Position numbers and translations under genes: made by a program
NCBI RefSeq assembly: GCF_000350165.1
Contig: NZ_CAUI01000021.1
Span: 248,001 to 312,000, forward strand
Direction: 5' to 3'
Source of the DNA: Halanaerobium saccharolyticum subsp. saccharolyticum DSM 6643
GTDB taxonomy: Bacteria > Bacillota > Halanaerobiia > Halanaerobiales > Halanaerobiaceae
Length of the DNA stretch: 64,000 bases
The notes under the pieces: model-generated
Databases searched by the model: none
What the model was told of the DNA's origin: nothing
What the model saw: only the letters and a program-made list of their open reading frames with translations
Shown here: in pieces, positions 1 through 64,000 of the stretch
How the letters are laid out: every line of letters starts with the position of its first letter
How positions within the stretch are numbered: the first letter of the stretch is position 1

Positions 1-239
1 TAGAATGGGATGAGTCACTAAACGAAGATCATACATTTATGACTGCTGAGGAACTTCAGGATCTTTATACTGCCAGAGGAATTATTGATGATAAAGAGAT
101 CATTACTTACTGTCAGTCAGCTGTAAGATCATCACATGCATTATTTACTTTAACTCAGTTACTTGGTTATGATGATGTTGAAAACTATGATGGTTCTTGG
201 GTTGAATGGAGTAATGATGAGTCTTTACCAGTAAAATAA
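1..239 (+). CDS. Rhodanese (thiosulfate sulfurtransferase), C-terminal end only
   Basis: This is the 3' end of a gene that begins before the window; the frame is already open at base 3, so the internal ATG at 39 is not the true start. The translated part closely matches the C-terminus of the two-domain rhodanese at 40007-40930. Both end with the segment NYDGSWVEWSN, and both carry an active-site loop beginning YCQ: YCQSAVRS here, YCQGAIRS there. In this family the Cys, encoded at bases 111-113, carries the persulfide sulfur. The gene is followed at once by a strong terminator. Location and N-terminal domain cannot be judged; by analogy with the paralogue it may be periplasmic. Confidence 0.8.
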   Translation, partial: EWDESLNEDHTFMTAEELQDLYTARGIIDDKEIITYCQSAVRSSHALFTLTQLLGYDDVENYDGSWVEWSNDESLPVK

Positions 240-270
240 CTAGATTTTAAAATTAAATTATTTTGATTAA

Positions 271-297
271 AGAGAGGGGGATTCCCTCTCTTTTTTT
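271..297 (+). terminator. Rho-independent terminator after the rhodanese end
   Basis: A perfect 8-bp stem (AGAGAGGG with CCCTCTCT) has a 5-base loop and is followed by a run of seven T. It lies about 30 bases after the stop codon. Confidence 0.9.
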
Positions 298-389
298 ATT
301 GCTTTAAAAAAAAGATTATTTTATGATTTAGCAAAATTATGCTATAATAGAAACAAGTTTTATTTATTTGAAAGGCGGAAAATTTAATT

Positions 390-1082
390 ATGGAATTTCA
401 ACTTTCAGTTATTATTCCCACATTAAATGAGGAAAAGAATATTGCTGATATAATTGATTTTATAAATCAAGAGAAAATAAAAGTAGAAATTATTATTTCA
501 GATGCTGATAGCACTGATAAAACTAAACAAATTGCGGCTGCAAAAGGAGCAAAAATAGTTAATTCTAAAAATGCAAGTCGTGGTAAACAGCTTAATAAAG
601 GTGCTAAGATTGCAAATGCGCCAATTTTATTGTTTTTACATGCGGATTCTACTTTAGATAAAGGCTCGTTATCTCTATTAGTTAATAAAATGCAAAATCA
701 AATAGATAAAATAGGAGGCTGTTTCACTTTGGAAATTAAGTCCGAGCATCCTCTTTTAAAATTTATAAGTGGGTCTTCTAATCTGCGATCAAAATACTTT
801 AAATTGATTTTTGGTGATCAGGGAATTTTTATAAGAAAAGGAATTTTTAATGAGTTGGGTGGCTTTCCTGATATAGAATTAATGGAAGATTGGGAATTCT
901 CTAAAAAGATGAGCGAGTTTGGAAAAATGCTTTTTTTAGATAAAAAAATTTACACATCAGCTAGACGCTGGGAAAAATTTGGAGTTTTAAAAACAATTCT
1001 TTTAATGCATAAAATAAAAATTTTATACCTATTAGGTTATAGTCCAGAAAAACTCAAAAAAATGTATCATGACGCCCGTTAA
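390..1082 (+). CDS. Family 2 glycosyltransferase, TIGR04283-like
   Basis: A 230-residue GT-A fold protein. The N-terminus has the family 2 start (VIIPTLNEEKNI), then a DADST nucleotide-sugar segment near residue 40, HADST near residue 83 as the DxD-like metal site, and an ED pair in MEDWEF near residue 166. There are no clear membrane helices. The size and the neighbour at 1114 match the paired 'rSAM/selenodomain-associated transferase 2' family, TIGR04283. No radical-SAM gene is present here, so the substrate is unknown. ATG at 390 follows the weak ribosome site AAAGGCGG. A TATAAT at 343-348 is a possible -10 element. Confidence 0.8.
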   Translation: MEFQLSVIIPTLNEEKNIADIIDFINQEKIKVEIIISDADSTDKTKQIAAAKGAKIVNSKNASRGKQLNKGAKIANAPILLFLHADSTLDKGSLSLLVNKMQNQIDKIGGCFTLEIKSEHPLLKFISGSSNLRSKYFKLIFGDQGIFIRKGIFNELGGFPDIELMEDWEFSKKMSEFGKMLFLDKKIYTSARRWEKFGVLKTILLMHKIKILYLLGYSPEKLKKMYHDAR

Positions 1083-1113
1083 TTAAGTTAATATATGACA
1101 GGAGGAGATTACT

Positions 1114-1797
1114 TTGCAGGCTGCAGTAATAATTATGAGTAGGGCACCAATAGCAGGGAAAACCAAAACAAGGCTTGAAAGTCATTTAAAAAAAGATGAA
1201 TGTGCTGAGCTGCATCAGGCTTTTTTAAAAGACATAAATTTTAAACTTTTAAAACTCAAAAAGATTAATTCTCAGATTGATTTATATCTTAGTTTTACTC
1301 CTAGAGAGCAAGAAACAATATTTTCTGAAATTATAGATGAGCACTTTACTCGTATTCCACAACGAGGACAAGATTTAGGAGAAAAAATGTTTAATGCTCT
1401 TAATGATGCTTACCTGTTAAGTGATTTACCTGTAATTATAACTGGTTCTGATATTCCATTATTAGATATTGATATTTTTACTGAAGCAATTGCCGGTTTA
1501 AAAGAGCGTGATTTAGTAATTGGTCCAGCAGATGATGGAGGATATTATTTAATAGGAATGAAAAAACCTAAAAAATTTATTTTTGATTTTGAAAACTGGG
1601 GAAATAGTGCTGTTTTAGATAGAACAATCAAAGAAGCCAGCAAACATAATCTTAAAATTCACTTTTTACCAGAAGCTTCTGATGTAGATACTTTTCAAGA
1701 ATTATTAAAGTTAAGGTCTAAATTAATAAATGGAGAAATTAATTCAAGTTATCCTAAAAACACGGAAGCTGTAATTAAAAAAATATTTGCATATTAA
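1114..1797 (+). CDS. TIGR04282-like nucleotidyl/glycosyl transferase (DUF2064)
   Basis: A 227-residue protein of the DUF2064 / TIGR04282 family ('rSAM/selenodomain-associated transferase 1', annotated in some genomes as an arsenosugar glycosyltransferase). The N-terminal nucleotide-binding segment SRAPIAGKTKTRL resembles MobA/CofC-type enzymes. TGSDIPLLD near residue 112 holds the metal-binding Asp, and GPADDGGYYLIGM near residue 140 is the second family signature. Translation starts at TTG 1114 behind a strong GGAGGAG at 1101. It lies 31 bases after the GT2 gene and 18 bases before the APH-fold gene, so the three probably form one operon. The substrate cannot be read from sequence. Confidence 0.8.
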   Translation: MQAAVIIMSRAPIAGKTKTRLESHLKKDECAELHQAFLKDINFKLLKLKKINSQIDLYLSFTPREQETIFSEIIDEHFTRIPQRGQDLGEKMFNALNDAYLLSDLPVIITGSDIPLLDIDIFTEAIAGLKERDLVIGPADDGGYYLIGMKKPKKFIFDFENWGNSAVLDRTIKEASKHNLKIHFLPEASDVDTFQELLKLRSKLINGEINSSYPKNTEAVIKKIFAY

Positions 1798-1815
1798 TAA
1801 TACAGGAGGAAAGTT

Positions 1816-2829
1816 ATGTCTTTTAAAGATGATTTATCAAAAAAATTAAAAGCATATATCAGCGAACGAGATTTTATGCAGGCAACAGGTATCAGTAGAA
1901 GAGCCAAATTAGAGTTTTTGGCTCAAGGAGAATATAATATAAATTATTTGATTAATGATGGGGAAGAAAAATATGTATTGCGAGTAAATTTAGGCAGTCA
2001 GATGCATCTTGATGACCAGATTGGTTATGAGTTTTCTGCACTGCAGACATTGGCTCCATCTGGAGTAACTCCAAGACCATTTTATCTTGATAATTCAAAA
2101 GAAAAAATTAATTATGGATTATTAGTGATGGAATATTTACCGGGACGACATCTCGAATATCGAAAAGATTTAAAAGATGCAGCTAAAGTCTTTGCTAAAA
2201 TACATAAATTAGATAGTTCTAAGGCCGAAAGATTAATTAAAGAAGAAAAACCTTTGACTGCAATCTGGAATGAATGTGAAACACTTCTCAATAAATATTT
2301 AAATTCAGAAATAGCTGTACCTGAGATAAAAAAGTTTTTAATTAAAATGAAATCTGATCTGGAGCAGAAAAAAGAAAAAGAAGCAGAATTGATGGATCTT
2401 TTTCCAACAGCTATAGTAAACACTGAGGTAAATTCAAATAATTTTATTATCAATGACAAGTATAATCTTGCTTATTTAGTAGATTGGGAAAAACCTTTAA
2501 TAACTACTCCACTACAGGACTTGAGTCATTTTATGGTGCCAACGACAACCCTTTGGAAAACAAATTTCATTTTCAATCAAGGAGAAGAGGAAGAATTTTT
2601 GCATCATTATTTAAAAGAAAGAGGAATGGACTCCAAGTATCATGAAGTAAAGTCTGCTTTAAAAATTTTCAATCAATTCTCGGCAATGCGCGGTATTTCT
2701 TGGTCAGCAATGGCCTGGGTAGAATATCAGAGTAATGATCGTGAAATAAAAAATCAGGATACTTTTGAAACAATGGATAGTTATTTAAAGATCGATTTTT
2801 TGGAAATGCTTTTTCCAGACCTAAATTAA
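1816..2829 (+). CDS. APH/choline-kinase-fold protein with altered catalytic loop
   Basis: A 337-residue protein of the aminoglycoside phosphotransferase / choline kinase superfamily. The N-lobe has a nucleotide-binding beta-hairpin region (YNINYLIND, YVLRVN), and the hinge is LVMEYLPGR near residue 110. The usual catalytic loop HGDxxxxN is replaced by NTEVNSNN near residue 203, so Glu stands where the catalytic Asp is expected and His is absent. The metal-binding Asp is kept (LVDWEKP, the DFG equivalent). It may therefore be a weak kinase, use another chemistry, or only bind substrate. It is the third gene of the operon that starts with the two transferases, suggesting work on the same small molecule or lipid. 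ATG follows AGGAGG. Confidence 0.75.
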   Translation: MSFKDDLSKKLKAYISERDFMQATGISRRAKLEFLAQGEYNINYLINDGEEKYVLRVNLGSQMHLDDQIGYEFSALQTLAPSGVTPRPFYLDNSKEKINYGLLVMEYLPGRHLEYRKDLKDAAKVFAKIHKLDSSKAERLIKEEKPLTAIWNECETLLNKYLNSEIAVPEIKKFLIKMKSDLEQKKEKEAELMDLFPTAIVNTEVNSNNFIINDKYNLAYLVDWEKPLITTPLQDLSHFMVPTTTLWKTNFIFNQGEEEEFLHHYLKERGMDSKYHEVKSALKIFNQFSAMRGISWSAMAWVEYQSNDREIKNQDTFETMDSYLKIDFLEMLFPDLN

Positions 2830-2866
2830 CTAAGGGAGTTTATAGTTATATTTAGTGATTAAAGTT

Positions 2867-2888
2867 ACCCGCTGATGCGGGTTTTTTT
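2867..2888 (+). terminator. Terminator after the transferase/APH operon
   Basis: ACCCGC pairs with GCGGGT across a TGAT loop, followed by seven T. The tail runs straight into the ribosome site (GAGGAGG) of the next gene, so that gene needs another promoter or partial read-through. Confidence 0.85.
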
Positions 2889-2900
2889 GAGGAGGTTTTT

Positions 2901-3659
2901 ATGCTAAGTGTAGAAAAAGTAATAGCTTCTTTTATTATGCCGCCTGGACTTTTTGTTATCTTGATACTGGTGTTATCTATTTATTTATTAAAAAAATCAA
3001 AATCAGCTTTGATTAAGATTACAGCAATAGTTTCTCTGCTGCTTATTTTCTTTCTTTCTACTGCATTTGGTGTAAAAGTTTTGCTTCATCCACTAGAAAA
3101 TTATGCTGAGGAAATTTCAGTTAATGCTTTGGAAAAACATCCAATTGTTGTACTTGGTGGTGGTTTAAATTATTATTCAAAAAATGAAGCTAAGCCCTCC
3201 CTGCATAGTATGCAGAGATTAATTAAAGGTTATCAATTGCATCGGAAATTGAAAACTAATTTGATTTATTCGGGTGGAATTGCAATTGGTCAAGAAAAAA
3301 TTTCAGAGGCTGATGCAGCTGAAGAATTTTTATCGTCTCTAGGTATGGATAAAAAATTTTATATCAGTGAGAGTCAGGCTCAGACAACATTTGAAAATGC
3401 TGCTTATTTAAAAAAATGGATTGAAGAAAATGAAATAGAAAAAGTTTATTTAGTTACTTCTGCTTATCATATTTTGCGTTCTGCTGCAGTTTTTAAGGCT
3501 CAAAACATTGATTTTTTAGCAGTACATTCTGGATTTATTTATGATCATCAGTTCAGCTGGCTTGACTATCTACCAAATCGTGGTGCTTTAAAAGCTAATC
3601 TTTCTGCTTTACATGAATGGATAGGTTTAGCTTGGTACTATATTAGAGGGAGAATCTAA
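2901..3659 (+). CDS. YdcF/SanA-like membrane protein (DUF218)
   Basis: A 252-residue protein with two N-terminal membrane helices (about residues 12-29 and 37-58), then an outward-facing DUF218 domain. Family marks are the strand IVVLGGGLNYYS near residue 83, LIYSGG near 122, ESQAQTTFENA near 157 and LVTSAYHILRS near 188. This family includes ElyC, SanA and YdcF, linked to cell-envelope integrity; the exact reaction is not known. The 252-residue length is typical for the two-helix form. ATG has the strong site GAGGAGG. It stands alone between a terminator and the structured leader at 3733. Confidence 0.8.
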   Translation: MLSVEKVIASFIMPPGLFVILILVLSIYLLKKSKSALIKITAIVSLLLIFFLSTAFGVKVLLHPLENYAEEISVNALEKHPIVVLGGGLNYYSKNEAKPSLHSMQRLIKGYQLHRKLKTNLIYSGGIAIGQEKISEADAAEEFLSSLGMDKKFYISESQAQTTFENAAYLKKWIEENEIEKVYLVTSAYHILRSAAVFKAQNIDFLAVHSGFIYDHQFSWLDYLPNRGALKANLSALHEWIGLAWYYIRGRI

Positions 3660-3732
3660 ATTATTTTTTAAAATATATAAAATTTAATGTTATTTTAAAC
3701 TATTTCTGATAAACTATAAACGTATCTTAGAG

Positions 3733-3862
3733 AGAGTATTGAAAAATATTGGGTAGTGATAGAGTGAAAGTCTGCTCGCAAACCTCTTGGGCTTGCTCCA
3801 AGGAGGGTCAATAGTCAAATATCTTTTTAAGTAGATTCAGGGTAAAAATCACTTTTAAGGAG
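3733..3862 (+). promoter_or_regulatory. Structured leader A before the PHP gene (candidate translational riboswitch)
   Basis: The 214-base gap holds a hairpin GTATT-GAAA-AATAT (3736-3749), a possible outer pair AGTGAT (3755-3760) with ATCACT (3848-3853), and an inner hairpin CCTCTTGG/CCAAGGAGG (3783-3806). The segment from 3761 has the core GAAAGTCTGCTCGCAA, and TTCAGGGTAA lies near 3836. Both are repeated with small changes in the leader at 8578. The outer pair ends only three bases before the ribosome site AAGGAG, which fits control of translation. I do not recognise the class: it lacks the cores of the TPP, FMN, SAM, glycine, lysine, purine, cobalamin and ykkC RNAs. Confidence 0.5.
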
Positions 3863-3873
3863 CTTGATATTTT

Positions 3874-4740
3874 ATGACTAAGAAGATATCTAATAAAAGA
3901 AAAAAAATTGATCTACATATGCACACAACTGCTTCAGATGGTGCTTCAACTCCAAAAGAACTTATAGAAAAATGTGTAGACTTAGGTCTAGAGACAATTG
4001 CTGTTACTGATCATGATAACGTAACTAATGTTGAAAAAGTAAAGAAGCTTGGGGAAGAAAATGGTTTAAAAGTTATTTCTGGGATAGAAATATCTACTTA
4101 TAGAGGTGAAGCAGAATATCATATTTTAGGTTATTTTGTTGATATAGAAAATGCTGCTCTGCTGGGATTGACAGAGGCAATTTTAGACTCTAGAGTAGAA
4201 AGAACTCATAAAATGATAGAAAAACTAACTGAAATGGGATATCCACTAGATTTTGCAGATGTAAAAAAATATGCAACTGGGGTTAGTTTAGGACGCCCTC
4301 ATATTGCTAGAGCAATGATTGAAAAAGGATATATTGAAGAGATCGGGGATGCATTTACTGAGGAATTTATTGCTGGTGGAGGTAAAGCTTATGTTGAAAA
4401 AAAGAATGTACTTCCTGCAGAAGCAATAGAAGTAATTTTAAAAGCTGGTGGTATACCTGTGATTGCTCACCCTTATATAATTAACCATGGTAAGTCTCTT
4501 GGTAAAAAAGAAATCTCACGTTTAAAAGATGTGGGGCTTAAAGGTGTTGAAGTATACCAGACAAAGCATAATAAAAAAATAACAAAAAAATATAAAAAAA
4601 TTGCAGAAGAACTGGAGCTTTTAATTACTGGAGGTTCTGATTATCATGGTGAAAATTCGCCTGGAATTTTACCTGGTGATACTGGTATGAATCAAGAAGA
4701 ATTTGATCAACTGGAAAGTTATGCCCATTCTATGCTATAA
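3874..4740 (+). CDS. PHP-domain phosphoesterase (TrpH/nucleoside bisphosphate phosphatase type)
   Basis: A 288-residue PHP metal-dependent phosphoesterase. All expected metal-ligand motifs are visible: HMHTTASDG near residue 17, VTDHDN near 44, a Glu in SGIEIS, AHPY near 198, and GSDYHG near 254. The length and spacing match the YciV/TrpH group, which hydrolyses 3',5'-nucleoside bisphosphates and short RNA 5' ends. The assignment rests on the family; histidinol phosphatase is less likely without his genes nearby. ATG at 3874 follows AAGGAG at 3857. The gene is preceded by structured leader A and ended by its own terminator, so it is probably transcribed alone. Confidence 0.8.
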   Translation: MTKKISNKRKKIDLHMHTTASDGASTPKELIEKCVDLGLETIAVTDHDNVTNVEKVKKLGEENGLKVISGIEISTYRGEAEYHILGYFVDIENAALLGLTEAILDSRVERTHKMIEKLTEMGYPLDFADVKKYATGVSLGRPHIARAMIEKGYIEEIGDAFTEEFIAGGGKAYVEKKNVLPAEAIEVILKAGGIPVIAHPYIINHGKSLGKKEISRLKDVGLKGVEVYQTKHNKKITKKYKKIAEELELLITGGSDYHGENSPGILPGDTGMNQEEFDQLESYAHSML

Positions 4741-4779
4741 TAAATAACAGTCAGATAGTAGGCTGAGACTTTAAATTAT

Positions 4780-4804
4780 AAGCCGGATTAATTCCGGCTT
4801 TTTT
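4780..4804 (+). terminator. Terminator after the PHP gene
   Basis: AAGCCGGA pairs with TCCGGCTT around a 5-base loop (TTAAT) and is followed by T residues. Confidence 0.9.
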
Positions 4805-4888
4805 AGATTATACTTTAGTTTATAAGTAAAATAAATATTAATATTTTAAAATAATTTAAATCACAAAAAGGAGTAGTGAGCAAAGAGA

Positions 4889-5896
4889 ATGCATAAAGTA
4901 ACAATGATTGCTGGAGATGGAATTGGACCAGAAATTTCGGAAGCTGTAGCAGAGATTATAGAAGCTGCAGGTGTAGAAATTAGATGGGATAAGGTAGAGG
5001 CGGGAGCTGGAGTAATGGACAAATATGGTACTCCCCTTCCAGAAAAAGTTTTTGACTCAATTAGAGAAAACAAGGTAGCTTTAAAAGGACCGATTACAAC
5101 ACCAGTAGGTAGTGGTTTTAGAAGTGTTAATGTTGCAATTCGTAAAGAATTAGATCTTTACGCTAATGTTAGACCATTAAAGGTACATGCCAAAGAATTT
5201 GCCAAAGATGAAAACTTGGATATGGTAGTTTTTAGAGAAAATACTGAGGGGCTTTATGTAGGAATTGAACATTATGTTGGTGATCAAGCAGCTGAAAGCA
5301 TCAAAATCATCACAAGAAAGGCATCACGCAAGATAACCGAAAGAGCTTTTGAATATGCGGTTCGCGAAGGAAGAGAGAAAGTTACAGCTGTACATAAAGC
5401 AAATATTTTAAAATACAGTGATGGGCTCTTTTTAGAAGAGGCACGTAAGGTTGCTGAAAAATATAAAAAGACAAATCCGGAAATAGAATTTGATGATAAA
5501 ATTGTTGATAATATGTGTATGCAGATGGTGCAATATCCAGAAGAGTACGATGTTTTAGTTACAACTAATTTATATGGAGACATTATTTCTGATTTAGGTG
5601 CTGGTTTAATTGGCGGGCTGGGGCTTGCTCCTGGAATGAATTTAGGCGATGATATTGCAGTTTTTGAAGCAGTTCATGGTAGTGCTCCAGACATTGCAGG
5701 TCAAAATAAAGCAAATCCGGTTGCTCTGTTATTTTCTGCAATTTTAATGCTTAGACATTTAGGAGAAACTGAAGCAGCTGATAGAATAGAAAAGGCAGTT
5801 TCTTTAGTTTTAAATAAAGGAAAAGTTTTAACTGGAGATTTGGGAGGCACTTCTACAACTGATGAAATTACAGAAGCTATTATTTCTGCACTATAA
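4889..5896 (+). CDS. icd: NAD-dependent isocitrate dehydrogenase
   Basis: A 335-residue member of the beta-decarboxylating dehydrogenase family, the short bacterial/archaeal form related to IDH, homoisocitrate and isopropylmalate dehydrogenases. [18 protein letters not shown] near residue 77 carries the Ser-x-Asn-x-x-Arg pattern typical of isocitrate binding. GSAPDIAG has the Asp typical of NAD rather than NADP use, and DILSDLGAG-like metal ligands occur in [11 protein letters not shown]. The aconitase gene follows 47 bases later, which favours isocitrate as substrate over isopropylmalate. The reaction is isocitrate + NAD+ to 2-oxoglutarate + CO2. ATG at 4889 is preceded by the weaker site GTGAGCAAAGAG. 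Confidence 0.82.
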
Positions 5897-5943
5897 TTAA
5901 TATAAGCTTAAACTATTTAAGATAAGAGAGGAGAGATTAGTTA

Positions 5944-8505
5944 ATGGAAGCTAAAATGGAAAAATTATTAGATTGTTTAAATAACTATAAGAAAAAAGCA
6001 TTAGCAAGAAAAAATGCTTATGGACTTGCCCCAAGACCACTTGAGGCAGAAGAAGTTGAATCTCTTTTTGCAGGTTTAAAAATTGAAGGTTTGGAAAATG
6101 AATATTTTGAACTATTTGAAGAAGAAAGATTAGATCAATTAATTTTAAGATTAATTGCAAAGGAAGTAAAAAGAGGAACATTTCCGGCTTCTCATGCTAA
6201 AGCTGAGGGACTTACAGAGTTAATTAAAGAAGCTAAAATAAGAGAGGTAGAAAATCCTTATTTAAGTTCAAGCCAGGCGCTGGATTTACTAGCTAAAATG
6301 AAGGGCGGAGCAGCTACCTCACGTTTAATTGATTTATTTGCTAAAGAAATTTTTAGAGACCAAATAACTGAAATTTTAAAAGATACTGTACTGGTAACTA
6401 AGGCTGATTTTGAGCAGCTTAAAAAACTGGCTGCAGAAAATACTCATTTCAAAAAGAAAATTGATGAGCTGATGCTGAGCTGGGCTTATCGAGATTTTGC
6501 GGCAGACTGGGAGCTTCAGGATCAATATCAGGGTTTGTCTTTAAGAGTTGGCGATAATATTACAACAGGACACTTAAGCCCATCTAAAAATGCTAACAGT
6601 AGAACAGACCAACCTCGTCATGCTCAATTTGTAATGGATGGTCGGGATGATGAGGATGATCTCTGGGGACGACTTAATAAATTAAAGGCTCAAACCGATA
6701 AAGATAAGAGTGTATTTTTTACAGCTGGCAAGGCTCTGGGAGAAGGTTCATCTCGTAAGTCAGCTACTTATACAATGCAGCAGCTTTTAGGAAAATCTGT
6801 AGATGCTGAGCCAGAAAAGAAAAAAGGTGGAGTTGTAATAGCAAAAAGTTTTGCGCCTATTTTTAAAGAATCACTGGTTGCCTCAGGGATATTAGCTCTA
6901 GAAGCTGATACTGCTGAGATTAAAGAAGGAGATAATATTGAAATTGATCTAAAAGCTGAAAAATTGGTTGTTAATAATGAATTGCAACTTGAAATAGAAC
7001 TACCTATTGCTTATAAAATGAAAAAAATTGCAGCAGGCGGAATGACCTATTTTGATGCCGGTAATGAGCTTCAAAAAATGGCTTTAGATTACTGTGAAGA
7101 AAATGGAATTGAGACTGCTGATATTAAAACACCAGCTGAGCAGAACGTGGTCCAAGAAGATTCTAAACCAGCTCAAACATTAGCTCAAAAAATAGTAGCC
7201 TATAATCGTCTCGATGGAAAAGATACAATTTTACCAGGTGAAACAGCTCAGGTTAAAATGAGAGGAGCTTTTTCTCAGGATACAACAGGTCCAATGACTA
7301 TGGATGAATATCAATCAATGGCTGGAGAAGATTTTGGAGCAGAATTTGTAGTACAATCTTTATGTCATACAGGTGAATGCCCTTCCAGTAAAGAAAGAGA
7401 TACTCATAAGTTTTTAAATGAATTTGTTACCGAGCGTGGTGGAGTTTGTTTGCAGACTGGAGAAGGTATTATCCATACTATTGGTAATCGATTTGTACTG
7501 CCGACCGATGTAATTGTTGGTGGAGATTCACATACTAGAACTCCACGAGGAGTTTCTTTTCCAGCGGCTTCAGATATTGTAGCAGGAGTTATGAAATATG
7601 GTAAACAAGATCTGACTATGGACGAATCAGTTAAAGTTAAATTTACAGGTCGCCCACCAGCAGGAATTACTGCGCGAGATCTGGTTTCTGCTTTAGTAGT
7701 TTATGCAGATAAAACTGTGGGTAAGGATATTTATAATGGTAGAATTATTGAAATGGAGGGCTTAGATTTTCTAAGTTCAGATGAGCGCTACATTATGACA
7801 AATGCTGTTGCAGAGAGAAGTGCTTCAGCAGGTGTAGTTCCATCTGATGAGATTACTATTGAGGCTATTAAAGAAAATCTAGAGTATTTAAAATCAAGGC
7901 CTGATGCTAATTCATCTCCATCTGTTAAAAACACAATTAAAGCAATTGAGAATTATCTTAAAGAGCCAGTGCTTTTTGAGGCAGATGAAGATGCTGAATA
8001 TGCAGCAGAAATCGAAATTCCTTTAGCAGAAATTGTAGAACCTTTAGTTGCTAAACCGCATCATCCTGATAATGTAGCTGCCTTAAGTGAGGTTGAAGGT
8101 GAAAAAATTGATGAAGTTTATATCGGCAGCTGTGTTGGTGGAGATTTAAAAAGTATTCAGGAGGCAGCAGCAGTAATTGCTGGGCACAAGATACCTCAAA
8201 ATGTTAATGTTGTTGTTGGACCAGCTTCTCGTGATATTTATGAAGAGTTGATTGTTGATGGTACAATGGAAAGATTAACCAGAGCCGGGGTAACTGTAAT
8301 TATGCCTGGTTGTGGATTATGTATGGGTAATAAAAGAAGAATTGGGTCTGGTGCTACAGCATTTACCACTACAACTCGAAACTATCAGTCTCGGATTGGA
8401 CCTTCTGATTCTAGAACTTATCTTGGTAGTGCCCAAGTAGCAGGTTGTACAGCTGTTTTAGGACACATCCCTTCTAAAGAAGAATATTTTAATCTTTATA
8501 AATAG
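5944..8505 (+). CDS. acnB: Aconitate hydratase B
   Basis: An 853-residue aconitase of the B type (E. coli AcnB is 865). Domains in order are an N-terminal helical repeat domain (about 1-160), the swivelling domain with GEGSSRKSAT near residue 263, and the catalytic core. The [4Fe-4S] cysteines are C730 (GSCVGG) and C790/C793 (PGCGLCMGN). It interconverts citrate and isocitrate in the cytoplasm and feeds the isocitrate dehydrogenase just upstream. The two genes form a likely operon supplying 2-oxoglutarate. No citrate synthase is visible in the window. In other bacteria AcnB can also bind mRNA when its cluster is lost; nothing here tests that. ATG follows GAGGAGAG. Confidence 0.93.
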   Translation: MEAKMEKLLDCLNNYKKKALARKNAYGLAPRPLEAEEVESLFAGLKIEGLENEYFELFEEERLDQLILRLIAKEVKRGTFPASHAKAEGLTELIKEAKIREVENPYLSSSQALDLLAKMKGGAATSRLIDLFAKEIFRDQITEILKDTVLVTKADFEQLKKLAAENTHFKKKIDELMLSWAYRDFAADWELQDQYQGLSLRVGDNITTGHLSPSKNANSRTDQPRHAQFVMDGRDDEDDLWGRLNKLKAQTDKDKSVFFTAGKALGEGSSRKSATYTMQQLLGKSVDAEPEKKKGGVVIAKSFAPIFKESLVASGILALEADTAEIKEGDNIEIDLKAEKLVVNNELQLEIELPIAYKMKKIAAGGMTYFDAGNELQKMALDYCEENGIETADIKTPAEQNVVQEDSKPAQTLAQKIVAYNRLDGKDTILPGETAQVKMRGAFSQDTTGPMTMDEYQSMAGEDFGAEFVVQSLCHTGECPSSKERDTHKFLNEFVTERGGVCLQTGEGIIHTIGNRFVLPTDVIVGGDSHTRTPRGVSFPAASDIVAGVMKYGKQDLTMDESVKVKFTGRPPAGITARDLVSALVVYADKTVGKDIYNGRIIEMEGLDFLSSDERYIMTNAVAERSASAGVVPSDEITIEAIKENLEYLKSRPDANSSPSVKNTIKAIENYLKEPVLFEADEDAEYAAEIEIPLAEIVEPLVAKPHHPDNVAALSEVEGEKIDEVYIGSCVGGDLKSIQEAAAVIAGHKIPQNVNVVVGPASRDIYEELIVDGTMERLTRAGVTVIMPGCGLCMGNKRRIGSGATAFTTTTRNYQSRIGPSDSRTYLGSAQVAGCTAVLGHIPSKEEYFNLYK

Positions 8506-8577
8506 TGTCCACTTTTTTGCAGCTTCTGGATGCACAGTCAATTATTTATAATTAAAAATTAAATAACCTGAAGAAAA

Positions 8578-8726
8578 GGATTGAAAAATCTGATTTGAGG
8601 GATTGAGAGAAAGTTTGCTTGCAATAAGGCGCGCTGTTCATTAAAAAGCAGTTAGCTGAGTTTAGAGTAACTTTTATTAAATGATATTTAATCCCTATCT
8701 TTGTCTAGATAGGGATTTGCTTTTTT
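8578..8726 (+). promoter_or_regulatory. Structured leader B with terminator before ABC transporter (candidate transcriptional riboswitch)
   Basis: A 263-base gap precedes the transporter. It has the hairpin GGATT-GAAA-AATCT (8578-8591), then AGGGATT (8598-8604) and the core GAAAGTTTGCTTGCAA, a variable arm, and TTTAGAGTAA near 8660. A strong terminator follows: AATCCCTATCT (8690-8700) with AGATAGGGATT (8707-8717) and six T. AGGGATT at 8598 is complementary to AATCCCT at 8690, so closing the upstream fold would take the 5' arm of the terminator. That is the usual layout of a transcriptional riboswitch or attenuator. The core is shared with the leader at 3733. The ligand is unknown. Confidence 0.6.
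8690..8726 (+). terminator. Leader terminator (attenuator) upstream of the ABC operon
   Basis: An 11-bp perfect stem with a 6-base loop (TTGTCT) and a T-run at 8721-8726 lies 42 bases before the transporter start. It sits inside leader B and overlaps the complementary segment of the upstream fold, so it is probably conditional rather than a simple end of the acnB transcript. Confidence 0.85.
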
Positions 8727-8768
8727 ATTACAAATTATTAATTTCACTAACTATAAAGGAGAGATTAA

Positions 8769-9560
8769 GTGAAAATAAAAAGTAAACAGATAAAAGCTTT
8801 AATTTTACCATTATTTATTTTAATATGCTGGTATTTAGGTAGTGAATCTGGTTTTTTTAACTCCTATATATTACCTTCACCAGTAAAGATATTAAAAACT
8901 TTTTTAGATTTACTTAAAAATGGAATGTTAATTAAACATTTATTAGTTAGTTTCTATAGAGTGTTCTTAGGTTTTACAATAACTTTTATTGCAGCTTTTT
9001 TGTTAGCTCTTTTAATTGCATTAAATGATTGGTTAACAGATTATATCAAACCCACTTTAGAATTCATTCGCCATATTCCTCCTATTGCTTTAATTCCAAT
9101 TTTAATATTATGGTTAGGAATTGGAGAAAAACCTAAAATAACAGTTATAATTCTTGCTACTTTTTTTCCTGTCTTTTTAAATACTCTCAGCGGTATCAGT
9201 AATTGTGACTCAAAGTTAAAAGAAGTTGGAGATATTTTTGGACTAAGCAAATGGGAGAAATTTTATAGAATTATTTTACCCCAAGCACTGCCTTCAATTA
9301 TTGTAGGAATGCAGATAGCGCTGGGATATAGTTGGCGCTCATTAATTGGGGCAGAGTTAATAGCTGCATCTTCTGGAATCGGATATATGATAATTGATGC
9401 TGAACAATTGTCTCGACCTGATATTATTATAGTTGGAGTAATTACAATTGGGATTTTTGGTTATTTAATTGATTATTTCTTTTTCAAATTTACTCAAAAA
9501 TTAATTCATCAAGGGGGAAAAGAGGATGAGATCAATTATTCAAATCAAAAATTTAACTAA
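8769..9560 (+). CDS. ABC transporter permease, NitT/TauT (SsuC/TauC) family
   Basis: A 263-residue inner-membrane permease with about six helices. The first is at residues 10-27, and the typical EAA-type cytoplasmic loop appears near residue 157-180 (DIFGLSKWEKFYRIILPQAL). SGIGYMIIDAEQL and the HIPPIALIPILILWLGIGE segment are characteristic of the nitrate/sulfonate/taurine/pyrimidine-precursor family. Translation starts at GTG 8769 behind AAAGGAGAG. It overlaps the ATPase gene by 35 bases, a tight operon with the binding protein at 10350. The substrate is not readable from sequence; the unidentified leader upstream is the best clue. Confidence 0.85.
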   Translation: MKIKSKQIKALILPLFILICWYLGSESGFFNSYILPSPVKILKTFLDLLKNGMLIKHLLVSFYRVFLGFTITFIAAFLLALLIALNDWLTDYIKPTLEFIRHIPPIALIPILILWLGIGEKPKITVIILATFFPVFLNTLSGISNCDSKLKEVGDIFGLSKWEKFYRIILPQALPSIIVGMQIALGYSWRSLIGAELIAASSGIGYMIIDAEQLSRPDIIIVGVITIGIFGYLIDYFFFKFTQKLIHQGGKEDEINYSNQKFN

Positions 9561-10245
9561 AAAATATAAGATAGATGGTCGAGCTTTTAAAGCGCTAAAT
9601 GACATTAACTTAAAAATTAATGAAGGGAGTTTCACAACTATAGTTGGTAAAAGTGGTTGTGGAAAAAGCACTTTATTGCGAATTATTGCCGGTCTGGAAG
9701 AGGCAGCAGAAGGTAAAATTATAGGAAAAAAGAAGGTGAAAAGTTCACTAGTTTTTCAGGAAGCAAGATTAATGCCCTGGCTGACAGTTGAAGAAAATAT
9801 TTTATTCCCTTTAAAAAAAAGAGATAAAAAATCTGAATCAGTTAAAAAAGTTAATGAACATCTAAATTTGTTGGGGTTAAATGAGTTTAAAGATGCTTAT
9901 CCAAATCAAATATCAGGGGGAATGGCTCAAAGAACTGCTTTAGGAAGGGCTTTAGTCTATGATTCTGATCTTATTTTAATGGATGAGCCTCTGGGATCTC
10001 TTGATGCATTTAATAGGTATAAGCTGCAGCAAGAATTACAGCATATATTTTCTAAAAATAATAAAACTGTTATTTTTGTTACTCATGATATTGACGAAGC
10101 AATTTTTTTAGGTGATAGAGTTCTAGTTATGGAGGCAGGTTCTATTACTAAAGAGTTTAATTTAGAGCAGGAGCCTAGTATTTCTATAAAAAAAGCCAAA
10201 CAGCTTGAATTAAAAGAAAAGATTTTGGCAGAGATTAAAGCTTAA
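9526..10245 (+). CDS. ABC transporter ATP-binding protein, NitT/TauT (SsuB/TauB) family
   Basis: A 239-residue ATPase. Walker A is GKSGCGKST near residue 42, the Q-loop is in VFQEARLMPWLTVEEN, the signature is ISGGMAQR near 127, Walker B is LILMDEPLG, and the H-loop is VTHDIDEA. The PWLTVEEN segment is typical of the nitrate/sulfonate/taurine subfamily. It energises uptake by the permease encoded just upstream. ATG at 9526 lies inside the permease gene behind GGGGGAAAAGAGG, so translation is probably coupled. Confidence 0.88.
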   Translation: MRSIIQIKNLTKKYKIDGRAFKALNDINLKINEGSFTTIVGKSGCGKSTLLRIIAGLEEAAEGKIIGKKKVKSSLVFQEARLMPWLTVEENILFPLKKRDKKSESVKKVNEHLNLLGLNEFKDAYPNQISGGMAQRTALGRALVYDSDLILMDEPLGSLDAFNRYKLQQELQHIFSKNNKTVIFVTHDIDEAIFLGDRVLVMEAGSITKEFNLEQEPSISIKKAKQLELKEKILAEIKA

Positions 10246-10349
10246 ATATTAATTTCATCTAGCTTATATATTTTTTTTAATTTTTAAAAATAAAAATAAA
10301 TTTTGATATAATTTTCTATAATTCAAAAAAATAAAGGAGAATGTTTTTA

Positions 10350-11300
10350 ATGAAAAAAAGAATAGTTAATTTTATGAGTGTTATTTTGCTGGTTATCTTT
10401 TTGTTTTCATTTTCAGTATCGACATTTGCTGCTCAAGAGTTGGAAAGATTAAATATTTCATATGTTAAATTGCCTTTGAATGTTCCGTCAATAGTCGAAA
10501 AAGAGAAGCAGTTATTTGAAAAAGAATTTAATCCTGATGGAATAGAGGTAGAATTTCCAGAAATCACTCAGGGTTCTAAAATGACACAGGCAGTAGCTGC
10601 AGGTTCTTTAGATTTTTGTAATGCGCTTGGAGGGACTTCCTTAATTTTAGCAGCTGCTAATGGAGTTGATATTAAAATGATAGGAGTTTATAGTCGTGCT
10701 CCAAAAGCCTTTAATATTATGGCTAAAGATCCTGCAATTAAATCAACTGCTGATCTTGAAGGCAAAAAAGTTGTTGGTCCTAAAGGAACAATACTGCATC
10801 AGCTACTTTTAGCTTCTTTAGTAAAAAATGATCTTTCTTTAGCTGATCTAGAATTTGTCAACTTAGGAATTGCTAGGGGTATCTCAGCTCTTTTAACTGA
10901 TAGTGCAGATGCTGCTTTAGTTGCTGGCCCTGCTGTGCCTCAAGCTTTGGAGAATGGTGCCCATATCATTGAAAGTGGCGAAGGGCTTTTAGACGCGACT
11001 ATTGTAATTGCAGTTAGTGGGGAGTTTTTAGACAAACACCCAGCAGTTGTTGAACGTTATCTTAAAGTTCATCAAGAAAGTTTAAAATTTATGGAAGAAA
11101 ACCCAGAAGAAACATTTGCAATGGTTGCAGAAGAAACTGGAATTTCTGAAAAAGATGTTGAGAAAATGTATGCTTGGTATGATTTTAACCCTGAAATTAC
11201 TGAGTCAGATATCAATGAATTAAAGAAAACACAGAACTTTTTACTGAATAATGGAATGCTTTCTCAATCTATTGATATTAAAAGTTTAATTGTGGAATAA
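10350..11300 (+). CDS. Periplasmic ABC solute-binding protein, NMT1/SsuA-like
   Basis: A 316-residue binding protein. I use ATG at 10350, nine bases after AAAGGAGA; the earlier in-frame ATG at 10341 lies directly on the ribosome site. The N-terminus is a Sec signal peptide (charged MKKR, hydrophobic stretch, likely cut after STFA) with no lipobox cysteine. The mature protein should therefore be free in a periplasm, which implies an outer membrane. The fold is the two-lobed NMT1/SsuA type (LNISYVKLP, GSLDFCNALGG, ADLEGKKVVGPKG). It is the third gene of the uptake operon, about 100 bases after the ATPase gene. The ligand is unknown; sulfonates or pyrimidine precursors are candidates from the family only. 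Confidence 0.82.
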   Translation: MKKRIVNFMSVILLVIFLFSFSVSTFAAQELERLNISYVKLPLNVPSIVEKEKQLFEKEFNPDGIEVEFPEITQGSKMTQAVAAGSLDFCNALGGTSLILAAANGVDIKMIGVYSRAPKAFNIMAKDPAIKSTADLEGKKVVGPKGTILHQLLLASLVKNDLSLADLEFVNLGIARGISALLTDSADAALVAGPAVPQALENGAHIIESGEGLLDATIVIAVSGEFLDKHPAVVERYLKVHQESLKFMEENPEETFAMVAEETGISEKDVEKMYAWYDFNPEITESDINELKKTQNFLLNNGMLSQSIDIKSLIVE

Positions 11301-11434
11301 TTAAAGTCAAAGCTTTAGATTAAACAATAATATCTATAGAATTATCTATGTTTTTAGATATATTAAAATGAGTTTAGCGCTTGTATTTACAGCAAAAATT
11401 ATATATAATTATAAATCGCTGCATTATACATGTT

Positions 11435-11485
11435 AGCTGTCTGCTGATTAGAAAATTTAATTAGCTGGCAGCTTTCTTTGCTTTT
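11435..11485 (+). terminator. Probable terminator after the NitT/TauT-type operon
   Basis: A 16-position stem (11435-11450 with 11458-11473) has one mismatch and two wobble pairs, with a 7-base loop. The tail is T-rich but interrupted. It ends the transporter transcript 135 bases after the binding-protein gene. Confidence 0.7.
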
Positions 11486-11519
11486 AATTACAAAATTATG
11501 ACAAATGAAGGAGATTATA

Positions 11520-13553
11520 ATGAGCAATTTATTAGATGATTTGAATAAAAAACAAAAAATTGCGGCTCAGACTTTAAAAGGAGCAGTTTTAGTACTTGCA
11601 GGTGCAGGTAGTGGAAAAACACGAACTTTAACTTATAGAACAGCAAATTTAATTGCTAATGGTGTTAGCCCTAAAAATATTTTAACAGTAACCTTTACCA
11701 ACAGAGCAGCTGATGATATGAAGGCAAAAATTAGTAAATTAGTTGGTTCCGAAATTATAGATGAGATGAATCTCGGTACTTTTCACAGTATTTGTTTAAA
11801 AATACTTAGAAATAACTTAAAAAAGGTAAATCGTTCTGAAGGATGTTTGATATATGATACGACTGATTCTAATGCTATAATCGAAGATATCATCTTTGAA
11901 TTTGGCCTAGAGGAGACAGAATATGATCCCAAAATAGTTTTCAATATAATTTCGAAGGCAAAAATGGAATTGGTTCTGCCAGCTGAGCTGACAGAGAAAT
12001 ATGCTCAGCTTAACAATCAAGGGTCCGAACATTTTTATCAAATTGTAAGCAGAATCTATCAGGAGTATGAAAGGGTTTTAGCAAATAATAATTGCTTTGA
12101 TTTCAATGATTTGATTAAAAAAACGATTGAACTTTTGGAATCTGATCAGGATATATTAAATAAATATCAAGATCAATTTCAATATATTCAGGTAGATGAA
12201 TATCAGGACGTGAACCATTCGCAATATCATTTAATTTCTCTGCTGGCAGAGCCTCAAAAAAATATTTTTGTGGTAGGTGATGACTGGCAGGGTATTTATG
12301 GTTTTCGCGGAGCAGACATTAGTAATATTTTAGATTTTGAACATGATTATCCTGAGGCTGAAGTGATTAAACTTGAAAGAAATTATAGAAGTTCAAATAA
12401 TATTATTTCAGCTTCCAATCAGCTGATTAATAATAACAGTCAAAACAAGGTTAAAGAGGCCTGGACTGAAGCAGATGATGGAGCCCCAATTTTTGTTGCT
12501 CGTGCAGAAAGTCCATTAGTTGAAGCTAAATATATATGTAAAAGGATTAATCATTTAGTTGATTTTTATCATTATAAGCTGAGTGATATTGCTATATTAT
12601 GCCGCAGTCATTTTCAGTCAATGCAGCTTCAAAATCAGTTACCTAAGTTTAGAATTCCACATCAACTTGTGGGAGGAGTTAGTTTTTTTGATCGCCAAGA
12701 AATACGCTATTTTGTTAATTACTTAAAATTATTAGTCAATCCGAATGATAGATTAGCTTTAAAACGTCTTTTTAGAATTGAAGTTCATGGTGTAGGCGAA
12801 ATTTTATTAAGTGAAATCAATAAATATGCCCGTGAAAACAAAATGAAGATTACTGATGTTTTTGAAAGCCCAACCGTTGTTAAGGGGATTGGTAACAACA
12901 AGGCTGCAAATATTATTGAATTTCAGCGGCGGGTAATCGATAGTATTTTTGATCTGCGTGAAGAAAAAATGCCAATGCATAAAAAGGCAATAGAACTTTA
13001 TGAGCGGGTTGATTTTGATCAGAATGTACTGGCTGAGCTGGATGATCCAGAGGGGAGAAAAAAATATATGAATATGTTTTTGGAAGATATGGCTGATTTT
13101 CAAAAAAACAATCCAGGCCGCGGTCTTTATGATTACTTATTAATTAATAAATTAATTGCTGATAAAGATATTACAGAAGATAATCAAGAAAAAGTAAAAG
13201 TTATGACAGCTCATTCAGCTAAAGGATTAGAATTTCCGGTAGTTTTTATTATTGGGGCTGAAGAAGAAGTTTTTCCACATTTGAAAAGTTTAGAAGAGAA
13301 GGCAGCTGGTTTAAATCCTTATGCTGTTGAGGAAGAAAGAAGATTATTTTACGTGGCAATGACAAGAGCAGAAAAATTGCTCTTCATTTCTTTTTCTAAG
13401 CAGAAACTTTCAAATGAACAAGGACAATATAAGCAGATTATTCCTTCCAGATTTTTATATGAACTTCCTGAAACAAGATTGGATTTTACAGGTGTTGAAA
13501 GTAAAAAAGGTGGTTCTGGGATACAAATGCGCAAAAATGTAGAAGTGATTTAG
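11520..13553 (+). CDS. UvrD/PcrA/Rep-family superfamily 1 DNA helicase
   Basis: A 677-residue ATP-dependent 3'-5' helicase. I use ATG 11520, seven bases after AAGGAG; the upstream ATG at 11505 lies before that site. Motifs in order are Q motif LNKKQKIAA, Walker A GAGSGKT near residue 32, TFTNRAADDM (Ia), QVDEYQDVN (II), VVGDDWQGIYGFRG (III), LERNYRSS (IV), VMTAHSAKGLEFPVVF (V) and EEERRLFYVAMTRA (VI). It is somewhat shorter than typical PcrA (about 720-740), mostly at the C-terminus, so it may be an accessory helicase. It probably works in DNA repair or replication restart. It appears to be a single-gene unit. Confidence 0.88.
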   Translation: MSNLLDDLNKKQKIAAQTLKGAVLVLAGAGSGKTRTLTYRTANLIANGVSPKNILTVTFTNRAADDMKAKISKLVGSEIIDEMNLGTFHSICLKILRNNLKKVNRSEGCLIYDTTDSNAIIEDIIFEFGLEETEYDPKIVFNIISKAKMELVLPAELTEKYAQLNNQGSEHFYQIVSRIYQEYERVLANNNCFDFNDLIKKTIELLESDQDILNKYQDQFQYIQVDEYQDVNHSQYHLISLLAEPQKNIFVVGDDWQGIYGFRGADISNILDFEHDYPEAEVIKLERNYRSSNNIISASNQLINNNSQNKVKEAWTEADDGAPIFVARAESPLVEAKYICKRINHLVDFYHYKLSDIAILCRSHFQSMQLQNQLPKFRIPHQLVGGVSFFDRQEIRYFVNYLKLLVNPNDRLALKRLFRIEVHGVGEILLSEINKYARENKMKITDVFESPTVVKGIGNNKAANIIEFQRRVIDSIFDLREEKMPMHKKAIELYERVDFDQNVLAELDDPEGRKKYMNMFLEDMADFQKNNPGRGLYDYLLINKLIADKDITEDNQEKVKVMTAHSAKGLEFPVVFIIGAEEEVFPHLKSLEEKAAGLNPYAVEEERRLFYVAMTRAEKLLFISFSKQKLSNEQGQYKQIIPSRFLYELPETRLDFTGVESKKGGSGIQMRKNVEVI

Positions 13554-13567
13554 GGTAACCAATCTAG

Positions 13568-13608
13568 GGTACCGGGTACTTAGAAATAATTTCCAAGTGC
13601 CCGGTGCC
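13568..13608. repeat. Palindromic repeat, copy 1 (GGTACC-type inverted repeat)
   Basis: Two 20-base arms (13568-13587 and 13589-13608) flank a single central A. They pair except for one A/C mismatch and two wobble positions. The element starts with GGTACC and has the centre GAAATAATTTCC. A second copy of the same arm length and centre is at 59724-59772. No T-run follows on the + strand, so this copy is not an obvious terminator for the helicase gene. Confidence 0.75.
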
Positions 13609-13621
13609 GAAAAAATAATCC

Positions 13622-13650
13622 TTGACAGATTTAAAATTGAGTGATAAACT
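13622..13650 (+). promoter_or_regulatory. Sigma-70 type promoter for the metNIQ transcript
   Basis: TTGACA at 13622-13627 and TAAACT at 13645-13650 are 17 bases apart. It lies just before the SAM riboswitch, as expected for its leader RNA. Confidence 0.75.
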
Positions 13651-13678
13651 ACTAAATAACTTAAAAAGAAAATAAAAA

Positions 13679-13814
13679 TCATCAAGAGCGGTGGAGGGAC
13701 TGGCCCTGTGATACCCGGCAACCTACTTAAAATCTTTAGTAAGGTGCTAATTCCAGCATTCCGGAAAGGAATGATAGATGAGAGGCAATTAAATCCTCTC
13801 ACGAGGATTTTTTT
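13679..13814 (+). promoter_or_regulatory. SAM-I (S-box) riboswitch with terminator
   Basis: The S-box core is clear: AAGAGCGGTGGAGGGACTGG from 13684, then CCCGGCAACC from 13734, AAGGTGCTAATTCC, and the closing GATGAGAGG near 13777. The expression platform is AATCCTC (13792-13798) with GAGGATT (13803-13809) and a long T-run. GAGAGG at 13780 can pair with CCTCTC at 13795 as an antiterminator. By the known mechanism, bound SAM favours termination and shuts off metNIQ when methionine is plentiful. Confidence 0.95.
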
Positions 13815-13872
13815 CATTTCTAACTGCTCTTGATATTTGGAGCAGTTTATTATTTTTAGAGGGTGATTAGTA

Positions 13873-14895
13873 TTGATAAAAATTGATAATTTAACTAAAC
13901 ATTATCATGCAGCTCAAGGCAAAGTAGAAGCAATTAATGGTTTAAATTTAGAAGTTGCTGATGGTGAAATATTTGGAATGATAGGACCAAGTGGAGCAGG
14001 CAAAAGCACTTTAATTAGAATGCTTAATCTTTTAGAAAAGCCTACTGCTGGTACTATTAACATTAATGGTACAGATTTAACTGAATTAAGTTCACAAAAT
14101 TTAAGAGCAGCCAGGCAAAAAATTGGGATGATTTTTCAGCATTTTAATCTTTTATCATCTCGGACAGTTTTGGGTAATGTGGCCTTTCCGTTAGAGATTG
14201 CAGGTGTGGGTAAAAAGAAAAGGCAAGAAAAAGCAAAAGAATTAATTGAACTTGTAGGCTTATCAGACAGAACAGATCACTATCCAGCTCAGTTGTCTGG
14301 AGGGCAGAAGCAGCGAGTAGGTATTGCAAGAGCGCTGGCTAATAACCCTGATTTATTATTGTCAGATGAGGCAACTTCTTCATTAGATCCAGAAAGTACA
14401 AAAGCTGTACTAGAACTTTTAGCTAAAATCAGGGATGAGATGAATTTAACAATTATTTTAATTACTCATGAAATGGGTGTGATCAAAGATATTTGTGATC
14501 GAGTTGCTGTTTTAGAAGCTGGAAAGATTATCGAAGAGGGAAAAATAATTGATATTTTCTCCAGCCCCCAGCAGCCTCTGACAAAAAAGTTTATTAGTTC
14601 TGTAATTGATTTTGATTTGCCAGAAAGAATTATTAAACATATAAAAAAGAAAAGACCTGGAGAATTGGTTAGGATTTCTTTTGTTGGAGAAACAACTCAT
14701 GATCCTCACATTTCGGATCTTGTAAAACATTATTCTGTAGATGCCAACATATTATATGGTAATATCGATGAGATCCAGGGCGTACCATTTGGAACTTTAG
14801 TTTTAGATTTAGAGGGACAGTTAACAAATGTAGAAGAGAGTATTGCTTATTTAAGAAGTAAGGATTTAAGAGTTGAGGTGTTAGAAGATGTTTGA
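13873..14895 (+). CDS. metN: Methionine ABC transporter ATP-binding protein MetN
   Basis: A 340-residue ATPase with Walker A GPSGAGKST near residue 37, signature LSGGQKQR near 139 and Walker B LLLSDEATSSLD near 160. A C-terminal regulatory domain of the NIL (ACT-like) type spans about residues 255-340, which in MetN binds methionine and inhibits transport. Translation starts at TTG 13873 behind GAGGG. It overlaps metI by 8 bases. The SAM riboswitch upstream confirms methionine as the substrate. Confidence 0.95.
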   Translation: MIKIDNLTKHYHAAQGKVEAINGLNLEVADGEIFGMIGPSGAGKSTLIRMLNLLEKPTAGTININGTDLTELSSQNLRAARQKIGMIFQHFNLLSSRTVLGNVAFPLEIAGVGKKKRQEKAKELIELVGLSDRTDHYPAQLSGGQKQRVGIARALANNPDLLLSDEATSSLDPESTKAVLELLAKIRDEMNLTIILITHEMGVIKDICDRVAVLEAGKIIEEGKIIDIFSSPQQPLTKKFISSVIDFDLPERIIKHIKKKRPGELVRISFVGETTHDPHISDLVKHYSVDANILYGNIDEIQGVPFGTLVLDLEGQLTNVEESIAYLRSKDLRVEVLEDV

Positions 14896-15562
14896 TTTTA
14901 TTACGGATTTAGCTAGGTATAATGATTTAATGATTAGTGGTCTTTTGGAAACATTATATATGGTTGGGATGTCTTTATTTTTTGCTATAGTTGGTGGAAT
15001 CCCATTGGGAGTTTTAACCACTATTACCAGGCCAGGACATATACTGCCGAATAAGCCTTTCAATTTTATTTTAGATAGTGTTATTAATATTGGTCGCTCA
15101 ATTCCATTTATTATTCTAATGGTTGCTGTAATTCCTTTAACCCGAATAATTGTCGGGACTTCTATTGGAACTAATGCGGCAGTAGTTCCACTTTCGTTGG
15201 CAGCGATTCCTTTTATGGGTAGAGTTACAGATAATGCTATTTTAGAAATTGATCATGGAGTTGTAGAATCAGCTCAATCAATGGGGGCAAGTCCAATTCA
15301 GATTGTATTTAAAGTTTTATTACCAGAATCACTACCGGCAATTATTTTAGGCTTAACTCTTACTGCAATTAGTTTAGTTAGTTACTCAGCTATGGCAGGA
15401 GCAATTGGTGGGGGTGGTCTTGGCGATATTGCAATCCGTTATGGGTACCAGCGATTTCAGCTACCTATTATGCTTGAGACGATAGTTGTACTAGTAGTAA
15501 TGGTCCAGTTGATTCAATTTTTTGGTAATCAAATAGCTTCATTTTTCGATCATAGAGTCTAG
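14888..15562 (+). CDS. metI: Methionine ABC transporter permease MetI
   Basis: A 224-residue inner-membrane permease with five predicted helices. The coupling loop ESAQSMGASPIQIVFKVLLP near residue 138 and the AMAGAIGGGGLGDIAIRYGY segment near 178 are typical of MetI. The start overlaps the end of metN (8 bases), consistent with coupled translation. It forms the MetN2I2 importer with metN and the binding protein metQ. Confidence 0.95.
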   Translation: MFDFITDLARYNDLMISGLLETLYMVGMSLFFAIVGGIPLGVLTTITRPGHILPNKPFNFILDSVINIGRSIPFIILMVAVIPLTRIIVGTSIGTNAAVVPLSLAAIPFMGRVTDNAILEIDHGVVESAQSMGASPIQIVFKVLLPESLPAIILGLTLTAISLVSYSAMAGAIGGGGLGDIAIRYGYQRFQLPIMLETIVVLVVMVQLIQFFGNQIASFFDHRV

Positions 15563-15696
15563 TTAGTTAAATAATTACTAGTTTAGAAATTGAATTTAGG
15601 GTATTATTGAAAATAATTAATAAATTATTTTGGTATAAATATAGAAAGTATAATTAATTTAATAGAAATTTAACGAGTAGAAGAGGAGAGATAATG

Positions 15697-16542
15697 ATGT
15701 TAAAAAAAACAATTTTGATTTTAGTTCTTGTAACCTTTGTATTTGCTGGTGCTGTTCAGGCTGATGATCATGTGCTTAAGATTGGTGCTACACCTGTACC
15801 TCATGCAGAAATTTTGGAATTTATTAAAGATGATCTTGCTGCAGAGGGAATCGAGTTAGATATTGTAGAATTCACAGATTATGTGACTCCTAATTTAGCC
15901 TTAAATGATGGTAGTATTGATGCTAATTATTTTCAGCATATACCTTATTTAAATCAATTTAATTCTGATCGTGGTTTTGACCTTCAGGCAGTAATTAAAG
16001 TTCATATTGAGCCCATAGCTTTATATTCTAATAAATATACAAGTTTAGAAGAAATCCCAGCGGGTTCTTCAATTGCAGTACCAAATGATCCTTCAAATGA
16101 GGGAAGAGCTTTACTTTTACTTCATAATAACGGAATTATTACTCTAGATGATCCAACAAATTTAAGTGCTACCCCAATTGATATTGTTGAAAATCCCAAA
16201 AATCTTGAATTTGAAGAATTAGAGGCAGCACAGCTACCAAGAGTACTTCCAGATGTTGCTGCAGCAGTAATTAATACTAATTATGCACTTGAAGCTGATT
16301 TAAATCCATTAGAAGATGCTTTAATTATTGAGGGTAGTAATTCACCATATGTAAATGTTGTTGCTGTAAAAGCTGAAAATGAAGACAGCGAAAAAATTGA
16401 AACACTTGCAAAAATAATTAATTCTAAAAAAGTAGAAGAATTTATTCTTGAAGAGTATGAAGGTGCTGTAGTACCTGCCTTTGAACCTGTTGATAGTGGT
16501 GAAGTGGCGGATGTAGAAAAAACTGGCGATTATATTTATTAA
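15697..16542 (+). CDS. metQ: Methionine-binding protein MetQ, not lipidated
   Basis: A 281-residue NlpA/MetQ family protein. ATG 15697 is eight bases after GAGGAGA; the ATG at 15694 is also possible and adds one Met. The signal peptide (KKTILILVLVTFVFAGAVQA) ends in an Ala-x-Ala site with no lipobox cysteine, whereas MetQ of single-membrane Firmicutes is normally a lipoprotein. Free release into a periplasm fits a two-membrane cell. Family motifs are KIGATPVPHAEIL, SIDANYFQHIPYLN and AVINTNYALEADLNP. It lies 134 bases after metI and is closed by a terminator. Confidence 0.92.
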   Translation: MLKKTILILVLVTFVFAGAVQADDHVLKIGATPVPHAEILEFIKDDLAAEGIELDIVEFTDYVTPNLALNDGSIDANYFQHIPYLNQFNSDRGFDLQAVIKVHIEPIALYSNKYTSLEEIPAGSSIAVPNDPSNEGRALLLLHNNGIITLDDPTNLSATPIDIVENPKNLEFEELEAAQLPRVLPDVAAAVINTNYALEADLNPLEDALIIEGSNSPYVNVVAVKAENEDSEKIETLAKIINSKKVEEFILEEYEGAVVPAFEPVDSGEVADVEKTGDYIY

Positions 16543-16570
16543 TTAGAATCAGAAAATAAATAATCTAGAA

Positions 16571-16604
16571 AAGCGGTCTGCCTTGTTGGAGATCGCTTTT
16601 TTTT
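16571..16604 (+). terminator. Terminator after metQ
   Basis: AAGCGGTCT pairs with AGATCGCTT (one wobble pair) around a 10-base loop and is followed by eight T. Confidence 0.9.
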
Positions 16605-16743
16605 AATTCATGATAACTTTAATAATCTAATATGGTTGACATAAAAATATTAGATGTCATAATAATAATATAGAGTATCTGTAAAACACTTTATTTTAAA
16701 AAGGTTTAAATAAGTTTATCATTATAGAATGAGGTGAAGAATA

Positions 16744-17037
16744 ATGGCTAAAAGCCTGACAACAATTGTAAAAATTGTTCGACTTATGAAAGACTCTGAT
16801 GTGAAAATATCTAGAAAAGCATTATTTTTAGTCCCACTTGCTTATTTAATTTTCCCTTTTGATTTAGTAGGAGATTTTTTTCCAATTTTAGGACAAATAG
16901 ATGATATAGCAGTTTTTGTAGTAATGTGGCCGATTCTAAAAAATATTTTGAGTAAATATGATCGTGGAGATCCGGATTTAGAAAAGTCTAAAAAAGATCC
17001 AGATGCTATTGATATTGATGATTACACTGTAGAATAA
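16744..17037 (+). CDS. YkvA-like DUF1232 membrane protein
   Basis: A 97-residue protein with the DUF1232 pattern: KISRKALFLVPLAYLIFPFD followed by LVGDFFPILGQIDD and a hydrophobic second half. Two short membrane-associated helices are likely. The function of the family is unknown. The acidic C-terminus (DPDAIDIDDYTVE) is unremarkable for a halophile. ATG at 16744 follows GAGGTGA. A possible promoter is TTGACA at 16636, with an AT-rich -10 region near 16659. It appears monocistronic. Confidence 0.75.
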   Translation: MAKSLTTIVKIVRLMKDSDVKISRKALFLVPLAYLIFPFDLVGDFFPILGQIDDIAVFVVMWPILKNILSKYDRGDPDLEKSKKDPDAIDIDDYTVE

Positions 17038-17111
17038 ATATAATTGAAGTTAAATCTTAAAATAAAGTTTAACCATATTTATATAAATTTAAGGTTAAAA
17101 ATAAATTTTCT

Positions 17112-17169
17112 CGACCATTCGGTTGACAAAATTTATTTTTAATTGTATAATGACTACTGACCGGTTAGT
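17112..17169 (+). promoter_or_regulatory. Promoter and two operator-like palindromes of the TetR/efflux operon
   Basis: TTGACA (17123-17128) and TATAAT (17146-17151) are 17 bases apart, a consensus promoter. One operator-like palindrome, CGACCATTCGGTTG (17112-17125), overlaps the -35. The other, ACTGACCGGTTAGT (17156-17169), lies at the transcription start and is palindromic at 12 of 14 positions. Repressor binding would block the promoter, so the TetR gene immediately downstream is the obvious candidate (autoregulation). A closely similar site occurs at 24651. Confidence 0.8.
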
Positions 17170-17204
17170 CGAGGGAATAAAAATAACAATTATGGGAGGT
17201 TTTT

Positions 17205-17795
17205 ATGGCAGAAGATACAAGAAACAAAATATTGGAATCAGCTGTCGAGCTTTTTTCAAAAAGTAATTACCATGCTGTTTCAATGACAGAAATAGCAAAT
17301 GGTGCAGATATTAGTAAGGGAACTCTTTACTGGTATTTTGACAGTAAGGAAGAATTGTTTAGAGAAATTGCAGTCAATGGAATGGATTATTTTTATAATC
17401 AATTTAAAAGAATTGCTCAGACAGATAAAAATAGTGAAGAAAAAATTAATAATTTAATTCAGTTTGTTTTAAATACATTGGTAAAACATTTAAATATGTT
17501 AGATGTTTTCAGAAATAATGTTGAACTGATTAGTAATGATTTTAAAAATAATATTGAAGCTAAACATCAAAAAAACATTGACATTGTAGCTGAAATAATT
17601 AAACAGGGGATTGATGAAGGTTTAATTAAAGATGAAAAACCTTGCGATATTTCAACGATGCTTTTATCAGTTTTGTTTACACCACATACAAACGAACTTT
17701 TCGAAAAAGCGGAAAACAAAGAAAGTAAAATAAAATTTATATATGATTTCATAATGAATGGAATTAGTAGGAAGGAGCATCATGATGCAGAATAA
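17205..17795 (+). CDS. TetR/AcrR-family repressor of the efflux operon
   Basis: A 196-residue TetR protein. The N-terminal helix-turn-helix is MTEIANGADISKGTLYWYFD (about residues 27-46), followed by the usual linker EELFREIA and an all-helical ligand-binding domain. It is the first gene of the operon tetR-tolC-adaptor-RND and probably represses its own promoter through the palindromes at 17112-17169. The inducer is likely a substrate of the pump, by analogy with AcrR. ATG follows GGGAGG. The last 11 bases overlap the tolC-like gene. Confidence 0.88.
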   Translation: MAEDTRNKILESAVELFSKSNYHAVSMTEIANGADISKGTLYWYFDSKEELFREIAVNGMDYFYNQFKRIAQTDKNSEEKINNLIQFVLNTLVKHLNMLDVFRNNVELISNDFKNNIEAKHQKNIDIVAEIIKQGIDEGLIKDEKPCDISTMLLSVLFTPHTNELFEKAENKESKIKFIYDFIMNGISRKEHHDAE

Positions 17796-19104
17796 AACAA
17801 AGTTAATCTCTCTTTTTTTAATATTTTTAGTTATCTTTTCCACTTCAACTGTATTGGCTGCAGAAGAATTGAATTTAGAAAAGGCAGTAAAATTATTAAT
17901 TGAAGAAAATAGAACTTTAAAAAATGCCCGTAAAGATATTGAAACTGCAGAAAAAGATATAGACTTAGCAGTCCGCTCATATTTTCCGACCTTAGATTTG
18001 AGGACATCTTATACAAAGTTGGATGAAGGACCTCAGAGTTTTGATTTTGAAAAATTGAGTCCTGTAGAAGGCTCTGATGAGAATTATTCAACCTCAATTT
18101 CTTTAACTCAGCCAATCTGGATGGGTGGCAGAGTTTCGATGCAGAAAGAAATTGCCGGTTATGGTCTAGAAATTGCCAGGAGTAAATATGAACAGAGTCT
18201 TGAAGATCAGATTTTTTCTTTGGTTCAGGCCTACTATGGAGTTTTACAGGCTCAGGGTATGGTAGAAATAAGGCAAGAAGCTTTAGATATAGTTAATGAG
18301 CATCTTAGAGTAGTAAAAAATAATTTGGATGCTGGAATTGCAATTCGTCGTGATCTGCTGCAGAGTCAAATTGAGCAGAGAAATGCAGAAGAAGATCTGA
18401 CTGCAGCTGAAAATGATTTGAAAATTGCTCAAAGACGTCTGGCTCAGCTTTTAAGTACGAATCAGAAATATTCTTTGACTCAACCAGCAATTAATTTTAA
18501 TCTTGCTTTAGAACAAGATAAATTATTTCAAACTGCAGTAGAAAATGATCAACAGCTGCTGATTTTAGAGTTAAATAAGGAAATTGTTAAATTAAATCAG
18601 AAGCTAGAAGGACAGTATTATCGTCCTAATGTTTCTTTAAATGGATCATATGACTGGCAGGGGGAAGAATTTATGGATGAAAAAAGTTGGTCAATGACTT
18701 TAGGAGTAAATGTTCCACTTTATGATGGTGGTAAAGGTAGTATTAATGCTGAAAAACAGGAAAAAGAGTTGGAAAAAATAGCTAATAACAGAAAAGATTT
18801 AGTAGAAAATATTGATATAGAAGTAGAAGATTCTATTTTAACTGTCAAAGAGACTGAAGAAGCAATAGAACTGGAACAGCTTTCTTTAGAAAATGCAGAA
18901 GAAAATTTGGAAATTGCCAATAAAAGTTATGAGGCTGGGGTAGTAAGTAATACAGAAGTTATTGATGCTCAGGCTACTTATAATCAAGCTAAAACATCAT
19001 TATTACAGACTGAGTATAAATATGAAATAGAATTATTTAGAACTCTTTATAAAAGTGGTCGTTTAAGAGAAAATTTTGAGGATGTGATAAACAATGAAAA
19101 ATAA
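17785..19104 (+). CDS. TolC-like outer-membrane efflux protein
   Basis: A 439-residue TolC-family protein. ATG 17785 is seven bases from AAGGAG; ATG 17782 is possible, and the ATG at 17758 lies upstream of the ribosome site. After a Sec signal (cut near VLAA) there are two structural repeats rich in coiled coil, each with beta-strand segments such as SISLTQPIWMGGRVS and MTLGVNVPLYDGG. The repeats end in the typical NTEVIDAQATYNQAK helix. It forms the outer-membrane channel and periplasmic tunnel for the adaptor and RND pump encoded next. Its presence is direct evidence for an outer membrane. It overlaps tetR by 11 bases and the adaptor gene by 11 bases. Confidence 0.9.
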   Translation: MQNKTKLISLFLIFLVIFSTSTVLAAEELNLEKAVKLLIEENRTLKNARKDIETAEKDIDLAVRSYFPTLDLRTSYTKLDEGPQSFDFEKLSPVEGSDENYSTSISLTQPIWMGGRVSMQKEIAGYGLEIARSKYEQSLEDQIFSLVQAYYGVLQAQGMVEIRQEALDIVNEHLRVVKNNLDAGIAIRRDLLQSQIEQRNAEEDLTAAENDLKIAQRRLAQLLSTNQKYSLTQPAINFNLALEQDKLFQTAVENDQQLLILELNKEIVKLNQKLEGQYYRPNVSLNGSYDWQGEEFMDEKSWSMTLGVNVPLYDGGKGSINAEKQEKELEKIANNRKDLVENIDIEVEDSILTVKETEEAIELEQLSLENAEENLEIANKSYEAGVVSNTEVIDAQATYNQAKTSLLQTEYKYEIELFRTLYKSGRLRENFEDVINNEK

Positions 19105-20572
19105 AACTATAATAATAACTTTAATAATTTTGCTTTTAATAAGTACTACTGTGATGGCCCAGGATAGTATAGTTGTTGAAACTACTAAATCAGTGACCGA
19201 CGATATTAGCATCAATGAACTAATCACAGGTACTTTAACGCCTATTCAGGATGTAAATATTCCTGCTCAGACAGGTGGAGTAGCTGATCAGATTAATGTC
19301 GAAATTGGTGATAAAGTTGATCAGGGAACTGATTTAATAAAAATTGATGATGAAGGTCTTTTAATTCAAAAAAGGCAGGCCCAAGCGTCTTTAGATAGTG
19401 CTCGGGCTAATTATAATGAGATGAAAAATGGCGCTACAGCAGAAGAATTAGCTAGAGTCAGAGCTTCTTATGAAGATGCTAAAGCTGGTTTAGAAAGCGC
19501 TGAAACTAATTTAAAATTAATGGAAGAAATTTATAATAATCGAAGAACTTTAGAACAGCAATTAGTTAATGCAGAACAGCAATTAGAAAATGCAAAGCAA
19601 AATTTAAACCAAGCTGAAATCAACTATAATCAAGCAAAAAAAGATTATGAGCGTTCTAAAAATCTATATGCAGATCAGGTGATTTCTGAAAGAGAATTTG
19701 ATAATTCAGAAAGTTCATTTGAAAATGCTGAGATATCGCTTGAACAGGCTAAAACATCACTAGCAGTGGCCGAGAAAAATTATCAGCTAGCAAAAGAAAC
19801 TTATAATAATCCAACAGAATTAAAACAGCAGTTGGAAAATGCCCGCAGCCAGGTAAATAGTGCGAGAACAAATTTGAAAGTTGCTGAAGCAAATTTAGAA
19901 GAGGCTGAGCGAGGACCAAGGGCAGAAAGACTCCAAGCAGGTTTAGCTTCAGTTAAACAGGCAGAGGCAAGTTTAGCTCAAATTGAAGATCAAATTAGCA
20001 AAACAAGTATTATTGCACCTTTTACTGGTTTAGTTAATTTAGTTAATATAGATGAAGGAGAGATGGTTGCTTCTGGACAAACAGTTATTAATTTAATCAA
20101 GACTGACCAACTATATGCTGAAATTGATGTTACTGCAGCCACAGCTTCTGCAATTAAAAAAGGTGATCGTGTTGAGGTAAAAGCCGAAACTATGCAGCAT
20201 TATATTGAGGGAGAAGTTAGTAATATTTCTCCAGCTGCAGATTCTTCCAGTAGAACATTCTTAGTAAAAATTAAAATACCAAATGAAAATCAAAAATTAC
20301 GGGCTGGGATGTTTGCAGATGTCAAAATAACAAAAGGAGAATCAGGTTCTGCGGTAGTTGTGCCAATTGAGAGTATTGTGAATTTAAATGGTGACAACCC
20401 TCACGTTTTTGTTGTAGAAGATGGGAAGGCTGTTAGAAAAAATATACAAATAGGCATTAGTACTGACAGTAGAGTTGAAATCATAGAAGGTTTAAATTCA
20501 GACGAAGAGGTAATAATTAGAGGTCAAAGTGGTTTAGAAAATGGACAAGCAGTTGAGGTGAGAAATGGATGA
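19094..20572 (+). CDS. RND efflux periplasmic adaptor (HlyD/AcrA family)
   Basis: A 492-residue membrane-fusion protein, longer than AcrA (about 400) because of an extended helical hairpin. Order: signal peptide (1-23, no lipobox Cys), first half of the lipoyl domain (VNIPAQTGGVADQINVEIGD), a long coiled coil (about 95-295, rich in Ala, Glu, Gln and Asn), second lipoyl half (SIIAPFTGLVNLVNIDEGEM), then beta-barrel and membrane-proximal domains (VVVPIESIVNLNGDNPHVFV). It links the inner-membrane pump to the TolC-like channel. The long hairpin suggests a deep periplasm or a tall TolC contact. It overlaps the RND gene by 4 bases (ATGA). Confidence 0.9.
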   Translation: MKNKTIIITLIILLLISTTVMAQDSIVVETTKSVTDDISINELITGTLTPIQDVNIPAQTGGVADQINVEIGDKVDQGTDLIKIDDEGLLIQKRQAQASLDSARANYNEMKNGATAEELARVRASYEDAKAGLESAETNLKLMEEIYNNRRTLEQQLVNAEQQLENAKQNLNQAEINYNQAKKDYERSKNLYADQVISEREFDNSESSFENAEISLEQAKTSLAVAEKNYQLAKETYNNPTELKQQLENARSQVNSARTNLKVAEANLEEAERGPRAERLQAGLASVKQAEASLAQIEDQISKTSIIAPFTGLVNLVNIDEGEMVASGQTVINLIKTDQLYAEIDVTAATASAIKKGDRVEVKAETMQHYIEGEVSNISPAADSSSRTFLVKIKIPNENQKLRAGMFADVKITKGESGSAVVVPIESIVNLNGDNPHVFVVEDGKAVRKNIQIGISTDSRVEIIEGLNSDEEVIIRGQSGLENGQAVEVRNG

Positions 20573-23500
20573 AATTATCTGATTTCTCAATAAAAAGATC
20601 AGTAACAACCGCTATGGTTATCTTGATGGTACTTTTGATTGGAACAGTAGCACTTTCGAGATTGAGCCTTGATCTTTATCCAGATATTACTTTTCCTGGA
20701 GCGGCAATAATTACAAATTATGAGGGTGTTGGTTCTGAAGAAATAGAAAATCTGATTTCTAAACAGATTGAAAGTTCGGTAGCTACTGTAGAAGGTGTTG
20801 AAAGTATTAATTCGACATCTTCAATGGGAACTTCGACTGTAGTTGTAGAGTTTAACTGGGATCGTAATATGGATTTTGCTGTTCAAGATTTAAGAGAACA
20901 AGTTGATCTGATCTCAAATGCTGTTTTACCTGAAAATGCTGAAAGTCCAATAATATTTAAATTTGATCCTTCAATGCTGCCGATTATGAATTACGGTGTT
21001 TCTGCAGAAGGTTTAGAAATTGATGAATTAAAAAAAGAAGTAGAAGATAAATTAGTTCCCAGATTAGAAAGAATTTCCGGAGTAGCCCAGGTTAATATGC
21101 AGGGTGGCCTGGAGAGGGAAATAATTATCGCCCTCAAAAGGGATAAAGTAAATTATTATAATCTTGATTTTGATACAATTACCAATATTGTTCGGGCGGA
21201 GAATGTAAATGTTTCTGCTGGTGACGTGCTTCAGGGCGACAAAGAATTTTTAGTTCGAACAGTTGGTAAATTCTCAAATTTAGATGAAATAAGAAATATA
21301 AATGTTCCGGTTGGCAATGGGCAAATTAAATTATCTGATGTAGCAGAGGTTAGAGATGGTTTTGCAGACTTATCTACTTTGTCAAGAACCAATGGAGAGC
21401 GTAGTCTCGCACTTTCAATTCAAAAGCAGACTGATGCAAACACTGTTGAAGTCGCTAGTTCTGTAAGGCAGGAAATTGAAAGAATTAGAAATGAATATCC
21501 TGATTTCAGTTTTGCACTTGCTATGGACCAATCTGAGTTTATAGAAGACTCTATTGCCAGTGTAAGCCAGAATGCAATTCTTGGTGGTCTTCTGGCTGTT
21601 ATTATACTTTTCTTATTTTTAAGAAATATCAGGAGTACAATAATTATTGCAACAGCAATGCCGATTTCTATTATTGGTACTTTTATTTTAATGTATTTTG
21701 CTGATGTTAATTTAAATGTTATTTCTCTTGGTGGACTTGCACTCGGAGTGGGGATGTTGGTTGATAATGCAGTAGTTGTACTGGAAAATATTTATCGTTA
21801 CCGAAGTATGGGAGAAGGTAAAATAGAAGCTGCTCGCGAAGGAGCCTCTGAAGTTGGGATGGCCATAGCTGCTTCTACAATTACTACCGTGGTTGTATTT
21901 TTACCTATAGTTTTTGTGGAAGGAATGGCTGGGCAATTATTTAAAGATTTGGCTTTAACAGTAGCATTTTCTTTAATCGCCTCTTTAATGGTAGCCTTAA
22001 CTTTAATTCCTATGCTGGCTTCTAAAATCTTAAAAATTAAGCCAAAAGAATTAGAAAGAAACAAAAAAGAGGGTAGAATAAAAAGGATTTATAAAGGAGC
22101 ATTAAGTAGAGCTCTTAAACATCGCTGGGTATTTGTTGTTTTATTGATAGTTTTATTAGCTGGTAGCTTTGCTTTAGTACCTCAGCTGGGTTTTGAATTT
22201 ATGCCGAATACAGATCAGGGAGCATTTTCAGTTAGCTATGAGCTTCCAGTTGGAACTGCTTTATCACGCTCAAATGAAGTTTCAACTGAGATAGAATCTG
22301 TATTGATGAATATAGAAGAAGTAGAAACAGTAATTGCTACTGTTGGTTCTGGTGGAAGAATGTCTTCAAATACAAGCAGCCATATTGGAAATCTTAATGT
22401 ACAGCTTGTTGACCTTGCTGAAAGAGATAGATCAACATCAGAAATAATGGAAGAAATTAGACAGAGAATTAATATCCCTGATTTAGATATTTCTGTCGAA
22501 GAACAACAGGGAGGTGCTGGTGGTGGCGGAGCTCCAGTTAATATAAAATTACTTGGAGATGATTTAAATATTTTAGCAAAAGAGACTGCAAATGCCGTTG
22601 CAGCAATAGAAGATATTGAGGGATTAAGAGAAATTGAAGATAGTTTTTCTGAAGGTCAGCCTGAATATCAAATTAATGTTAATCGTTCTATAGCAAGCCG
22701 TTTTGGCTTAAATGTAAGTCAAATTGCTAATACAGTCAGAACAGCAATTAGTGGAAGTACTGTAACAAGATATGAAGTTGCAGGTGATGAATATAATATT
22801 AGAGTTCGTCTCGAAGAAAATCAAATAGAGCAGATGTCTCAGGTGCCAGATCTTAATATTCAAACACCATCTGGTCAAATGATTCCTTTAAGTAGAGTAG
22901 CAAATTTAGAAATTACTGAAGGGCCAGTAGAAATTTTGCGTCAAGATCAGGAACGTTACTCCGAAATAACTGCTGATATTCATGGAGTAGATCTAGGTAC
23001 AATAATGGGGCAAATTCAGGAACGGTTAGCTAAAGTTGAGTTGCCTGATGGTTATCGATTTAGTTATGAAGGTGAATTTGCTGATGTGCAGGAGTCATTC
23101 AGCAGTCTTGCTATGGCCTTTGGGTTGGCTGTACTTCTAATTTATATGGTGATGGCTTCTCAATTTGAATCATTAGTTCATCCATTTACAATTATGTTTA
23201 CTATTCCACTAGCTGTAATTGGAGTTATTTTTGGAATGTATCTTACTAATTCTATTGTTTCAGTTGCTTCAATTTTGGGTTTAATAACTCTGGCCGGTAT
23301 AGTTGTAAATAATGCAATAGTGATGGTTGATTATATTAATCAGCTTCGCAGAAGAGGTTCAGAAAAAATTGAGGCGATTATTACAGCAGGAACAGTTAGA
23401 TTGCGTCCAATTATGATGACAGCTTTAACAACTATCTTAGGGCTGCTGCCAATAGCATTAGGTATTGGTGAAGGTTCTGAATCAACCCAGCCAATGGGAA

Positions 23501-23646
23501 TTGTAATTGTTAGTGGTTTAACTTTTGCTACATTCTTAACTTTGTTTGTAATTCCTATTTTCTATTCTTTAGTTACTGATTTAAGAACAATTGTAGTATC
23601 TAAAGTCAAAGGAATTTCAAAAGAAGAAGCATCAAAGTTAATTTAA
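20569..23646 (+). CDS. RND-family efflux pump (AcrB/MexB-like)
   Basis: A 1025-residue inner-membrane pump with the standard 12-helix plan: helix 1 near residues 12-30, two large periplasmic loops, and two bundles of six helices. In helix 4 the proton-relay site reads GMLVDNAVVVLEN, so the Asp-Asp pair of AcrB is Asp-Asn here, a variant common in RND pumps outside Proteobacteria. The second half has GIVVNNAIVMVDYIN. The substrate (drug, bile-like compound, metabolite) cannot be predicted. It is the last gene of the TetR-controlled operon; a hairpin without a T-run follows at 23660. Confidence 0.92.
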   Translation: MKLSDFSIKRSVTTAMVILMVLLIGTVALSRLSLDLYPDITFPGAAIITNYEGVGSEEIENLISKQIESSVATVEGVESINSTSSMGTSTVVVEFNWDRNMDFAVQDLREQVDLISNAVLPENAESPIIFKFDPSMLPIMNYGVSAEGLEIDELKKEVEDKLVPRLERISGVAQVNMQGGLEREIIIALKRDKVNYYNLDFDTITNIVRAENVNVSAGDVLQGDKEFLVRTVGKFSNLDEIRNINVPVGNGQIKLSDVAEVRDGFADLSTLSRTNGERSLALSIQKQTDANTVEVASSVRQEIERIRNEYPDFSFALAMDQSEFIEDSIASVSQNAILGGLLAVIILFLFLRNIRSTIIIATAMPISIIGTFILMYFADVNLNVISLGGLALGVGMLVDNAVVVLENIYRYRSMGEGKIEAAREGASEVGMAIAASTITTVVVFLPIVFVEGMAGQLFKDLALTVAFSLIASLMVALTLIPMLASKILKIKPKELERNKKEGRIKRIYKGALSRALKHRWVFVVLLIVLLAGSFALVPQLGFEFMPNTDQGAFSVSYELPVGTALSRSNEVSTEIESVLMNIEEVETVIATVGSGGRMSSNTSSHIGNLNVQLVDLAERDRSTSEIMEEIRQRINIPDLDISVEEQQGGAGGGGAPVNIKLLGDDLNILAKETANAVAAIEDIEGLREIEDSFSEGQPEYQINVNRSIASRFGLNVSQIANTVRTAISGSTVTRYEVAGDEYNIRVRLEENQIEQMSQVPDLNIQTPSGQMIPLSRVANLEITEGPVEILRQDQERYSEITADIHGVDLGTIMGQIQERLAKVELPDGYRFSYEGEFADVQESFSSLAMAFGLAVLLIYMVMASQFESLVHPFTIMFTIPLAVIGVIFGMYLTNSIVSVASILGLITLAGIVVNNAIVMVDYINQLRRRGSEKIEAIITAGTVRLRPIMMTALTTILGLLPIALGIGEGSESTQPMGIVIVSGLTFATFLTLFVIPIFYSLVTDLRTIVVSKVKGISKEEASKLI

Positions 23647-23659
23647 TTATAAAAATAAA

Positions 23660-23693
23660 GAAGCTGAGAAGATAATTATTACTTCTCAGCTTC
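23660..23693. terminator. Perfect 12-bp hairpin after the RND gene, without a T-run
   Basis: GAAGCTGAGAAG pairs perfectly with CTTCTCAGCTTC around a 10-base loop. On the + strand it is followed by CAAAATG rather than T residues, so it may stabilise the 3' end of the efflux mRNA or attenuate read-through rather than act as a classical terminator. Confidence 0.5.
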
Positions 23694-23725
23694 AAAATGT
23701 TAAGTATTGTTTTGGGAGGTTTCAA

Positions 23726-24631
23726 ATGAATAATATATATAGTTCAGTAATTAATTTTTTTGATGAAGATAATAAATTTGATTACCAAAAAACAAAAATA
23801 TTATTTGAAAAAAATTTAGAACGTGGTCAAACAAATTTTTATGTCAGTGATAATAATTTTGACAGCTTTCGTTTAAGTTTTAAGGATAAAAAGGACTATT
23901 TAAAAAATATAGTTAGATTAATGCCGTCAAATGCAGAGTTACTAGTTGAACTTAATTATAATTTTTTGAATGAGTATCAAGAAATTATTGGAGCATTTAA
24001 TAATTGTCAAAAAGATATTGAATTAGTTATCAAGATTCCAGTTGTTAAAGAAAATAATATTAATTACTATTTTGAAGACTATTTGACATATCTCAATTTT
24101 TTAAATGATAACAGCAATAAAAGATTTTATCTTAGTTTTAATACTAGATTCTTGAACTTGATGAATAATCAAAAACTAATAGAAAAAACTCTAGAGATTA
24201 ATAGGTTAAAGGGTTTTATAATTAATCCTACCTATGCTTATGATTTAGATTTTAAAGAATTTACTGTTTTAAAAGAAAAATTTAATGATAGTTTTCAATT
24301 TTTAGCTGCTGCTGATGATTTTTATTTACTTAATTTGAACAGTGGAATTAAGACTATAAGTAAATATTTTAATTTATTACCTGATTTTTTCAAAAAAATA
24401 AACTTAGAAATTAAAAATAATAATTTAGAAAAAGCAAAAAAATATCAATTGATTTTAAATGACTTCATTACAAAAGTTAAAAATAATGGGGGAGAAATTG
24501 CTTTTAAATATTTATTAGCAAAATCTTTTACTTTTGAATTTAATCCGAAAAAGCCTTTATCTAAAGCACAAAAACCAGTATTAGACTCAGAATTCAAAAA
24601 AATAAATGAATATTTTGTTGACAAAGTATAA
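23726..24631 (+). CDS. Divergent DapA/NAL-fold protein lacking the catalytic lysine
   Basis: A 301-residue protein whose length and layout follow the dihydrodipicolinate synthase / N-acetylneuraminate lyase superfamily. SVINFFDEDNKFDY matches the VTPMDEKG opening, the helix after FRLSFKDKKDYL follows the family order, and FLAAADDFYLLNL aligns with the SGDD segment before the C-terminal helices. The catalytic features are missing: the GTTGE loop reads SDNNFDS, the Tyr motif reads SFNTRFLN, and the Schiff-base Lys position in GIKE reads INPT. It is therefore probably not an active aldolase. It is Asn/Lys/Phe-rich. It lies 79 bases after the RND gene with ATG behind GGGAGG. The role is unknown; the fold call is by eye. 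Confidence 0.55.
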   Translation: MNNIYSSVINFFDEDNKFDYQKTKILFEKNLERGQTNFYVSDNNFDSFRLSFKDKKDYLKNIVRLMPSNAELLVELNYNFLNEYQEIIGAFNNCQKDIELVIKIPVVKENNINYYFEDYLTYLNFLNDNSNKRFYLSFNTRFLNLMNNQKLIEKTLEINRLKGFIINPTYAYDLDFKEFTVLKEKFNDSFQFLAAADDFYLLNLNSGIKTISKYFNLLPDFFKKINLEIKNNNLEKAKKYQLILNDFITKVKNNGGEIAFKYLLAKSFTFEFNPKKPLSKAQKPVLDSEFKKINEYFVDKV

Positions 24632-24668
24632 TTTTTTATGTTATATTATGAATGACCAGTCAGTCATT
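24618..24668 (+). promoter_or_regulatory. Promoter plus TetR-type palindrome ahead of the SLH porin leader
   Basis: TTGACA (24618-24623, inside the end of the preceding gene) and TATATT (24642-24647) are 18 bases apart. Immediately downstream AATGAC-N6-GTCATT (24651-24668) is a perfect interrupted palindrome. Its centre TGACCAGTCAGTC differs at only two of 13 positions from TGACCGGTTAGTC in the efflux operon operator (17158-17170). The same repressor, or a close relative, may control both. Confidence 0.65.
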
Positions 24669-24690
24669 AAGTATTTGACTTTAGGTTTGG

Positions 24691-24810
24691 ACCAGGAAAA
24701 AGCGTGATCAAATTTCATAAATGATTTGTCTAGTAAGCGACTTGTTACCCCTTGTTGTTCCTGCTGGCAGATCATTTCGGGGGGCACCGGTTTTTTCCTG
24801 GTTTATTTTT
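24691..24810 (+). ncRNA. Structured RNA element in the porin leader (class unknown)
   Basis: ACCAGGAAAAA (24691-24701) pairs perfectly with TTTTTCCTGGT (24792-24802), closing a ~110-base domain followed by TTATTTTT. Inside, AAATGAT (24719-24725) can pair with ATCATTT (24771-24777). CAAAT (24709-24713) can pair instead with ATTTG (24724-24728), so two folds exclude each other. CCCC at 24748 can pair with the G-run at 24779, which would make a pseudoknot. It could be a riboswitch, a small RNA ending in a terminator, or a 6S-like rod. I do not recognise a known class. Confidence 0.45.
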
Positions 24811-25055
24811 ACTGCTGTTAATCTATCCTGCTTATAAAAATTAAAAGGAGGTGAAAAAACACTTCGAGATTTTTGAATAAGGATAGAATAACATAAATCG
24901 AATCTGTAAAATAATAGTCATTAAGTAAAAATAATAAGGAAACAAGGCCACTTATTGTTTTCTTAAATGATGAGTTATTTATCAGATTCACTGGAAGATT
25001 GAGAAAAATTGAATAACAAAATTCTAAACAGAAAACAAAAGGAGTGTTAAATTTT
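24811..25055 (+). promoter_or_regulatory. Rest of the SLH-porin leader: SD-like site and hairpins, no gene
   Basis: This stretch has no convincing ORF. AAAAGGAGGTGA (24843-24854) is a near-perfect ribosome site but leads only into a 9-codon GTG frame (24851-24880). It is bracketed by CTATCC (24823) and GGATAG (24881), which can pair. A second hairpin joins TAAGGAAACAA (about 24941) with TTGTTTTCTTA. The real gene start is at 25056 with its own AAAGGAG. A ribosome-binding site in a long leader can protect mRNA from 5' decay in Firmicutes; that role is an inference. Confidence 0.5.
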
Positions 25056-27050
25056 ATGAAGAAACTTACAATTACAATTGCTTTAATGTTAGTCGTAGCA
25101 TTAGCTATGCCAGCATTTGGTGCTTCTTTCTCAGACGTACCTTCTGATCACTGGTCATATAATGCTATTAACAAGTTAGTCGCTGCTGGTATCGTTGAAG
25201 GATACCCAGATGGTGAATTTAAAGGTGAGCAGTCAATGACTCGTTACGAAATGGCTGTAATGGTTAGCCGCGCTTTAGATAACATTGTTGATGAAATGGG
25301 AGCTATGGGCGAAGGTTTAACTACTGGTCAGGCTGAAGACGTAACTGCTATCGTTAAGTCTTTAATGGAAAAGAACACTAACGATGAGCTTTCTGATGCT
25401 CAAGCTGAAGAAGTAGCAGATATCGTTGATGCATTAACATTTGAACTAAGATCTGAACTTAAGGTTCTTGGTGCAGAAGTTGATACTCTAGGTAAAGATG
25501 TAGACGAATTAGCTGCTAAAGTAGAAGCTATGGAAGTACCAGAAGATAACATTGAATTTGGTATGGATATTGTAACTAAAGCAGAAGTAGCCTACTATGG
25601 TGAAGATGAAATGGAAGAAAGGGCAGTACTTGAATTATTACAGGATGGAGACGCTATTGATGAAGACTTCACTGACGATCCAGATCTATTTCCAGCTCAG
25701 GAAAGATTCTGGCAGGAATATAACTTTAATATTGCTGGAGAATTAAAGGGTGCAGAATTCAACTTAGCTGTTGATACAATTACTAATCTTTTCATGGACG
25801 AAAGAAGTGTATTAGATTATACAGAAAATGATGATAATGCTTTTGAGATGGACACAGCTTTATTAGAAGTATCTTTTGATAATGCTGATCTTAAAATTGG
25901 TGATATGCCAGATTACTATCCAGAGACTTACTTCTTAGATGAAGACTTCGAAGGTGTTGAAGTAAATACTACAATGTATAATACTGACTTCAAAGCTTTC
26001 GCTGGTGGTAATGATGAAGATAATTTAAATAATTCTAATACTGCTGAAATGGCAGATGAGAAATACTTTGGTTTAACAGCTCATAGAGATACTGAGCTTG
26101 GTATACTTTCTGGTAAGATTTATCATGCTAGAAGTGTAGTTGATGGACTGGCTGATACTGCTAAAGATAATGGTAATTCTACTAGAAAAGGTGATGGAAC
26201 TCCATATGACAACACACTTGTTGCTTTAGGTTTAGAAAATCAGATTACAGAAGCGCTAAACTTAGACGGAGAAATTGTATATGGTCAGTACGAAGACGAA
26301 AATGAAAATGATGACAGTGATATGTTTATAAATATTAAAGCTGATTACACTGTAAGTGAAATCTTTAATACTTATGCAATTGTTGAATATGCTGGTGAAG
26401 ATTTTGTTGCAGCTCGTAATGACTTAGAAGAAGCATTTGGAGATTATACTAAGGCAGAAATTGGTGCAGATTATCAGTTGAATGACAATAACAACATCAA
26501 TGGTTTTGTAACTTTTGCTGAGGCTGGAGATAACTGGGAAGCTATCAAAGGTGCAGGGAATTCTGATGACAAGATGGTTGTTAATATTGGCTTAGATAAT
26601 GTTTATGGTCAATATACTAATAGAGCATTTGTTGAATATGCTGATGGTGATGGATTCGAAAAGAATCATGAGTATACATTAGTTGGTTTAGCTACTGACT
26701 ATGAATATGATGAGACAATGACTATGGGTGCTGCTTTAAACTATAAAACCATAGAAAAAGGGTATGATAATCAGGAAGACTTTAGAGATTATGTTTATCT
26801 AACAGGTTATATTGATAAGCAGTTAAAAGAAAATGTTTCTTGGTTAACAGAAGCTATGGTAATCGATGGTACAACAGATTATACTAGAGACGCTGACTAT
26901 TATAATGCATCAAATAATGAAGTTAGAAGTGGAAGTTCCACAGGCTCTTTATCAGATGCAAATTATATTCCTGATTATGGTACTGGAGATCGTGATGATG
27001 TTGATGGTACAGGTTATGCACTTACAACATCTCTATCAGTAAGCTTCTAA
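25056..27050 (+). CDS. SLH-domain outer-membrane porin (OmpM-like)
   Basis: A 664-residue protein. ATG 25056 is used; the in-frame GTG at 25044 overlaps the ribosome site AAAGGAG. Order: signal peptide (cut near AFG-ASF), one S-layer-homology domain (SDVPSDHWSYNAINKL to MTRYEMAVMVSRAL), a coiled coil (about 85-160), then a long acidic region of alternating beta-strands ending TSLSVSF, with a terminal Phe. This plan is the OmpM type of diderm Firmicutes: SLH holds the cell wall and the barrel sits in the outer membrane. Codon use favours highly expressed forms. It follows a ~400-base structured leader and is closed by a terminator, consistent with a major surface protein. Confidence 0.87.
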   Translation: MKKLTITIALMLVVALAMPAFGASFSDVPSDHWSYNAINKLVAAGIVEGYPDGEFKGEQSMTRYEMAVMVSRALDNIVDEMGAMGEGLTTGQAEDVTAIVKSLMEKNTNDELSDAQAEEVADIVDALTFELRSELKVLGAEVDTLGKDVDELAAKVEAMEVPEDNIEFGMDIVTKAEVAYYGEDEMEERAVLELLQDGDAIDEDFTDDPDLFPAQERFWQEYNFNIAGELKGAEFNLAVDTITNLFMDERSVLDYTENDDNAFEMDTALLEVSFDNADLKIGDMPDYYPETYFLDEDFEGVEVNTTMYNTDFKAFAGGNDEDNLNNSNTAEMADEKYFGLTAHRDTELGILSGKIYHARSVVDGLADTAKDNGNSTRKGDGTPYDNTLVALGLENQITEALNLDGEIVYGQYEDENENDDSDMFINIKADYTVSEIFNTYAIVEYAGEDFVAARNDLEEAFGDYTKAEIGADYQLNDNNNINGFVTFAEAGDNWEAIKGAGNSDDKMVVNIGLDNVYGQYTNRAFVEYADGDGFEKNHEYTLVGLATDYEYDETMTMGAALNYKTIEKGYDNQEDFRDYVYLTGYIDKQLKENVSWLTEAMVIDGTTDYTRDADYYNASNNEVRSGSSTGSLSDANYIPDYGTGDRDDVDGTGYALTTSLSVSF

Positions 27051-27089
27051 ATATGATGATTTATAAGCTTAAAACTTAAGTATAAGTTA

Positions 27090-27117
27090 AAGCCGGGGGA
27101 TTTCCTCCGGCTTTTCT
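27090..27117 (+). terminator. Terminator after the SLH porin
   Basis: An 11-bp stem (AAGCCGGGGGA with TCCTCCGGCTT, one wobble pair) with a two-base loop is followed by TTTT-like residues. Confidence 0.88.
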
Positions 27118-27264
27118 GTATCCTAAGGGTTTATAGAATATTTAGAATCTATTTTAATTAAATTTTCATTTAAAAGCTTTTATAAATCTTAAGCTGGTGT
27201 TATAATAAATACTAGAGAATTGATTAGATTCTAATTATATTTTAACTTGTTTTGGGGTGGGAAA

Positions 27265-29118
27265 ATGAAAAAATTAGCAGTGCTTATAATTATAATAATT
27301 TTAATATTTACCAATCAAGTTTTAGCTCAAAAAGAGACTCAGGTGGAGTTAACTGAGATTCAATTTGGTGGAGAAAGCTATTTAGTCGAAAACTATCAGG
27401 AGTTTAAAGCTAATTATCAAGATTTGCAGCGTCCTGTTGTAGGTCTTGCACTTTCTGGTGGGGGAGCAAGAGCAATGGTTAATTTTGGTGTAATTAAAGC
27501 CCTTGAAGAAGAAGGTATACCGATTGATTTTATGAGTGGTACAAGTATGGGAGCCATCGTAAGTACTCTTTATGGTGGTGGCTTAAATACAGAGCAAATA
27601 ATTGATGTAGTAACTACTACTTCTTTTGGTCGTTTGATTGACTTAGGTATAGGAGGAAGTGGATCGTTAATTGACACTAAAAAGTTAAATCTTTTTATAG
27701 AGGAGATTTCACCAAATAAAAGACTGGAAAATTTTAAGATTCCAGCTGCTTTATTAAGTTTTGAATTAGGAGAGGGAAAAAAATATTTAACAACTCAGGG
27801 GCGAATCTCCGAAGTAATTCAGAGTTCCTATTCTATCCCCTTATATTTTCCAGTTGAAAGTAGAGATGATAAATATTTTATGGATGCTGGAATTTTAGAA
27901 GCAACGCCTGCTAAAGCAGTTTCAGTTTTAGGTGCTGATTTTGTAATTGCTACTACCTCTTTTCCTGATCAAAAGCTTCAGGAATTTAATAGTGCAAGGG
28001 ATTCAATTAATAGATTTCTAAATATTTTGCAGGATAATTATTCTCAACAAATAATTAACAATTATGCTGATTTTGTAATTGATATTGATGTTAGTGATTA
28101 TAATTTTATGGATTTTAATCAGGCAAAAAGCTTGGTAAAGCTTGGTTATGAAAAAACAAAAGCAGAAATTCCTGAATTAAAAAAGAAATTAAAAGATAAC
28201 AATATTAAACTTGTTAAGCATTCTATAAGAGAAAGAAATAATATCCAAGATACTATTTTTGATCTAAAACATAATCGTTTTATTGTCAAAGGAAACGAAA
28301 GAGACATATTTTTAAATTATGGAAGAGATCAATCTTATTTTGCTCAAGATTTAATTATTCCTTTTGCAGATGAATTTCAATTTGGGGTTGAATTTAAGGC
28401 AGATAATTTATCCTTAGATATTAAAGGTGATGAATTTTTTGAACAAGGTTATGAAGCTAGATTTGAATACAAAAAAATGACTCCAAAGACTGACTTATTA
28501 GTAGCTTATGCTAATGATTATAATTCCAATACAAAAGATGATTACCGCTTTGAAATTGAATATTTTGCTGATGATTTTCAAAATTCATTAGGTTTTGGGA
28601 GACAGCAGAATGATAAATATTATCTCTTAGGAACTAAATTTTCTGGTAGTGGAATTTTAGCAGATATTCAAACAGAAAATGATGTCATTTATAATATTGA
28701 TCAATCAGAAATAGCTGTGTTAACTTCTAATGTAATTAATATAAATTTAGGCGATAAATGGGATTTAGAAAGCAGTATAGTCTTTAATAATACTGGTATT
28801 TTAGATTCTCCGATCATTTATAGAGGTCATTCTTTAGATGATAAGGCAGAATTTCAGGCAGCACTTGATTTTAAATACAATTATCGTTTTATTGATCCTC
28901 TTTATTTTGCTGGACTTTTTCAAACAACTGATATTGGTAGTTATTTATTTGTTGATTATTATGAAAATGATAAAGATGATGGAGAAACTGCAGGAATTGG
29001 ATTTAATTCACAGCTTTATTTGCTGGGCTTGAGTCCAATTGAAGTAGATTTATATTTTGCCTATGATTTTGATAGAAAAGATGAAAGAGTGGGCTTAGAA
29101 TTAGGTTATGAATTTTAG
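27265..29118 (+). CDS. Patatin-like phospholipase fused to an outer-membrane beta-barrel
   Basis: A 617-residue protein. ATG 27265 is chosen because it starts a normal signal peptide (MKKLAVLIIIIILIF, cut near VLAQ); the TTG at 27247 would bury it. The patatin domain (about 50-280) has the oxyanion loop GGGARA, the nucleophile elbow GTSMG with Ser94, and the DAG motif with Asp207, so the catalytic dyad is complete. The rest (about 340-617) is strand-rich with alternating aromatic residues, ends in GYEF, and resembles an Omp85/surface-antigen barrel. The layout recalls type Vd autotransporters such as PlpD. It may act on lipids at the cell surface or in outer-membrane upkeep. Confidence 0.82.
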   Translation: MKKLAVLIIIIILIFTNQVLAQKETQVELTEIQFGGESYLVENYQEFKANYQDLQRPVVGLALSGGGARAMVNFGVIKALEEEGIPIDFMSGTSMGAIVSTLYGGGLNTEQIIDVVTTTSFGRLIDLGIGGSGSLIDTKKLNLFIEEISPNKRLENFKIPAALLSFELGEGKKYLTTQGRISEVIQSSYSIPLYFPVESRDDKYFMDAGILEATPAKAVSVLGADFVIATTSFPDQKLQEFNSARDSINRFLNILQDNYSQQIINNYADFVIDIDVSDYNFMDFNQAKSLVKLGYEKTKAEIPELKKKLKDNNIKLVKHSIRERNNIQDTIFDLKHNRFIVKGNERDIFLNYGRDQSYFAQDLIIPFADEFQFGVEFKADNLSLDIKGDEFFEQGYEARFEYKKMTPKTDLLVAYANDYNSNTKDDYRFEIEYFADDFQNSLGFGRQQNDKYYLLGTKFSGSGILADIQTENDVIYNIDQSEIAVLTSNVININLGDKWDLESSIVFNNTGILDSPIIYRGHSLDDKAEFQAALDFKYNYRFIDPLYFAGLFQTTDIGSYLFVDYYENDKDDGETAGIGFNSQLYLLGLSPIEVDLYFAYDFDRKDERVGLELGYEF

Positions 29119-29241
29119 TTAACTTTAGTTGATATTAATATTTAATATGATAAAATTAAGATAAGGTAAAATTTTGTTTTTAAAGTATTTTTTGTTCAAA
29201 AAGATTTGACGTAACGCAAAACAAAAATGGAGGGATTAAGT

Positions 29242-29787
29242 ATGAAAAAAACAGTTTTAGTTTTATTTTTAGCAGCCTTTTTAGTTGTTGGTGTTTCTTC
29301 AGCTTCTATGGCACAGGTTCCAGGTTACTGGGATATTAAAGGAGCAATTGATTTTGGTGGAGAGATTGATATTGAAGGTTCTGACCAAGATGTTGACAGT
29401 GGTTTTACTTTAGTTGGAGAATATAAGGTGCCAAATACAGCTCAGTGGACTTTTGGCGGTGGAGTAAGATATCAATTAGATAGAGAAATAGATAATTCAG
29501 CACAAGACTTTAGTTTTGTACCATTTTATGGTTTAGCTCATTATAATATGCAAAATAGCCCTTATTATTTCCTAGGTCACTTAGGCTACAATACATTTGA
29601 TATTGATGGTTATAGTGATGAATCCGGCGGTATGTATTATGCTGTTGGTGCTGGTATGGATTTAGCAAGCAATATGAGTGCAGAGATTATGTATTCAGTT
29701 AATAATGGAGAAGCTGAAAATAGTAGTGGTAATAATCTTGATTTTGAATACGCTAAACTAACAGTATCTCTTGGTTATCAGTTTTAA
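29242..29787 (+). CDS. Small outer-membrane beta-barrel protein
   Basis: A 181-residue protein. ATG 29242 is six bases after GGAGGG; the ATG at 29227 precedes that site. Signal peptide (KKTVLVLFLAAFLVVGVSSA, cut near SMAQ), then about eight amphipathic strands with Gly and aromatic residues (IKGAIDFGGEIDIEG, WTFGGGVRYQLD, MYYAVGAGMDL). It ends LTVSLGYQF, where the terminal Phe is a typical outer-membrane insertion signal. It resembles the 8-strand OmpA/OmpX-type barrel group; the specific role is unknown. It is the third outer-membrane gene in a row and has its own terminator. Confidence 0.78.
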   Translation: MKKTVLVLFLAAFLVVGVSSASMAQVPGYWDIKGAIDFGGEIDIEGSDQDVDSGFTLVGEYKVPNTAQWTFGGGVRYQLDREIDNSAQDFSFVPFYGLAHYNMQNSPYYFLGHLGYNTFDIDGYSDESGGMYYAVGAGMDLASNMSAEIMYSVNNGEAENSSGNNLDFEYAKLTVSLGYQF

Positions 29788-29846
29788 TTAATAATGGTAA
29801 AAATAATTAGCTGATTTCCAGCTTAACCTCAAAAATAGTTTGATTC

Positions 29847-29876
29847 AGCTCAGCTTTTAAGCTGGGCTTTTCTTTC
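29847..29876 (+). terminator. Terminator after the small beta-barrel gene
   Basis: AGCTCAGCTT pairs with AAGCTGGGCT (one wobble pair) around a two-base loop, followed by TTTCTTTCTTT. Confidence 0.85.
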
Positions 29877-29967
29877 TTTAAAGCAGCTTCTTGTCTTTTT
29901 ATTTAAATTTTTAAAAAAATATGATACACTTGAAAGAGATGAAAACAACAAAGAAGAGGGGTAAGAT

Positions 29968-30549
29968 GTGGCAGATCGCAGAGAAGAAATAATTCAAGCA
30001 GGTATTGAGATTTTTGCAGCTAAAGGTTATTACAATACACATATTGCAGAAATAGTTGAGTCTGTTGGTATTGCTAAGGGTACTTTTTATTTGTATTTTA
30101 ATAGTAAAAACGATCTTTTTATTTCTTTAATAAGAAGATTTGAAGATATTTTTTTAGAACTTTTTGAGATTGACATTTTGGTTGCAGAAACCGAAGATTT
30201 AAAATCATTTTTTAGTAAATTGTTAAAAAAAATTTTTAGTCTCTACAAGGAACACAAAAATCTTTCGATAATCATCTTAAGAGAAGCAGTTGCTGTTAAT
30301 GAAAAATTTAGAGAAGAATTTAAAGAGATGGATGCAAGGCGTTTTAAAAGAATTAACAATTTGTATCAATTTTTGTTAGATAATGATTATTTAAATCAAG
30401 AAATTGATTATGATTATTTTGTTTGTGTTTTTGTAGGAATTATGGAAAGCATAGTAATGCGCAGACTTCTTTTAAGTGAGCAAGAGTTTAACGTAGAAGA
30501 AGCTGCAGATAAGGCAAGTCTTTATTTAGAAAATGCAATTAAAAAATAA
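29968..30549 (+). CDS. TetR/AcrR-family regulator
   Basis: A 193-residue TetR protein with the helix-turn-helix IAEIVESVGIAKGTFYLYFN (about residues 25-44) and a helical effector domain with several Phe and Leu. Translation starts at GTG 29968 behind AAGAGGGG. No palindrome like those at 17156 or 24651 is obvious upstream. The next gene, a ferritin-like protein, lies 26 bases downstream, so they are probably co-transcribed; the regulator may respond to oxidative or metal stress, but the target is not visible. Confidence 0.85.
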   Translation: MADRREEIIQAGIEIFAAKGYYNTHIAEIVESVGIAKGTFYLYFNSKNDLFISLIRRFEDIFLELFEIDILVAETEDLKSFFSKLLKKIFSLYKEHKNLSIIILREAVAVNEKFREEFKEMDARRFKRINNLYQFLLDNDYLNQEIDYDYFVCVFVGIMESIVMRRLLLSEQEFNVEEAADKASLYLENAIKK

Positions 30550-30575
30550 TTTATCATAACCTGGAGGGATTTATA

Positions 30576-31064
30576 ATGAAGCAAAGATTTAATTCATTAG
30601 AAGTAATGGAAATGGCTAAGGATATAGAAAAAAGAGGGAAGAAGTTTTATTTAAAACATGCAGAAGCCACAGAAAATAGGGATTTAAGGGAATTATTTAA
30701 GCGTCTTGCGGCAGATGAACAGGACCATTATGAGAAGTTTGTCGCTTTAACTGAAGAATTAAAAGCTGAAGGTGAAGAAGCTGATTATCTTTATGAAGAA
30801 GATGTAAGTGCTTATTTTAAGTATTTAGTTGAGTTTTCTATTTTTCCAGAAGATGATAGTGAAGAATCTGTTGAAGCTTTAAATGACGTAAAAAAAGCAT
30901 TGAAATTAGCCATTCAGGCGGAAAAGGATTCAATACTTTTTTATAAAGAAATGTGCGATGAAAATGAAGGTAAAACTTTAGATGCTGTTGAAAAATTAAT
31001 AGAACAGGAAAAAGAGCATTTAAAAGCATTAAGTAAATATATTCAGGAATATGGCCGCAAGTAA
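30576..31064 (+). CDS. Ferritin-like diiron protein (rubrerythrin family, no rubredoxin domain)
   Basis: A 162-residue four-helix-bundle protein. The diiron ligands of the rubrerythrin group are visible as Glu in DIEKRGKKFY, the ExxH in DEQDHYEKF near residue 52, Glu in QAEKDSILFYKEM, and a second ExxH in EQEKEHLKAL near 148. The C-terminal rubredoxin FeS domain of classical rubrerythrin is absent. In anaerobes such proteins remove peroxide or handle iron. ATG follows TGGAGG. It overlaps the GIY-YIG gene by 14 bases and follows the TetR gene closely. Confidence 0.82.
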   Translation: MKQRFNSLEVMEMAKDIEKRGKKFYLKHAEATENRDLRELFKRLAADEQDHYEKFVALTEELKAEGEEADYLYEEDVSAYFKYLVEFSIFPEDDSEESVEALNDVKKALKLAIQAEKDSILFYKEMCDENEGKTLDAVEKLIEQEKEHLKALSKYIQEYGRK

Positions 31065-31299
31065 TCATTATGTTTATATTGTAGAATGTAGAGATGGAAC
31101 ATTTTACACCGGATATACAACAGACATTGAACGCAGGGTAGAGGAGCATAACTCTGGGACCGGTGCTAAATATACAAGAGGTCGTTATCCCGTTAAATTA
31201 AAATATCAGGAATCATTTACTTCTAGAAGTAAAGCTCAAAAAAGAGAATATCAAATAAAACAGCTCCCCCGAAGAAAAAAAGAGGAGCTAATTGATTAA
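31051..31299 (+). CDS. GIY-YIG nuclease domain protein (YhbQ/UPF0213 type)
   Basis: An 82-residue single-domain GIY-YIG protein. VYIVECRDGTFYTGYTTDIE is the GIY-YIG pair, with ERRVEEHNSG supplying the catalytic Arg, and AKYTRGRYPV and SKAQKREYQIKQL (with the metal-binding Glu) completing the fold. Family members cut or process branched or damaged DNA; the cellular role of the stand-alone form is poorly known. The start lies inside the end of the ferritin-like gene (14-base overlap). The stop overlaps the convergent murB stop by a few bases, so there is no terminator space between them. Confidence 0.85.
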   Translation: MAASNHYVYIVECRDGTFYTGYTTDIERRVEEHNSGTGAKYTRGRYPVKLKYQESFTSRSKAQKREYQIKQLPRRKKEELID

Positions 31300-32222
31300 A
31301 AATCACCTAAAAAGCGGGGTTCGACTTCAAGTTGGACTCCGCTAATTTTATAGACTTCTTCTTTTATTTTATTGATCAAATTTACTATATCTTCTGCAGT
31401 TGCATTACCTTTATTTACAATAAAGCCTGCATGCTTTATTGAAACTTGAGCTCCACCGATTTGAAAGCCCTTTAGCCCTGCATCCTCAATTAAAGGGCCT
31501 GTATAATGGCCGGGGGGTCTTTTGAATATGCTGCCAGCACTGGGTAATTCCATTGGCTGTTTACTCCAGCGTTTTTCATGCAGTTCCTCCATTTTGTTCC
31601 GAATTGTTTGTTTGTCAGATTTTTTAAGCTGAAGTGTAACATTAACAGCAATCCAGTCGGGGTTTTCTTCTTGTAAAATACTTGTTCTATAATCTAGATT
31701 TAGTTCTTTTTTGGTTAATTCAATTAATTTTCCTTGCTGATTAACAAATTGAGCTTTAACTATTACATCTTTCATTTCTCCACCATATGCACCTGCATTC
31801 ATATAAAGTGCGCCCCCTAAAGAACCCGGGATGCCAGCTGCAAACTCAAATCCACTCAGAGATTTTTGATAGGCGAGATCAGCAATTTCTTTCAACTGAA
31901 GTCCACATTCTGCAGTAATTATATTATTTTCAATTTGATAATCATTTAATGCTTCAGTATAAATAATAATACCTCTGTAGCCCTTATCAGAAATAATTAG
32001 ATTACTTCCTCTGCCTAAAATAAAATAAGGTAGCTTAGACTCTATAATTAAAGGCATCAAGTTTTGTAAAGCGTCTACTTTTTTTGGGACTAAAAACAAA
32101 TCTGCCGGGCCACCAACTTTAAAACTAGCAAATTCGGCTAAATTTTTATTTTTTTCTACCTCTAGGTAGTTTATTTTTTCCAATTTATTTGTTAAACTGT
32201 TTATATCAGAGTATTTTTCCAT
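31296..32222 (-). CDS. murB: UDP-N-acetylenolpyruvoylglucosamine reductase MurB
   Basis: A 308-residue flavoprotein that reduces UDP-GlcNAc-enolpyruvate to UDP-MurNAc using NADPH, the second committed step of peptidoglycan synthesis. The FAD-binding segment FILGRGSNLIISD, the PGSLGGALYMNAGAYGGEM loop, the catalytic Ser in AGSIFKRP, and the C-terminal Glu in LEVEPRF are all present. The length matches the shorter MurB form of Firmicutes. It is one of only two genes on the - strand here, stands alone rather than in a division cluster, and converges with the GIY-YIG gene. The start is preceded by a ribosome site (AAGGAGC on the - strand). Confidence 0.93.
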   Translation of the reverse strand: MEKYSDINSLTNKLEKINYLEVEKNKNLAEFASFKVGGPADLFLVPKKVDALQNLMPLIIESKLPYFILGRGSNLIISDKGYRGIIIYTEALNDYQIENNIITAECGLQLKEIADLAYQKSLSGFEFAAGIPGSLGGALYMNAGAYGGEMKDVIVKAQFVNQQGKLIELTKKELNLDYRTSILQEENPDWIAVNVTLQLKKSDKQTIRNKMEELHEKRWSKQPMELPSAGSIFKRPPGHYTGPLIEDAGLKGFQIGGAQVSIKHAGFIVNKGNATAEDIVNLINKIKEEVYKISGVQLEVEPRFLGDF

Positions 32223-32377
32223 TTTAGATGCTCCTTAAAGATTAGTTTATTTTTTTCTATTTATATTTTTATACAATCTATTAATATGATATGTTAAAAT
32301 TAGATAAAAATCAATTTTAGTTATATTTGAATTAAATTTTAAGTTAAATTATCAGGGGTAAAGTGGGGGATAATATA

Positions 32378-33310
32378 ATGAAATATAAAGAAATATCATT
32401 AGATGATATCAAAAGTCGACCAGAACAGGTTCGACAGGATTTTTCGGAAGAAAGAATTGATAGTTTAGCAAAATCAATTTCAGAAGTAGGGCAGCTGCAG
32501 CCAATTGTTGTCCAAAAAAAAGATGAGCATTATCTATTGGTAGCAGGTGAGAGAAGATTTAGAGCTGTGAAAAAAGAAAGAAAAGATAAAATTGCAGCTG
32601 TAATACTGGAGGATGATATTTCACCAGAAAAATTTAGACAAATACAGTTAATCGAAAATTTGCAGCGGCAAGATTTAAACCCCTTGGAAAGAGCTATATC
32701 TATAAATAAATTTATAGAAGCAAATAGTTTAAGCAAAAAAGATGCTGCAGAGAAATTAGGAGTTGCAAGAACCACTTTAACTTTATGGTTAAATATTTTA
32801 GAAATGAAAGAAAAATATCAAAAAGAGGTTTTAAAAGAAGATTCTCCCATAACTTTGTCTCATTTGAGTCTGGCACATGCTCTATCTTCAAAAACGGGGG
32901 ATCCAAACAAAGCCAATCAGCTTTTAGATGCAGTAATTAAGCATAATTTAAGTCGTAAGGAATGCCAGGCAGTAATAGATTTATTTTATAAATATCTTCA
33001 TATACCAATGGAAGAAGCGGTGTCTGCTGTATTATTAAAAAGAGAAAGATTAAAAATGAAAGACTATTGGGATGATGCAAACAAAGTAAAGAATAGAAAT
33101 CCTGTTCGAAAGTTGTTTCGTTCATTTTCTAATATAAATGATAATTTGGAAGAATTTATGGAGGAAGAAGGAGACATAGCTGAAGATGATAAAGAGGATC
33201 TTTTAGATGAATTTTTATACTTATATCAAATCATGGGAATTTTAATTCCAGATTTAAAAAACAAGGATTTAAAATCATTGCTCAAAAACTTAAAAAATAA
33301 AGGGAATTAA
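32378..33310 (+). CDS. ParB/Spo0J/Noc-family DNA-binding protein
   Basis: A 310-residue ParB-like protein. ATG 32378 is eight bases after GTGGGGG; an in-frame GTG at 32363 is possible. The N-terminal CTPase/ParB domain has the arginine patch GERRFRAV near residue 57 and the ENLQRQDLNPLE segment near 94. The helix-turn-helix is DAAEKLGVARTTLTLWLNIL near 125. The C-terminal third is acidic and helical and unlike the usual Spo0J dimer end. No ParA is adjacent, so it may be an orphan nucleoid-occlusion-like or regulatory protein. It could bind parS-like palindromes; none is obvious nearby. Confidence 0.8.
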   Translation: MKYKEISLDDIKSRPEQVRQDFSEERIDSLAKSISEVGQLQPIVVQKKDEHYLLVAGERRFRAVKKERKDKIAAVILEDDISPEKFRQIQLIENLQRQDLNPLERAISINKFIEANSLSKKDAAEKLGVARTTLTLWLNILEMKEKYQKEVLKEDSPITLSHLSLAHALSSKTGDPNKANQLLDAVIKHNLSRKECQAVIDLFYKYLHIPMEEAVSAVLLKRERLKMKDYWDDANKVKNRNPVRKLFRSFSNINDNLEEFMEEEGDIAEDDKEDLLDEFLYLYQIMGILIPDLKNKDLKSLLKNLKNKGN

Positions 33311-33425
33311 TTATTAAAATTTTGATTGATAGTTAAATTTATTCAAAAAATTAGTCTGACGTCTAACTGCAAAGCAGTGTACAATATGGTGTTTAATATA
33401 ATTAATATAATTTAGGGGTGTAATT

Positions 33426-34595
33426 TTGGAAAATATTAATAGAGTGATTTTGATGGTGATGGATAGTGTTGGAATTGGAGAATTACCTGACGCTGCTGAT
33501 TATGATGATCAAGGTGCTGCAACTTTACAAAATATAGCGGCAGAAATTGGTGGCTTTAATCTTCCCAATTTAGAAAAAATGGGACTTGGAAAAATTGAAG
33601 ATATTGAGGGGGTAAGTTCTGAATTAGAAGCTGAGGGGGCTTATGCTAAAGCTGCAGAAAAGTCAAAAGGAAAAGATACAACGACTGGACACTGGGAAAT
33701 TGCTGGATTGATTTCAGAAAATCCTTTTCCTACTTATCCAGAGGGATTTCCAGCTGAGGTAATGGATCAGTTTCATGAGGCTATTGGAAGAGATTCATTA
33801 GCAAATAGACCGGCTTCAGGTACAGTTATAATTGAGGAACTTGGTCAAAAACATATGGAAACCGGGAAACCGATTGTTTATACATCTGCTGATAGTGTAT
33901 TTCAAATTGCTGCCCACGAAGAAATAATTCCAGTGGAAGAAATTTATGATTATTGTAAAAAAGCGAGGGAGATACTTAGGGGTGAACATGCTGTTGCAAG
34001 AGTTATTGCCCGGCCTTTTGTAGGGGAAGTTGGGAATTTTGAACGAACTGAAAGAAGAAAAGATTTTTCGCTGACCCCACCAGAGCCTACAGTTCTTAAT
34101 CATCTTAAAGATGAAGGTTTAGAAGTAAATGCAGTTGGGAAAATAACATATATTTTTAATCATAGTGGAATTACACATTCTGTTGCCACATCTAATAATA
34201 TGGATGGAGTAGATAAGACTCTTGCTTTTATGGATAGTATGGAAAAAGGATTGGTCTTTTCTAATCTTGTTGATTTTGACCAAAATTATGGTCACCGCCG
34301 TAATGTGAAAGGTTATGCGGAAGCACTCAAAAATTTTGATCAACGAATTCCAGAAATTAAAGCAGCAATGAGGGATGATGACCTGCTGATTATTACTGCT
34401 GATCACGGCTGTGATCCAACTTATCCGGGAACAGACCATACAAGAGAATATGTACCTATTTTGATTTATGGTGAAAATGTTATTAAAAATTTAAATCTTG
34501 GAATCAGAAATAGTTTTAGTGATATAGCAGCTACAATTGCTGAGATTTTTGATTTGGACGTTGAAATTTCAGGAGAAAAAATAGAATTTATTTAA
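33426..34595 (+). CDS. deoB: Phosphopentomutase
   Basis: A 389-residue alkaline-phosphatase-superfamily mutase that interconverts (deoxy)ribose 1- and 5-phosphate in nucleoside salvage. The metal site starts at MVMDSVGIGELPDA, the phosphorylated Thr lies in KDTTTGHWE near residue 84, and the distal metal ligands are in ITADHGCDPTYPGTDHTRE near 318. The length is typical (about 390). Translation probably starts at TTG 33426 behind AGGGGTG. A small hairpin ACTGC-AAA-GCAGT lies about 50 bases upstream. It is not next to other deo or pup genes. Confidence 0.93.
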   Translation: MENINRVILMVMDSVGIGELPDAADYDDQGAATLQNIAAEIGGFNLPNLEKMGLGKIEDIEGVSSELEAEGAYAKAAEKSKGKDTTTGHWEIAGLISENPFPTYPEGFPAEVMDQFHEAIGRDSLANRPASGTVIIEELGQKHMETGKPIVYTSADSVFQIAAHEEIIPVEEIYDYCKKAREILRGEHAVARVIARPFVGEVGNFERTERRKDFSLTPPEPTVLNHLKDEGLEVNAVGKITYIFNHSGITHSVATSNNMDGVDKTLAFMDSMEKGLVFSNLVDFDQNYGHRRNVKGYAEALKNFDQRIPEIKAAMRDDDLLIITADHGCDPTYPGTDHTREYVPILIYGENVIKNLNLGIRNSFSDIAATIAEIFDLDVEISGEKIEFI

Positions 34596-34675
34596 AAAAG
34601 GAAATAGTGGCTAAAGCGAGAATATATTAAGTAATAAAGCTTTAAATTAAATGAATAAATTTAAGGAGGGGCAAA

Positions 34676-35005
34676 ATGACAGTAAGAGAATTTGCTGAAA
34701 AATATAAGCTGGAAGTTGTTGCTGGAAACAATTTAGATGCTGAAATAAAAGGTGCATATTTTGGTGATGTACCACATGATGTGATGTTGATGGCTGAAGA
34801 AAATAATCTTTGGTTAACAGTTTTAGATGACTTAGTAGCTGTAGGGGTGGCACTATTAGCTGATATTTCAGCAGTTGTTCTAGTTGAAGGACGTGATTAT
34901 GAACACATTGCTGTAAAAAAAGCTTGTAAAAAAAATGTAAACCTGCTTAAATATAAAGGTTCTAAATTTGAGTTAGCAGGTCAATTTTATGAAGAATTAA
35001 AGTAG
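34676..35005 (+). CDS. Stand-alone DRTGG-domain protein
   Basis: A 109-residue protein built of one DRTGG domain (a named fold found beside CBS and phosphotransacetylase domains, and alone near hydrogenases and HPr-kinase-like genes in clostridia). The pattern is LEVVAGNNLDAEIKGAYFGD near the start, then WLTVLDDLVAVGVALLADIS and AVKKACKKNVNLLKYKG. There are no catalytic motifs. The domain is thought to sense a ligand, but the ligand is unknown. ATG follows GGAGGGG. It lies 80 bases after deoB and converges with the LysR gene. Confidence 0.7.
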   Translation: MTVREFAEKYKLEVVAGNNLDAEIKGAYFGDVPHDVMLMAEENNLWLTVLDDLVAVGVALLADISAVVLVEGRDYEHIAVKKACKKNVNLLKYKGSKFELAGQFYEELK

Positions 35006-35014
35006 AGTATAAAT

Positions 35015-35902
35015 TTAATTTTTATTTTTAATTATCTGCAGAAATTTTTCTGCGGCTTTAGATAGTGGAATATTTTTCATTTTTACAACTGCCAGCTTTC
35101 TTGTTGGCAGTTTTTCATTTGTTTTCACTTCAAAAAGACCCTGGTTTTTGAGTTCAAGAGAATATTCAGGAATTAAGGATATTCCCAGTCCTATTTTAGT
35201 CATTTCTATAAGCAGATCAACACTTCCCAGCTCAACTGCTGCTTCAATTTCAATCCCAGCTTTTTTTAAAGTATTTTCAAAAAATTGACGAGTTGTAGTT
35301 TTTGATTCCAGCATTAATAAAGGATACTCTGTTAACTTTTTTAAAGTTATTATATCATTTTCTAATTCTTTAAATTCTTTATTTGCAATAAAAATATCAT
35401 TGAAAGCAAAGATTTCATCAACAGTCATTTTTTTAGTTATTTTAGGGTTAGGTAGATTACTAATAATAAAATCAACTTTGTTTTGAAGCAGAAGCTCAAC
35501 ACAGGTACTTGAGGTTCTATTTGTTATTTTTATTTGTATATTTGGATAAAGTTGATGAAATTTATTTAAGTATGGTAAAAGATAATCTTTAGATATTGTA
35601 TCATTTGCTCCAATATGAACTTCTCCTTTTTCTAAAGCATTGATTTCTTTAATACTTTTTTCTCCATTTTCAATCAAATTAAAGGCAGCTTCTATATGTT
35701 CAAATAGTGTTTTTCCTGCTTCAGTTAGCTGAACATTTTTTGTGCTGCGGATAAATAACTTAATCTGAAGTTCTTCTTCCAGATTTTTAATATTTTGGCT
35801 GACTGCAGATTGAGAAATAAATAATTTTTCAGCAGCATTGGAAAAGCTTAAATGTTTTGCAACTTGATAAAAAACCTTATATAATTCATAATTCAAAGCC
35901 AT
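35015..35902 (-). CDS. LysR-family transcriptional regulator
   Basis: A 295-residue LysR protein. The winged helix-turn-helix is in the first 60 residues (FYQVAKHLSFSNAAEKLF, SQSAVSQNIKNLEEEL), followed by the linker helix and a two-lobed effector domain of the CysB/CbbR type from about residue 90. The start at 35902 has GGAGAG on the - strand. It is divergent from purL, 143 bases apart. LysR proteins often control the divergent neighbour, but purL is an unusual target, so its real target is uncertain. Confidence 0.88.
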   Translation of the reverse strand: MALNYELYKVFYQVAKHLSFSNAAEKLFISQSAVSQNIKNLEEELQIKLFIRSTKNVQLTEAGKTLFEHIEAAFNLIENGEKSIKEINALEKGEVHIGANDTISKDYLLPYLNKFHQLYPNIQIKITNRTSSTCVELLLQNKVDFIISNLPNPKITKKMTVDEIFAFNDIFIANKEFKELENDIITLKKLTEYPLLMLESKTTTRQFFENTLKKAGIEIEAAVELGSVDLLIEMTKIGLGISLIPEYSLELKNQGLFEVKTNEKLPTRKLAVVKMKNIPLSKAAEKFLQIIKNKN

Positions 35903-35941
35903 TGATTAACTCTCCTTATTAATAGTATTAGTAATATTAAT

Positions 35942-35970
35942 TTTACTACTTAAGTGTATCATTCTATAAT
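35942..35970 (+). promoter_or_regulatory. Probable promoter of purL
   Basis: TTTACT (35942-35947) and TATAAT (35965-35970) are 17 bases apart in the LysR-purL intergenic region. The run of TAATA/TATTA repeats at 35920-35940 could hold a LysR site but has no clear T-N11-A palindrome that I would defend. Confidence 0.5.
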
Positions 35971-36045
35971 TAAATTGTAAATGTTTAATGGTACCTGGTT
36001 AAAAAGAAATAAATCACAAATAATTTTTAAAAAGGGGCGCTTAAA

Positions 36046-39000
36046 GTGGCAGATAAAATAAGAAGAGTTTTTGTTGAGAAAAAGGAAGGTTTTGATGTAA
36101 AAGCAGAGGAGCTGCTGCATGACTTTAGAGAAAGTCTCGAGCTGGAAAATTTAGAAGTGTTAAGGCTGCTTAATCGTTATGATATTACTAATATCTCAGA
36201 AACTGCTTATAAAGAGGCTTGTGAAACAATTTTAGCAGAGCTTCCAGTTGATATAATTTATCAGGAAGAAATTGAGAAATCAGAAGATGCAGTCATTTTT
36301 GCTGTTGAATATCTGCCAGGACAATATGACCAGCGAGCTGATTCGGCTGAACAATGTATCCAGATTTTAAATAATGATGAAAAACCAACGGTTAGGGTGG
36401 CCCAGATTTTTATTTTAAAAGGTGATTTGAGTCAAGAAGATATAGAGAGTATTAAAGACTATTATATAAATCCTGTTGATTCTAGAGAAGCAGCTCTCAA
36501 GAAACCAGAAAGTTTAGAAATGCAGTATAAAATTCCAGAAAAAGTTAAAACCATATCTGGATTTATTAAAGCAGATGAAAATAAATTAAGATCTTTAATG
36601 TCTGAGTTGGGACTGGCTATGAGTATGGCTGATTTAAAACATTGTCAAAAATATTTTAGAGATAAAGAGTTAAGGAATCCAACAATTACAGAAATCCGAG
36701 TGCTTGATACTTACTGGTCTGATCACTGTCGGCATACAACCTTTTTAACAAAAATTGAAAATGTTGAAATAGAAGAAAGTAAATTTACTAAAGGAATTAA
36801 AAAAGCTTATCAGGATTATTTAAATGGGCGGCAAAATATTTATCAGGATCAAAAAAAGGATATTTGTCTGATGGATATTGCTTTAATGGGAATGAAAGAA
36901 TTAAGGGCAGAAGGAAAATTAGAAGATTTAGAGATTTCAAATGAAGTTAATGCAGCCAGTATTGAGGTGACAGTTGATGTAGATGGAAGAGATGAAGACT
37001 GGCTGATAATGTTTAAAAATGAAACTCACAACCATCCAACAGAAATTGAACCATTTGGTGGAGCAGCAACCTGTCTTGGAGGTGCTATTAGAGACCCTCT
37101 TTCCGGTCGTTCTTATGTGTATCAGGCAATGCGGGTCACTGGAGCAGGTGATCCCAGAACTCCAATTGAAGAGACATTAGAAGGCAAATTGCCGCAGAAA
37201 AAAATTGTACAGGAGGCATCTGATGGCTACAGTTCTTATGGAAATCAGATTGGGCTAGCAACAGGAATGGTTAATGAAATATATAATGAACGCTATTTGG
37301 CTAAGCATATGGAAATTGGCGCTGTTATTGCAGCGGCTCCCAAAGAAAATGTTGTTCGTGGTGAAGCTCTTCCAGGTGATATGGTTATCTTGCTTGGTGG
37401 TAAAACAGGTAGAGATGGTTGTGGAGGTGCAACTGGCTCTTCTAAAGTCCATACAGAAGATTCAATAGAAGAAAGTAGTGCAGAAGTACAGAAAGGTAAT
37501 CCTCCAACAGAAAGAAAAATTCAGCGTCTGTTTAGGAATCCTAAAGTCAGTAAAAAAATTAAGGTTTGTAATGATTTTGGAGCTGGTGGGGTTTCAGTTG
37601 CAATTGGGGAGTTAGCAGATGCTCTAGAAATCAACTTAAATGCTGTACCAAAAAAATATGAAGGCTTAGATGGAACTGAGCTTGCAATTTCAGAATCACA
37701 AGAGAGAATGGCAGTAGTTATCGAGCCTGCAGATGTCAATGAATTTATTGAACTTGCAGCAGCAGAAAATTTGGAGGCAACTGTGGTTGCAGAAGTTAAA
37801 GATCATAACCGTTTAATTATGGATTGGAACGGTAATGACATTGTTAATTTAAGTAGAACATTTTTAGACACGAATGGAGCAACTCAGAAAACAGCTGTTA
37901 GAGTTTCAAAGCCAATAGAAGCTGATAATTATTTTAAAAAGGCGGCAAATCATCGTCTGGCTGAAGAAGATAATTTAAAAGAAAAATGGATTAGTAATTT
38001 AGCTGATATCAATGTGGCAAGTCAAAAAGGACTAGTTGAAAAATTTGATAGTTCAATTGGAGCTGGCAGTGTAACAATGCCTTTTGGTGGCAAATATCAG
38101 CTGACTCCAACTCAAGCAATGACAGCTAAAATCCCTTTAATTGAGGGGGAAACAAATACTGGAACAATTATGAGTCATGGTTATGATTCTAAATTAACAA
38201 CCTGGAGTCCTTTTCATGGGGCATTATATGCAGTAGTTGAATCAGTTGCTAAAATTGTAGCTTCAGGTGGAGATTATACTAAAATTAGATTTACTTTTCA
38301 AGAATATTTTGAGCGGTTAAGAAACGATCCAGAACGCTGGGGTAAACCATTTAGTGCTTTATTGGGAGCCTATAAAGCTCAAAAAGATTTTGAACTTCCA
38401 GCTATTGGTGGTAAAGACAGTATGTCAGGAACTTTTAAAGATATAGATGTCCCGCCAACATTAGTTTCTTTTGCAGTAGATACAGTTGATGTCAATAATG
38501 TTATCTCACCTGAATTTAAAGAAGTTGGTAGTACCTTAGTTTATTTACCTGTTAAGCGAAATAAGGCTGAACTGCCAGATATATCCGAACTAAAAAATAA
38601 TTATACCCTGGTCGAAAAATTAATTTCTAAAGGAAAAATAAAATCTGCAGCAGCTATTACTATCGGTGGATTAGCTGAAGCGATTTCTAAAATGAGTTTT
38701 GGTAATAAAATTGGAGTAGAAATTACTACTGAATTGAGTGAAGAAACTCTATTTTCACCAGAATATGGAGCTCTAATTTTAGAAGTTTCTACTAATGAAA
38801 AAGCAGAAGAATTATTTGTTGATTTAAATTATCAAATTTTAGGAAAGACAGTTAAAGAAAAAGTTATAAGAATAAATAATAAATCAATCTCTTTGGTTGA
38901 AGCTTTAAACAGTTGGGAACAGCCCCTGGAGAAAATATATAAAACTCAAGCAGCTGAAGATGAAATTGCTGCTGTTGTTGAGCCAGAAGCAGAAAAAGAA

Positions 39001-39861
39001 CTACTAAATTTTGACCCTTATCAGAATGAACAAATTTTTAATTCTAAAATAAAGCTTGCTAAACCAAAAGTTTTAATTCCTGTATTCCCTGGAACAAACT
39101 GTGAATATGATTCAGCCCGTCAGTTTAGAGAGGCTGGAGCTGAGGTTGAAACATTTATCTTTAAAAATTTAGAACCAGAACAAATAGAAAATTCAATTGC
39201 AAGAATGGCGGCTTTAATTAGAGAATCCCAGATTGTAATGCTGCCGGGTGGATTTAGTGCCGGAGATGAACCCGATGGGTCAGGTAAATTTATTGCAGCA
39301 GTATTTAGAAATCCTGAAATAAAAAAATCTGTAATGGAACTATTAAATAATAGGGATGGCTTAATGCTTGGTATTTGCAATGGATTTCAGGCTTTAGTTA
39401 AGCTGGGACTTTTACCTTATGGTGAAATCCGAGAAGTAACTGAGAATTCACCAACCTTAACTTATAATACTATTGGTCGCCATGTTTCTCAGATGGTAAA
39501 TACTAAAATCACTTCAAACAAGTCACCCTGGCTTGCTAATGTAGAAGTTGGAGAAATTCATTCAATTCCAGTTTCACATGGAGAAGGTCGTTTTGTGGCT
39601 GAGAAGTCAATGGTAAGAGAGCTTCAGCAAAATGGACAGCTCGTTACGCAATATGTTGATTTAGAGGGGAAAGCAACAATGGAAATCCCCCATAATCCTA
39701 ATGGTTCGATCGCTGCTGTAGAAGGAATATGTAGTCCGGATGGTAGAATCTTTGGTAAAATGGGACACTCAGAGCGAATTGGAAATAATGTAGCCAAAAA
39801 TATTATTGGCGAAAAAGATCAAAAATTATTTAAAGCTGGAGTTGACTATTTCACAAAATAA
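36046..39861 (+). CDS. purL: Phosphoribosylformylglycinamidine synthase, single-chain clostridial form
   Basis: A 1271-residue enzyme that joins the PurS-, PurL- and PurQ-like parts in one chain. It converts FGAR, glutamine and ATP to FGAM in purine synthesis. Order: N-terminal PurS-like region (about 1-150), linker with LDTYWSDHCRHTTF near 225, two AIRS-like halves (FKNETHNHPTEIEPFGGAAT near 325; GGKDSMSGTF near 787), and a C-terminal glutaminase (VFPGTNCEYDSAR, nucleophile C1111 in GICNGF). Translation starts at GTG 36046 behind GGGGCGC. It stands alone, away from other pur genes, and has its own terminator. Confidence 0.93.
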   Translation: MADKIRRVFVEKKEGFDVKAEELLHDFRESLELENLEVLRLLNRYDITNISETAYKEACETILAELPVDIIYQEEIEKSEDAVIFAVEYLPGQYDQRADSAEQCIQILNNDEKPTVRVAQIFILKGDLSQEDIESIKDYYINPVDSREAALKKPESLEMQYKIPEKVKTISGFIKADENKLRSLMSELGLAMSMADLKHCQKYFRDKELRNPTITEIRVLDTYWSDHCRHTTFLTKIENVEIEESKFTKGIKKAYQDYLNGRQNIYQDQKKDICLMDIALMGMKELRAEGKLEDLEISNEVNAASIEVTVDVDGRDEDWLIMFKNETHNHPTEIEPFGGAATCLGGAIRDPLSGRSYVYQAMRVTGAGDPRTPIEETLEGKLPQKKIVQEASDGYSSYGNQIGLATGMVNEIYNERYLAKHMEIGAVIAAAPKENVVRGEALPGDMVILLGGKTGRDGCGGATGSSKVHTEDSIEESSAEVQKGNPPTERKIQRLFRNPKVSKKIKVCNDFGAGGVSVAIGELADALEINLNAVPKKYEGLDGTELAISESQERMAVVIEPADVNEFIELAAAENLEATVVAEVKDHNRLIMDWNGNDIVNLSRTFLDTNGATQKTAVRVSKPIEADNYFKKAANHRLAEEDNLKEKWISNLADINVASQKGLVEKFDSSIGAGSVTMPFGGKYQLTPTQAMTAKIPLIEGETNTGTIMSHGYDSKLTTWSPFHGALYAVVESVAKIVASGGDYTKIRFTFQEYFERLRNDPERWGKPFSALLGAYKAQKDFELPAIGGKDSMSGTFKDIDVPPTLVSFAVDTVDVNNVISPEFKEVGSTLVYLPVKRNKAELPDISELKNNYTLVEKLISKGKIKSAAAITIGGLAEAISKMSFGNKIGVEITTELSEETLFSPEYGALILEVSTNEKAEELFVDLNYQILGKTVKEKVIRINNKSISLVEALNSWEQPLEKIYKTQAAEDEIAAVVEPEAEKELLNFDPYQNEQIFNSKIKLAKPKVLIPVFPGTNCEYDSARQFREAGAEVETFIFKNLEPEQIENSIARMAALIRESQIVMLPGGFSAGDEPDGSGKFIAAVFRNPEIKKSVMELLNNRDGLMLGICNGFQALVKLGLLPYGEIREVTENSPTLTYNTIGRHVSQMVNTKITSNKSPWLANVEVGEIHSIPVSHGEGRFVAEKSMVRELQQNGQLVTQYVDLEGKATMEIPHNPNGSIAAVEGICSPDGRIFGKMGHSERIGNNVAKNIIGEKDQKLFKAGVDYFTK

Positions 39862-39869
39862 TAACTAGT

Positions 39870-39904
39870 ATAGTCAGTGTATAAAAAGCACTGGCTATTT
39901 TTTT
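39870..39904 (+). terminator. Terminator after purL
   Basis: ATAGTCAGTG pairs with CACTGGCTAT (one wobble pair) around a 9-base loop and is followed by T residues. Confidence 0.88.
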
Positions 39905-39931
39905 AATTTTGAAAAAACTTATTTCATTGTC

Positions 39932-39959
39932 TTTACTTTAGTCAATCATGTGATATAAT
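39932..39959 (+). promoter_or_regulatory. Probable promoter of the periplasmic rhodanese gene
   Basis: TTTACT (39932-39937) and TATAAT (39954-39959) are 16 bases apart, between the purL terminator and the start at 40007. Confidence 0.55.
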
Positions 39960-40006
39960 TAACATATAATGTGATCTTTAAAACATACTTATGGGGAGTG
40001 ATTGTA

Positions 40007-40930
40007 GTGAAAAAGAAAATTTATCTATCTATTTTTTTGGGAGTTCTTTTATTAGTAGTAAGTTCATCAGTTTTTGCAGCACCAATTGTTGATAGGGGAT
40101 ATACTTCTCCGGAAAATTTAATTAGTTCTGAGGAATTAAATACTATAAGAAAAAATGAGGATGTAAAAATAATTGATTTTAGAAGCAATGTTGATTTTCT
40201 AAAAGGACATATACCAGGAGCTATTCAAATTGGAAGAGATGAATTTGAAGATACAAATGCTAAATATAATTATATTATGGCATCTCCTGAAAAGATTGAA
40301 AATTTATTACAAGAAAAAGGAATAAAAAATGGTGATTTAATTGTTGCATATGATGCATCTAATAATCTTTGGTCATCTCGAGTTTGGTGGATTCTGAAAA
40401 TGTATGGACATAATAATGTTAAATTATTAGATGGAGCCTTAGGAAAATGGGAAGAATTGGGTTATGAAACTAAAATGGTAGAGTTTCAATCATATGAAGA
40501 AAGTAACTATCAAATTGGTCCAATTAATAAAGATATGGTAGCTGATATGGAGGAAGTTGAAAATTCTATTGATCGAGAAAATAGTTTAATTCTTGATACA
40601 AGAGGAAGAGGAGAGTATACTGGAGAGGTTGTTTTAGATGGTGCAGGCCAAGGTGGCAGGATACCATCTTCAGTTTGGATAGAGTGGACCGCTGCCTTGA
40701 ATAAAGATGGAACTTTTAAAAGTGCAGAAGAGCTAAAAGAAATTTATCAACAGAAAGAAGTTACTTCTGAAAAAACTGTATATCCTTACTGTCAGGGTGC
40801 AATTAGGTCATGTCATACTACCTTTGTTTTAAAAGCACTTTTAGGTTATCCAGAAGTTAAAAACTATGATGGATCCTGGGTTGAATGGAGTAATGAAAAC
40901 ATGCCAATTGCTGCTGGTGAGAGTAATTAA
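40007..40930 (+). CDS. Periplasmic two-domain rhodanese (sulfurtransferase)
   Basis: A 307-residue protein. GTG 40007 is chosen, eight bases after GGGGAG; it opens a Sec signal peptide (VKKKIYLSIFLG, cut near VFAA). Upstream in-frame starts would add residues before that signal. Two rhodanese domains follow. The N-terminal one (about 40-160) has a non-catalytic loop AYDASNNLW; the C-terminal one carries the persulfide Cys, C262, in YCQGAIRS. The likely role is transfer of sulfane sulfur (thiosulfate or polysulfide to cyanide or thiols) outside the cytoplasm; halanaerobial thiosulfate reduction is a possible setting. A close paralogue ends at base 239 of this window. Confidence 0.87.
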   Translation: MKKKIYLSIFLGVLLLVVSSSVFAAPIVDRGYTSPENLISSEELNTIRKNEDVKIIDFRSNVDFLKGHIPGAIQIGRDEFEDTNAKYNYIMASPEKIENLLQEKGIKNGDLIVAYDASNNLWSSRVWWILKMYGHNNVKLLDGALGKWEELGYETKMVEFQSYEESNYQIGPINKDMVADMEEVENSIDRENSLILDTRGRGEYTGEVVLDGAGQGGRIPSSVWIEWTAALNKDGTFKSAEELKEIYQQKEVTSEKTVYPYCQGAIRSCHTTFVLKALLGYPEVKNYDGSWVEWSNENMPIAAGESN

Positions 40931-41026
40931 ACAATAAAAATACAAAATTCATATTTCCTTCACAATTGTCCCTTAAGATATAATTAAAGAGAAATACTCA
41001 AGATTAAATAAAGGAGTAGTGATATT

Positions 41027-41326
41027 ATGTTTAGATTTGGCCCGATGGGTAGATTTGGCCATATGGGATTCAACCGTTTCTGGGGAGGTGGAGGTTTTAT
41101 GATGATATTCTGGGTTATTATACTTGCAGCAGTAATTTATTTTATTGTTCAAAAAAGTAATGAGACTAAAAATTACAACCGGGATTATAATCATAATCAT
41201 TATAAAGATCAGCAAATTAATGATCATCGCAGAGATAGTGCAGAAGAAACTGCTCGTCAGCGATATGCTAAAGGTGAAATTTCTAAAGAAGAATTTGAAG
41301 AAATTTTAAATAATCTAAGAAAATAA
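41027..41326 (+). CDS. Small membrane protein with SHOCT domain
   Basis: A 99-residue protein: a Gly/Phe/Met-rich N-terminus, one membrane helix (about 25-42, MMIFWVIILAAVIYFIVQ), a polar His/Asn-rich linker, and a C-terminal SHOCT domain (RYAKGEISKEEFEEILNNL). SHOCT domains are short helical pairs linked to oligomerisation; the function is unknown. ATG at 41027 follows AAGGAG. It is monocistronic with a terminator at 41344. Confidence 0.75.
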   Translation: MFRFGPMGRFGHMGFNRFWGGGGFMMIFWVIILAAVIYFIVQKSNETKNYNRDYNHNHYKDQQINDHRRDSAEETARQRYAKGEISKEEFEEILNNLRK

Positions 41327-41343
41327 ATTTGTGAATTCAAAAG

Positions 41344-41384
41344 AGTGGCTTTGATTCTTAAAAGAATTAAAGCTACTTTTTTTA
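41344..41384 (+). terminator. Terminator after the SHOCT gene
   Basis: AGTGGCTTTGATTC pairs with GAATTAAAGCTACT (two wobble pairs) around a short loop, followed by seven T. Confidence 0.88.
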
Positions 41385-41518
41385 ATCTTAAAGTTAGATA
41401 AAAATGATAAAAATATAGTCTCAGAAACGAAAGTTGTACATCAGCAAAAAAAAATAGTATAATAAAGTTAAATCTATTAGTGACAATTTTTAGACATGGT
41501 GGAGATGAATTTAGAAAT

Positions 41519-41548
41519 TTGCCTAATTAACACTATTTCTGCTATAAT
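41519..41548 (+). promoter_or_regulatory. Probable promoter of the CofE-like ligase operon
   Basis: TTGCCT (41519-41524) and TATAAT (41543-41548) are 18 bases apart. The rest of the 41385-41591 gap shows no gene; an upstream in-frame ATG at 41496 has no ribosome site and lies before this promoter. Confidence 0.5.
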
Positions 41549-41591
41549 AAAATTTGTTGTAAGAAAATTAATATTTTTTGAGGTGAAATTA

Positions 41592-42773
41592 ATGAGAACA
41601 GTTGGCACAGAAGTGAGAGGACTTAGAGCTCCAATAGTCAAAGAAGGCGATCAACTGGTGGAAATAGTTGTTGATTCTTTAAAGCAGTCGATTCAAGAGG
41701 AAGGTTACGAACTTAGAGATAAAGATGTTTTAGGAATAACCGAATCTTTGGTTGCTAGAGCACAGGGTAATTACATTAATATTGAGGATATTGCAGCTGA
41801 AATTAATGAGATTTTCAGTGGAGATTCAATAGGCATTGTTTTTCCAATTTTAAGTAGAAATCGTTTTTCTATGATTTTAAAAGGAATTGCAGCGAGTGGG
41901 AAAAAAATATATTTACAGCTGAGTTATCCAAATGATGAAGTTGGGAATCCGCTTTTAGATGCACGAAAAATCTATGATTTGAAAATCGATCCTTATCAGT
42001 ATGTTATTGAAGAGGAAGAATATTATCAAAAATTTTCAGATTTCAAGCACCCTTTTACAGGGGTTAATTATGTTGATTTATATAAGGAGATTGCTGCAGA
42101 AACAGAAATTGAAATAATAGCAGCTAATCAACCTGAGACAATTTTAAATTATACTGACCAAGTAATTGTTGCTGACATCCACACAAAAGAACGGACTAAA
42201 GAAATTTTAAAAGAAAATGGAGTAGCAAAAGTTGTCAGCCTTAATGAAATTTGTAATAAAGATCAAGGTAAGGGATATAATCCTGATTATGGACTTTTAG
42301 GATCTAATAAGGCATCTGAAAACAGATTGAAACTGTTTCCTAAAGATGGACAGCATTTCGTTGAAGAAGTTCAAAAGGAAATAAGAGAATTTAGCGGCAA
42401 AGAAGTTGAAGTAATGATTTATGGTGATGGGGCTTTTAAAGATCCTGTAGCAAAGATTTGGGAGCTTGCTGATCCTGTTGTTTCACCGGCTTATACAAAA
42501 GGTTTAGAAGGAACTCCAAATGAGGTTAAATTGAAATATTTAGCTGATAATGAGCTTGAAAAATTAAAAGGTGAAGAATTATTAACTGCTATGAAAGAAG
42601 AGATTAGGGAAAAAGAAGCTGATTTAACTGCTAATATTAAAGCTCAGGGTACAACTCCTAGAAGATTAACTGATTTACTGGGAAGTTTATGTGATTTAGT
42701 TAGTGGTAGTGGAGATAAAGGAACTCCGATAATTTTAATTCAAGGTTATTTTGATAATCTTGCAGACGAATAA
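41592..42773 (+). CDS. CofE-like gamma-glutamyl ligase family protein (F420-0 ligase fold)
   Basis: A 393-residue protein of the F420-0:gamma-glutamyl ligase family (PF01996). Family marks are GTEVRGLRAPIV at the start, DVLGITESLVARAQGN near residue 48, YGDGAFKDPVAKIWELADPV near 277, and the C-terminal QGTTPRRLTDLLGSLCDLVS near 353. True CofE enzymes add glutamate to coenzyme F420; F420 synthesis genes are not seen here and are not expected in Halanaerobiales, so the substrate is probably another small acid. ATG 41592 follows GAGGTGA. The DegV gene follows 40 bases later, a likely operon. Confidence 0.75.
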   Translation: MRTVGTEVRGLRAPIVKEGDQLVEIVVDSLKQSIQEEGYELRDKDVLGITESLVARAQGNYINIEDIAAEINEIFSGDSIGIVFPILSRNRFSMILKGIAASGKKIYLQLSYPNDEVGNPLLDARKIYDLKIDPYQYVIEEEEYYQKFSDFKHPFTGVNYVDLYKEIAAETEIEIIAANQPETILNYTDQVIVADIHTKERTKEILKENGVAKVVSLNEICNKDQGKGYNPDYGLLGSNKASENRLKLFPKDGQHFVEEVQKEIREFSGKEVEVMIYGDGAFKDPVAKIWELADPVVSPAYTKGLEGTPNEVKLKYLADNELEKLKGEELLTAMKEEIREKEADLTANIKAQGTTPRRLTDLLGSLCDLVSGSGDKGTPIILIQGYFDNLADE

Positions 42774-42813
42774 ATGTCCATAAAGTCATTAGCCAAAAAA
42801 AGGAGAAAAAATT

Positions 42814-43671
42814 ATGAAGGAAAAAATTGCAGTTGTAACTGATAGCACTTCAGATTTGACGAAGAAAGAATTAGAAAAATATAATATAACTTCAATTCCC
42901 TTAAAGGTTATATACAGTGATAGTCAGTTCCATGATCGAGTTGATATTACACCAGCAGAAGTTTATGAAAGTTTTGAAAGAGAGATACCGACTACTTCTA
43001 TGCCTTCTCCTCAGGAAATAATGGATGTTTATAATGAATTAAAAGAAGAGGGCTATACCCACATTATTTCTATCCATATATCGAGTGGTCTTTCTGCAAC
43101 TTACAGTAATTGTATGATGGTTGCTGATCAAATTGAAGGAATAGAAGTTGAAGTAATTGACTCAAAAATGCTTTCAAAGGGTTTAGGAAGACTTGTACTT
43201 TATGCAAATAATTTAATTAAAAATAAAGATCTAAGTTTTAATGAGATCATTGAAAAAGTTGAAGCTCAAAAGGATAAAATTGAAGTTCTATTTGTGGTAG
43301 AAACTCTTAAATATCTCAAAAAAGGTGGTAGAATTGGCAAGGTATCTGGAACTATTGCTGAATTTTTAAATATAAAACCGATAATTGCCATTGATGAGGA
43401 AGGCGAATATTTTACTTTTGATAAAGTTAGAGGACGTAAAAGATCATTAAAAAAGATGTATTCTATTATTAAAGATAAAGTACAAGATGGTAAAGAGTAT
43501 GTGGTTGATGTTATGAATGCTGCTGCTGAAGAAGAGGCACATAGTCTTTTAGATAAATTCAAGCAGTTATCTCAGGTAAAAGAAACGTATTTTAGTGAAA
43601 TTAGTCCAGTTATGGTTGTTCATACTGGTCCTGGATTAATTGGAGTTGTATTAACTGAAATTGAAAAATAA
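42814..43671 (+). CDS. DegV-family fatty-acid-binding protein
   Basis: A 285-residue DegV-family protein. The two-lobed fold is marked by VTDSTSDLT near residue 7, TTSMPSPQEIMDVY near 57 and HISSGLSATYSN near 82 (Ser cluster that binds the fatty-acid carboxylate), VVETLKYLKKGGRIGK near 151 and VHTGPGLIGVV near 269. DegV homologues such as FakB bring fatty acids to FakA kinase for phosphorylation and phospholipid use; no FakA is adjacent. ATG follows AAGGAG. The gene ends in its own terminator. Confidence 0.88.
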   Translation: MKEKIAVVTDSTSDLTKKELEKYNITSIPLKVIYSDSQFHDRVDITPAEVYESFEREIPTTSMPSPQEIMDVYNELKEEGYTHIISIHISSGLSATYSNCMMVADQIEGIEVEVIDSKMLSKGLGRLVLYANNLIKNKDLSFNEIIEKVEAQKDKIEVLFVVETLKYLKKGGRIGKVSGTIAEFLNIKPIIAIDEEGEYFTFDKVRGRKRSLKKMYSIIKDKVQDGKEYVVDVMNAAAEEEAHSLLDKFKQLSQVKETYFSEISPVMVVHTGPGLIGVVLTEIEK

Positions 43672-43710
43672 ACTTAGGGCTATTTTATAATTTAAAAATT
43701 ATAATAAATG

Positions 43711-43741
43711 AGAACAGTCTTATTGAGGCTGTTCTTTTTTT
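43711..43741 (+). terminator. Terminator after the DegV gene
   Basis: AGAACAGTCT pairs with AGGCTGTTCT (one wobble pair) around a short loop and is followed by T residues. Confidence 0.9.
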
Positions 43742-43750
43742 GAATTATAC

Positions 43751-43779
43751 TTGACAAAAAAGCTCAACTTTATTATAAT
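43751..43779 (+). promoter_or_regulatory. Consensus promoter for the 55-residue protein gene
   Basis: TTGACA (43751-43756) and TATAAT (43774-43779) with exactly 17 bases between: a perfect sigma-70/SigA promoter, right after the DegV terminator. Confidence 0.85.
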
Positions 43780-43817
43780 TTTATTATCAATTAAAACATA
43801 GTCGAAGGGTGATAAAG

Positions 43818-43985
43818 ATGGATAAAAAGAAAAAGTTTAAGCTAAATTGGTCAAAAAATCAAGTTTTTGATTATAAGTTAGTTAAGGATCCAGAAAACAA
43901 TATGTCACACATCGAAAAGAGAAGGCAACAAATTGAGCAGGGAGAAGTAGAGTGTGCTGAATGGTGGTTATGTTGGAGAAAATAG
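43818..43985 (+). CDS. Small protein, 55 residues, unknown function
   Basis: A short ORF not overlapping any other gene: ATG 43818, stop TAG 43983-43985, with AAGGGTG nine bases upstream. The product is highly basic at the start (MDKKKKFKLNW) and polar, has HIEKRRQQIEQGEVE as a likely helix, and ends with two Cys and four Trp in CAEWWLCWRK. I do not recognise the family. A perfect consensus promoter precedes it and a terminator follows it, so it is a complete transcription unit expected to be strongly expressed. The Trp/Cys tail could bind a metal, a partner or a membrane surface. The ORF could also be part of a regulatory RNA. Confidence 0.6.
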   Translation: MDKKKKFKLNWSKNQVFDYKLVKDPENNMSHIEKRRQQIEQGEVECAEWWLCWRK

Positions 43986-44043
43986 ACATTTTTATCAAAA
44001 CAACTATAAATATCAGATTTAAACTTATTCTTGTCTGAAGAGG

Positions 44044-44075
44044 CCTCTTTTAGTTTGCTGCTGAAAGAGGTTTTT
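44044..44075 (+). terminator. Terminator after the 55-residue gene
   Basis: CCTCTTT (44044-44050) pairs with AAAGAGG (44064-44070), followed by five T. The 13-base loop is long, so the stem is moderate. Confidence 0.7.
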
Positions 44076-44160
44076 ATTTTTTAAAAGCAGGAATTTTAAA
44101 AGCTATATCTAATTCAAGTAATAATAACTTAATTAATATAATTTATGGGGGGTTGATTAA

Positions 44161-44931
44161 ATGGATTTTTATTCTGAGTTTAGTAAAAACTATGATAAAA
44201 TTTTTCCTCTTAATTCTAAAAAACTTAATTTAATTGACAATACATTTAAAGGGCTGAAAGAAAAAAAGGAAGAAATTAAACTTTTAGATGTTGGTTGTGG
44301 CACAGGAAGTTATGCTCTGAAATTAGCAGAAAAAGGTTATCAAGTTAAAGCAATTGATCTTGATGCAGAGATGATTTCTTTAGCAGAATCAAAAATGAAG
44401 GATGCTCGAGTAGAAGTTGATTTTTATCGACTTGGAATGTTAAATTTGAAGAAAAAATTTAAAAAAGCTAGTTTTGATGGAATTTATATTATTGGCAATG
44501 TTTTAGTTCATCTAACAAAAGAAGGGATTAAAGATTTTTTAGATTTGGCAGCAGAAATATTAAAAGAAAAGGGTAAAATATTTATTCAGATAGTTAATTA
44601 TAATCGAATTCTTGAGTTAGATTTAGATGGATTGCCTACAATTTATAGCAAAGATGACTCAGTGCGCTTTGAGCGCAATTATGAATATAACGAAAAAGAA
44701 AATATATTATATTTTAAAACTAGATTAATTGATCATTTTGATGATCAGCTTTTATCAGAGAATAAAATAGAACTGTATCCACTCTGTAAATCTGAGCTTG
44801 AAGATTATTTAAAAGAAGCAGGATTTAAAGTTGAAAAGATATATGGAAGTCCGGTTGGTGATCATTATCGGGAATTAAGCTCGATTCCATTGCTTATAAC
44901 AGCTAAAAAAGCTGAACAAAAATCTGGCTAG
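44161..44931 (+). CDS. Class I SAM-dependent methyltransferase
   Basis: A 256-residue Rossmann-fold methyltransferase. Motif I is LLDVGCGTGSYALKLAEKGY near residue 42, motif II is KAIDLDAEMI, and the post-I region includes GIYIIGNVLVHLT near 106. The C-terminal part has strand pairs typical of ubiquinone/malonyl-type methyltransferases. The substrate cannot be assigned. ATG at 44161 follows the purine-rich GGGGGG. No close operon partner is evident. Confidence 0.8.
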   Translation: MDFYSEFSKNYDKIFPLNSKKLNLIDNTFKGLKEKKEEIKLLDVGCGTGSYALKLAEKGYQVKAIDLDAEMISLAESKMKDARVEVDFYRLGMLNLKKKFKKASFDGIYIIGNVLVHLTKEGIKDFLDLAAEILKEKGKIFIQIVNYNRILELDLDGLPTIYSKDDSVRFERNYEYNEKENILYFKTRLIDHFDDQLLSENKIELYPLCKSELEDYLKEAGFKVEKIYGSPVGDHYRELSSIPLLITAKKAEQKSG

Positions 44932-45035
44932 AATTGATTTTACTAGACGAGTTTTGTGTTTTTATTTGCAGTAAAAATTAATTATGAAAGGCATGAGAAA
45001 AATAGTAAAAATAATTAAAAGTCGGGGTGAAAATT

Positions 45036-45263
45036 ATGAGAAACAATAATTATGACTGGCGTCTTGGTTTTATGGGTTTCTTAGGATTAATGGGCTTTCA
45101 GGCTTTTAGTCTTGAACAACCAATTTACTTATTATATTTTTCATTTTTTAGTTTTTTCTCAGCCTTTCGTTATAAATTTCCTAAACTTAAATATTTAGGA
45201 TTACTTGGATTATTGGGGATTATTCTTTATCTATTTGCTTTAACTGGAATAATTACAGTCTGA
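45036..45263 (+). CDS. Small membrane protein, DUF3796-like
   Basis: A 75-residue protein with two or three hydrophobic segments (LGFMGFLGLMGFQAF; YLLYFSFFSFFSAFRY; YLGLLGLLGIILYLFAL). ATG 45036 is seven bases from GGGGTG; the in-frame GTG at 45027 overlaps that site. The pattern fits the DUF3796 family of small clostridial and Bacillus membrane proteins of unknown role. It is not clearly in an operon. Confidence 0.65.
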   Translation: MRNNNYDWRLGFMGFLGLMGFQAFSLEQPIYLLYFSFFSFFSAFRYKFPKLKYLGLLGLLGIILYLFALTGIITV

Positions 45264-45393
45264 TGAATGGTAGATATAATTAATAAATGTGGTCAGATAT
45301 ATGCTCACTTTTTGTTTTTTAAGCAGGTAATGAAATAGATTTATTGAATAATTATTACAATGAGAAATTAAATTTTTAATAAGGAGTAGACAG

Positions 45394-45945
45394 ATGATTA
45401 ACCACATACATATTTTGGGGCCATCAGGTTCTGGCACAACTACAATTGGGAAAAAGCTTAGTGAGGCTTATAATCTGGCTCACTTTGATGCAGATAATTA
45501 TTTTTGGAAACCGACAGATCCACCATATCAGCATTTGCGTTCTATTGAAGAAAGACGGAGACTGTTAAAAAAAGATTTGGAAGATGAATCAGGTTGGGTA
45601 ATTAGCGGTTCTTTTTGCGGCTGGGGAGATATTTTTATGGATCAATTTGATCTTGTTATTTATCTCTGGACACCAATAAATGTCAGGCTGCAGCGATTGA
45701 AAAGTAGAGAACAAAAACGGTTTGGTAGTGCAGTGCTTCCGGGTGGAAAAATGTTTGAAAGACATCAAAAGTTTTTGGATTCAGCTGCTAGATATGACTA
45801 TGATCAGACAGAAATCAGAAATAAGAGAACTCACGAAGAGTGGATGCAAAAATTGGCATGTCCGATTTTGAAAATTGAAGGAGAAAAGTCTGTAGCAGAA
45901 ATAATGAAGATAATCAAAGAGAAAATTTCAGAACTGGAGAATTAA
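45394..45945 (+). CDS. P-loop nucleotide kinase-like protein without the Walker A lysine
   Basis: A 183-residue P-loop protein related to adenylate/shikimate kinases and the FlaR-like topology-modulation group. The phosphate loop reads GPSGSGTTT near residue 7, so the Lys of GKS/T is replaced by Thr; this form also occurs in related bacterial proteins and may bind nucleotide differently. LVIYLWTPINVRLQRLKSRE near 86 is the Walker B/lid region, and ERHQKFLDSAARYD is a family feature. Phosphoryl acceptor unknown. ATG at 45394 follows AAGGAG. It is a single gene. Confidence 0.7.
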   Translation: MINHIHILGPSGSGTTTIGKKLSEAYNLAHFDADNYFWKPTDPPYQHLRSIEERRRLLKKDLEDESGWVISGSFCGWGDIFMDQFDLVIYLWTPINVRLQRLKSREQKRFGSAVLPGGKMFERHQKFLDSAARYDYDQTEIRNKRTHEEWMQKLACPILKIEGEKSVAEIMKIIKEKISELEN

Positions 45946-46025
45946 TTAACTTTATATTTATTTAAAAAATAAATAACTGCAAGAGAAGTGAAATTAAATA
46001 TGGATATCACAGATGGAGGGATAAA

Positions 46026-46985
46026 ATGGGCGATATTTTAGTTTTGAAAAATGATATATTTGATCTACCTCAGGCAGCTGAAGCAGAAATTAGAGAAATT
46101 GCTCCCGAGTTAAATTTAGAAGTTTTAGACTCAAAAACGGATTATTTTCAGGCCTTAAAAGATAGTGAAATAGTCTTTGGCTGGCCTAAAACTGAGCTGA
46201 TAAAAGAAGCTGAGAATCTAAAATGGCTGCATCTTCCGAGTGCAGGAGTTGATCGCTATGCAAATAAAGAAATTTACCAAAATAAAGATATTATACTGAC
46301 AAATTCCAGTGGGGTTTATGGTAAGCCTATTGCAGAACATGTATTTGCAATGATCATGGCCCACAATAGAAATTTGATTGATTATGCTTATAATAAAAAG
46401 GAAAAGAAATGGCAGCGGGAGAATAAAATTAAAGATTTTTTTGATTCTACAGTTGGAATCTTAGGATTTGGTGATATCGGAAGTACTATTGCCAGAAGAG
46501 CAAAAGCCTGGGGGGCCAAGGTATTGGCGTTAAAAAGAACAATGACTGAGAGTCCTGATTATGTTGATCATATTTATTTAAATAAGGATTTAGATAAATT
46601 GCTTAAAAGATCTGATTATTTAATTTTAACTTTACCCGGGACACCGGAAACAGAAAATATGATCACGGAGCGGGAACTAAAGATAATGAAGGATTCGGCT
46701 TTTATAGTTAACATTGGGCGCGGTTCTTTAATTAAACAGGCTGATTTAGTAAAAGCTTTAACAGAAAATTGGATTGCAGGAGCTGGTCTTGATGTTACTG
46801 ATCCGGAACCACTTCCGGAAGAAAGCAAACTCTGGGAGTTAGAAAATGTAATATTAACTCCTCATACTGCTGGTTTTTCTCCGACTAATGATCAGCGAAG
46901 ATTTGAAATTTTTAGAGATAACTTAAAACATTATTTGAATAATGAAGCTTTATTAAACCAGGTTGATTTTAAATTAAAATATTGA
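46026..46985 (+). CDS. D-isomer 2-hydroxyacid dehydrogenase
   Basis: A 319-residue NAD(P)-dependent dehydrogenase. The Rossmann site is VGILGFGDIGSTIARRAK near residue 143. Substrate and catalytic residues are in LPSAGVDRYANKEI near 72, VNIGRGSLIKQADL near 228 (Arg), LDVTDPEPLP near 257 (Glu) and TPHTAGFSP near 279 (catalytic His). It likely reduces a 2-oxoacid or oxidises a D-2-hydroxyacid; specific substrate unknown (glyoxylate/hydroxypyruvate-reductase-like). ATG follows TGGAGGG. It is single and ends in a terminator. Confidence 0.85.
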   Translation: MGDILVLKNDIFDLPQAAEAEIREIAPELNLEVLDSKTDYFQALKDSEIVFGWPKTELIKEAENLKWLHLPSAGVDRYANKEIYQNKDIILTNSSGVYGKPIAEHVFAMIMAHNRNLIDYAYNKKEKKWQRENKIKDFFDSTVGILGFGDIGSTIARRAKAWGAKVLALKRTMTESPDYVDHIYLNKDLDKLLKRSDYLILTLPGTPETENMITERELKIMKDSAFIVNIGRGSLIKQADLVKALTENWIAGAGLDVTDPEPLPEESKLWELENVILTPHTAGFSPTNDQRRFEIFRDNLKHYLNNEALLNQVDFKLKY

Positions 46986-46994
46986 ATTATTTTT

Positions 46995-47022
46995 AGCTGT
47001 TCTTAACTGAGCAGCTTTTTTT
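46995..47022 (+). terminator. Terminator after the 2-hydroxyacid dehydrogenase
   Basis: AGCTGTTC pairs with GAGCAGCT (one wobble pair) around a 6-base loop and is followed by seven T. Confidence 0.9.
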
Positions 47023-47187
47023 AAATTGAAACTAAAATATCTGTAATTTGGTCAGAAAAATAAAGGTTAATAATAATTGTTAGCGAAGTAATAAAATATA
47101 AACTTAAGTCATGATTTGTGCAGTAAATATACAATGATTATTATAATAAGAAAATAAAAATCAGAAGAACATAATAGGAGTTATAAA

Positions 47188-47973
47188 ATGAGTAAAGAAA
47201 TTTTTGCTAATAAAAAAATCAGAAAATTTAAAATAAATAAATTTATTGAAACTGAGGAGATAATAATTAATGAGAGTCCGCTTACACTTTTTATAAATGG
47301 TTATCAATTTTTAACTCTAATGATTTTAAAGGAAAATTTAGAAGAGTTAATAGTTGGATTTCTAGCAGCTGAGGGTATAATAAAAAATAAACAGGATATT
47401 AAAAATATTGATCTAAAACACGAAAAAACAGTGGCAATGGTAGAAATAAAAAAAGATTTTTCACCAAATGATTATAAAAAAAGAACTCTGACTTCAGGGT
47501 GTGGTGGTGGCTCAACTTTTATTAATCTTGAAGATTGTGCAAGGACTCAAGAAATTAAAAGTAAGCAGAAGTATCAAGCAGAGTTATTTACTTCTTTGAT
47601 GTTTGAACTACAGCAAAACTCTAAATATTTTCAGCAAACCGGAGGTACACATACGGCAGCTTTAGCTTCATCAGATAAAATAATTTATCAGCTAGAAGAC
47701 ATCGGACGTCATAACGCTTTAGATAAAATTATTGGTAAAGCCTTGATGGAAAATGTTGATTTGAAAGATAAAATAGTACTGACAAGCGGTAGAATTTCTT
47801 CTGAGATGATAATTAAAGTTCTCAAACAAGGAATTCCTTTTTTGTTATCTCGCTCTGCTCCAACAGATGTGGCTGTTAAGATTGCAAGGGATAGAAATAT
47901 GACATTAATTGCCTTTTGTAGAGGACAACGTTTTAATATTTATAGCGGAGAAAGAAGGGTAATCCTGAACTAA
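47188..47973 (+). CDS. fdhD: Formate dehydrogenase accessory sulfurtransferase FdhD
   Basis: A 261-residue FdhD protein, which passes sulfur to the molybdenum/tungsten cofactor of formate dehydrogenase. Marks are EEIIINESPLTLFINGYQFL, EELIVGFLAAEGII, TGGTHTAALASSDKII near residue 151, EDIGRHNALDKIIGKAL near 170 and LLSRSAPTDVAVKIA near 225. The flexible Cys loop reads SGCGGGST, with one Cys where E. coli FdhD has a CxxC pair. No formate dehydrogenase gene is in the window. ATG follows TAGGAG. It precedes the methylmalonyl-CoA genes by 55 bases but is functionally separate. Confidence 0.9.
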   Translation: MSKEIFANKKIRKFKINKFIETEEIIINESPLTLFINGYQFLTLMILKENLEELIVGFLAAEGIIKNKQDIKNIDLKHEKTVAMVEIKKDFSPNDYKKRTLTSGCGGGSTFINLEDCARTQEIKSKQKYQAELFTSLMFELQQNSKYFQQTGGTHTAALASSDKIIYQLEDIGRHNALDKIIGKALMENVDLKDKIVLTSGRISSEMIIKVLKQGIPFLLSRSAPTDVAVKIARDRNMTLIAFCRGQRFNIYSGERRVILN

Positions 47974-48028
47974 TTATTTATCATTACACTTTTTGTTCAA
48001 AAATAGAAAAACTGAAAGGAGATTGCTG

Positions 48029-48412
48029 ATGAGTGGAAAAAAAAGAGTTTTAATTGCTAAACTTGGGCTAGATGGACATGATCGTGGGGCAAAGATTGTA
48101 GCTCGAGCTTTAAAAGAAGCTGGGATGGAGGTTATTTATACCGGACTGCGCAATACAGCTGAAGAAGTAGTGAGAACTGCTTTACAGGAAGATGTTGATA
48201 TTATTGGGGTCAGTATTCTTTCTGGAGCTCATAAAATACTTGTTCAAAAATTATTTAAAATTATGGAAGCCGAAAATATTAACGATACATTGGTTATTGT
48301 TGGGGGAATAATTCCCAAAGATGATTATAAATATCTGAAAGAGCTAGGCGTTAATAAAATATTTGGTAGTGGAACTTCAATTAAAGAAATACTTAATTAT
48401 TTAAATGATTAA
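48029..48412 (+). CDS. Methylmalonyl-CoA mutase, small B12-binding subunit
   Basis: A 127-residue stand-alone cobalamin domain. ATG 48029 follows AAAGGAG; the TTG at 47993 lies before the site. The B12 signature is complete: D-x-H-x-x-G in LDGHDRG, with H17 as lower cobalt ligand, then GVSILSGAH (SxL) and VIVGGIIPKDD (GG). It pairs with the large catalytic subunit at 56442-58142, about 8 kb downstream in the same gene cluster. This split form occurs in archaea and some Firmicutes. It converts succinyl-CoA and (R)-methylmalonyl-CoA. Confidence 0.93.
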   Translation: MSGKKRVLIAKLGLDGHDRGAKIVARALKEAGMEVIYTGLRNTAEEVVRTALQEDVDIIGVSILSGAHKILVQKLFKIMEAENINDTLVIVGGIIPKDDYKYLKELGVNKIFGSGTSIKEILNYLND

Positions 48413-48457
48413 CTTAATTTGATAAGTTAAACTAGTAAAATGAAGGGGTGGGAAGGC

Positions 48458-49474
48458 TTGTCTAGGAAAAAAGATAAATTATTTTCTCAAAATCTTAAAG
48501 AATTTATAAATGCAATTAGAGCTGGTAAAGAAAAAGAGACAGCAAGATCCATTTCGCTTTTAGAAAATAAAGATCCTTTGAGTATCGAAATTATGAAGCA
48601 GTTTTATCAAAGTTATAATAAGCCATATATAATTGGGATTACAGGTCCTGCTGGTTCAGGTAAAAGCTCTCTGCTTAATCTAATGCTAAAAGAATTATCT
48701 GAAAAAACAGAAGAAAAAATTGCAGTAATTGCAGTAGATCCCACCAGCCAGAAGAGTGGAGGGGCCTTTTTAGGGGACAGAATTAGAATGAGAAAGTTAA
48801 TAAATAATCAGAATATTTTTATCCGCAGTATGGCTAGCCGAGTAAGTTTTGGTGGTGTTAATACTGCTGTTTATGATACAGCAGTAATTTTAGCAGCTGC
48901 TGGCTATCAAAAAATTATTATAGAAACAGTTGGAGTTGGACAGACAGAAATTGATATAGTTAGTTTAGCTGATACAACTTTAGTTGTTACAGTACCAGAA
49001 GTTGGAGATGATATTCAAATTTTTAAATCAGAATTAATGGAAGTTGGGGATATATTTATTCTTAATAAATCTGATTTACCTCAGGCAGCCAGAATGGAAG
49101 TTTTGATAAAATCCCTATTTTCTTTAAAAAAGGAAGATGATTCAAATATAGCTAAAAATAAAAAATCAGAAAACGAATGGCAGAATGTATTATTAAAAAC
49201 TTCAGCTTTAAATAATCAGGGTATAGATATTTTAGTTAAAGAAATAGAAAATCATTATAATTATTTAAAACGAAATGATATTTTAGAGAATAATAAAAAA
49301 GATCAGTTAAAAAAACATTTATTTAATTTACTGCAGTTGAAAATTACAGCAAAATTATTATCTAAATTCAATCAAAAGCAAAACTTAGAGAAAAAATTAG
49401 CAAGAATTTTACGAGGAGAAACTACGCCATATCAGGTAGTTGAGCAATTTATTGATAATAATTTAAAAATCTGA
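48458..49474 (+). CDS. meaB: MeaB/ArgK-type GTPase, methylmalonyl-CoA mutase chaperone
   Basis: A 338-residue G3E-type GTPase. I favour TTG 48458 after GGGGTGGG; ATG 48440 has no ribosome site but cannot be excluded. Motifs are G1 GITGPAGSGKSS near residue 54, AVDPTSQKSGGAFLGDRIRM near 93, RSMASRVSFGG, G3 ETVGVGQTEIDIV, and NKSD as G4. MeaB loads or protects the adenosylcobalamin cofactor of methylmalonyl-CoA mutase, and its position directly after the B12 subunit gene supports this over the old name ArgK. The C-terminal dimerisation arm is present. It lies 45 bases after the small subunit gene. Confidence 0.9.
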   Translation: MSRKKDKLFSQNLKEFINAIRAGKEKETARSISLLENKDPLSIEIMKQFYQSYNKPYIIGITGPAGSGKSSLLNLMLKELSEKTEEKIAVIAVDPTSQKSGGAFLGDRIRMRKLINNQNIFIRSMASRVSFGGVNTAVYDTAVILAAAGYQKIIIETVGVGQTEIDIVSLADTTLVVTVPEVGDDIQIFKSELMEVGDIFILNKSDLPQAARMEVLIKSLFSLKKEDDSNIAKNKKSENEWQNVLLKTSALNNQGIDILVKEIENHYNYLKRNDILENNKKDQLKKHLFNLLQLKITAKLLSKFNQKQNLEKKLARILRGETTPYQVVEQFIDNNLKI

Positions 49475-49535
49475 GTTGACTTGTGGTCAGTTTTTTGCTA
49501 TCCTTAATGGTGTCGATTAAATAAAGGAGGTAAAT

Positions 49536-49955
49536 TTGAATCTCAAAAATATAGAACATATAGGTATTGCTGTTCAGAATCTGGAAGAATCACTCAAATT
49601 TTATCAAGACATTTTAGGTTTAGAATTTCTCAAACAGGAAACAGTTGAGTCACAGGGAGTAAAGATTGCTTTTTTAAAAGTTGGAGAAAGTAAAATTGAA
49701 CTACTTGAGCCTTTAAATGAGAAGAGTACTATTGCCAGATTTATCAATAAGAATGGTCAAGGGATTCATCACTTTGCAATTTTAGTCGACAGCATTGAAG
49801 ATAAGATTAAAGCAATGCAGGCTCAAGGAGCCAGATTGATTGGAGATAAGGTGACGGTGGGTGCAGATAATATGAAGATTATTTTTATTCATCCCAAAAC
49901 TACAAATGGAGTCTTATTAGAATTATGTGAACCACTTGCTAAGGAGGAAAAATAA
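49536..49955 (+). CDS. mce: Methylmalonyl-CoA epimerase
   Basis: A 139-residue VOC-fold enzyme that interconverts (R)- and (S)-methylmalonyl-CoA. Metal ligands fit the family: His in IEHIGIAV near residue 7, Glu in SKIELLEP, His in GIHHFAI near 79, and Glu in LLELCEP near the end. The length is typical. Translation starts at TTG 49536 behind AAAGGAGG. The stop shares a base with the next start (TAATG), so translation is coupled to the decarboxylase alpha subunit. The mutase makes the R form and the decarboxylase uses the S form, so the epimerase is the required link. Confidence 0.92.
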   Translation: MNLKNIEHIGIAVQNLEESLKFYQDILGLEFLKQETVESQGVKIAFLKVGESKIELLEPLNEKSTIARFINKNGQGIHHFAILVDSIEDKIKAMQAQGARLIGDKVTVGADNMKIIFIHPKTTNGVLLELCEPLAKEEK

Positions 49956-51505
49956 TGTCAGTAGAAGATAGGGAACAGTCATTAAAAAATAAAAAAGAGA
50001 CGATTCGTCAGGGTGGCGGTCAGGCAAGAATTGAAAAACAACATAAAAAGAATAAAAAAACTGCCAGAGAAAGAATAGAATACTTATTAGATGATGGTAC
50101 TTTTAATGAATTGAATATGTTTGTAGAAAATCGCAGCACTTCTTTAGGAATGGATGAAAAAGAAGTTCCGGGAGAAGGAGTTGTAGTTGGTTATGGTACA
50201 ATTGAGGGACGTTTAGTTTATGTCTATGCTCAGGACTTTACAGTGATGGGCGGTTCAGTTGGTGAAGCACATGCCAATAAAATTTCTGAAGTAATGGATT
50301 TAGCGGTTAAAAATGGTGCACCAGTAATTGGACTTAATGATTCCGGTGGAGCCAGAATTAACGAGGGTATAGATTCTCTTAATGGTTATGGAGAAATTTT
50401 CTATCGCAACACAAAAGCATCAGGTGTAGTACCACAGATTACAGCAATTTTAGGTCCATGTGCCGGGGGAGCCGTTTATTCTCCAGCAATTACAGATTTT
50501 ATTTTTATGGTTGATCAGACATCCAAGATGTTTATTACTGGTCCTAGTGTAATTAAATCTGTTACAGGTGAGGAAGTCTCAGCTGAAGAATTAGGTGGAG
50601 CTCAAACCCACAATCAGGTTAGTGGTGTTGCTCACTTTATGGAAGCTAGTGAAGAAGCTGCTCTGGATAATATTAGAAGATTATTATCTTACATACCTGA
50701 TAATTATAAAGAGGAGCCAGAAATGCTTGAAGCTCAGGATGACCCTGGCCGCAGTACTGAAGAACTTAAAGAAATTGTTAATGAAAATCCTCAAAAAGCT
50801 TATGATGTTAGAGATGTAATTGATATTCTTGCAGATAAAGATAGTTTTATGGAAGTGCAGCCTTATTTTGCTCAAAATGCAGTAGTTGGTTTTGCCAGAT
50901 TAAATGGCCGCAGTGTAGGAATTATTGCAAATCAGCCTCAGCATTTAGCGGGTTGTTTAAATATAGATGCGTCCACTAAAATTGCACGTTTTATTCGTTT
51001 TTTAGATAGCTTTAATATTCCTATTATTTCTTTAGTTGATGTTCCAGGTTATATGCCGGGTACAGAACAGGAATATGGGGGAGTAATTCGTCATGGTGCA
51101 AAAGTTCTTTATGCTTACTCAGAAGCAACTGTACCTAAAATAACTCTTATTATGCGTAAGGCTTATGGTGGAGCATATATTGCAATGGGAAGTCGTTCAG
51201 TTAGAGCAGATTTAGTTTATGCTTGGCCAATAGCGGAAATTGCAGTTATGGGCCCTGAAGGTGCTGCAAATGTAATTTACAGAAAAGAAATAAAAGCAGC
51301 TGATGATCCAGATAAACTGCGTCAGGATAAAATTGATGAATATAAAGATAACTTTGCTAATCCTTATATTGCAGCTAAAAGAGGAATGGTCAATGATGTA
51401 ATTAAGATGAAAGAAACCAGGGCTAAACTAATTAATGGTTTAGAGATGATGAGTAATAAACGTGAAGATGGACAGGATAAAAAACACGGTAATATTCCTT
51501 TATAA
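49955..51505 (+). CDS. mmdA: Methylmalonyl-CoA decarboxylase, carboxyltransferase (alpha) subunit
   Basis: A 516-residue acyl-CoA carboxyltransferase with two crotonase-like halves. The first half has GFGDSGGARIN-like loop LNDSGGARINEG near residue 109 and GPCAGGAVYSPA near 166; the second has LVDVPGYMPGTEQEYGG near 360 and YGGAYIAMGSR near 402. It moves the carboxyl group of methylmalonyl-CoA to biotin on the carrier subunit, giving propionyl-CoA. Alone it could be propionyl-CoA carboxylase beta, but the OadG-like and OadB-like membrane subunits just downstream point to a Na+-pumping decarboxylase. ATG follows AAGGAGG. Confidence 0.9.
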   Translation: MSVEDREQSLKNKKETIRQGGGQARIEKQHKKNKKTARERIEYLLDDGTFNELNMFVENRSTSLGMDEKEVPGEGVVVGYGTIEGRLVYVYAQDFTVMGGSVGEAHANKISEVMDLAVKNGAPVIGLNDSGGARINEGIDSLNGYGEIFYRNTKASGVVPQITAILGPCAGGAVYSPAITDFIFMVDQTSKMFITGPSVIKSVTGEEVSAEELGGAQTHNQVSGVAHFMEASEEAALDNIRRLLSYIPDNYKEEPEMLEAQDDPGRSTEELKEIVNENPQKAYDVRDVIDILADKDSFMEVQPYFAQNAVVGFARLNGRSVGIIANQPQHLAGCLNIDASTKIARFIRFLDSFNIPIISLVDVPGYMPGTEQEYGGVIRHGAKVLYAYSEATVPKITLIMRKAYGGAYIAMGSRSVRADLVYAWPIAEIAVMGPEGAANVIYRKEIKAADDPDKLRQDKIDEYKDNFANPYIAAKRGMVNDVIKMKETRAKLINGLEMMSNKREDGQDKKHGNIPL

Positions 51506-51529
51506 AAATAGTAAGAAGTAGGTGAAAGC

Positions 51530-51853
51530 ATGAATAATTATGTTCTTGGTCTGGAGTTATTAGTAATTGGAATGGGAACAGTTTTTCTTTCCCTTTATCT
51601 ACTCTCGGTTTTCCTTCATTTTAGCGGGAAACTATTTGGACCGGATAGTGAAGATAAAAAGAAAAATAAAAAGGCAGTTGAGATCTCAAAAACTGCAGCA
51701 GAAAATGAGGCAGAACAACTAATTGAATCAGAACAGGGGATTTCTACTAAAAAGGCCGCAGCAATTACTGCCGCTGTATATGAAATGTTAAGTGATCATA
51801 AAAGTTATAGGATAATATCTATTCAAAAAAGTAATCAAAACTGGAAAAGATAG
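51530..51853 (+). CDS. Methylmalonyl-CoA decarboxylase delta subunit (OadG family)
   Basis: A 107-residue OadG-like protein with one N-terminal membrane helix (about 5-30, LELLVIGMGTVFLSLYLLSV), the charged linker, and a C-terminal segment ITAAVYEMLSDHKSYRIISI typical of the gamma/delta subunits of Na+-decarboxylases. It anchors the carboxyltransferase to the membrane pump and helps assemble the complex. It lies 24 bases after mmdA and 14 before the carrier gene. ATG is preceded by the purine-rich AAGTAGGTG. Confidence 0.82.
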   Translation: MNNYVLGLELLVIGMGTVFLSLYLLSVFLHFSGKLFGPDSEDKKKNKKAVEISKTAAENEAEQLIESEQGISTKKAAAITAAVYEMLSDHKSYRIISIQKSNQNWKR

Positions 51854-51867
51854 GAGCTGAATATAGA

Positions 51868-52293
51868 ATGAAAAAATTTAGAGTTGAGGTAGATGGTGAA
51901 GAATTTATTGTAAATATTGAGGAAATAGGAAGCGAAGGTAGTGGTGCAAAATCAGCAAGCAATACAAGTAATGCAGGCAGCAGAAACGCTGCAGCTGCAA
52001 AAAAGACAGCACCAAAAAAAGCTGCTCCCAAACCTAAAAGAAAGCCTCAAAAAGAAATGTCAGCACCAGCTGATGTTGGTGAAGGAGATGTTTTAGCACC
52101 AATGCCGGGAAGTATATTAGAAATTGATGTTAAAAAAGGTGATACTGTCAGTAAAGGTGATATATTAGTTGTATTAGAAGCAATGAAGATGGAAAATGAA
52201 ATTACTGCAGCTCAATCAGGTACTGTTAAAGATATTAAAGTAAGAGTCGGAGACAGTGTTGATGCAGAAGATATACTGCTGGTAATTGAGTAG
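51868..52293 (+). CDS. mmdC: Biotin carboxyl carrier subunit of methylmalonyl-CoA decarboxylase
   Basis: A 141-residue biotin carrier. The N-terminal part (about 1-20) is a short beta domain, followed by a flexible Ala/Lys/Pro-rich linker (about 30-70) and a biotinyl domain with EAMKMENE, where K107 is the biotinylated Lys. It shuttles CO2 from the carboxyltransferase to the membrane decarboxylase subunit. The gene order alpha-delta-gamma-beta (mmdA-OadG-like-mmdC-mmdB) matches known Na+-decarboxylase operons such as that of Veillonella. ATG follows AGGAG. Confidence 0.92.
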   Translation: MKKFRVEVDGEEFIVNIEEIGSEGSGAKSASNTSNAGSRNAAAAKKTAPKKAAPKPKRKPQKEMSAPADVGEGDVLAPMPGSILEIDVKKGDTVSKGDILVVLEAMKMENEITAAQSGTVKDIKVRVGDSVDAEDILLVIE

Positions 52294-52304
52294 GGGGTTA
52301 AATC

Positions 52305-53435
52305 ATGTTAGATAAGATTTCACTATTTGTCCAGTCAACAGGTTATTTAAATCTGGGCTTAGGACAATTTATAATGATTATCATTGCCTCTATACTTTTA
52401 TATTTGGCAGTGGTTAAAGAATATGAGCCACTACTATTAGTACCAATCAGTTTTGGAATGCTTTTAGTTAATCTTCCTTTGGGAGGATTAATGGCAGCAG
52501 GAAAAGATGGTCAAGTTGGAGGTTTATTATATTACCTTTATCAAGGTGTAAAATTGGGGATTTATCCTCCAATTATCTTTATGGGTGTTGGAGCCTGGAC
52601 TGATTTTGGTCCAATGATAGCTCAGCCGAAAACAGCTCTATTGGGGGCAGCAGCACAGTTTGGTATATTTGCTACTATTTTTGGAGCAATTGCCCTTGGT
52701 TTTTCACCTGCAGAAGCAGGAGCAGTGGGAATCATTGGTGGAGCAGATGGCCCAACAGCAATCTTTGCTGCCAGTCAGTTAGCACCACATTTGCTGGGAC
52801 CAATTGCTGTAGCAGCTTATTCTTATATGGCTCTAGTACCGATTATTCAGCCGCCCATTATGAAAGCATTAACCACTAAAGAAGAGCGTCAGGTAAAAAT
52901 GGAGCAGTTAAGGCATGTAACAAAAAAAGAAAAGATTATTTTCCCAATTGCTGTAACTTTGCTTGGAGGTTTACTAGTTCCTACTGCTTTACCTCTTTTA
53001 GGAAGCTTAATGTTTGGTAATTTAATGCGTGAGGTAGGGGTAGTTGATCGTTTACTTAAAACAACTCAAAATGCTTTAATGAACATAGTTACCCTATTTT
53101 TAGGATTAACTGTTGGCGCAACAGCCAGTGCTGAAGCATTTTTAAATGCTCAGACTCTTGGTATTTTAGTTTTAGGATTAGTTGCTTTTAGTTTTGGTAC
53201 GGCAACAGGAGTACTGCTTGGAAAATTAATGCATCGTTTAAGTGGCGGCAAAATTAATCCACTGATTGGAGCAGCAGGAGTTTCTGCAGTTCCAATGGCA
53301 GCCAGAGTTGTACAGAAAGTTGGTCAGGAAGAAAACCCTTCTAATCACCTTTTAATGCATGCTATGGGGCCAAATTTTGCTGGTGTTATTGGATCTGCAA
53401 TTGCAGCAGGTACCTTACTTTCAATTCTTGGTTAA
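52305..53435 (+). CDS. mmdB: Na+-pumping decarboxylase beta subunit
   Basis: A 376-residue integral membrane protein with about ten helices. The Na+-binding hallmark [16 protein letters not shown] near residue 143 is intact, and the second conserved region near residue 316-330 ([20 protein letters not shown]) is also present. It decarboxylates carboxybiotin and exports Na+ ions. In a saline anaerobe this couples the free energy of methylmalonyl-CoA decarboxylation directly to a sodium gradient. ATG is 11 bases after the carrier gene. A moderate terminator follows at 53484. Confidence 0.93.
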
Positions 53436-53483
53436 AAATTAATTATAGTTAAATTATAAAAAATATATAAAGCATAAGATTAG

Positions 53484-53515
53484 GCCAGCAGTTAGACTGC
53501 CGGCTTAATTTTAAA
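53484..53515 (+). terminator. Moderate terminator after mmdB
   Basis: GCCAGCAGT (53484-53492) pairs with ACTGCCGGC (53496-53504) except for one mismatch, with a 3-base loop, followed by TTAATTTT. The tail is weak, so part of transcription may continue into the 2-oxoglutarate oxidoreductase genes. The rest of the 267-base gap has AGTAGAG repeats (near 53618) and a small hairpin GCCTG-TAAT-CAGGC near 53651, but no gene. Confidence 0.6.
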
Positions 53516-53702
53516 CTATAATTGTCAGAAAATTAAATAAATAGTTATATTCTGTTTATTTAAAATTAATAGTGTTTTATAGATAAATTTACTAAATCTT
53601 AAATATTTTTGTAAAAAGTAGAGAGTAGAGAGCAGCTGGCTTCATCTCCGCCTGTAATCAGGCAGTAAGATTGTAAAAAATCTATTTTTAAGGAGTGAAA
53701 AT

Positions 53703-53909
53703 ATGGCCAGAGGTGAGAGGGTAAAATTAGAAAATCCTGACTGGTGTAAAAATTGCGGAATTTGTGTTTCGGTTTGTCCCACTGATATTTTAGTTAAAGG
53801 TAGGGATAGAGTCGAAATAGTTGATTTAGAAAAGTGTATAGGCTGTCAAAATTGTGAATTAATCTGTCCTGATTTTGTGCTGAAGGTGGTGGCTGATGAT
53901 GAAAACTAA
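53703..53909 (+). CDS. korD: 2-oxoglutarate:ferredoxin oxidoreductase, delta (ferredoxin) subunit
   Basis: A 68-residue protein with two [4Fe-4S] clusters: CKNCGICVSVCP near residue 16 and CIGCQNCELICP near 46, the standard 8Fe ferredoxin spacing. It passes electrons from the thiamine-pyrophosphate site to free ferredoxin. The first gene of korDABC; its last 14 bases overlap korA. ATG follows AAGGAGTG. Confidence 0.9.
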   Translation: MARGERVKLENPDWCKNCGICVSVCPTDILVKGRDRVEIVDLEKCIGCQNCELICPDFVLKVVADDEN

Positions 53910-55059
53910 AATATATAAACCTGAAAAAAGAGCTGTTCTTACTCAGGGAGATCAAGCGGTTGTAGAAGGTGCCCTGGCAGCAGGTGTTAGTTTTTTTGCA
54001 GGTTATCCAATAACCCCAGCTTCTGAAATAGCTGAAGGTTTTGCCAGAGAGCTCCCTAAAAGAGGCGGTAAGTTTTTACAGATGGAGGATGAGATTGCTG
54101 GGATGGCAGCAGCAGTGGGAGCTTCATTAGCGGGGAAAAAAGCTATTACTGCTACTAGTGGACCTGGTTTTGCTTTGAAACAAGAAAATTTAGGATTTGC
54201 AACAATGATAGAAGCACCGGTAGTTGTTGTAAATGTTCAAAGAGTTGGACCGTCTACTGGACTACCAACATCTCCTTCTCAAGGAGATGTCATGCAGACC
54301 CGCTGGGGAAGAAACGGTGACCAAGAAATAATTGCGCTGGCGCCGGCATCAGTTGCAGAAAGTTATGAGCTGACAATTAAGGCTGTAAATTTAAGCGAAA
54401 AATTTAGGCAGCCGGTAGTTTTGCTTTTAGATGAGGTTATTGGACATTTGAGAGAGAAGATTTATTTAAAAAATAGTAATGAAATTGAAATTTACGACCG
54501 TAAAAAACCTAAACCTGATCAAAATCCAGCTGATTATTTGCCGTATCAGTTAACAGATGATTTGATACCTCCAATGGCTGATTATGGCAGTGGACTTAAA
54601 TATCATACAAGTGGGCTTTTCCATGACCAAAGTGGTTTTCCAGATGGGAAAAAGGAAACTGCTAAGTTAATGCAGGATCGGCTTCATAATAAACTTCATG
54701 ATAATCTGGATCAAATTATTTTATATGAAAAAGATATCAGAAGTGACGATAGAGTAGCTGTATTAAGCTATGGTTCAACTGCTAGAACTGCAATTAGTGC
54801 AGTTAATACAGGCCGTAAGGACAATCTGAAAGCAGGTTGGTTTAAGTTACAGACAATTTGGCCATTTGCAGAAGAGGCAGTGGCAGAACTTGCTTCTCAG
54901 GTAGAAACAATTATTGTTCCTGAATTAAATCAAGGCCAGCTAATTAGGGAAATAAAAAGAGCAGCTGCAGGTAAAGCTAAAGTTCTTGGTCTAAATTCTT
55001 ATGCAGGAGAACTAATTAAGCCAGAAGAAATTAGAGCGTTGCTGGAGGAGGTATTATAA
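53896..55059 (+). CDS. korA: 2-oxoglutarate:ferredoxin oxidoreductase, alpha subunit
   Basis: A 387-residue alpha subunit of the KorA type. The N-terminal pyrimidine-type domain has GALAAGVSFFAGYPITPASEI near residue 21, AGKKAITATSGPGFALKQEN near 76 and RVGPSTGLPTSPSQGD near 115. The substrate-binding and dimer domain follows, ending in the helical C-terminus. The TxxxP pattern GYPITPASE favours 2-oxoglutarate over pyruvate enzymes, and the neighbouring mutase makes succinyl-CoA the sensible product. Either ATG 53896 or 53899 may be used. It shares the stop/start base with korB (TAATG). Confidence 0.88.
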   Translation: MMKTKIYKPEKRAVLTQGDQAVVEGALAAGVSFFAGYPITPASEIAEGFARELPKRGGKFLQMEDEIAGMAAAVGASLAGKKAITATSGPGFALKQENLGFATMIEAPVVVVNVQRVGPSTGLPTSPSQGDVMQTRWGRNGDQEIIALAPASVAESYELTIKAVNLSEKFRQPVVLLLDEVIGHLREKIYLKNSNEIEIYDRKKPKPDQNPADYLPYQLTDDLIPPMADYGSGLKYHTSGLFHDQSGFPDGKKETAKLMQDRLHNKLHDNLDQIILYEKDIRSDDRVAVLSYGSTARTAISAVNTGRKDNLKAGWFKLQTIWPFAEEAVAELASQVETIIVPELNQGQLIREIKRAAAGKAKVLGLNSYAGELIKPEEIRALLEEVL

Positions 55060-55883
55060 TGGATTTTGACAAATATTTAAGAAAAGATAAACTACCTCAT
55101 ATCTGGTGTCCTGGTTGTGGACATGGGACAATTTTAAATTCATTTATTAGAGCTTTTGCTGAAAGCAATCTTGACCAAGACAAAACTGTTATAATTTCTG
55201 GTATTGGTTGTTCTGGTAGAGCTACAGGGTATTTAAATTTTGATACTCTGCATACTACTCATGGTAGAGCTATAGCTTTTGCAACTGGAGTAAAAATGGC
55301 AAATCCGGAGCTGAATGTAATTGTAATGACCGGTGATGGGGATGGATCAGCAATTGGAGGTAACCATTTGATTCATGCAGCTCGTAGAAATATTGATCTG
55401 AGTGTAATTTTATTTAACAATCAAATATATGGAATGACAGGAGGTCAATTTTCTCCGATGACTCCAACCGGTGATCTGGCAACTACTTCTCCTTATGGAA
55501 ATATAGATCAGAATTTTGATTTAGCAAGACTTGTAGAAGGAGCGGGCGGTACTTTTATAGCTCGTGGTGCATCCTATAATCCAAGACAGCTAAAAAAATT
55601 ATATTTAGCAGCTTTAAAACACAAAGGATTCTCTTTTGTAGAAAGTTTTTCTCAGTGTCCAGTTAGTTATGGTCGGCAAAATAATTCTGGTGATGCTGTC
55701 AAAATGCTTAAAAAACAAGAGCAAAATACAATTGATTTCAAAAAATGGCAGGAGCTTAGTCCTGAAGAAAAAACAGAAAAGTATCCTCTAGGAATTTTAA
55801 AAGAGGTTGATAACCCGGAAAGCGAATATACAGAACGCTACCAAAAAATAATAGAAAAACTAAATAAAGAGGAGGCTTTATAA
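55059..55883 (+). CDS. korB: 2-oxoglutarate:ferredoxin oxidoreductase, beta (TPP) subunit
   Basis: A 274-residue beta subunit. The FeS/TPP entry WCPGCGHG lies near residue 17. The TPP motif MTGDGDGSAIGGNHLIHAAR near 90 and NNQIYGMTGGQFSPMTPTG near 122 complete the cofactor site. It contains the thiamine diphosphate that decarboxylates 2-oxoglutarate. It is coupled to korA and korC by TAATG-type junctions, so the subunits should be made in equal amounts. Confidence 0.9.
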   Translation: MDFDKYLRKDKLPHIWCPGCGHGTILNSFIRAFAESNLDQDKTVIISGIGCSGRATGYLNFDTLHTTHGRAIAFATGVKMANPELNVIVMTGDGDGSAIGGNHLIHAARRNIDLSVILFNNQIYGMTGGQFSPMTPTGDLATTSPYGNIDQNFDLARLVEGAGGTFIARGASYNPRQLKKLYLAALKHKGFSFVESFSQCPVSYGRQNNSGDAVKMLKKQEQNTIDFKKWQELSPEEKTEKYPLGILKEVDNPESEYTERYQKIIEKLNKEEAL

Positions 55884-56455
55884 TGGGCAGATATGAGATC
55901 AGATTAAGCGGTGCTGGTGGTCAAGGAATGATTCTTGCAGGGATTATTTTAGCAGAAGCAGGAGTTATGGTTGACGACTTAAATGTCAGTCAGAGTCAAT
56001 CGTATGGTCCTGAATCAAGAGGAGGAGCCAGCAGAGCAGAAGTTGTATTTGATGAAGATCAGATTGATTTTCCAAAAGTTATCAAACCTGACCTTTTAGT
56101 CTGTTTAACTCAAGAAGCTTTTGAGCAGTATGGAAGAGATTTAAAAAATTATGGAGTTATTATTGCTGACAGTAATATTGACATTTCAAAAATAGATTCT
56201 GAACTTAAGGATAATATTTATCAGCTTGATATTTTGGATTTGGCAGCAAAAAAAATAGGTAAAGAAATTTCAGCTAATATGATTGTTTTAGGTATTATTG
56301 CCAGAATAATCCAAAAAAAGATATCTGTAGAATTTATTAAAAAAGCAATTATTGAAAAAGTACCACCTAAGACCGTTGATGATAATATAGAAGCATTTGA
56401 ACTTGGTTTTGATCTCAAATTAGATAAGAGGAGTTATGCTTATGGGAGAATATAA
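55883..56455 (+). CDS. korC: 2-oxoglutarate:ferredoxin oxidoreductase, gamma subunit
   Basis: A 190-residue gamma subunit with the CoA-binding-type fold: [20 protein letters not shown] near residue 6, [19 protein letters not shown] near 38 and [14 protein letters not shown] near 132. It completes the KorDABC enzyme, which cleaves 2-oxoglutarate with CoA to succinyl-CoA, CO2 and reduced ferredoxin. It overlaps the start of the mutase gene by about 14 bases, tying the two steps together. Confidence 0.9.
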
Positions 56456-58142
56456 AAATAAGAAGCAGAAAGAAAATAACTTATCTGACCTAAAAAAAGC
56501 CGAGAAAGAGTGGCAGGAAAAAAAATATCAAAAAACGGTTGATCGTTTTGGCTTACGAAAAGATAATTTTGAATCTGAGGCGGGAAAAGAGCCTAAAGCT
56601 CTATACACACCATTAGATTTAGAAAATATTGATTATCAGCAGGACCTTTCTTTTCCGGGTGAATTTCCTTATACTCGTGGAGTATATTCAACAATGTATC
56701 GCTCTCGTTTCTGGACAATGAGGCAGTACTCTGGTTTTGGAACAGCTGAAGAAACAAATCAGCGCTTTAAATATCTTTTAAATCAAGGACAAACTGGTTT
56801 AAGTGTAGCCTTTGATTTACCAACACAGATTGCTTATGATTCTGATCATCTTCTGGCTGAGGGAGAAGTTGGGAGAGTTGGCGTAGCAATTGATAGTGTT
56901 GAAGATATGCAGCGTTTGTTTGCTGATATTCCTCTAGATGAAGTAAGTACTTCAATGACTATCAATTCACCAGCAGCTGTTATTTTGGCAATGTATATTG
57001 TTACGGCTGAAGAACAGGGTGTTGATCAAAAAAAACTAACTGGAACTATTCAAAATGACATTTTAAAAGAATATATAGCAAGGGGAACTTATGTCTATCC
57101 ACCTGAAGCTTCTTTGAGATTGATAACTGACATATTTGAATACTGCTCACAAGAAATGCCGGGCTTTAATACTATTAGTATCAGCGGCTATCATATTCGA
57201 GAAGCTGGCGCTAATGCAGTTCAAGAATTGGCATTTACTCTGGCAGATGCAATAGAATATGTGAAAGCAGCTTTGAAAATTGGTCTAGATATTGATGATT
57301 TTGCACCCCGTTTATCTTTTTTCTTTGCTTCACAGATGAATATCATGGAAGAAACAGCTAAATTCAGAGCTGCACGTAAACTTTGGGCTGAGATTATAGA
57401 AGAACGTTTTGATGCTAGAAAAGAAAAGTCTAAACTTTTACGGTTTCATACTCAAACTGCTGGAACAGCATTAACTGCTGAGCAGCCTTTAAATAATATA
57501 ATTCGAGTAACAATTCAAGCTCTTGCAGCAGTTATGGGAGGGACTCAATCTTTGCATACCAATTCATATGATGAGGCGCTTTCTCTTCCATCTGAAGAAG
57601 CTGTTGAAATTGCTTTAAGAACGCAGCAGATAATTGCTGAAGAAAGTGGGATTGCAGATGTAATTGACCCTTTAGGAGGTTCCTATTATTTAGAAGATTT
57701 AACAGCTTCTTTTGTTGAAAAGACAAAAAAATATTTAGATAAAATTGATCAACTTGGTGGAATGGTGGAAGCTATTAAAACAGGATATGTACAGCAAGAA
57801 ATTCAGGATAGTGCTTATCAGAAACAAAAAGAAATTGATGAGGGAGAAAAAATAGTTGTTGGAATAAATAAATATCGAAGAAATAATCAAAGTGCCGAAA
57901 TGGATCTACTGAAAGTTGATTCAAGTCTGGAAAAAGCACAAAAAAAACGTTTAAATAATTTAAAAAAAGAAAGAAATCAACATTTTGTTCAAAAGACTCT
58001 GGAAAAGGTCAAATCTGCAGCTGAAACTGGCGATAATTTAATGCCTCCGATAATTGAAGCTGTAAGAGCTAAAGCAACTTTAAATGAAATTAGTGATCAG
58101 TTGCGAGATGTTTTTGGAGAATATCAAAATAGAAATATTTAA
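56442..58142 (+). CDS. Methylmalonyl-CoA mutase, large catalytic subunit
   Basis: A 566-residue catalytic subunit without a B12 domain. ATG 56442 is nine bases after AAGAGGAG; ATG 56436 is closer than usual. The TIM-barrel starts with [20 protein letters not shown] near residue 75 and the substrate residues continue through [17 protein letters not shown]. Also present are [25 protein letters not shown] and [20 protein letters not shown] near 368. The cobalamin part is the separate 127-residue protein at 48029. This is the last gene of the kor operon and supplies the step after succinyl-CoA. It ends in a terminator. Confidence 0.93.
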
Positions 58143-58153
58143 TTATTATTAAA

Positions 58154-58180
58154 AATCCTGTCTTTAGAGGCAGGGTTTTT
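58154..58180 (+). terminator. Terminator after the methylmalonyl-CoA cluster
   Basis: AATCCTGTCT pairs with AGGCAGGGTT (two wobble pairs) around TTAG and is followed by five T. Confidence 0.88.
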
Positions 58181-58283
58181 GTCTTATATAAAGAAATATA
58201 ATTTTAAGTGGTGATTTTTTTAGATCTTATTAGTTTTTAAATTTAAATTTATAATTAGGGAAAAGTTGAAGGAGGATTAATTT

Positions 58284-58592
58284 ATGTCAAAAAATAAAAA
58301 TGAGCATTTGAAACAGAAACTTAATAATATAACAGAAGAAATTGTTTTAGAAAAGCTAGATGATTTTCTTAAAAGAGAAGAGTTTACCGATGTTTGTAAG
58401 GATGAAAAATGTTTATTAGATATGGCAACATATGCTTTGAATCGTTTACCAGCAAAATATGTTACCTCATCAAAAGGGGAGGCTTTTTCTAAAACAGAAG
58501 AACTTGAACAGCAGCATTCAGCTGATGTAATTTCTGTAGTAATTAAGGCTATTAAAGTAGTATCTGAAAACGATAATAATTATGACAAATAA
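58284..58592 (+). CDS. ComFB-like late-competence family protein
   Basis: A 102-residue protein of the ComFB family: CKDEKCLLDMATYALNRLPA near residue 38 with the Cys pair and the ALNxLP core, then KYVTSSKGEAFSK and the C-terminal VISVVIKAIKVVSE. In cyanobacteria, relatives bind cyclic di-GMP; in Bacillus the role is unclear. Whether the fold binds a nucleotide here cannot be seen. ATG follows GGAGG. The AI-2E permease gene follows 32 bases later. Confidence 0.75.
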   Translation: MSKNKNEHLKQKLNNITEEIVLEKLDDFLKREEFTDVCKDEKCLLDMATYALNRLPAKYVTSSKGEAFSKTEELEQQHSADVISVVIKAIKVVSENDNNYDK

Positions 58593-58624
58593 TTTTAATT
58601 GGATAAAATATTAGGAGAGATATT

Positions 58625-59698
58625 ATGATAAATGAACGATTTTTTAAAACTGGACATGCAATAATTATCTTATTAGTTATAATATTTCTTTTGGGACAGA
58701 TACCATATTTTATGGTTCCTTTGACTTCAGTAATGAGTTTTATTTTACTACCTCTATTATTCAGTACATTTTTATATTATTTAATGAGACCACTTGTCAG
58801 ATATTTATATAAATGGATAAATATCAAATCATTAGCTATAGTTATTTCATTACTGATTGTTCTTGCTTTACTAATAATTGTATTTTATTTTGGCGGTAGT
58901 ATTATTTATGACCAGGGCAAAGAGTTAAGTCAGAGTTTAAGTGGTAATTATAATTATATCTATAATTTGATTCTTTCTATAATTCAAAATTTAAAAGAAT
59001 ATATTGATTTCAATAATTCTTTTTTAGAAGAGTTAAATTTAAGAGAAAGAATATTTTCTTATGCAAATGAACTTGCCCAAAAGCTTTCATCTTATAATTA
59101 TATGGGTATTTTTAGTTCTATTACTAATTTTGGTCTCATAATTTTACTGATACCTTTTATTGTTTTTTATCTACTTAAAGATGATCAAAAAATATTTAAT
59201 AATTTTATGAAAATCATTCCAGAATCTAAAAAAAGAAGAGTAGAAAAATTGGCTGAAGAAATTGATCATTTACTTGCTACTTTTATTAGTTCACAATTAG
59301 TTGTGGCCTTCTTTTTAGGATTAGTAATGTTTATTGGGTTTTTGCTAATTGGGCTTCCAAATGCAGTTGCACTGTCTTTTATCGCGATGATAACTTCCTT
59401 AATTCCAATTATTGGGCCATTTTTTGGTAGTTTGCCTGCTGTTTTTGTTGCTGTTACAAACAGTTGGTTTTTGTTTTTGGGAGTGTTGGTAATTATTGTG
59501 GTTGCACAGTATTTAGAAGGTAATTTGATTAGGCCTTTGGTTCAAGGGCGACGCTTAGAAATTCATCCAATAGTGGTATTATTTGTAGTTTTATCCGGTG
59601 TGTATTTATTTGGTTTTATCGGGGCCTTAACAGCTGTTCCTCTATATGTAGTTTTGAGATTGGTTTTTAAGAAGAAATATATTGATAAAGAATTTTAA
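58625..59698 (+). CDS. AI-2E/PerM family transporter
   Basis: A 357-residue membrane protein of the AI-2 exporter-like (PerM) family, with seven or eight helices. Residues 1-100 hold the first helices, a cytoplasmic/soluble middle segment follows (about 100-150), and the conserved C-terminal part has IPIIGPFFGSLPAVFVA near 262, QYLEGNLIRPLVQGRRLEIHP near 300 and GFIGALTAVPLYVVLRL. Members move autoinducer-2 or act as Na+/H+ antiporters in some halophiles; the substrate is not known here. ATG follows AGGAGAG. It ends at a palindromic repeat that also serves as terminator. Confidence 0.82.
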   Translation: MINERFFKTGHAIIILLVIIFLLGQIPYFMVPLTSVMSFILLPLLFSTFLYYLMRPLVRYLYKWINIKSLAIVISLLIVLALLIIVFYFGGSIIYDQGKELSQSLSGNYNYIYNLILSIIQNLKEYIDFNNSFLEELNLRERIFSYANELAQKLSSYNYMGIFSSITNFGLIILLIPFIVFYLLKDDQKIFNNFMKIIPESKKRRVEKLAEEIDHLLATFISSQLVVAFFLGLVMFIGFLLIGLPNAVALSFIAMITSLIPIIGPFFGSLPAVFVAVTNSWFLFLGVLVIIVVAQYLEGNLIRPLVQGRRLEIHPIVVLFVVLSGVYLFGFIGALTAVPLYVVLRLVFKKKYIDKEF

Positions 59699-59723
59699 AT
59701 TGATTGGTGATTGGTTGATTGTT

Positions 59724-59780
59724 GATTGGTACCAAGTGTCTGGAAATAATTTCCAGGTACTTAGTACCAATCTTTTTTTT
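59724..59780 (+). repeat. Palindromic repeat, copy 2, acting as a terminator; flanked by TGATTGG tandem repeats
   Basis: Arms of about 24 bases (59724 onward and ending at 59772) flank the centre GAAATAATTTCC, with GGTACC at the start of the core. Only one mismatch and two wobble pairs break the stem. Eight T follow. The core arm matches 14 of 20 positions of copy 1 (13568). Just upstream (59700-59729) a 7-8-base unit, TTGATTGG or TGATTGG, is repeated about four times. It ends the AI-2E gene transcript. Confidence 0.8.
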
Positions 59781-59811
59781 TGTAATTTTGATTACTTTTT
59801 TAACTAAATCC

Positions 59812-59868
59812 TTGACTAAAGTTGAGTAATGTTGTAGGATATAAGTAACACAATGTTGAGTAGATTAC
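59812..59868 (+). promoter_or_regulatory. Promoter of suf operon with repeated GTTGAGTA sites
   Basis: TTGACT (59812-59817) and TAGGAT (59835-59840) are 17 bases apart. The 8-base word GTTGAGTA occurs at 59821-59828 and again at 59855-59862, and AATGTTG occurs twice in the same stretch. Repeats straddling the promoter suggest a repressor site; an Rrf2/IscR-type iron-sulfur sensor would be the usual controller, though I see no such gene in the window. Confidence 0.55.
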
Positions 59869-59894
59869 TTTATTATAAGGAGATGACATAGATT

Positions 59895-60671
59895 ATGGAT
59901 AAAAAACTGCTAAAAGTATCTAATTTGAAATCTAAAGTTGAAGATGAAAATATATTAAATGGAATTAATTTAGAGGTTAACAAAGGTGAACTTCATGTAA
60001 TTATGGGTCCTAACGGGGCTGGAAAATCAACTCTAGCAAATGTTTTGATGGGCCACCCAGAACACAAGATTACAGATGGAGAAATTGAATTTGATGGTGA
60101 AAATATAAATGAATTAGCAGTAGATAAAAGAGCGAAAAAAGGTATTTTCTTATCATTTCAATATCCCCAAGAAATACCTGGGGTAACTGTGGAAAATTTT
60201 CTCCGTACAGCTAAAACTGCAGTAAGTGGAGAACAACAGAGTATATTTGATTTTAAATTTCTATTAGAAGAAAAAATGAATTTGTTAGATATTGATCAAT
60301 CTTATGCAGATAGATATTTAAATAAAGGTTTTTCTGGTGGCGAAAAAAAGAAGAATGAAATTTTGCAGATGGCAGTTTTAGAGCCTAAACTTGCTATCTT
60401 AGACGAAACAGATTCTGGTCTTGATGTAGATGCAACTAAAACAGTTGCTAAGGGTATTAAAAAGTTGGCTTCTAAAGATAATGCAATGATAATAATTACT
60501 CATCATAACCAGATTTTAGATTATTTAAAGCCAGACTATGTCCATGTTTTAGTTGATGGTAGAATAGCTAAATCAGGAGATATGTCACTAGCTAAAGAAA
60601 TTGAAGATGAAGGATATGCAGAATATAAAGAAGAAGCTCTAAATGAAAGCAATTCGAAAAGCAACTGTTAA
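59895..60671 (+). CDS. sufC: Fe-S cluster assembly ATPase SufC
   Basis: A 258-residue ABC-type ATPase. Walker A GPNGAGKST near residue 37, the Q-loop LSFQYPQEIPGVTVENFLRT near 91 typical of SufC, signature FSGGEKKKNEILQM near 150, and Walker B LAILDETDSGLDVDA near 167. It drives the SufBCD scaffold that builds iron-sulfur clusters in the cytoplasm. First gene of a sufCBDS operon, the order typical of Firmicutes. ATG at 59895 follows AAGGAG. About 100 bases separate it from sufB. Confidence 0.95.
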   Translation: MDKKLLKVSNLKSKVEDENILNGINLEVNKGELHVIMGPNGAGKSTLANVLMGHPEHKITDGEIEFDGENINELAVDKRAKKGIFLSFQYPQEIPGVTVENFLRTAKTAVSGEQQSIFDFKFLLEEKMNLLDIDQSYADRYLNKGFSGGEKKKNEILQMAVLEPKLAILDETDSGLDVDATKTVAKGIKKLASKDNAMIIITHHNQILDYLKPDYVHVLVDGRIAKSGDMSLAKEIEDEGYAEYKEEALNESNSKSNC

Positions 60672-60772
60672 TCAATTTTTTGATTGATATGACAATTAAT
60701 GAAATCAGTTTTGGGGGATTTAAAGATTTTAAATATAGATTTTAATGTTTTAAGAACAGGGAGGTTTTTTAG

Positions 60773-62176
60773 ATGAGTGAAAAGACAGAAGTTAAAGATA
60801 TTGATCGTAGTCTTCATGAGAATAAAAATGAAGAAAAACACCGTTATAAATCAGCTAAGGGATTAACTCCTGAAGTAATAAAGGAAATTTCGAGAGAAAA
60901 AAATGAGCCAGAATGGATGTTAGAATTTAGGCTTAAGGCTTTAGAAATATATAAGAAAAAAGCAGTCCCTACCTGGGGAGCAGATATTTCAGATCTGGAT
61001 ATGGATAATATCATTACCTATGTGAGGCCAGATGCAGATCTTCAGAGTGATTGGGATCAAGTGCCGGAGGAAATCAAAAATACATTTGATGCCCTTGGAA
61101 TTCCAGAGGCAGAAAAAGAATCATTAGCTGGTGTAGGTGCTCAGTATGATTCTGAGGTTGTTTACCATAATTTAAAAGAAGAAATGGTTGAACAGGGTGT
61201 TATCTATATGGACATGGAAAATGCTGTAAAAGAACATGAGGATTTAGTTAAAGAACATTTCATGAAATTAATTACACCTAATGATCATAAATTTTCAGCT
61301 CTACACGGTGCTGTTTGGTCAGGTGGTTCTTTTGTTTATGTACCAGAGGGAGTAGATGTAAATATACCACTGCAATCCTACTTTCGGCAGAATGCACCTG
61401 GATCAGGACAATTTGAGCACACTCTTATAATTTTGGAAGAAGGAGCAAACGCTCACTTTATTGAAGGCTGTTCAGCTCCCAAATATTCGGTAAATAATCT
61501 TCATGCAGGTGCTGTAGAATTGTTTGTGAATAAAGGTGCCAAGCTTCGCTATAGTACAATAGAAAACTGGTCCCGTAATATGTACAACTTAAATACGAAA
61601 CGCGCTTTAGTAGAAGAAGATGGGGTCATTGAATGGGTTTCTGGTTCTTTTGGTTCTAAGGTTTCAATGTTATATCCGATGAGCATTTTAAAAGGACCCA
61701 GAGCTAGAGCCGAATTTACTGGTGTTACTTTTGCAGCAGAAGGACAGTATTTAGATACAGGAGCTCAGGTTATTCATGCGGCTCCAAATACAACTTCGAC
61801 AGTTAATGCACGTTCAATTGCCAAAGATGGTGGTCATGCATATTATCGTGGCTTACTCAAAGCGACCGATAATGCTCATGGAGCAAAAGCTTCAGTTTCT
61901 TGTGAATCTTTGATGTTAGATAATGAATCTAAATCAGACACTTTACCAATAATGAAGCTGCAGACTGATGATATTGATATTGGTCATGAAGCTAAAGTTG
62001 GTCGGATTAGTGAAGAAGCTATTTTCTACTTAATGAGTAGAGGAATTAGCGAAGAAGAAGCTAAGGCCATGATTGTTCGTGGATTTGTAGAGCCAATTGC
62101 CAGTGAATTGCCATTAGAATATGCAGTTGAATTGAATAATCTAATTAACCTTGAACTTGAAGGTACTATAGGATAG
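60773..62176 (+). CDS. sufB: Fe-S cluster assembly scaffold SufB
   Basis: A 467-residue scaffold protein, the usual length. The beta-helix core follows an N-terminal helical part (GLTPEVIKEISREKNEP). Landmarks are HGAVWSGGSFVYVPEGV near residue 178, IIEEGANAHFIEGCSAP near 222, HAAPNTTSTV near 338 and RGISEEEAKAMIVRGFVEP near 425. With SufC and SufD it receives sulfur and iron and holds the nascent cluster. ATG follows GGGAGG. SufD starts 10 bases after its stop. Confidence 0.95.
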   Translation: MSEKTEVKDIDRSLHENKNEEKHRYKSAKGLTPEVIKEISREKNEPEWMLEFRLKALEIYKKKAVPTWGADISDLDMDNIITYVRPDADLQSDWDQVPEEIKNTFDALGIPEAEKESLAGVGAQYDSEVVYHNLKEEMVEQGVIYMDMENAVKEHEDLVKEHFMKLITPNDHKFSALHGAVWSGGSFVYVPEGVDVNIPLQSYFRQNAPGSGQFEHTLIILEEGANAHFIEGCSAPKYSVNNLHAGAVELFVNKGAKLRYSTIENWSRNMYNLNTKRALVEEDGVIEWVSGSFGSKVSMLYPMSILKGPRARAEFTGVTFAAEGQYLDTGAQVIHAAPNTTSTVNARSIAKDGGHAYYRGLLKATDNAHGAKASVSCESLMLDNESKSDTLPIMKLQTDDIDIGHEAKVGRISEEAIFYLMSRGISEEEAKAMIVRGFVEPIASELPLEYAVELNNLINLELEGTIG

Positions 62177-62186
62177 GTGATATAAA

Positions 62187-63377
62187 ATGTATAACAAAAA
62201 ATTAGTTGATAACTTAACTACTGGTCAATCAAAACTTCTCAGCAACAACAGAAGAGAAAAATTTAATGTTTTTGAAGAATTAACTAAAAGTGATTTTAAA
62301 AGAATAAATTTATTTGATTATCAATTTCCAGAATACAGCCCTTACAATAAGGAATACTTAAAGGATAAAAAGGGTCAAGATGAATTAATTATTAAAAAAA
62401 TGACCGATAATCTAAATAATGAAACAGAAATTTTAGATTATCTAGCAGAATTTAAAAATAAAAAAGTGAAAAAAGGAAATCAAGGGCTGGATCCTAAATA
62501 TTTAGCTATGGTTGAAGCTTTTTATAATACTGGACTTTTTATTAAAGTTCCGGAAAATACAGAATTAAAGCTGCCAGTAGAAATATTTTATGAATTGGAT
62601 CAAGAAAATCCAGTCTTAATTGATAATAATTTAATTGTAGCTGAAAAAAATTCTAAATTAACTATAGTCATTGATTATAGAATGAAAGACGAAGAATTAG
62701 CAGCTTTTCACAATGGCTTAACCAGAGTAATTGTAAAAGAAAATGCTGTTTTAAATATCATCAAGGTTCAGCGTTTTAATAATCAGAGTGATAATTTTGA
62801 TAGTAATATTTCTCTAGTTTCAAATCAAGGAGAATTAAATTGGATTCCAATTGAACTTGGTGGAAGAAATTCTGTAACTAATAATGATAATATCTTAATG
62901 GATGATGGAAGCAGAGCAACTATTAGTTCAGTTTATTTTGCTGATGGTGAGCGAAAAATGGATCTTGGATTCAAAATGAATCATCAGGGACGCCACAGCA
63001 GCAGTGAAATAGAAAGCAAGGGTGTTTTAAAAGATAAAGCACAGAAGGTTTTTAGAGGTGATTTATATTTCCAAAAAGGATCCAGTCAGTCCCAGGGATC
63101 TGAAAGAGAAGAGGTACTTCTTTTAGATAAAACCGTTGACTCTGATTCTATACCAGCTTTGTTTTCTGAAGAAGATAATGTGGAAGGAGAACATGCTGTA
63201 AGCGCAGGTCAGATTGATGAGCAGCGTTTATTTTATTTGATGAGCAGAGGTATGAATAAAGCAGAAGCTAAACAGTTAATGGTAGAAGCTTCATTTAATC
63301 CTATTTTTGATAAAATACCTCTTAATGATCTTAAAGGAAGTGTTATAAATGATGTTAAAACAAGAATTCGCAGTTAA
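62187..63377 (+). CDS. sufD: Fe-S cluster assembly protein SufD
   Basis: A 396-residue SufD, partner of SufB in the SufBC2D complex. The N-terminus is helical; the beta-helix core runs from about residue 130 (LFIKVPENTELKLPVEIFY) to GVLKDKAQKVFRGDLYFQKG near 285, and the C-terminus mirrors SufB (RLFYLMSRGMNKAEAKQLM). ATG follows TAGGTGA. Its last 29 bases overlap sufS. SufD is needed for iron entry in well-studied systems. Confidence 0.9.
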   Translation: MYNKKLVDNLTTGQSKLLSNNRREKFNVFEELTKSDFKRINLFDYQFPEYSPYNKEYLKDKKGQDELIIKKMTDNLNNETEILDYLAEFKNKKVKKGNQGLDPKYLAMVEAFYNTGLFIKVPENTELKLPVEIFYELDQENPVLIDNNLIVAEKNSKLTIVIDYRMKDEELAAFHNGLTRVIVKENAVLNIIKVQRFNNQSDNFDSNISLVSNQGELNWIPIELGGRNSVTNNDNILMDDGSRATISSVYFADGERKMDLGFKMNHQGRHSSSEIESKGVLKDKAQKVFRGDLYFQKGSSQSQGSEREEVLLLDKTVDSDSIPALFSEEDNVEGEHAVSAGQIDEQRLFYLMSRGMNKAEAKQLMVEASFNPIFDKIPLNDLKGSVINDVKTRIRS

Positions 63378-64000
63378 AAAAGATAAGTTAGGAAATAAAT
63401 ATAAAAAAGATTTCCCTATCTTAAATCAACAAATAAATGGTAAAAGTCTTGTCTATTTTGATAATGCTGCAACAACCCAGAAACCTGAAGTTGTTCTAGA
63501 TGCAGTTGACAATTATAATCGAACAATTAATGCTAATCCACACCGTGGTGCTCACACTTTGAGTGTTCGGTCTACCGAAGCTTACGAAAATGCTAGAGCT
63601 AAAGTTAAAGATTTTATTAATGCGGAAAAAGTAGAAGAAATTATATTTACCCGTAACACTACCGAATCTTTAAATCTGCTTGCTAATAGTATGGAAGCTT
63701 TGGTTGAAGAAGGAGATGAGATTTTAATATCTGCTCTCGAACATCACAGTAATATACTGCCCTGGCAGCAGCTTGCAGAAAGAAAGAATCTAAAATTAAA
63801 ATATTTATATCCAGATCAAAATTATAGAATTTCCATGGCAGAGCTTAAAGATAAATTGACAGATAAAACAAGGATTTTTAGTATTTCTCAGATGTCCAAT
63901 GTTAGTGGAACTATAAATCCCATAAAAGAAATGGCCGAACTTGCTCATCAAAAAAATGCTTTAGTTGTTGTGGATGGTGCACAAGGAGCACCTCATCTTA
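63349..64000 (+). CDS. sufS: Cysteine desulfurase SufS, N-terminal part (gene cut by window end)
   Basis: An open frame from ATG 63349 (or 63352) to the end of the window, 217 residues seen. RBS AAAGGAAG lies about 10 bases upstream. It is a class V PLP enzyme: LVYFDNAATTQKP near residue 36, NPHRGAHTLSVRST near 63, FTRNTTESLNLL near 100, H132/H133 in LEHHSN (PLP-stacking His), and VVVDGAQGAPH at the end (PLP-binding Asp and Gln). The PLP lysine and catalytic Cys lie beyond the window. It takes sulfur from cysteine for SufBCD. Start overlaps sufD by 29 bases. Confidence 0.93.
   Translation, partial: MMLKQEFAVKKDKLGNKYKKDFPILNQQINGKSLVYFDNAATTQKPEVVLDAVDNYNRTINANPHRGAHTLSVRSTEAYENARAKVKDFINAEKVEEIIFTRNTTESLNLLANSMEALVEEGDEILISALEHHSNILPWQQLAERKNLKLKYLYPDQNYRISMAELKDKLTDKTRIFSISQMSNVSGTINPIKEMAELAHQKNALVVVDGAQGAPHL

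Follow-up and report, generated by a model that had tools for sequence, protein, structure and literature searches.

The described systems closest to the leader studied here are the PyrR-binding attenuators, the S-box SAM leaders and the NMT1 motif. PyrR binds its anti-antiterminator hairpin, and the S-box SAM leaders are transcriptional OFF switches working by an anti-antiterminator/antiterminator/terminator logic. The NMT1 (xanthine) motif has been reported only from Proteobacteria, acts by translational control and serves TauA-type transporters (PMC7373994). In the window (the whole stretch of 64,000 nucleotides analysed, from Halanaerobium saccharolyticum subsp. saccharolyticum DSM 6643), the region before an ABC transporter operon is probably a 5' leader acting as a transcription attenuator, with a core that is a candidate sensing element for a metabolite or a protein. 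As read from its sequence, the design is that of an ordinary transcriptional OFF attenuator, with a core that is unclassified and matches no Rfam family; the literature on riboswitches in Halanaerobium or on orphans before sulfonate transporters gave nothing on this element.

The leader lies on the forward strand, 3' of acnB (5944 to 8505, with the stop at 8505) and 5' of an operon of the same strand. The first gene of this operon encodes an SsuC/TauC-like ABC permease (8769 to 9560) with a GTG start, and the sequence AAGGAGAG at 8756 to 8763 can be read as its ribosome-binding site; an ABC ATP-binding protein (9526 to 10245) and a substrate-binding protein of the SsuA family (TIGR01728, 10341 to 11300) follow. 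A structure prediction of the binding protein, sought as a clue to the ligand, had a mean pLDDT of 36 and was set aside. Among 61 related genomes, a search at the DNA level gave one orthologous leader (G006) and a permease search gave a further one (G011), the window genome being labelled G000; a GTDB pattern scan for the core identified the species as H. congolense DSM 11287 (G006) and H. salsuginis ATCC 51327 (G011). The gene order acnB, leader, permease, ATPase, SsuA-like binding protein and uvrD-like helicase is identical in the three species. No clear promoter was found in the window genome or in H. congolense: a possible -10 box TATAAT with a poor -35, seen by eye at 8547 to 8552, is weak and was not reported by the promoter consensus scan. 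H. salsuginis has a good promoter 5' of its core (TTGTAA-17-TATAAT, with the TG of an extended -10). Two other leaders were observed in the window. The uvrD-like helicase is preceded, at about 11405 to 11485 on the forward strand, by a TATAAT-like box and then a long hairpin whose tail is rich in T (AGCTGTCTGCTGATTAG...TTAGCTGGCAGCTTTCTTTGCTTTT), which is kept in G001, G005 and G009 and is possibly an attenuator of its own. An ordinary SAM (S-box) riboswitch (RF00162, 86.3 bits) lies at 13676 to 13784 on the forward strand, before a metN-like ABC operon that begins at 13873.

A strong intrinsic terminator occupies 8690 to 8724, with its stem at 8690 to 8717 (AATCCCTATCT-TTGTCT-AGATAGGGATT + TGCTTTTTTA) and its U-tract extending to about 8724; the scan found one terminator here where shuffled sequences gave 0.1. 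As in a transcription attenuator, it stands within the leader, 5' of the ribosome-binding site and 51 nt ahead of the permease start. The H. congolense terminator (L002, 1627 to 1668) has an intact stem and a poor, degraded U-tract (TTCATTGTGT), so that termination may be weak there, and it was counted as a leader terminator despite this tract. The sequence-only reading had pointed to the segment AGGGATT as the complement of the terminator 5' arm, and both the positions (8598 to 8604 against AATCCCT at 8690 to 8696) and the full complementarity are as claimed. Being the exact complement of the 5' arm, AGGGATT is therefore a copy of the terminator 3' arm. The duplex of leader and 5' arm has a predicted energy of -9.8 kcal/mol, which is equalled by about 3% of dinucleotide shuffles, and its p value is the lowest among the 13 terminators obtained in the same scan of the window; taken by itself, the complementarity is modest, with p values of 0.03 to 0.09 per species.

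The same segment provides the 3' strand of the basal helix of a 35-nt hairpin, the conserved core (8567 to 8601). CCU 8567-8569 closes it by pairing with AGG 8598-8600 (P1), and it further comprises a purine bulge GAA, an A/U helix (8573-8576/8593-8596) and P2 (8578-8582/8587-8591). An upstream fold had been proposed from the window sequence and does exist, but not from position 8578, where it had been made to start: with this start the 5' half of the fold is lost, so the element is taken here to extend from about 8563 to 8724. The whole-leader fold has a z score of -3.08 relative to dinucleotide shuffles. Constrained folding was used to model a transcript whose 3' end lies immediately beyond the 5' arm of the terminator. 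For each of the three species its free minimum was the antiterminator, in which the upper part of the core is kept and P1 is open; P1 is therefore the predicted switching helix. At full length the terminator beats the antiterminator by 7.0, 10.4 and 1.2 kcal/mol in the three species, and the leader is thus predicted to be bistable in each of them, with the antiterminator early and the terminator at full length.

The comparison across species gives stronger evidence than the complementarity alone. H. salsuginis is a distant relative (its permease is 68% identical), and little of its intergenic region besides the core and the terminator can be aligned with the other two. The alignment of the H. 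congolense and H. salsuginis intergenic regions scores 49, where none of 2000 shuffles exceeds 42, the aligned block being the core, and the core similarity between the window genome and H. salsuginis (score 29) is matched by 71 of 2000 shuffles and does not stand out. The three-species consensus is CCUGAAnAAnnRGAU...AUCYGAUUURAGGG, and the outermost pair of P2 takes a different form in each species (G-U, G-C and A-U). The nucleotide 3' of the invariant AGGG is A in two species and C in H. salsuginis, which turns AGGGA/UCCCU into AGGGC/GCCCU. In the latter species the terminator 5' arm reads GCCC in place of UCCC and the 3' arm GGGC in place of GGGA, hence an antiterminator pair A-U becomes C-G alongside the terminator pair U-A becoming G-C. 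Through this joint change of the core 3' strand and the two arms of the terminator, antiterminator and terminator both stay paired in H. salsuginis, and a mutually exclusive antiterminator is conserved on one compensatory change only. Shuffle controls on the pair counts of the core and of the antiterminator were not significant; with only three sequences these controls cannot reach significance, and the covariation rests on few changes. The mutual exclusion suggested from the single leader is supported by this comparison and by the predicted folds, and the conservation of the core, which a single sequence could not have revealed, holds in three species.

The segment 8609 to 8675 is more than a spacer: it is a second long hairpin, whose internal loops are symmetric and which is enclosed by the antiterminator helix. 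This hairpin is common to the window genome and H. congolense only and is absent in H. salsuginis. It shows three compensatory pairs between the two species and a fold z score of -1.94. Its internal-loop strands CUUGnnAUnAGGC and AGCUGAGUUnAGAG are strongly conserved in these two species and possibly form a tandem G-A motif.

The core occurs in 3 of 12 Halanaerobium genomes, which are the only ones with the transporter; it precedes the orthologous permease in all three and has no other convincing location. Core and pairing, whose lack of conservation in related leaders would have refuted the sequence-only reading, are conserved, over a range far narrower than the Halanaerobiales, namely three species of one genus. 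A core covariance model searched against 398 genomes of the phylum gave nothing convincing: its weak matches, which fell for the most part within genes or unrelated sequence, in no case preceded a NitT/TauT-type transporter and were treated as chance, as were the other GTDB matches to the core pattern, which fall inside reading frames. Search filters lose weak matches in large sets, so distant relatives could be missed. The core was not found in IMG/VR viral contigs, and a mobile or repeated element was ruled out, the leader being present once in the genome.

In the mechanism that we propose, the core hairpin would be the sensing element. A metabolite or protein holding P1 shut would sequester AGGG and block the antiterminator AGGGAUU:AAUCCCU, the terminator would form and the transporter would be OFF; with the core unbound, the P1 3' strand would pair with the emerging terminator 5' arm and allow read-through. 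Since P1 held shut favours termination, the device would be an OFF switch. We infer that in vivo the operon is regulated by the two states, that the switch is an OFF one and that there is a cognate effector; from the annotation of the SsuA-like binding protein, our guess for this effector would be a metabolite of sulfur or nitrogen status. A conserved aptamer-like core lies 5' of the expression platform in the three species, as in a riboswitch, and it could equally be a protein site. The binding of an RNA-binding regulatory protein to the core of the same attenuator, a sub-case of the main reading and not exclusive with it, is possible with rather low probability: the small, nearly continuous hairpin with its purine bulge has a size typical for protein sites and the narrow clade range fits a local regulator, but the operon contains no candidate regulator gene and the PyrR-binding site model reached 25.0 bits, in one leader only, against a gathering score of 54.

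The attenuator reading has also to be weighed against a constitutive acnB terminator with a chance complement, the transporter being expressed by incomplete termination or read-through without any sensing. The acnB gene is present in 11 of the 12 Halanaerobium genomes. In G001, G004 and G009 it ends in its own plain GC-rich terminator (CAGCAGC...GCTGCTG), which is missing in the window genome and in H. congolense, so that in these two the transcripts of acnB also end at the leader terminator; the complementarity, with a p value of only about 0.03 when taken alone, would likewise be compatible with chance. However, in G001, G005 and G009 (L073, L075 and L074) acnB is directly followed by uvrD, and transporter and core are both missing. 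Genomes with acnB and without the transporter have no core; the core is thus linked to the transporter and not to acnB. These three genomes lack the leader together with all three transporter genes, a pattern which suggests that they were gained or lost jointly, as a cassette. The conservation of the core 5' of the terminator in diverged species, the joint change of its 3' strand with the terminator and the lack of a convincing promoter in the 51 nt between terminator and GTG also argue against a constitutive terminator, which we consider unlikely.

It is very improbable that the element belongs to a known riboswitch class (TPP or xanthine/NMT1, for instance) and has diverged too far for the Rfam model of that class. 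There is overlap between the transporter family and those under control of the NMT1 motif, but this motif is reported only from Proteobacteria (PMC7373994). Searches of the three orthologous leaders against Rfam 15, at the gathering and at a relaxed threshold (E up to 5), returned only sub-threshold chance matches, and neither the TPP nor the NMT1 family appeared. A CCUGA...AGGGA pattern, which we take to resemble the P4-P5 arm of TPP, was counted in favour of such a class. The T-box, named in the sequence-only reading as a match that would speak against a new switch, gave no match to its covariance model even at E up to 5 in the three leaders, and the statement that the core matches no known class holds for all of them. 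Ribosome-mediated attenuation by a tiny leader peptide, for which frames start at an AUG within the H. congolense core (AUG GGA UUU AAA AAU CCG AUU UAA) and the H. salsuginis core (AUG AGA UUA UUU AAG AUC UGA), was rejected as very improbable, the frames having no Shine-Dalgarno sequence and no codon set or stop in common, and the window sequence no AUG.

Tentatively, the attenuator could represent a new riboswitch class of about 35 nt, restricted to this clade, sensing a sulfur- or nitrogen-related metabolite and controlling a sulfonate/NitT-type transporter, to which one sublineage would have added the second domain at 8609 to 8675. If so, a few halophilic anaerobes would possess a compact cis-regulatory RNA that is confined to them and belongs to none of the known families, of a rare kind that escapes broad comparative searches. 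Being so small, its core lends itself to direct in-line probing and would give a handle on the cargo of an orphan SsuA-like transporter.

Compared with the known systems, the Halanaerobium leader shares with the NMT1 motif the NMT1/TauA-type transporter genes, the predicted OFF direction and a small two-stem core, whereas the NMT1 core is another one (without Rfam match here) and acts by translational control in Proteobacteria only (PMC7373994). With the PyrR-binding attenuators it has in common a small hairpin that would serve as anti-antiterminator, but it contains no PyrR site above the cut-off and does not precede pyr genes. The S-box SAM leaders resemble it in that the P1 3' strand doubles as the antiterminator strand and the terminator is placed shortly before the ribosome-binding site with a transport operon downstream; unlike them, the Halanaerobium core is a single hairpin of about 35 nt without a junction, found in three species only.
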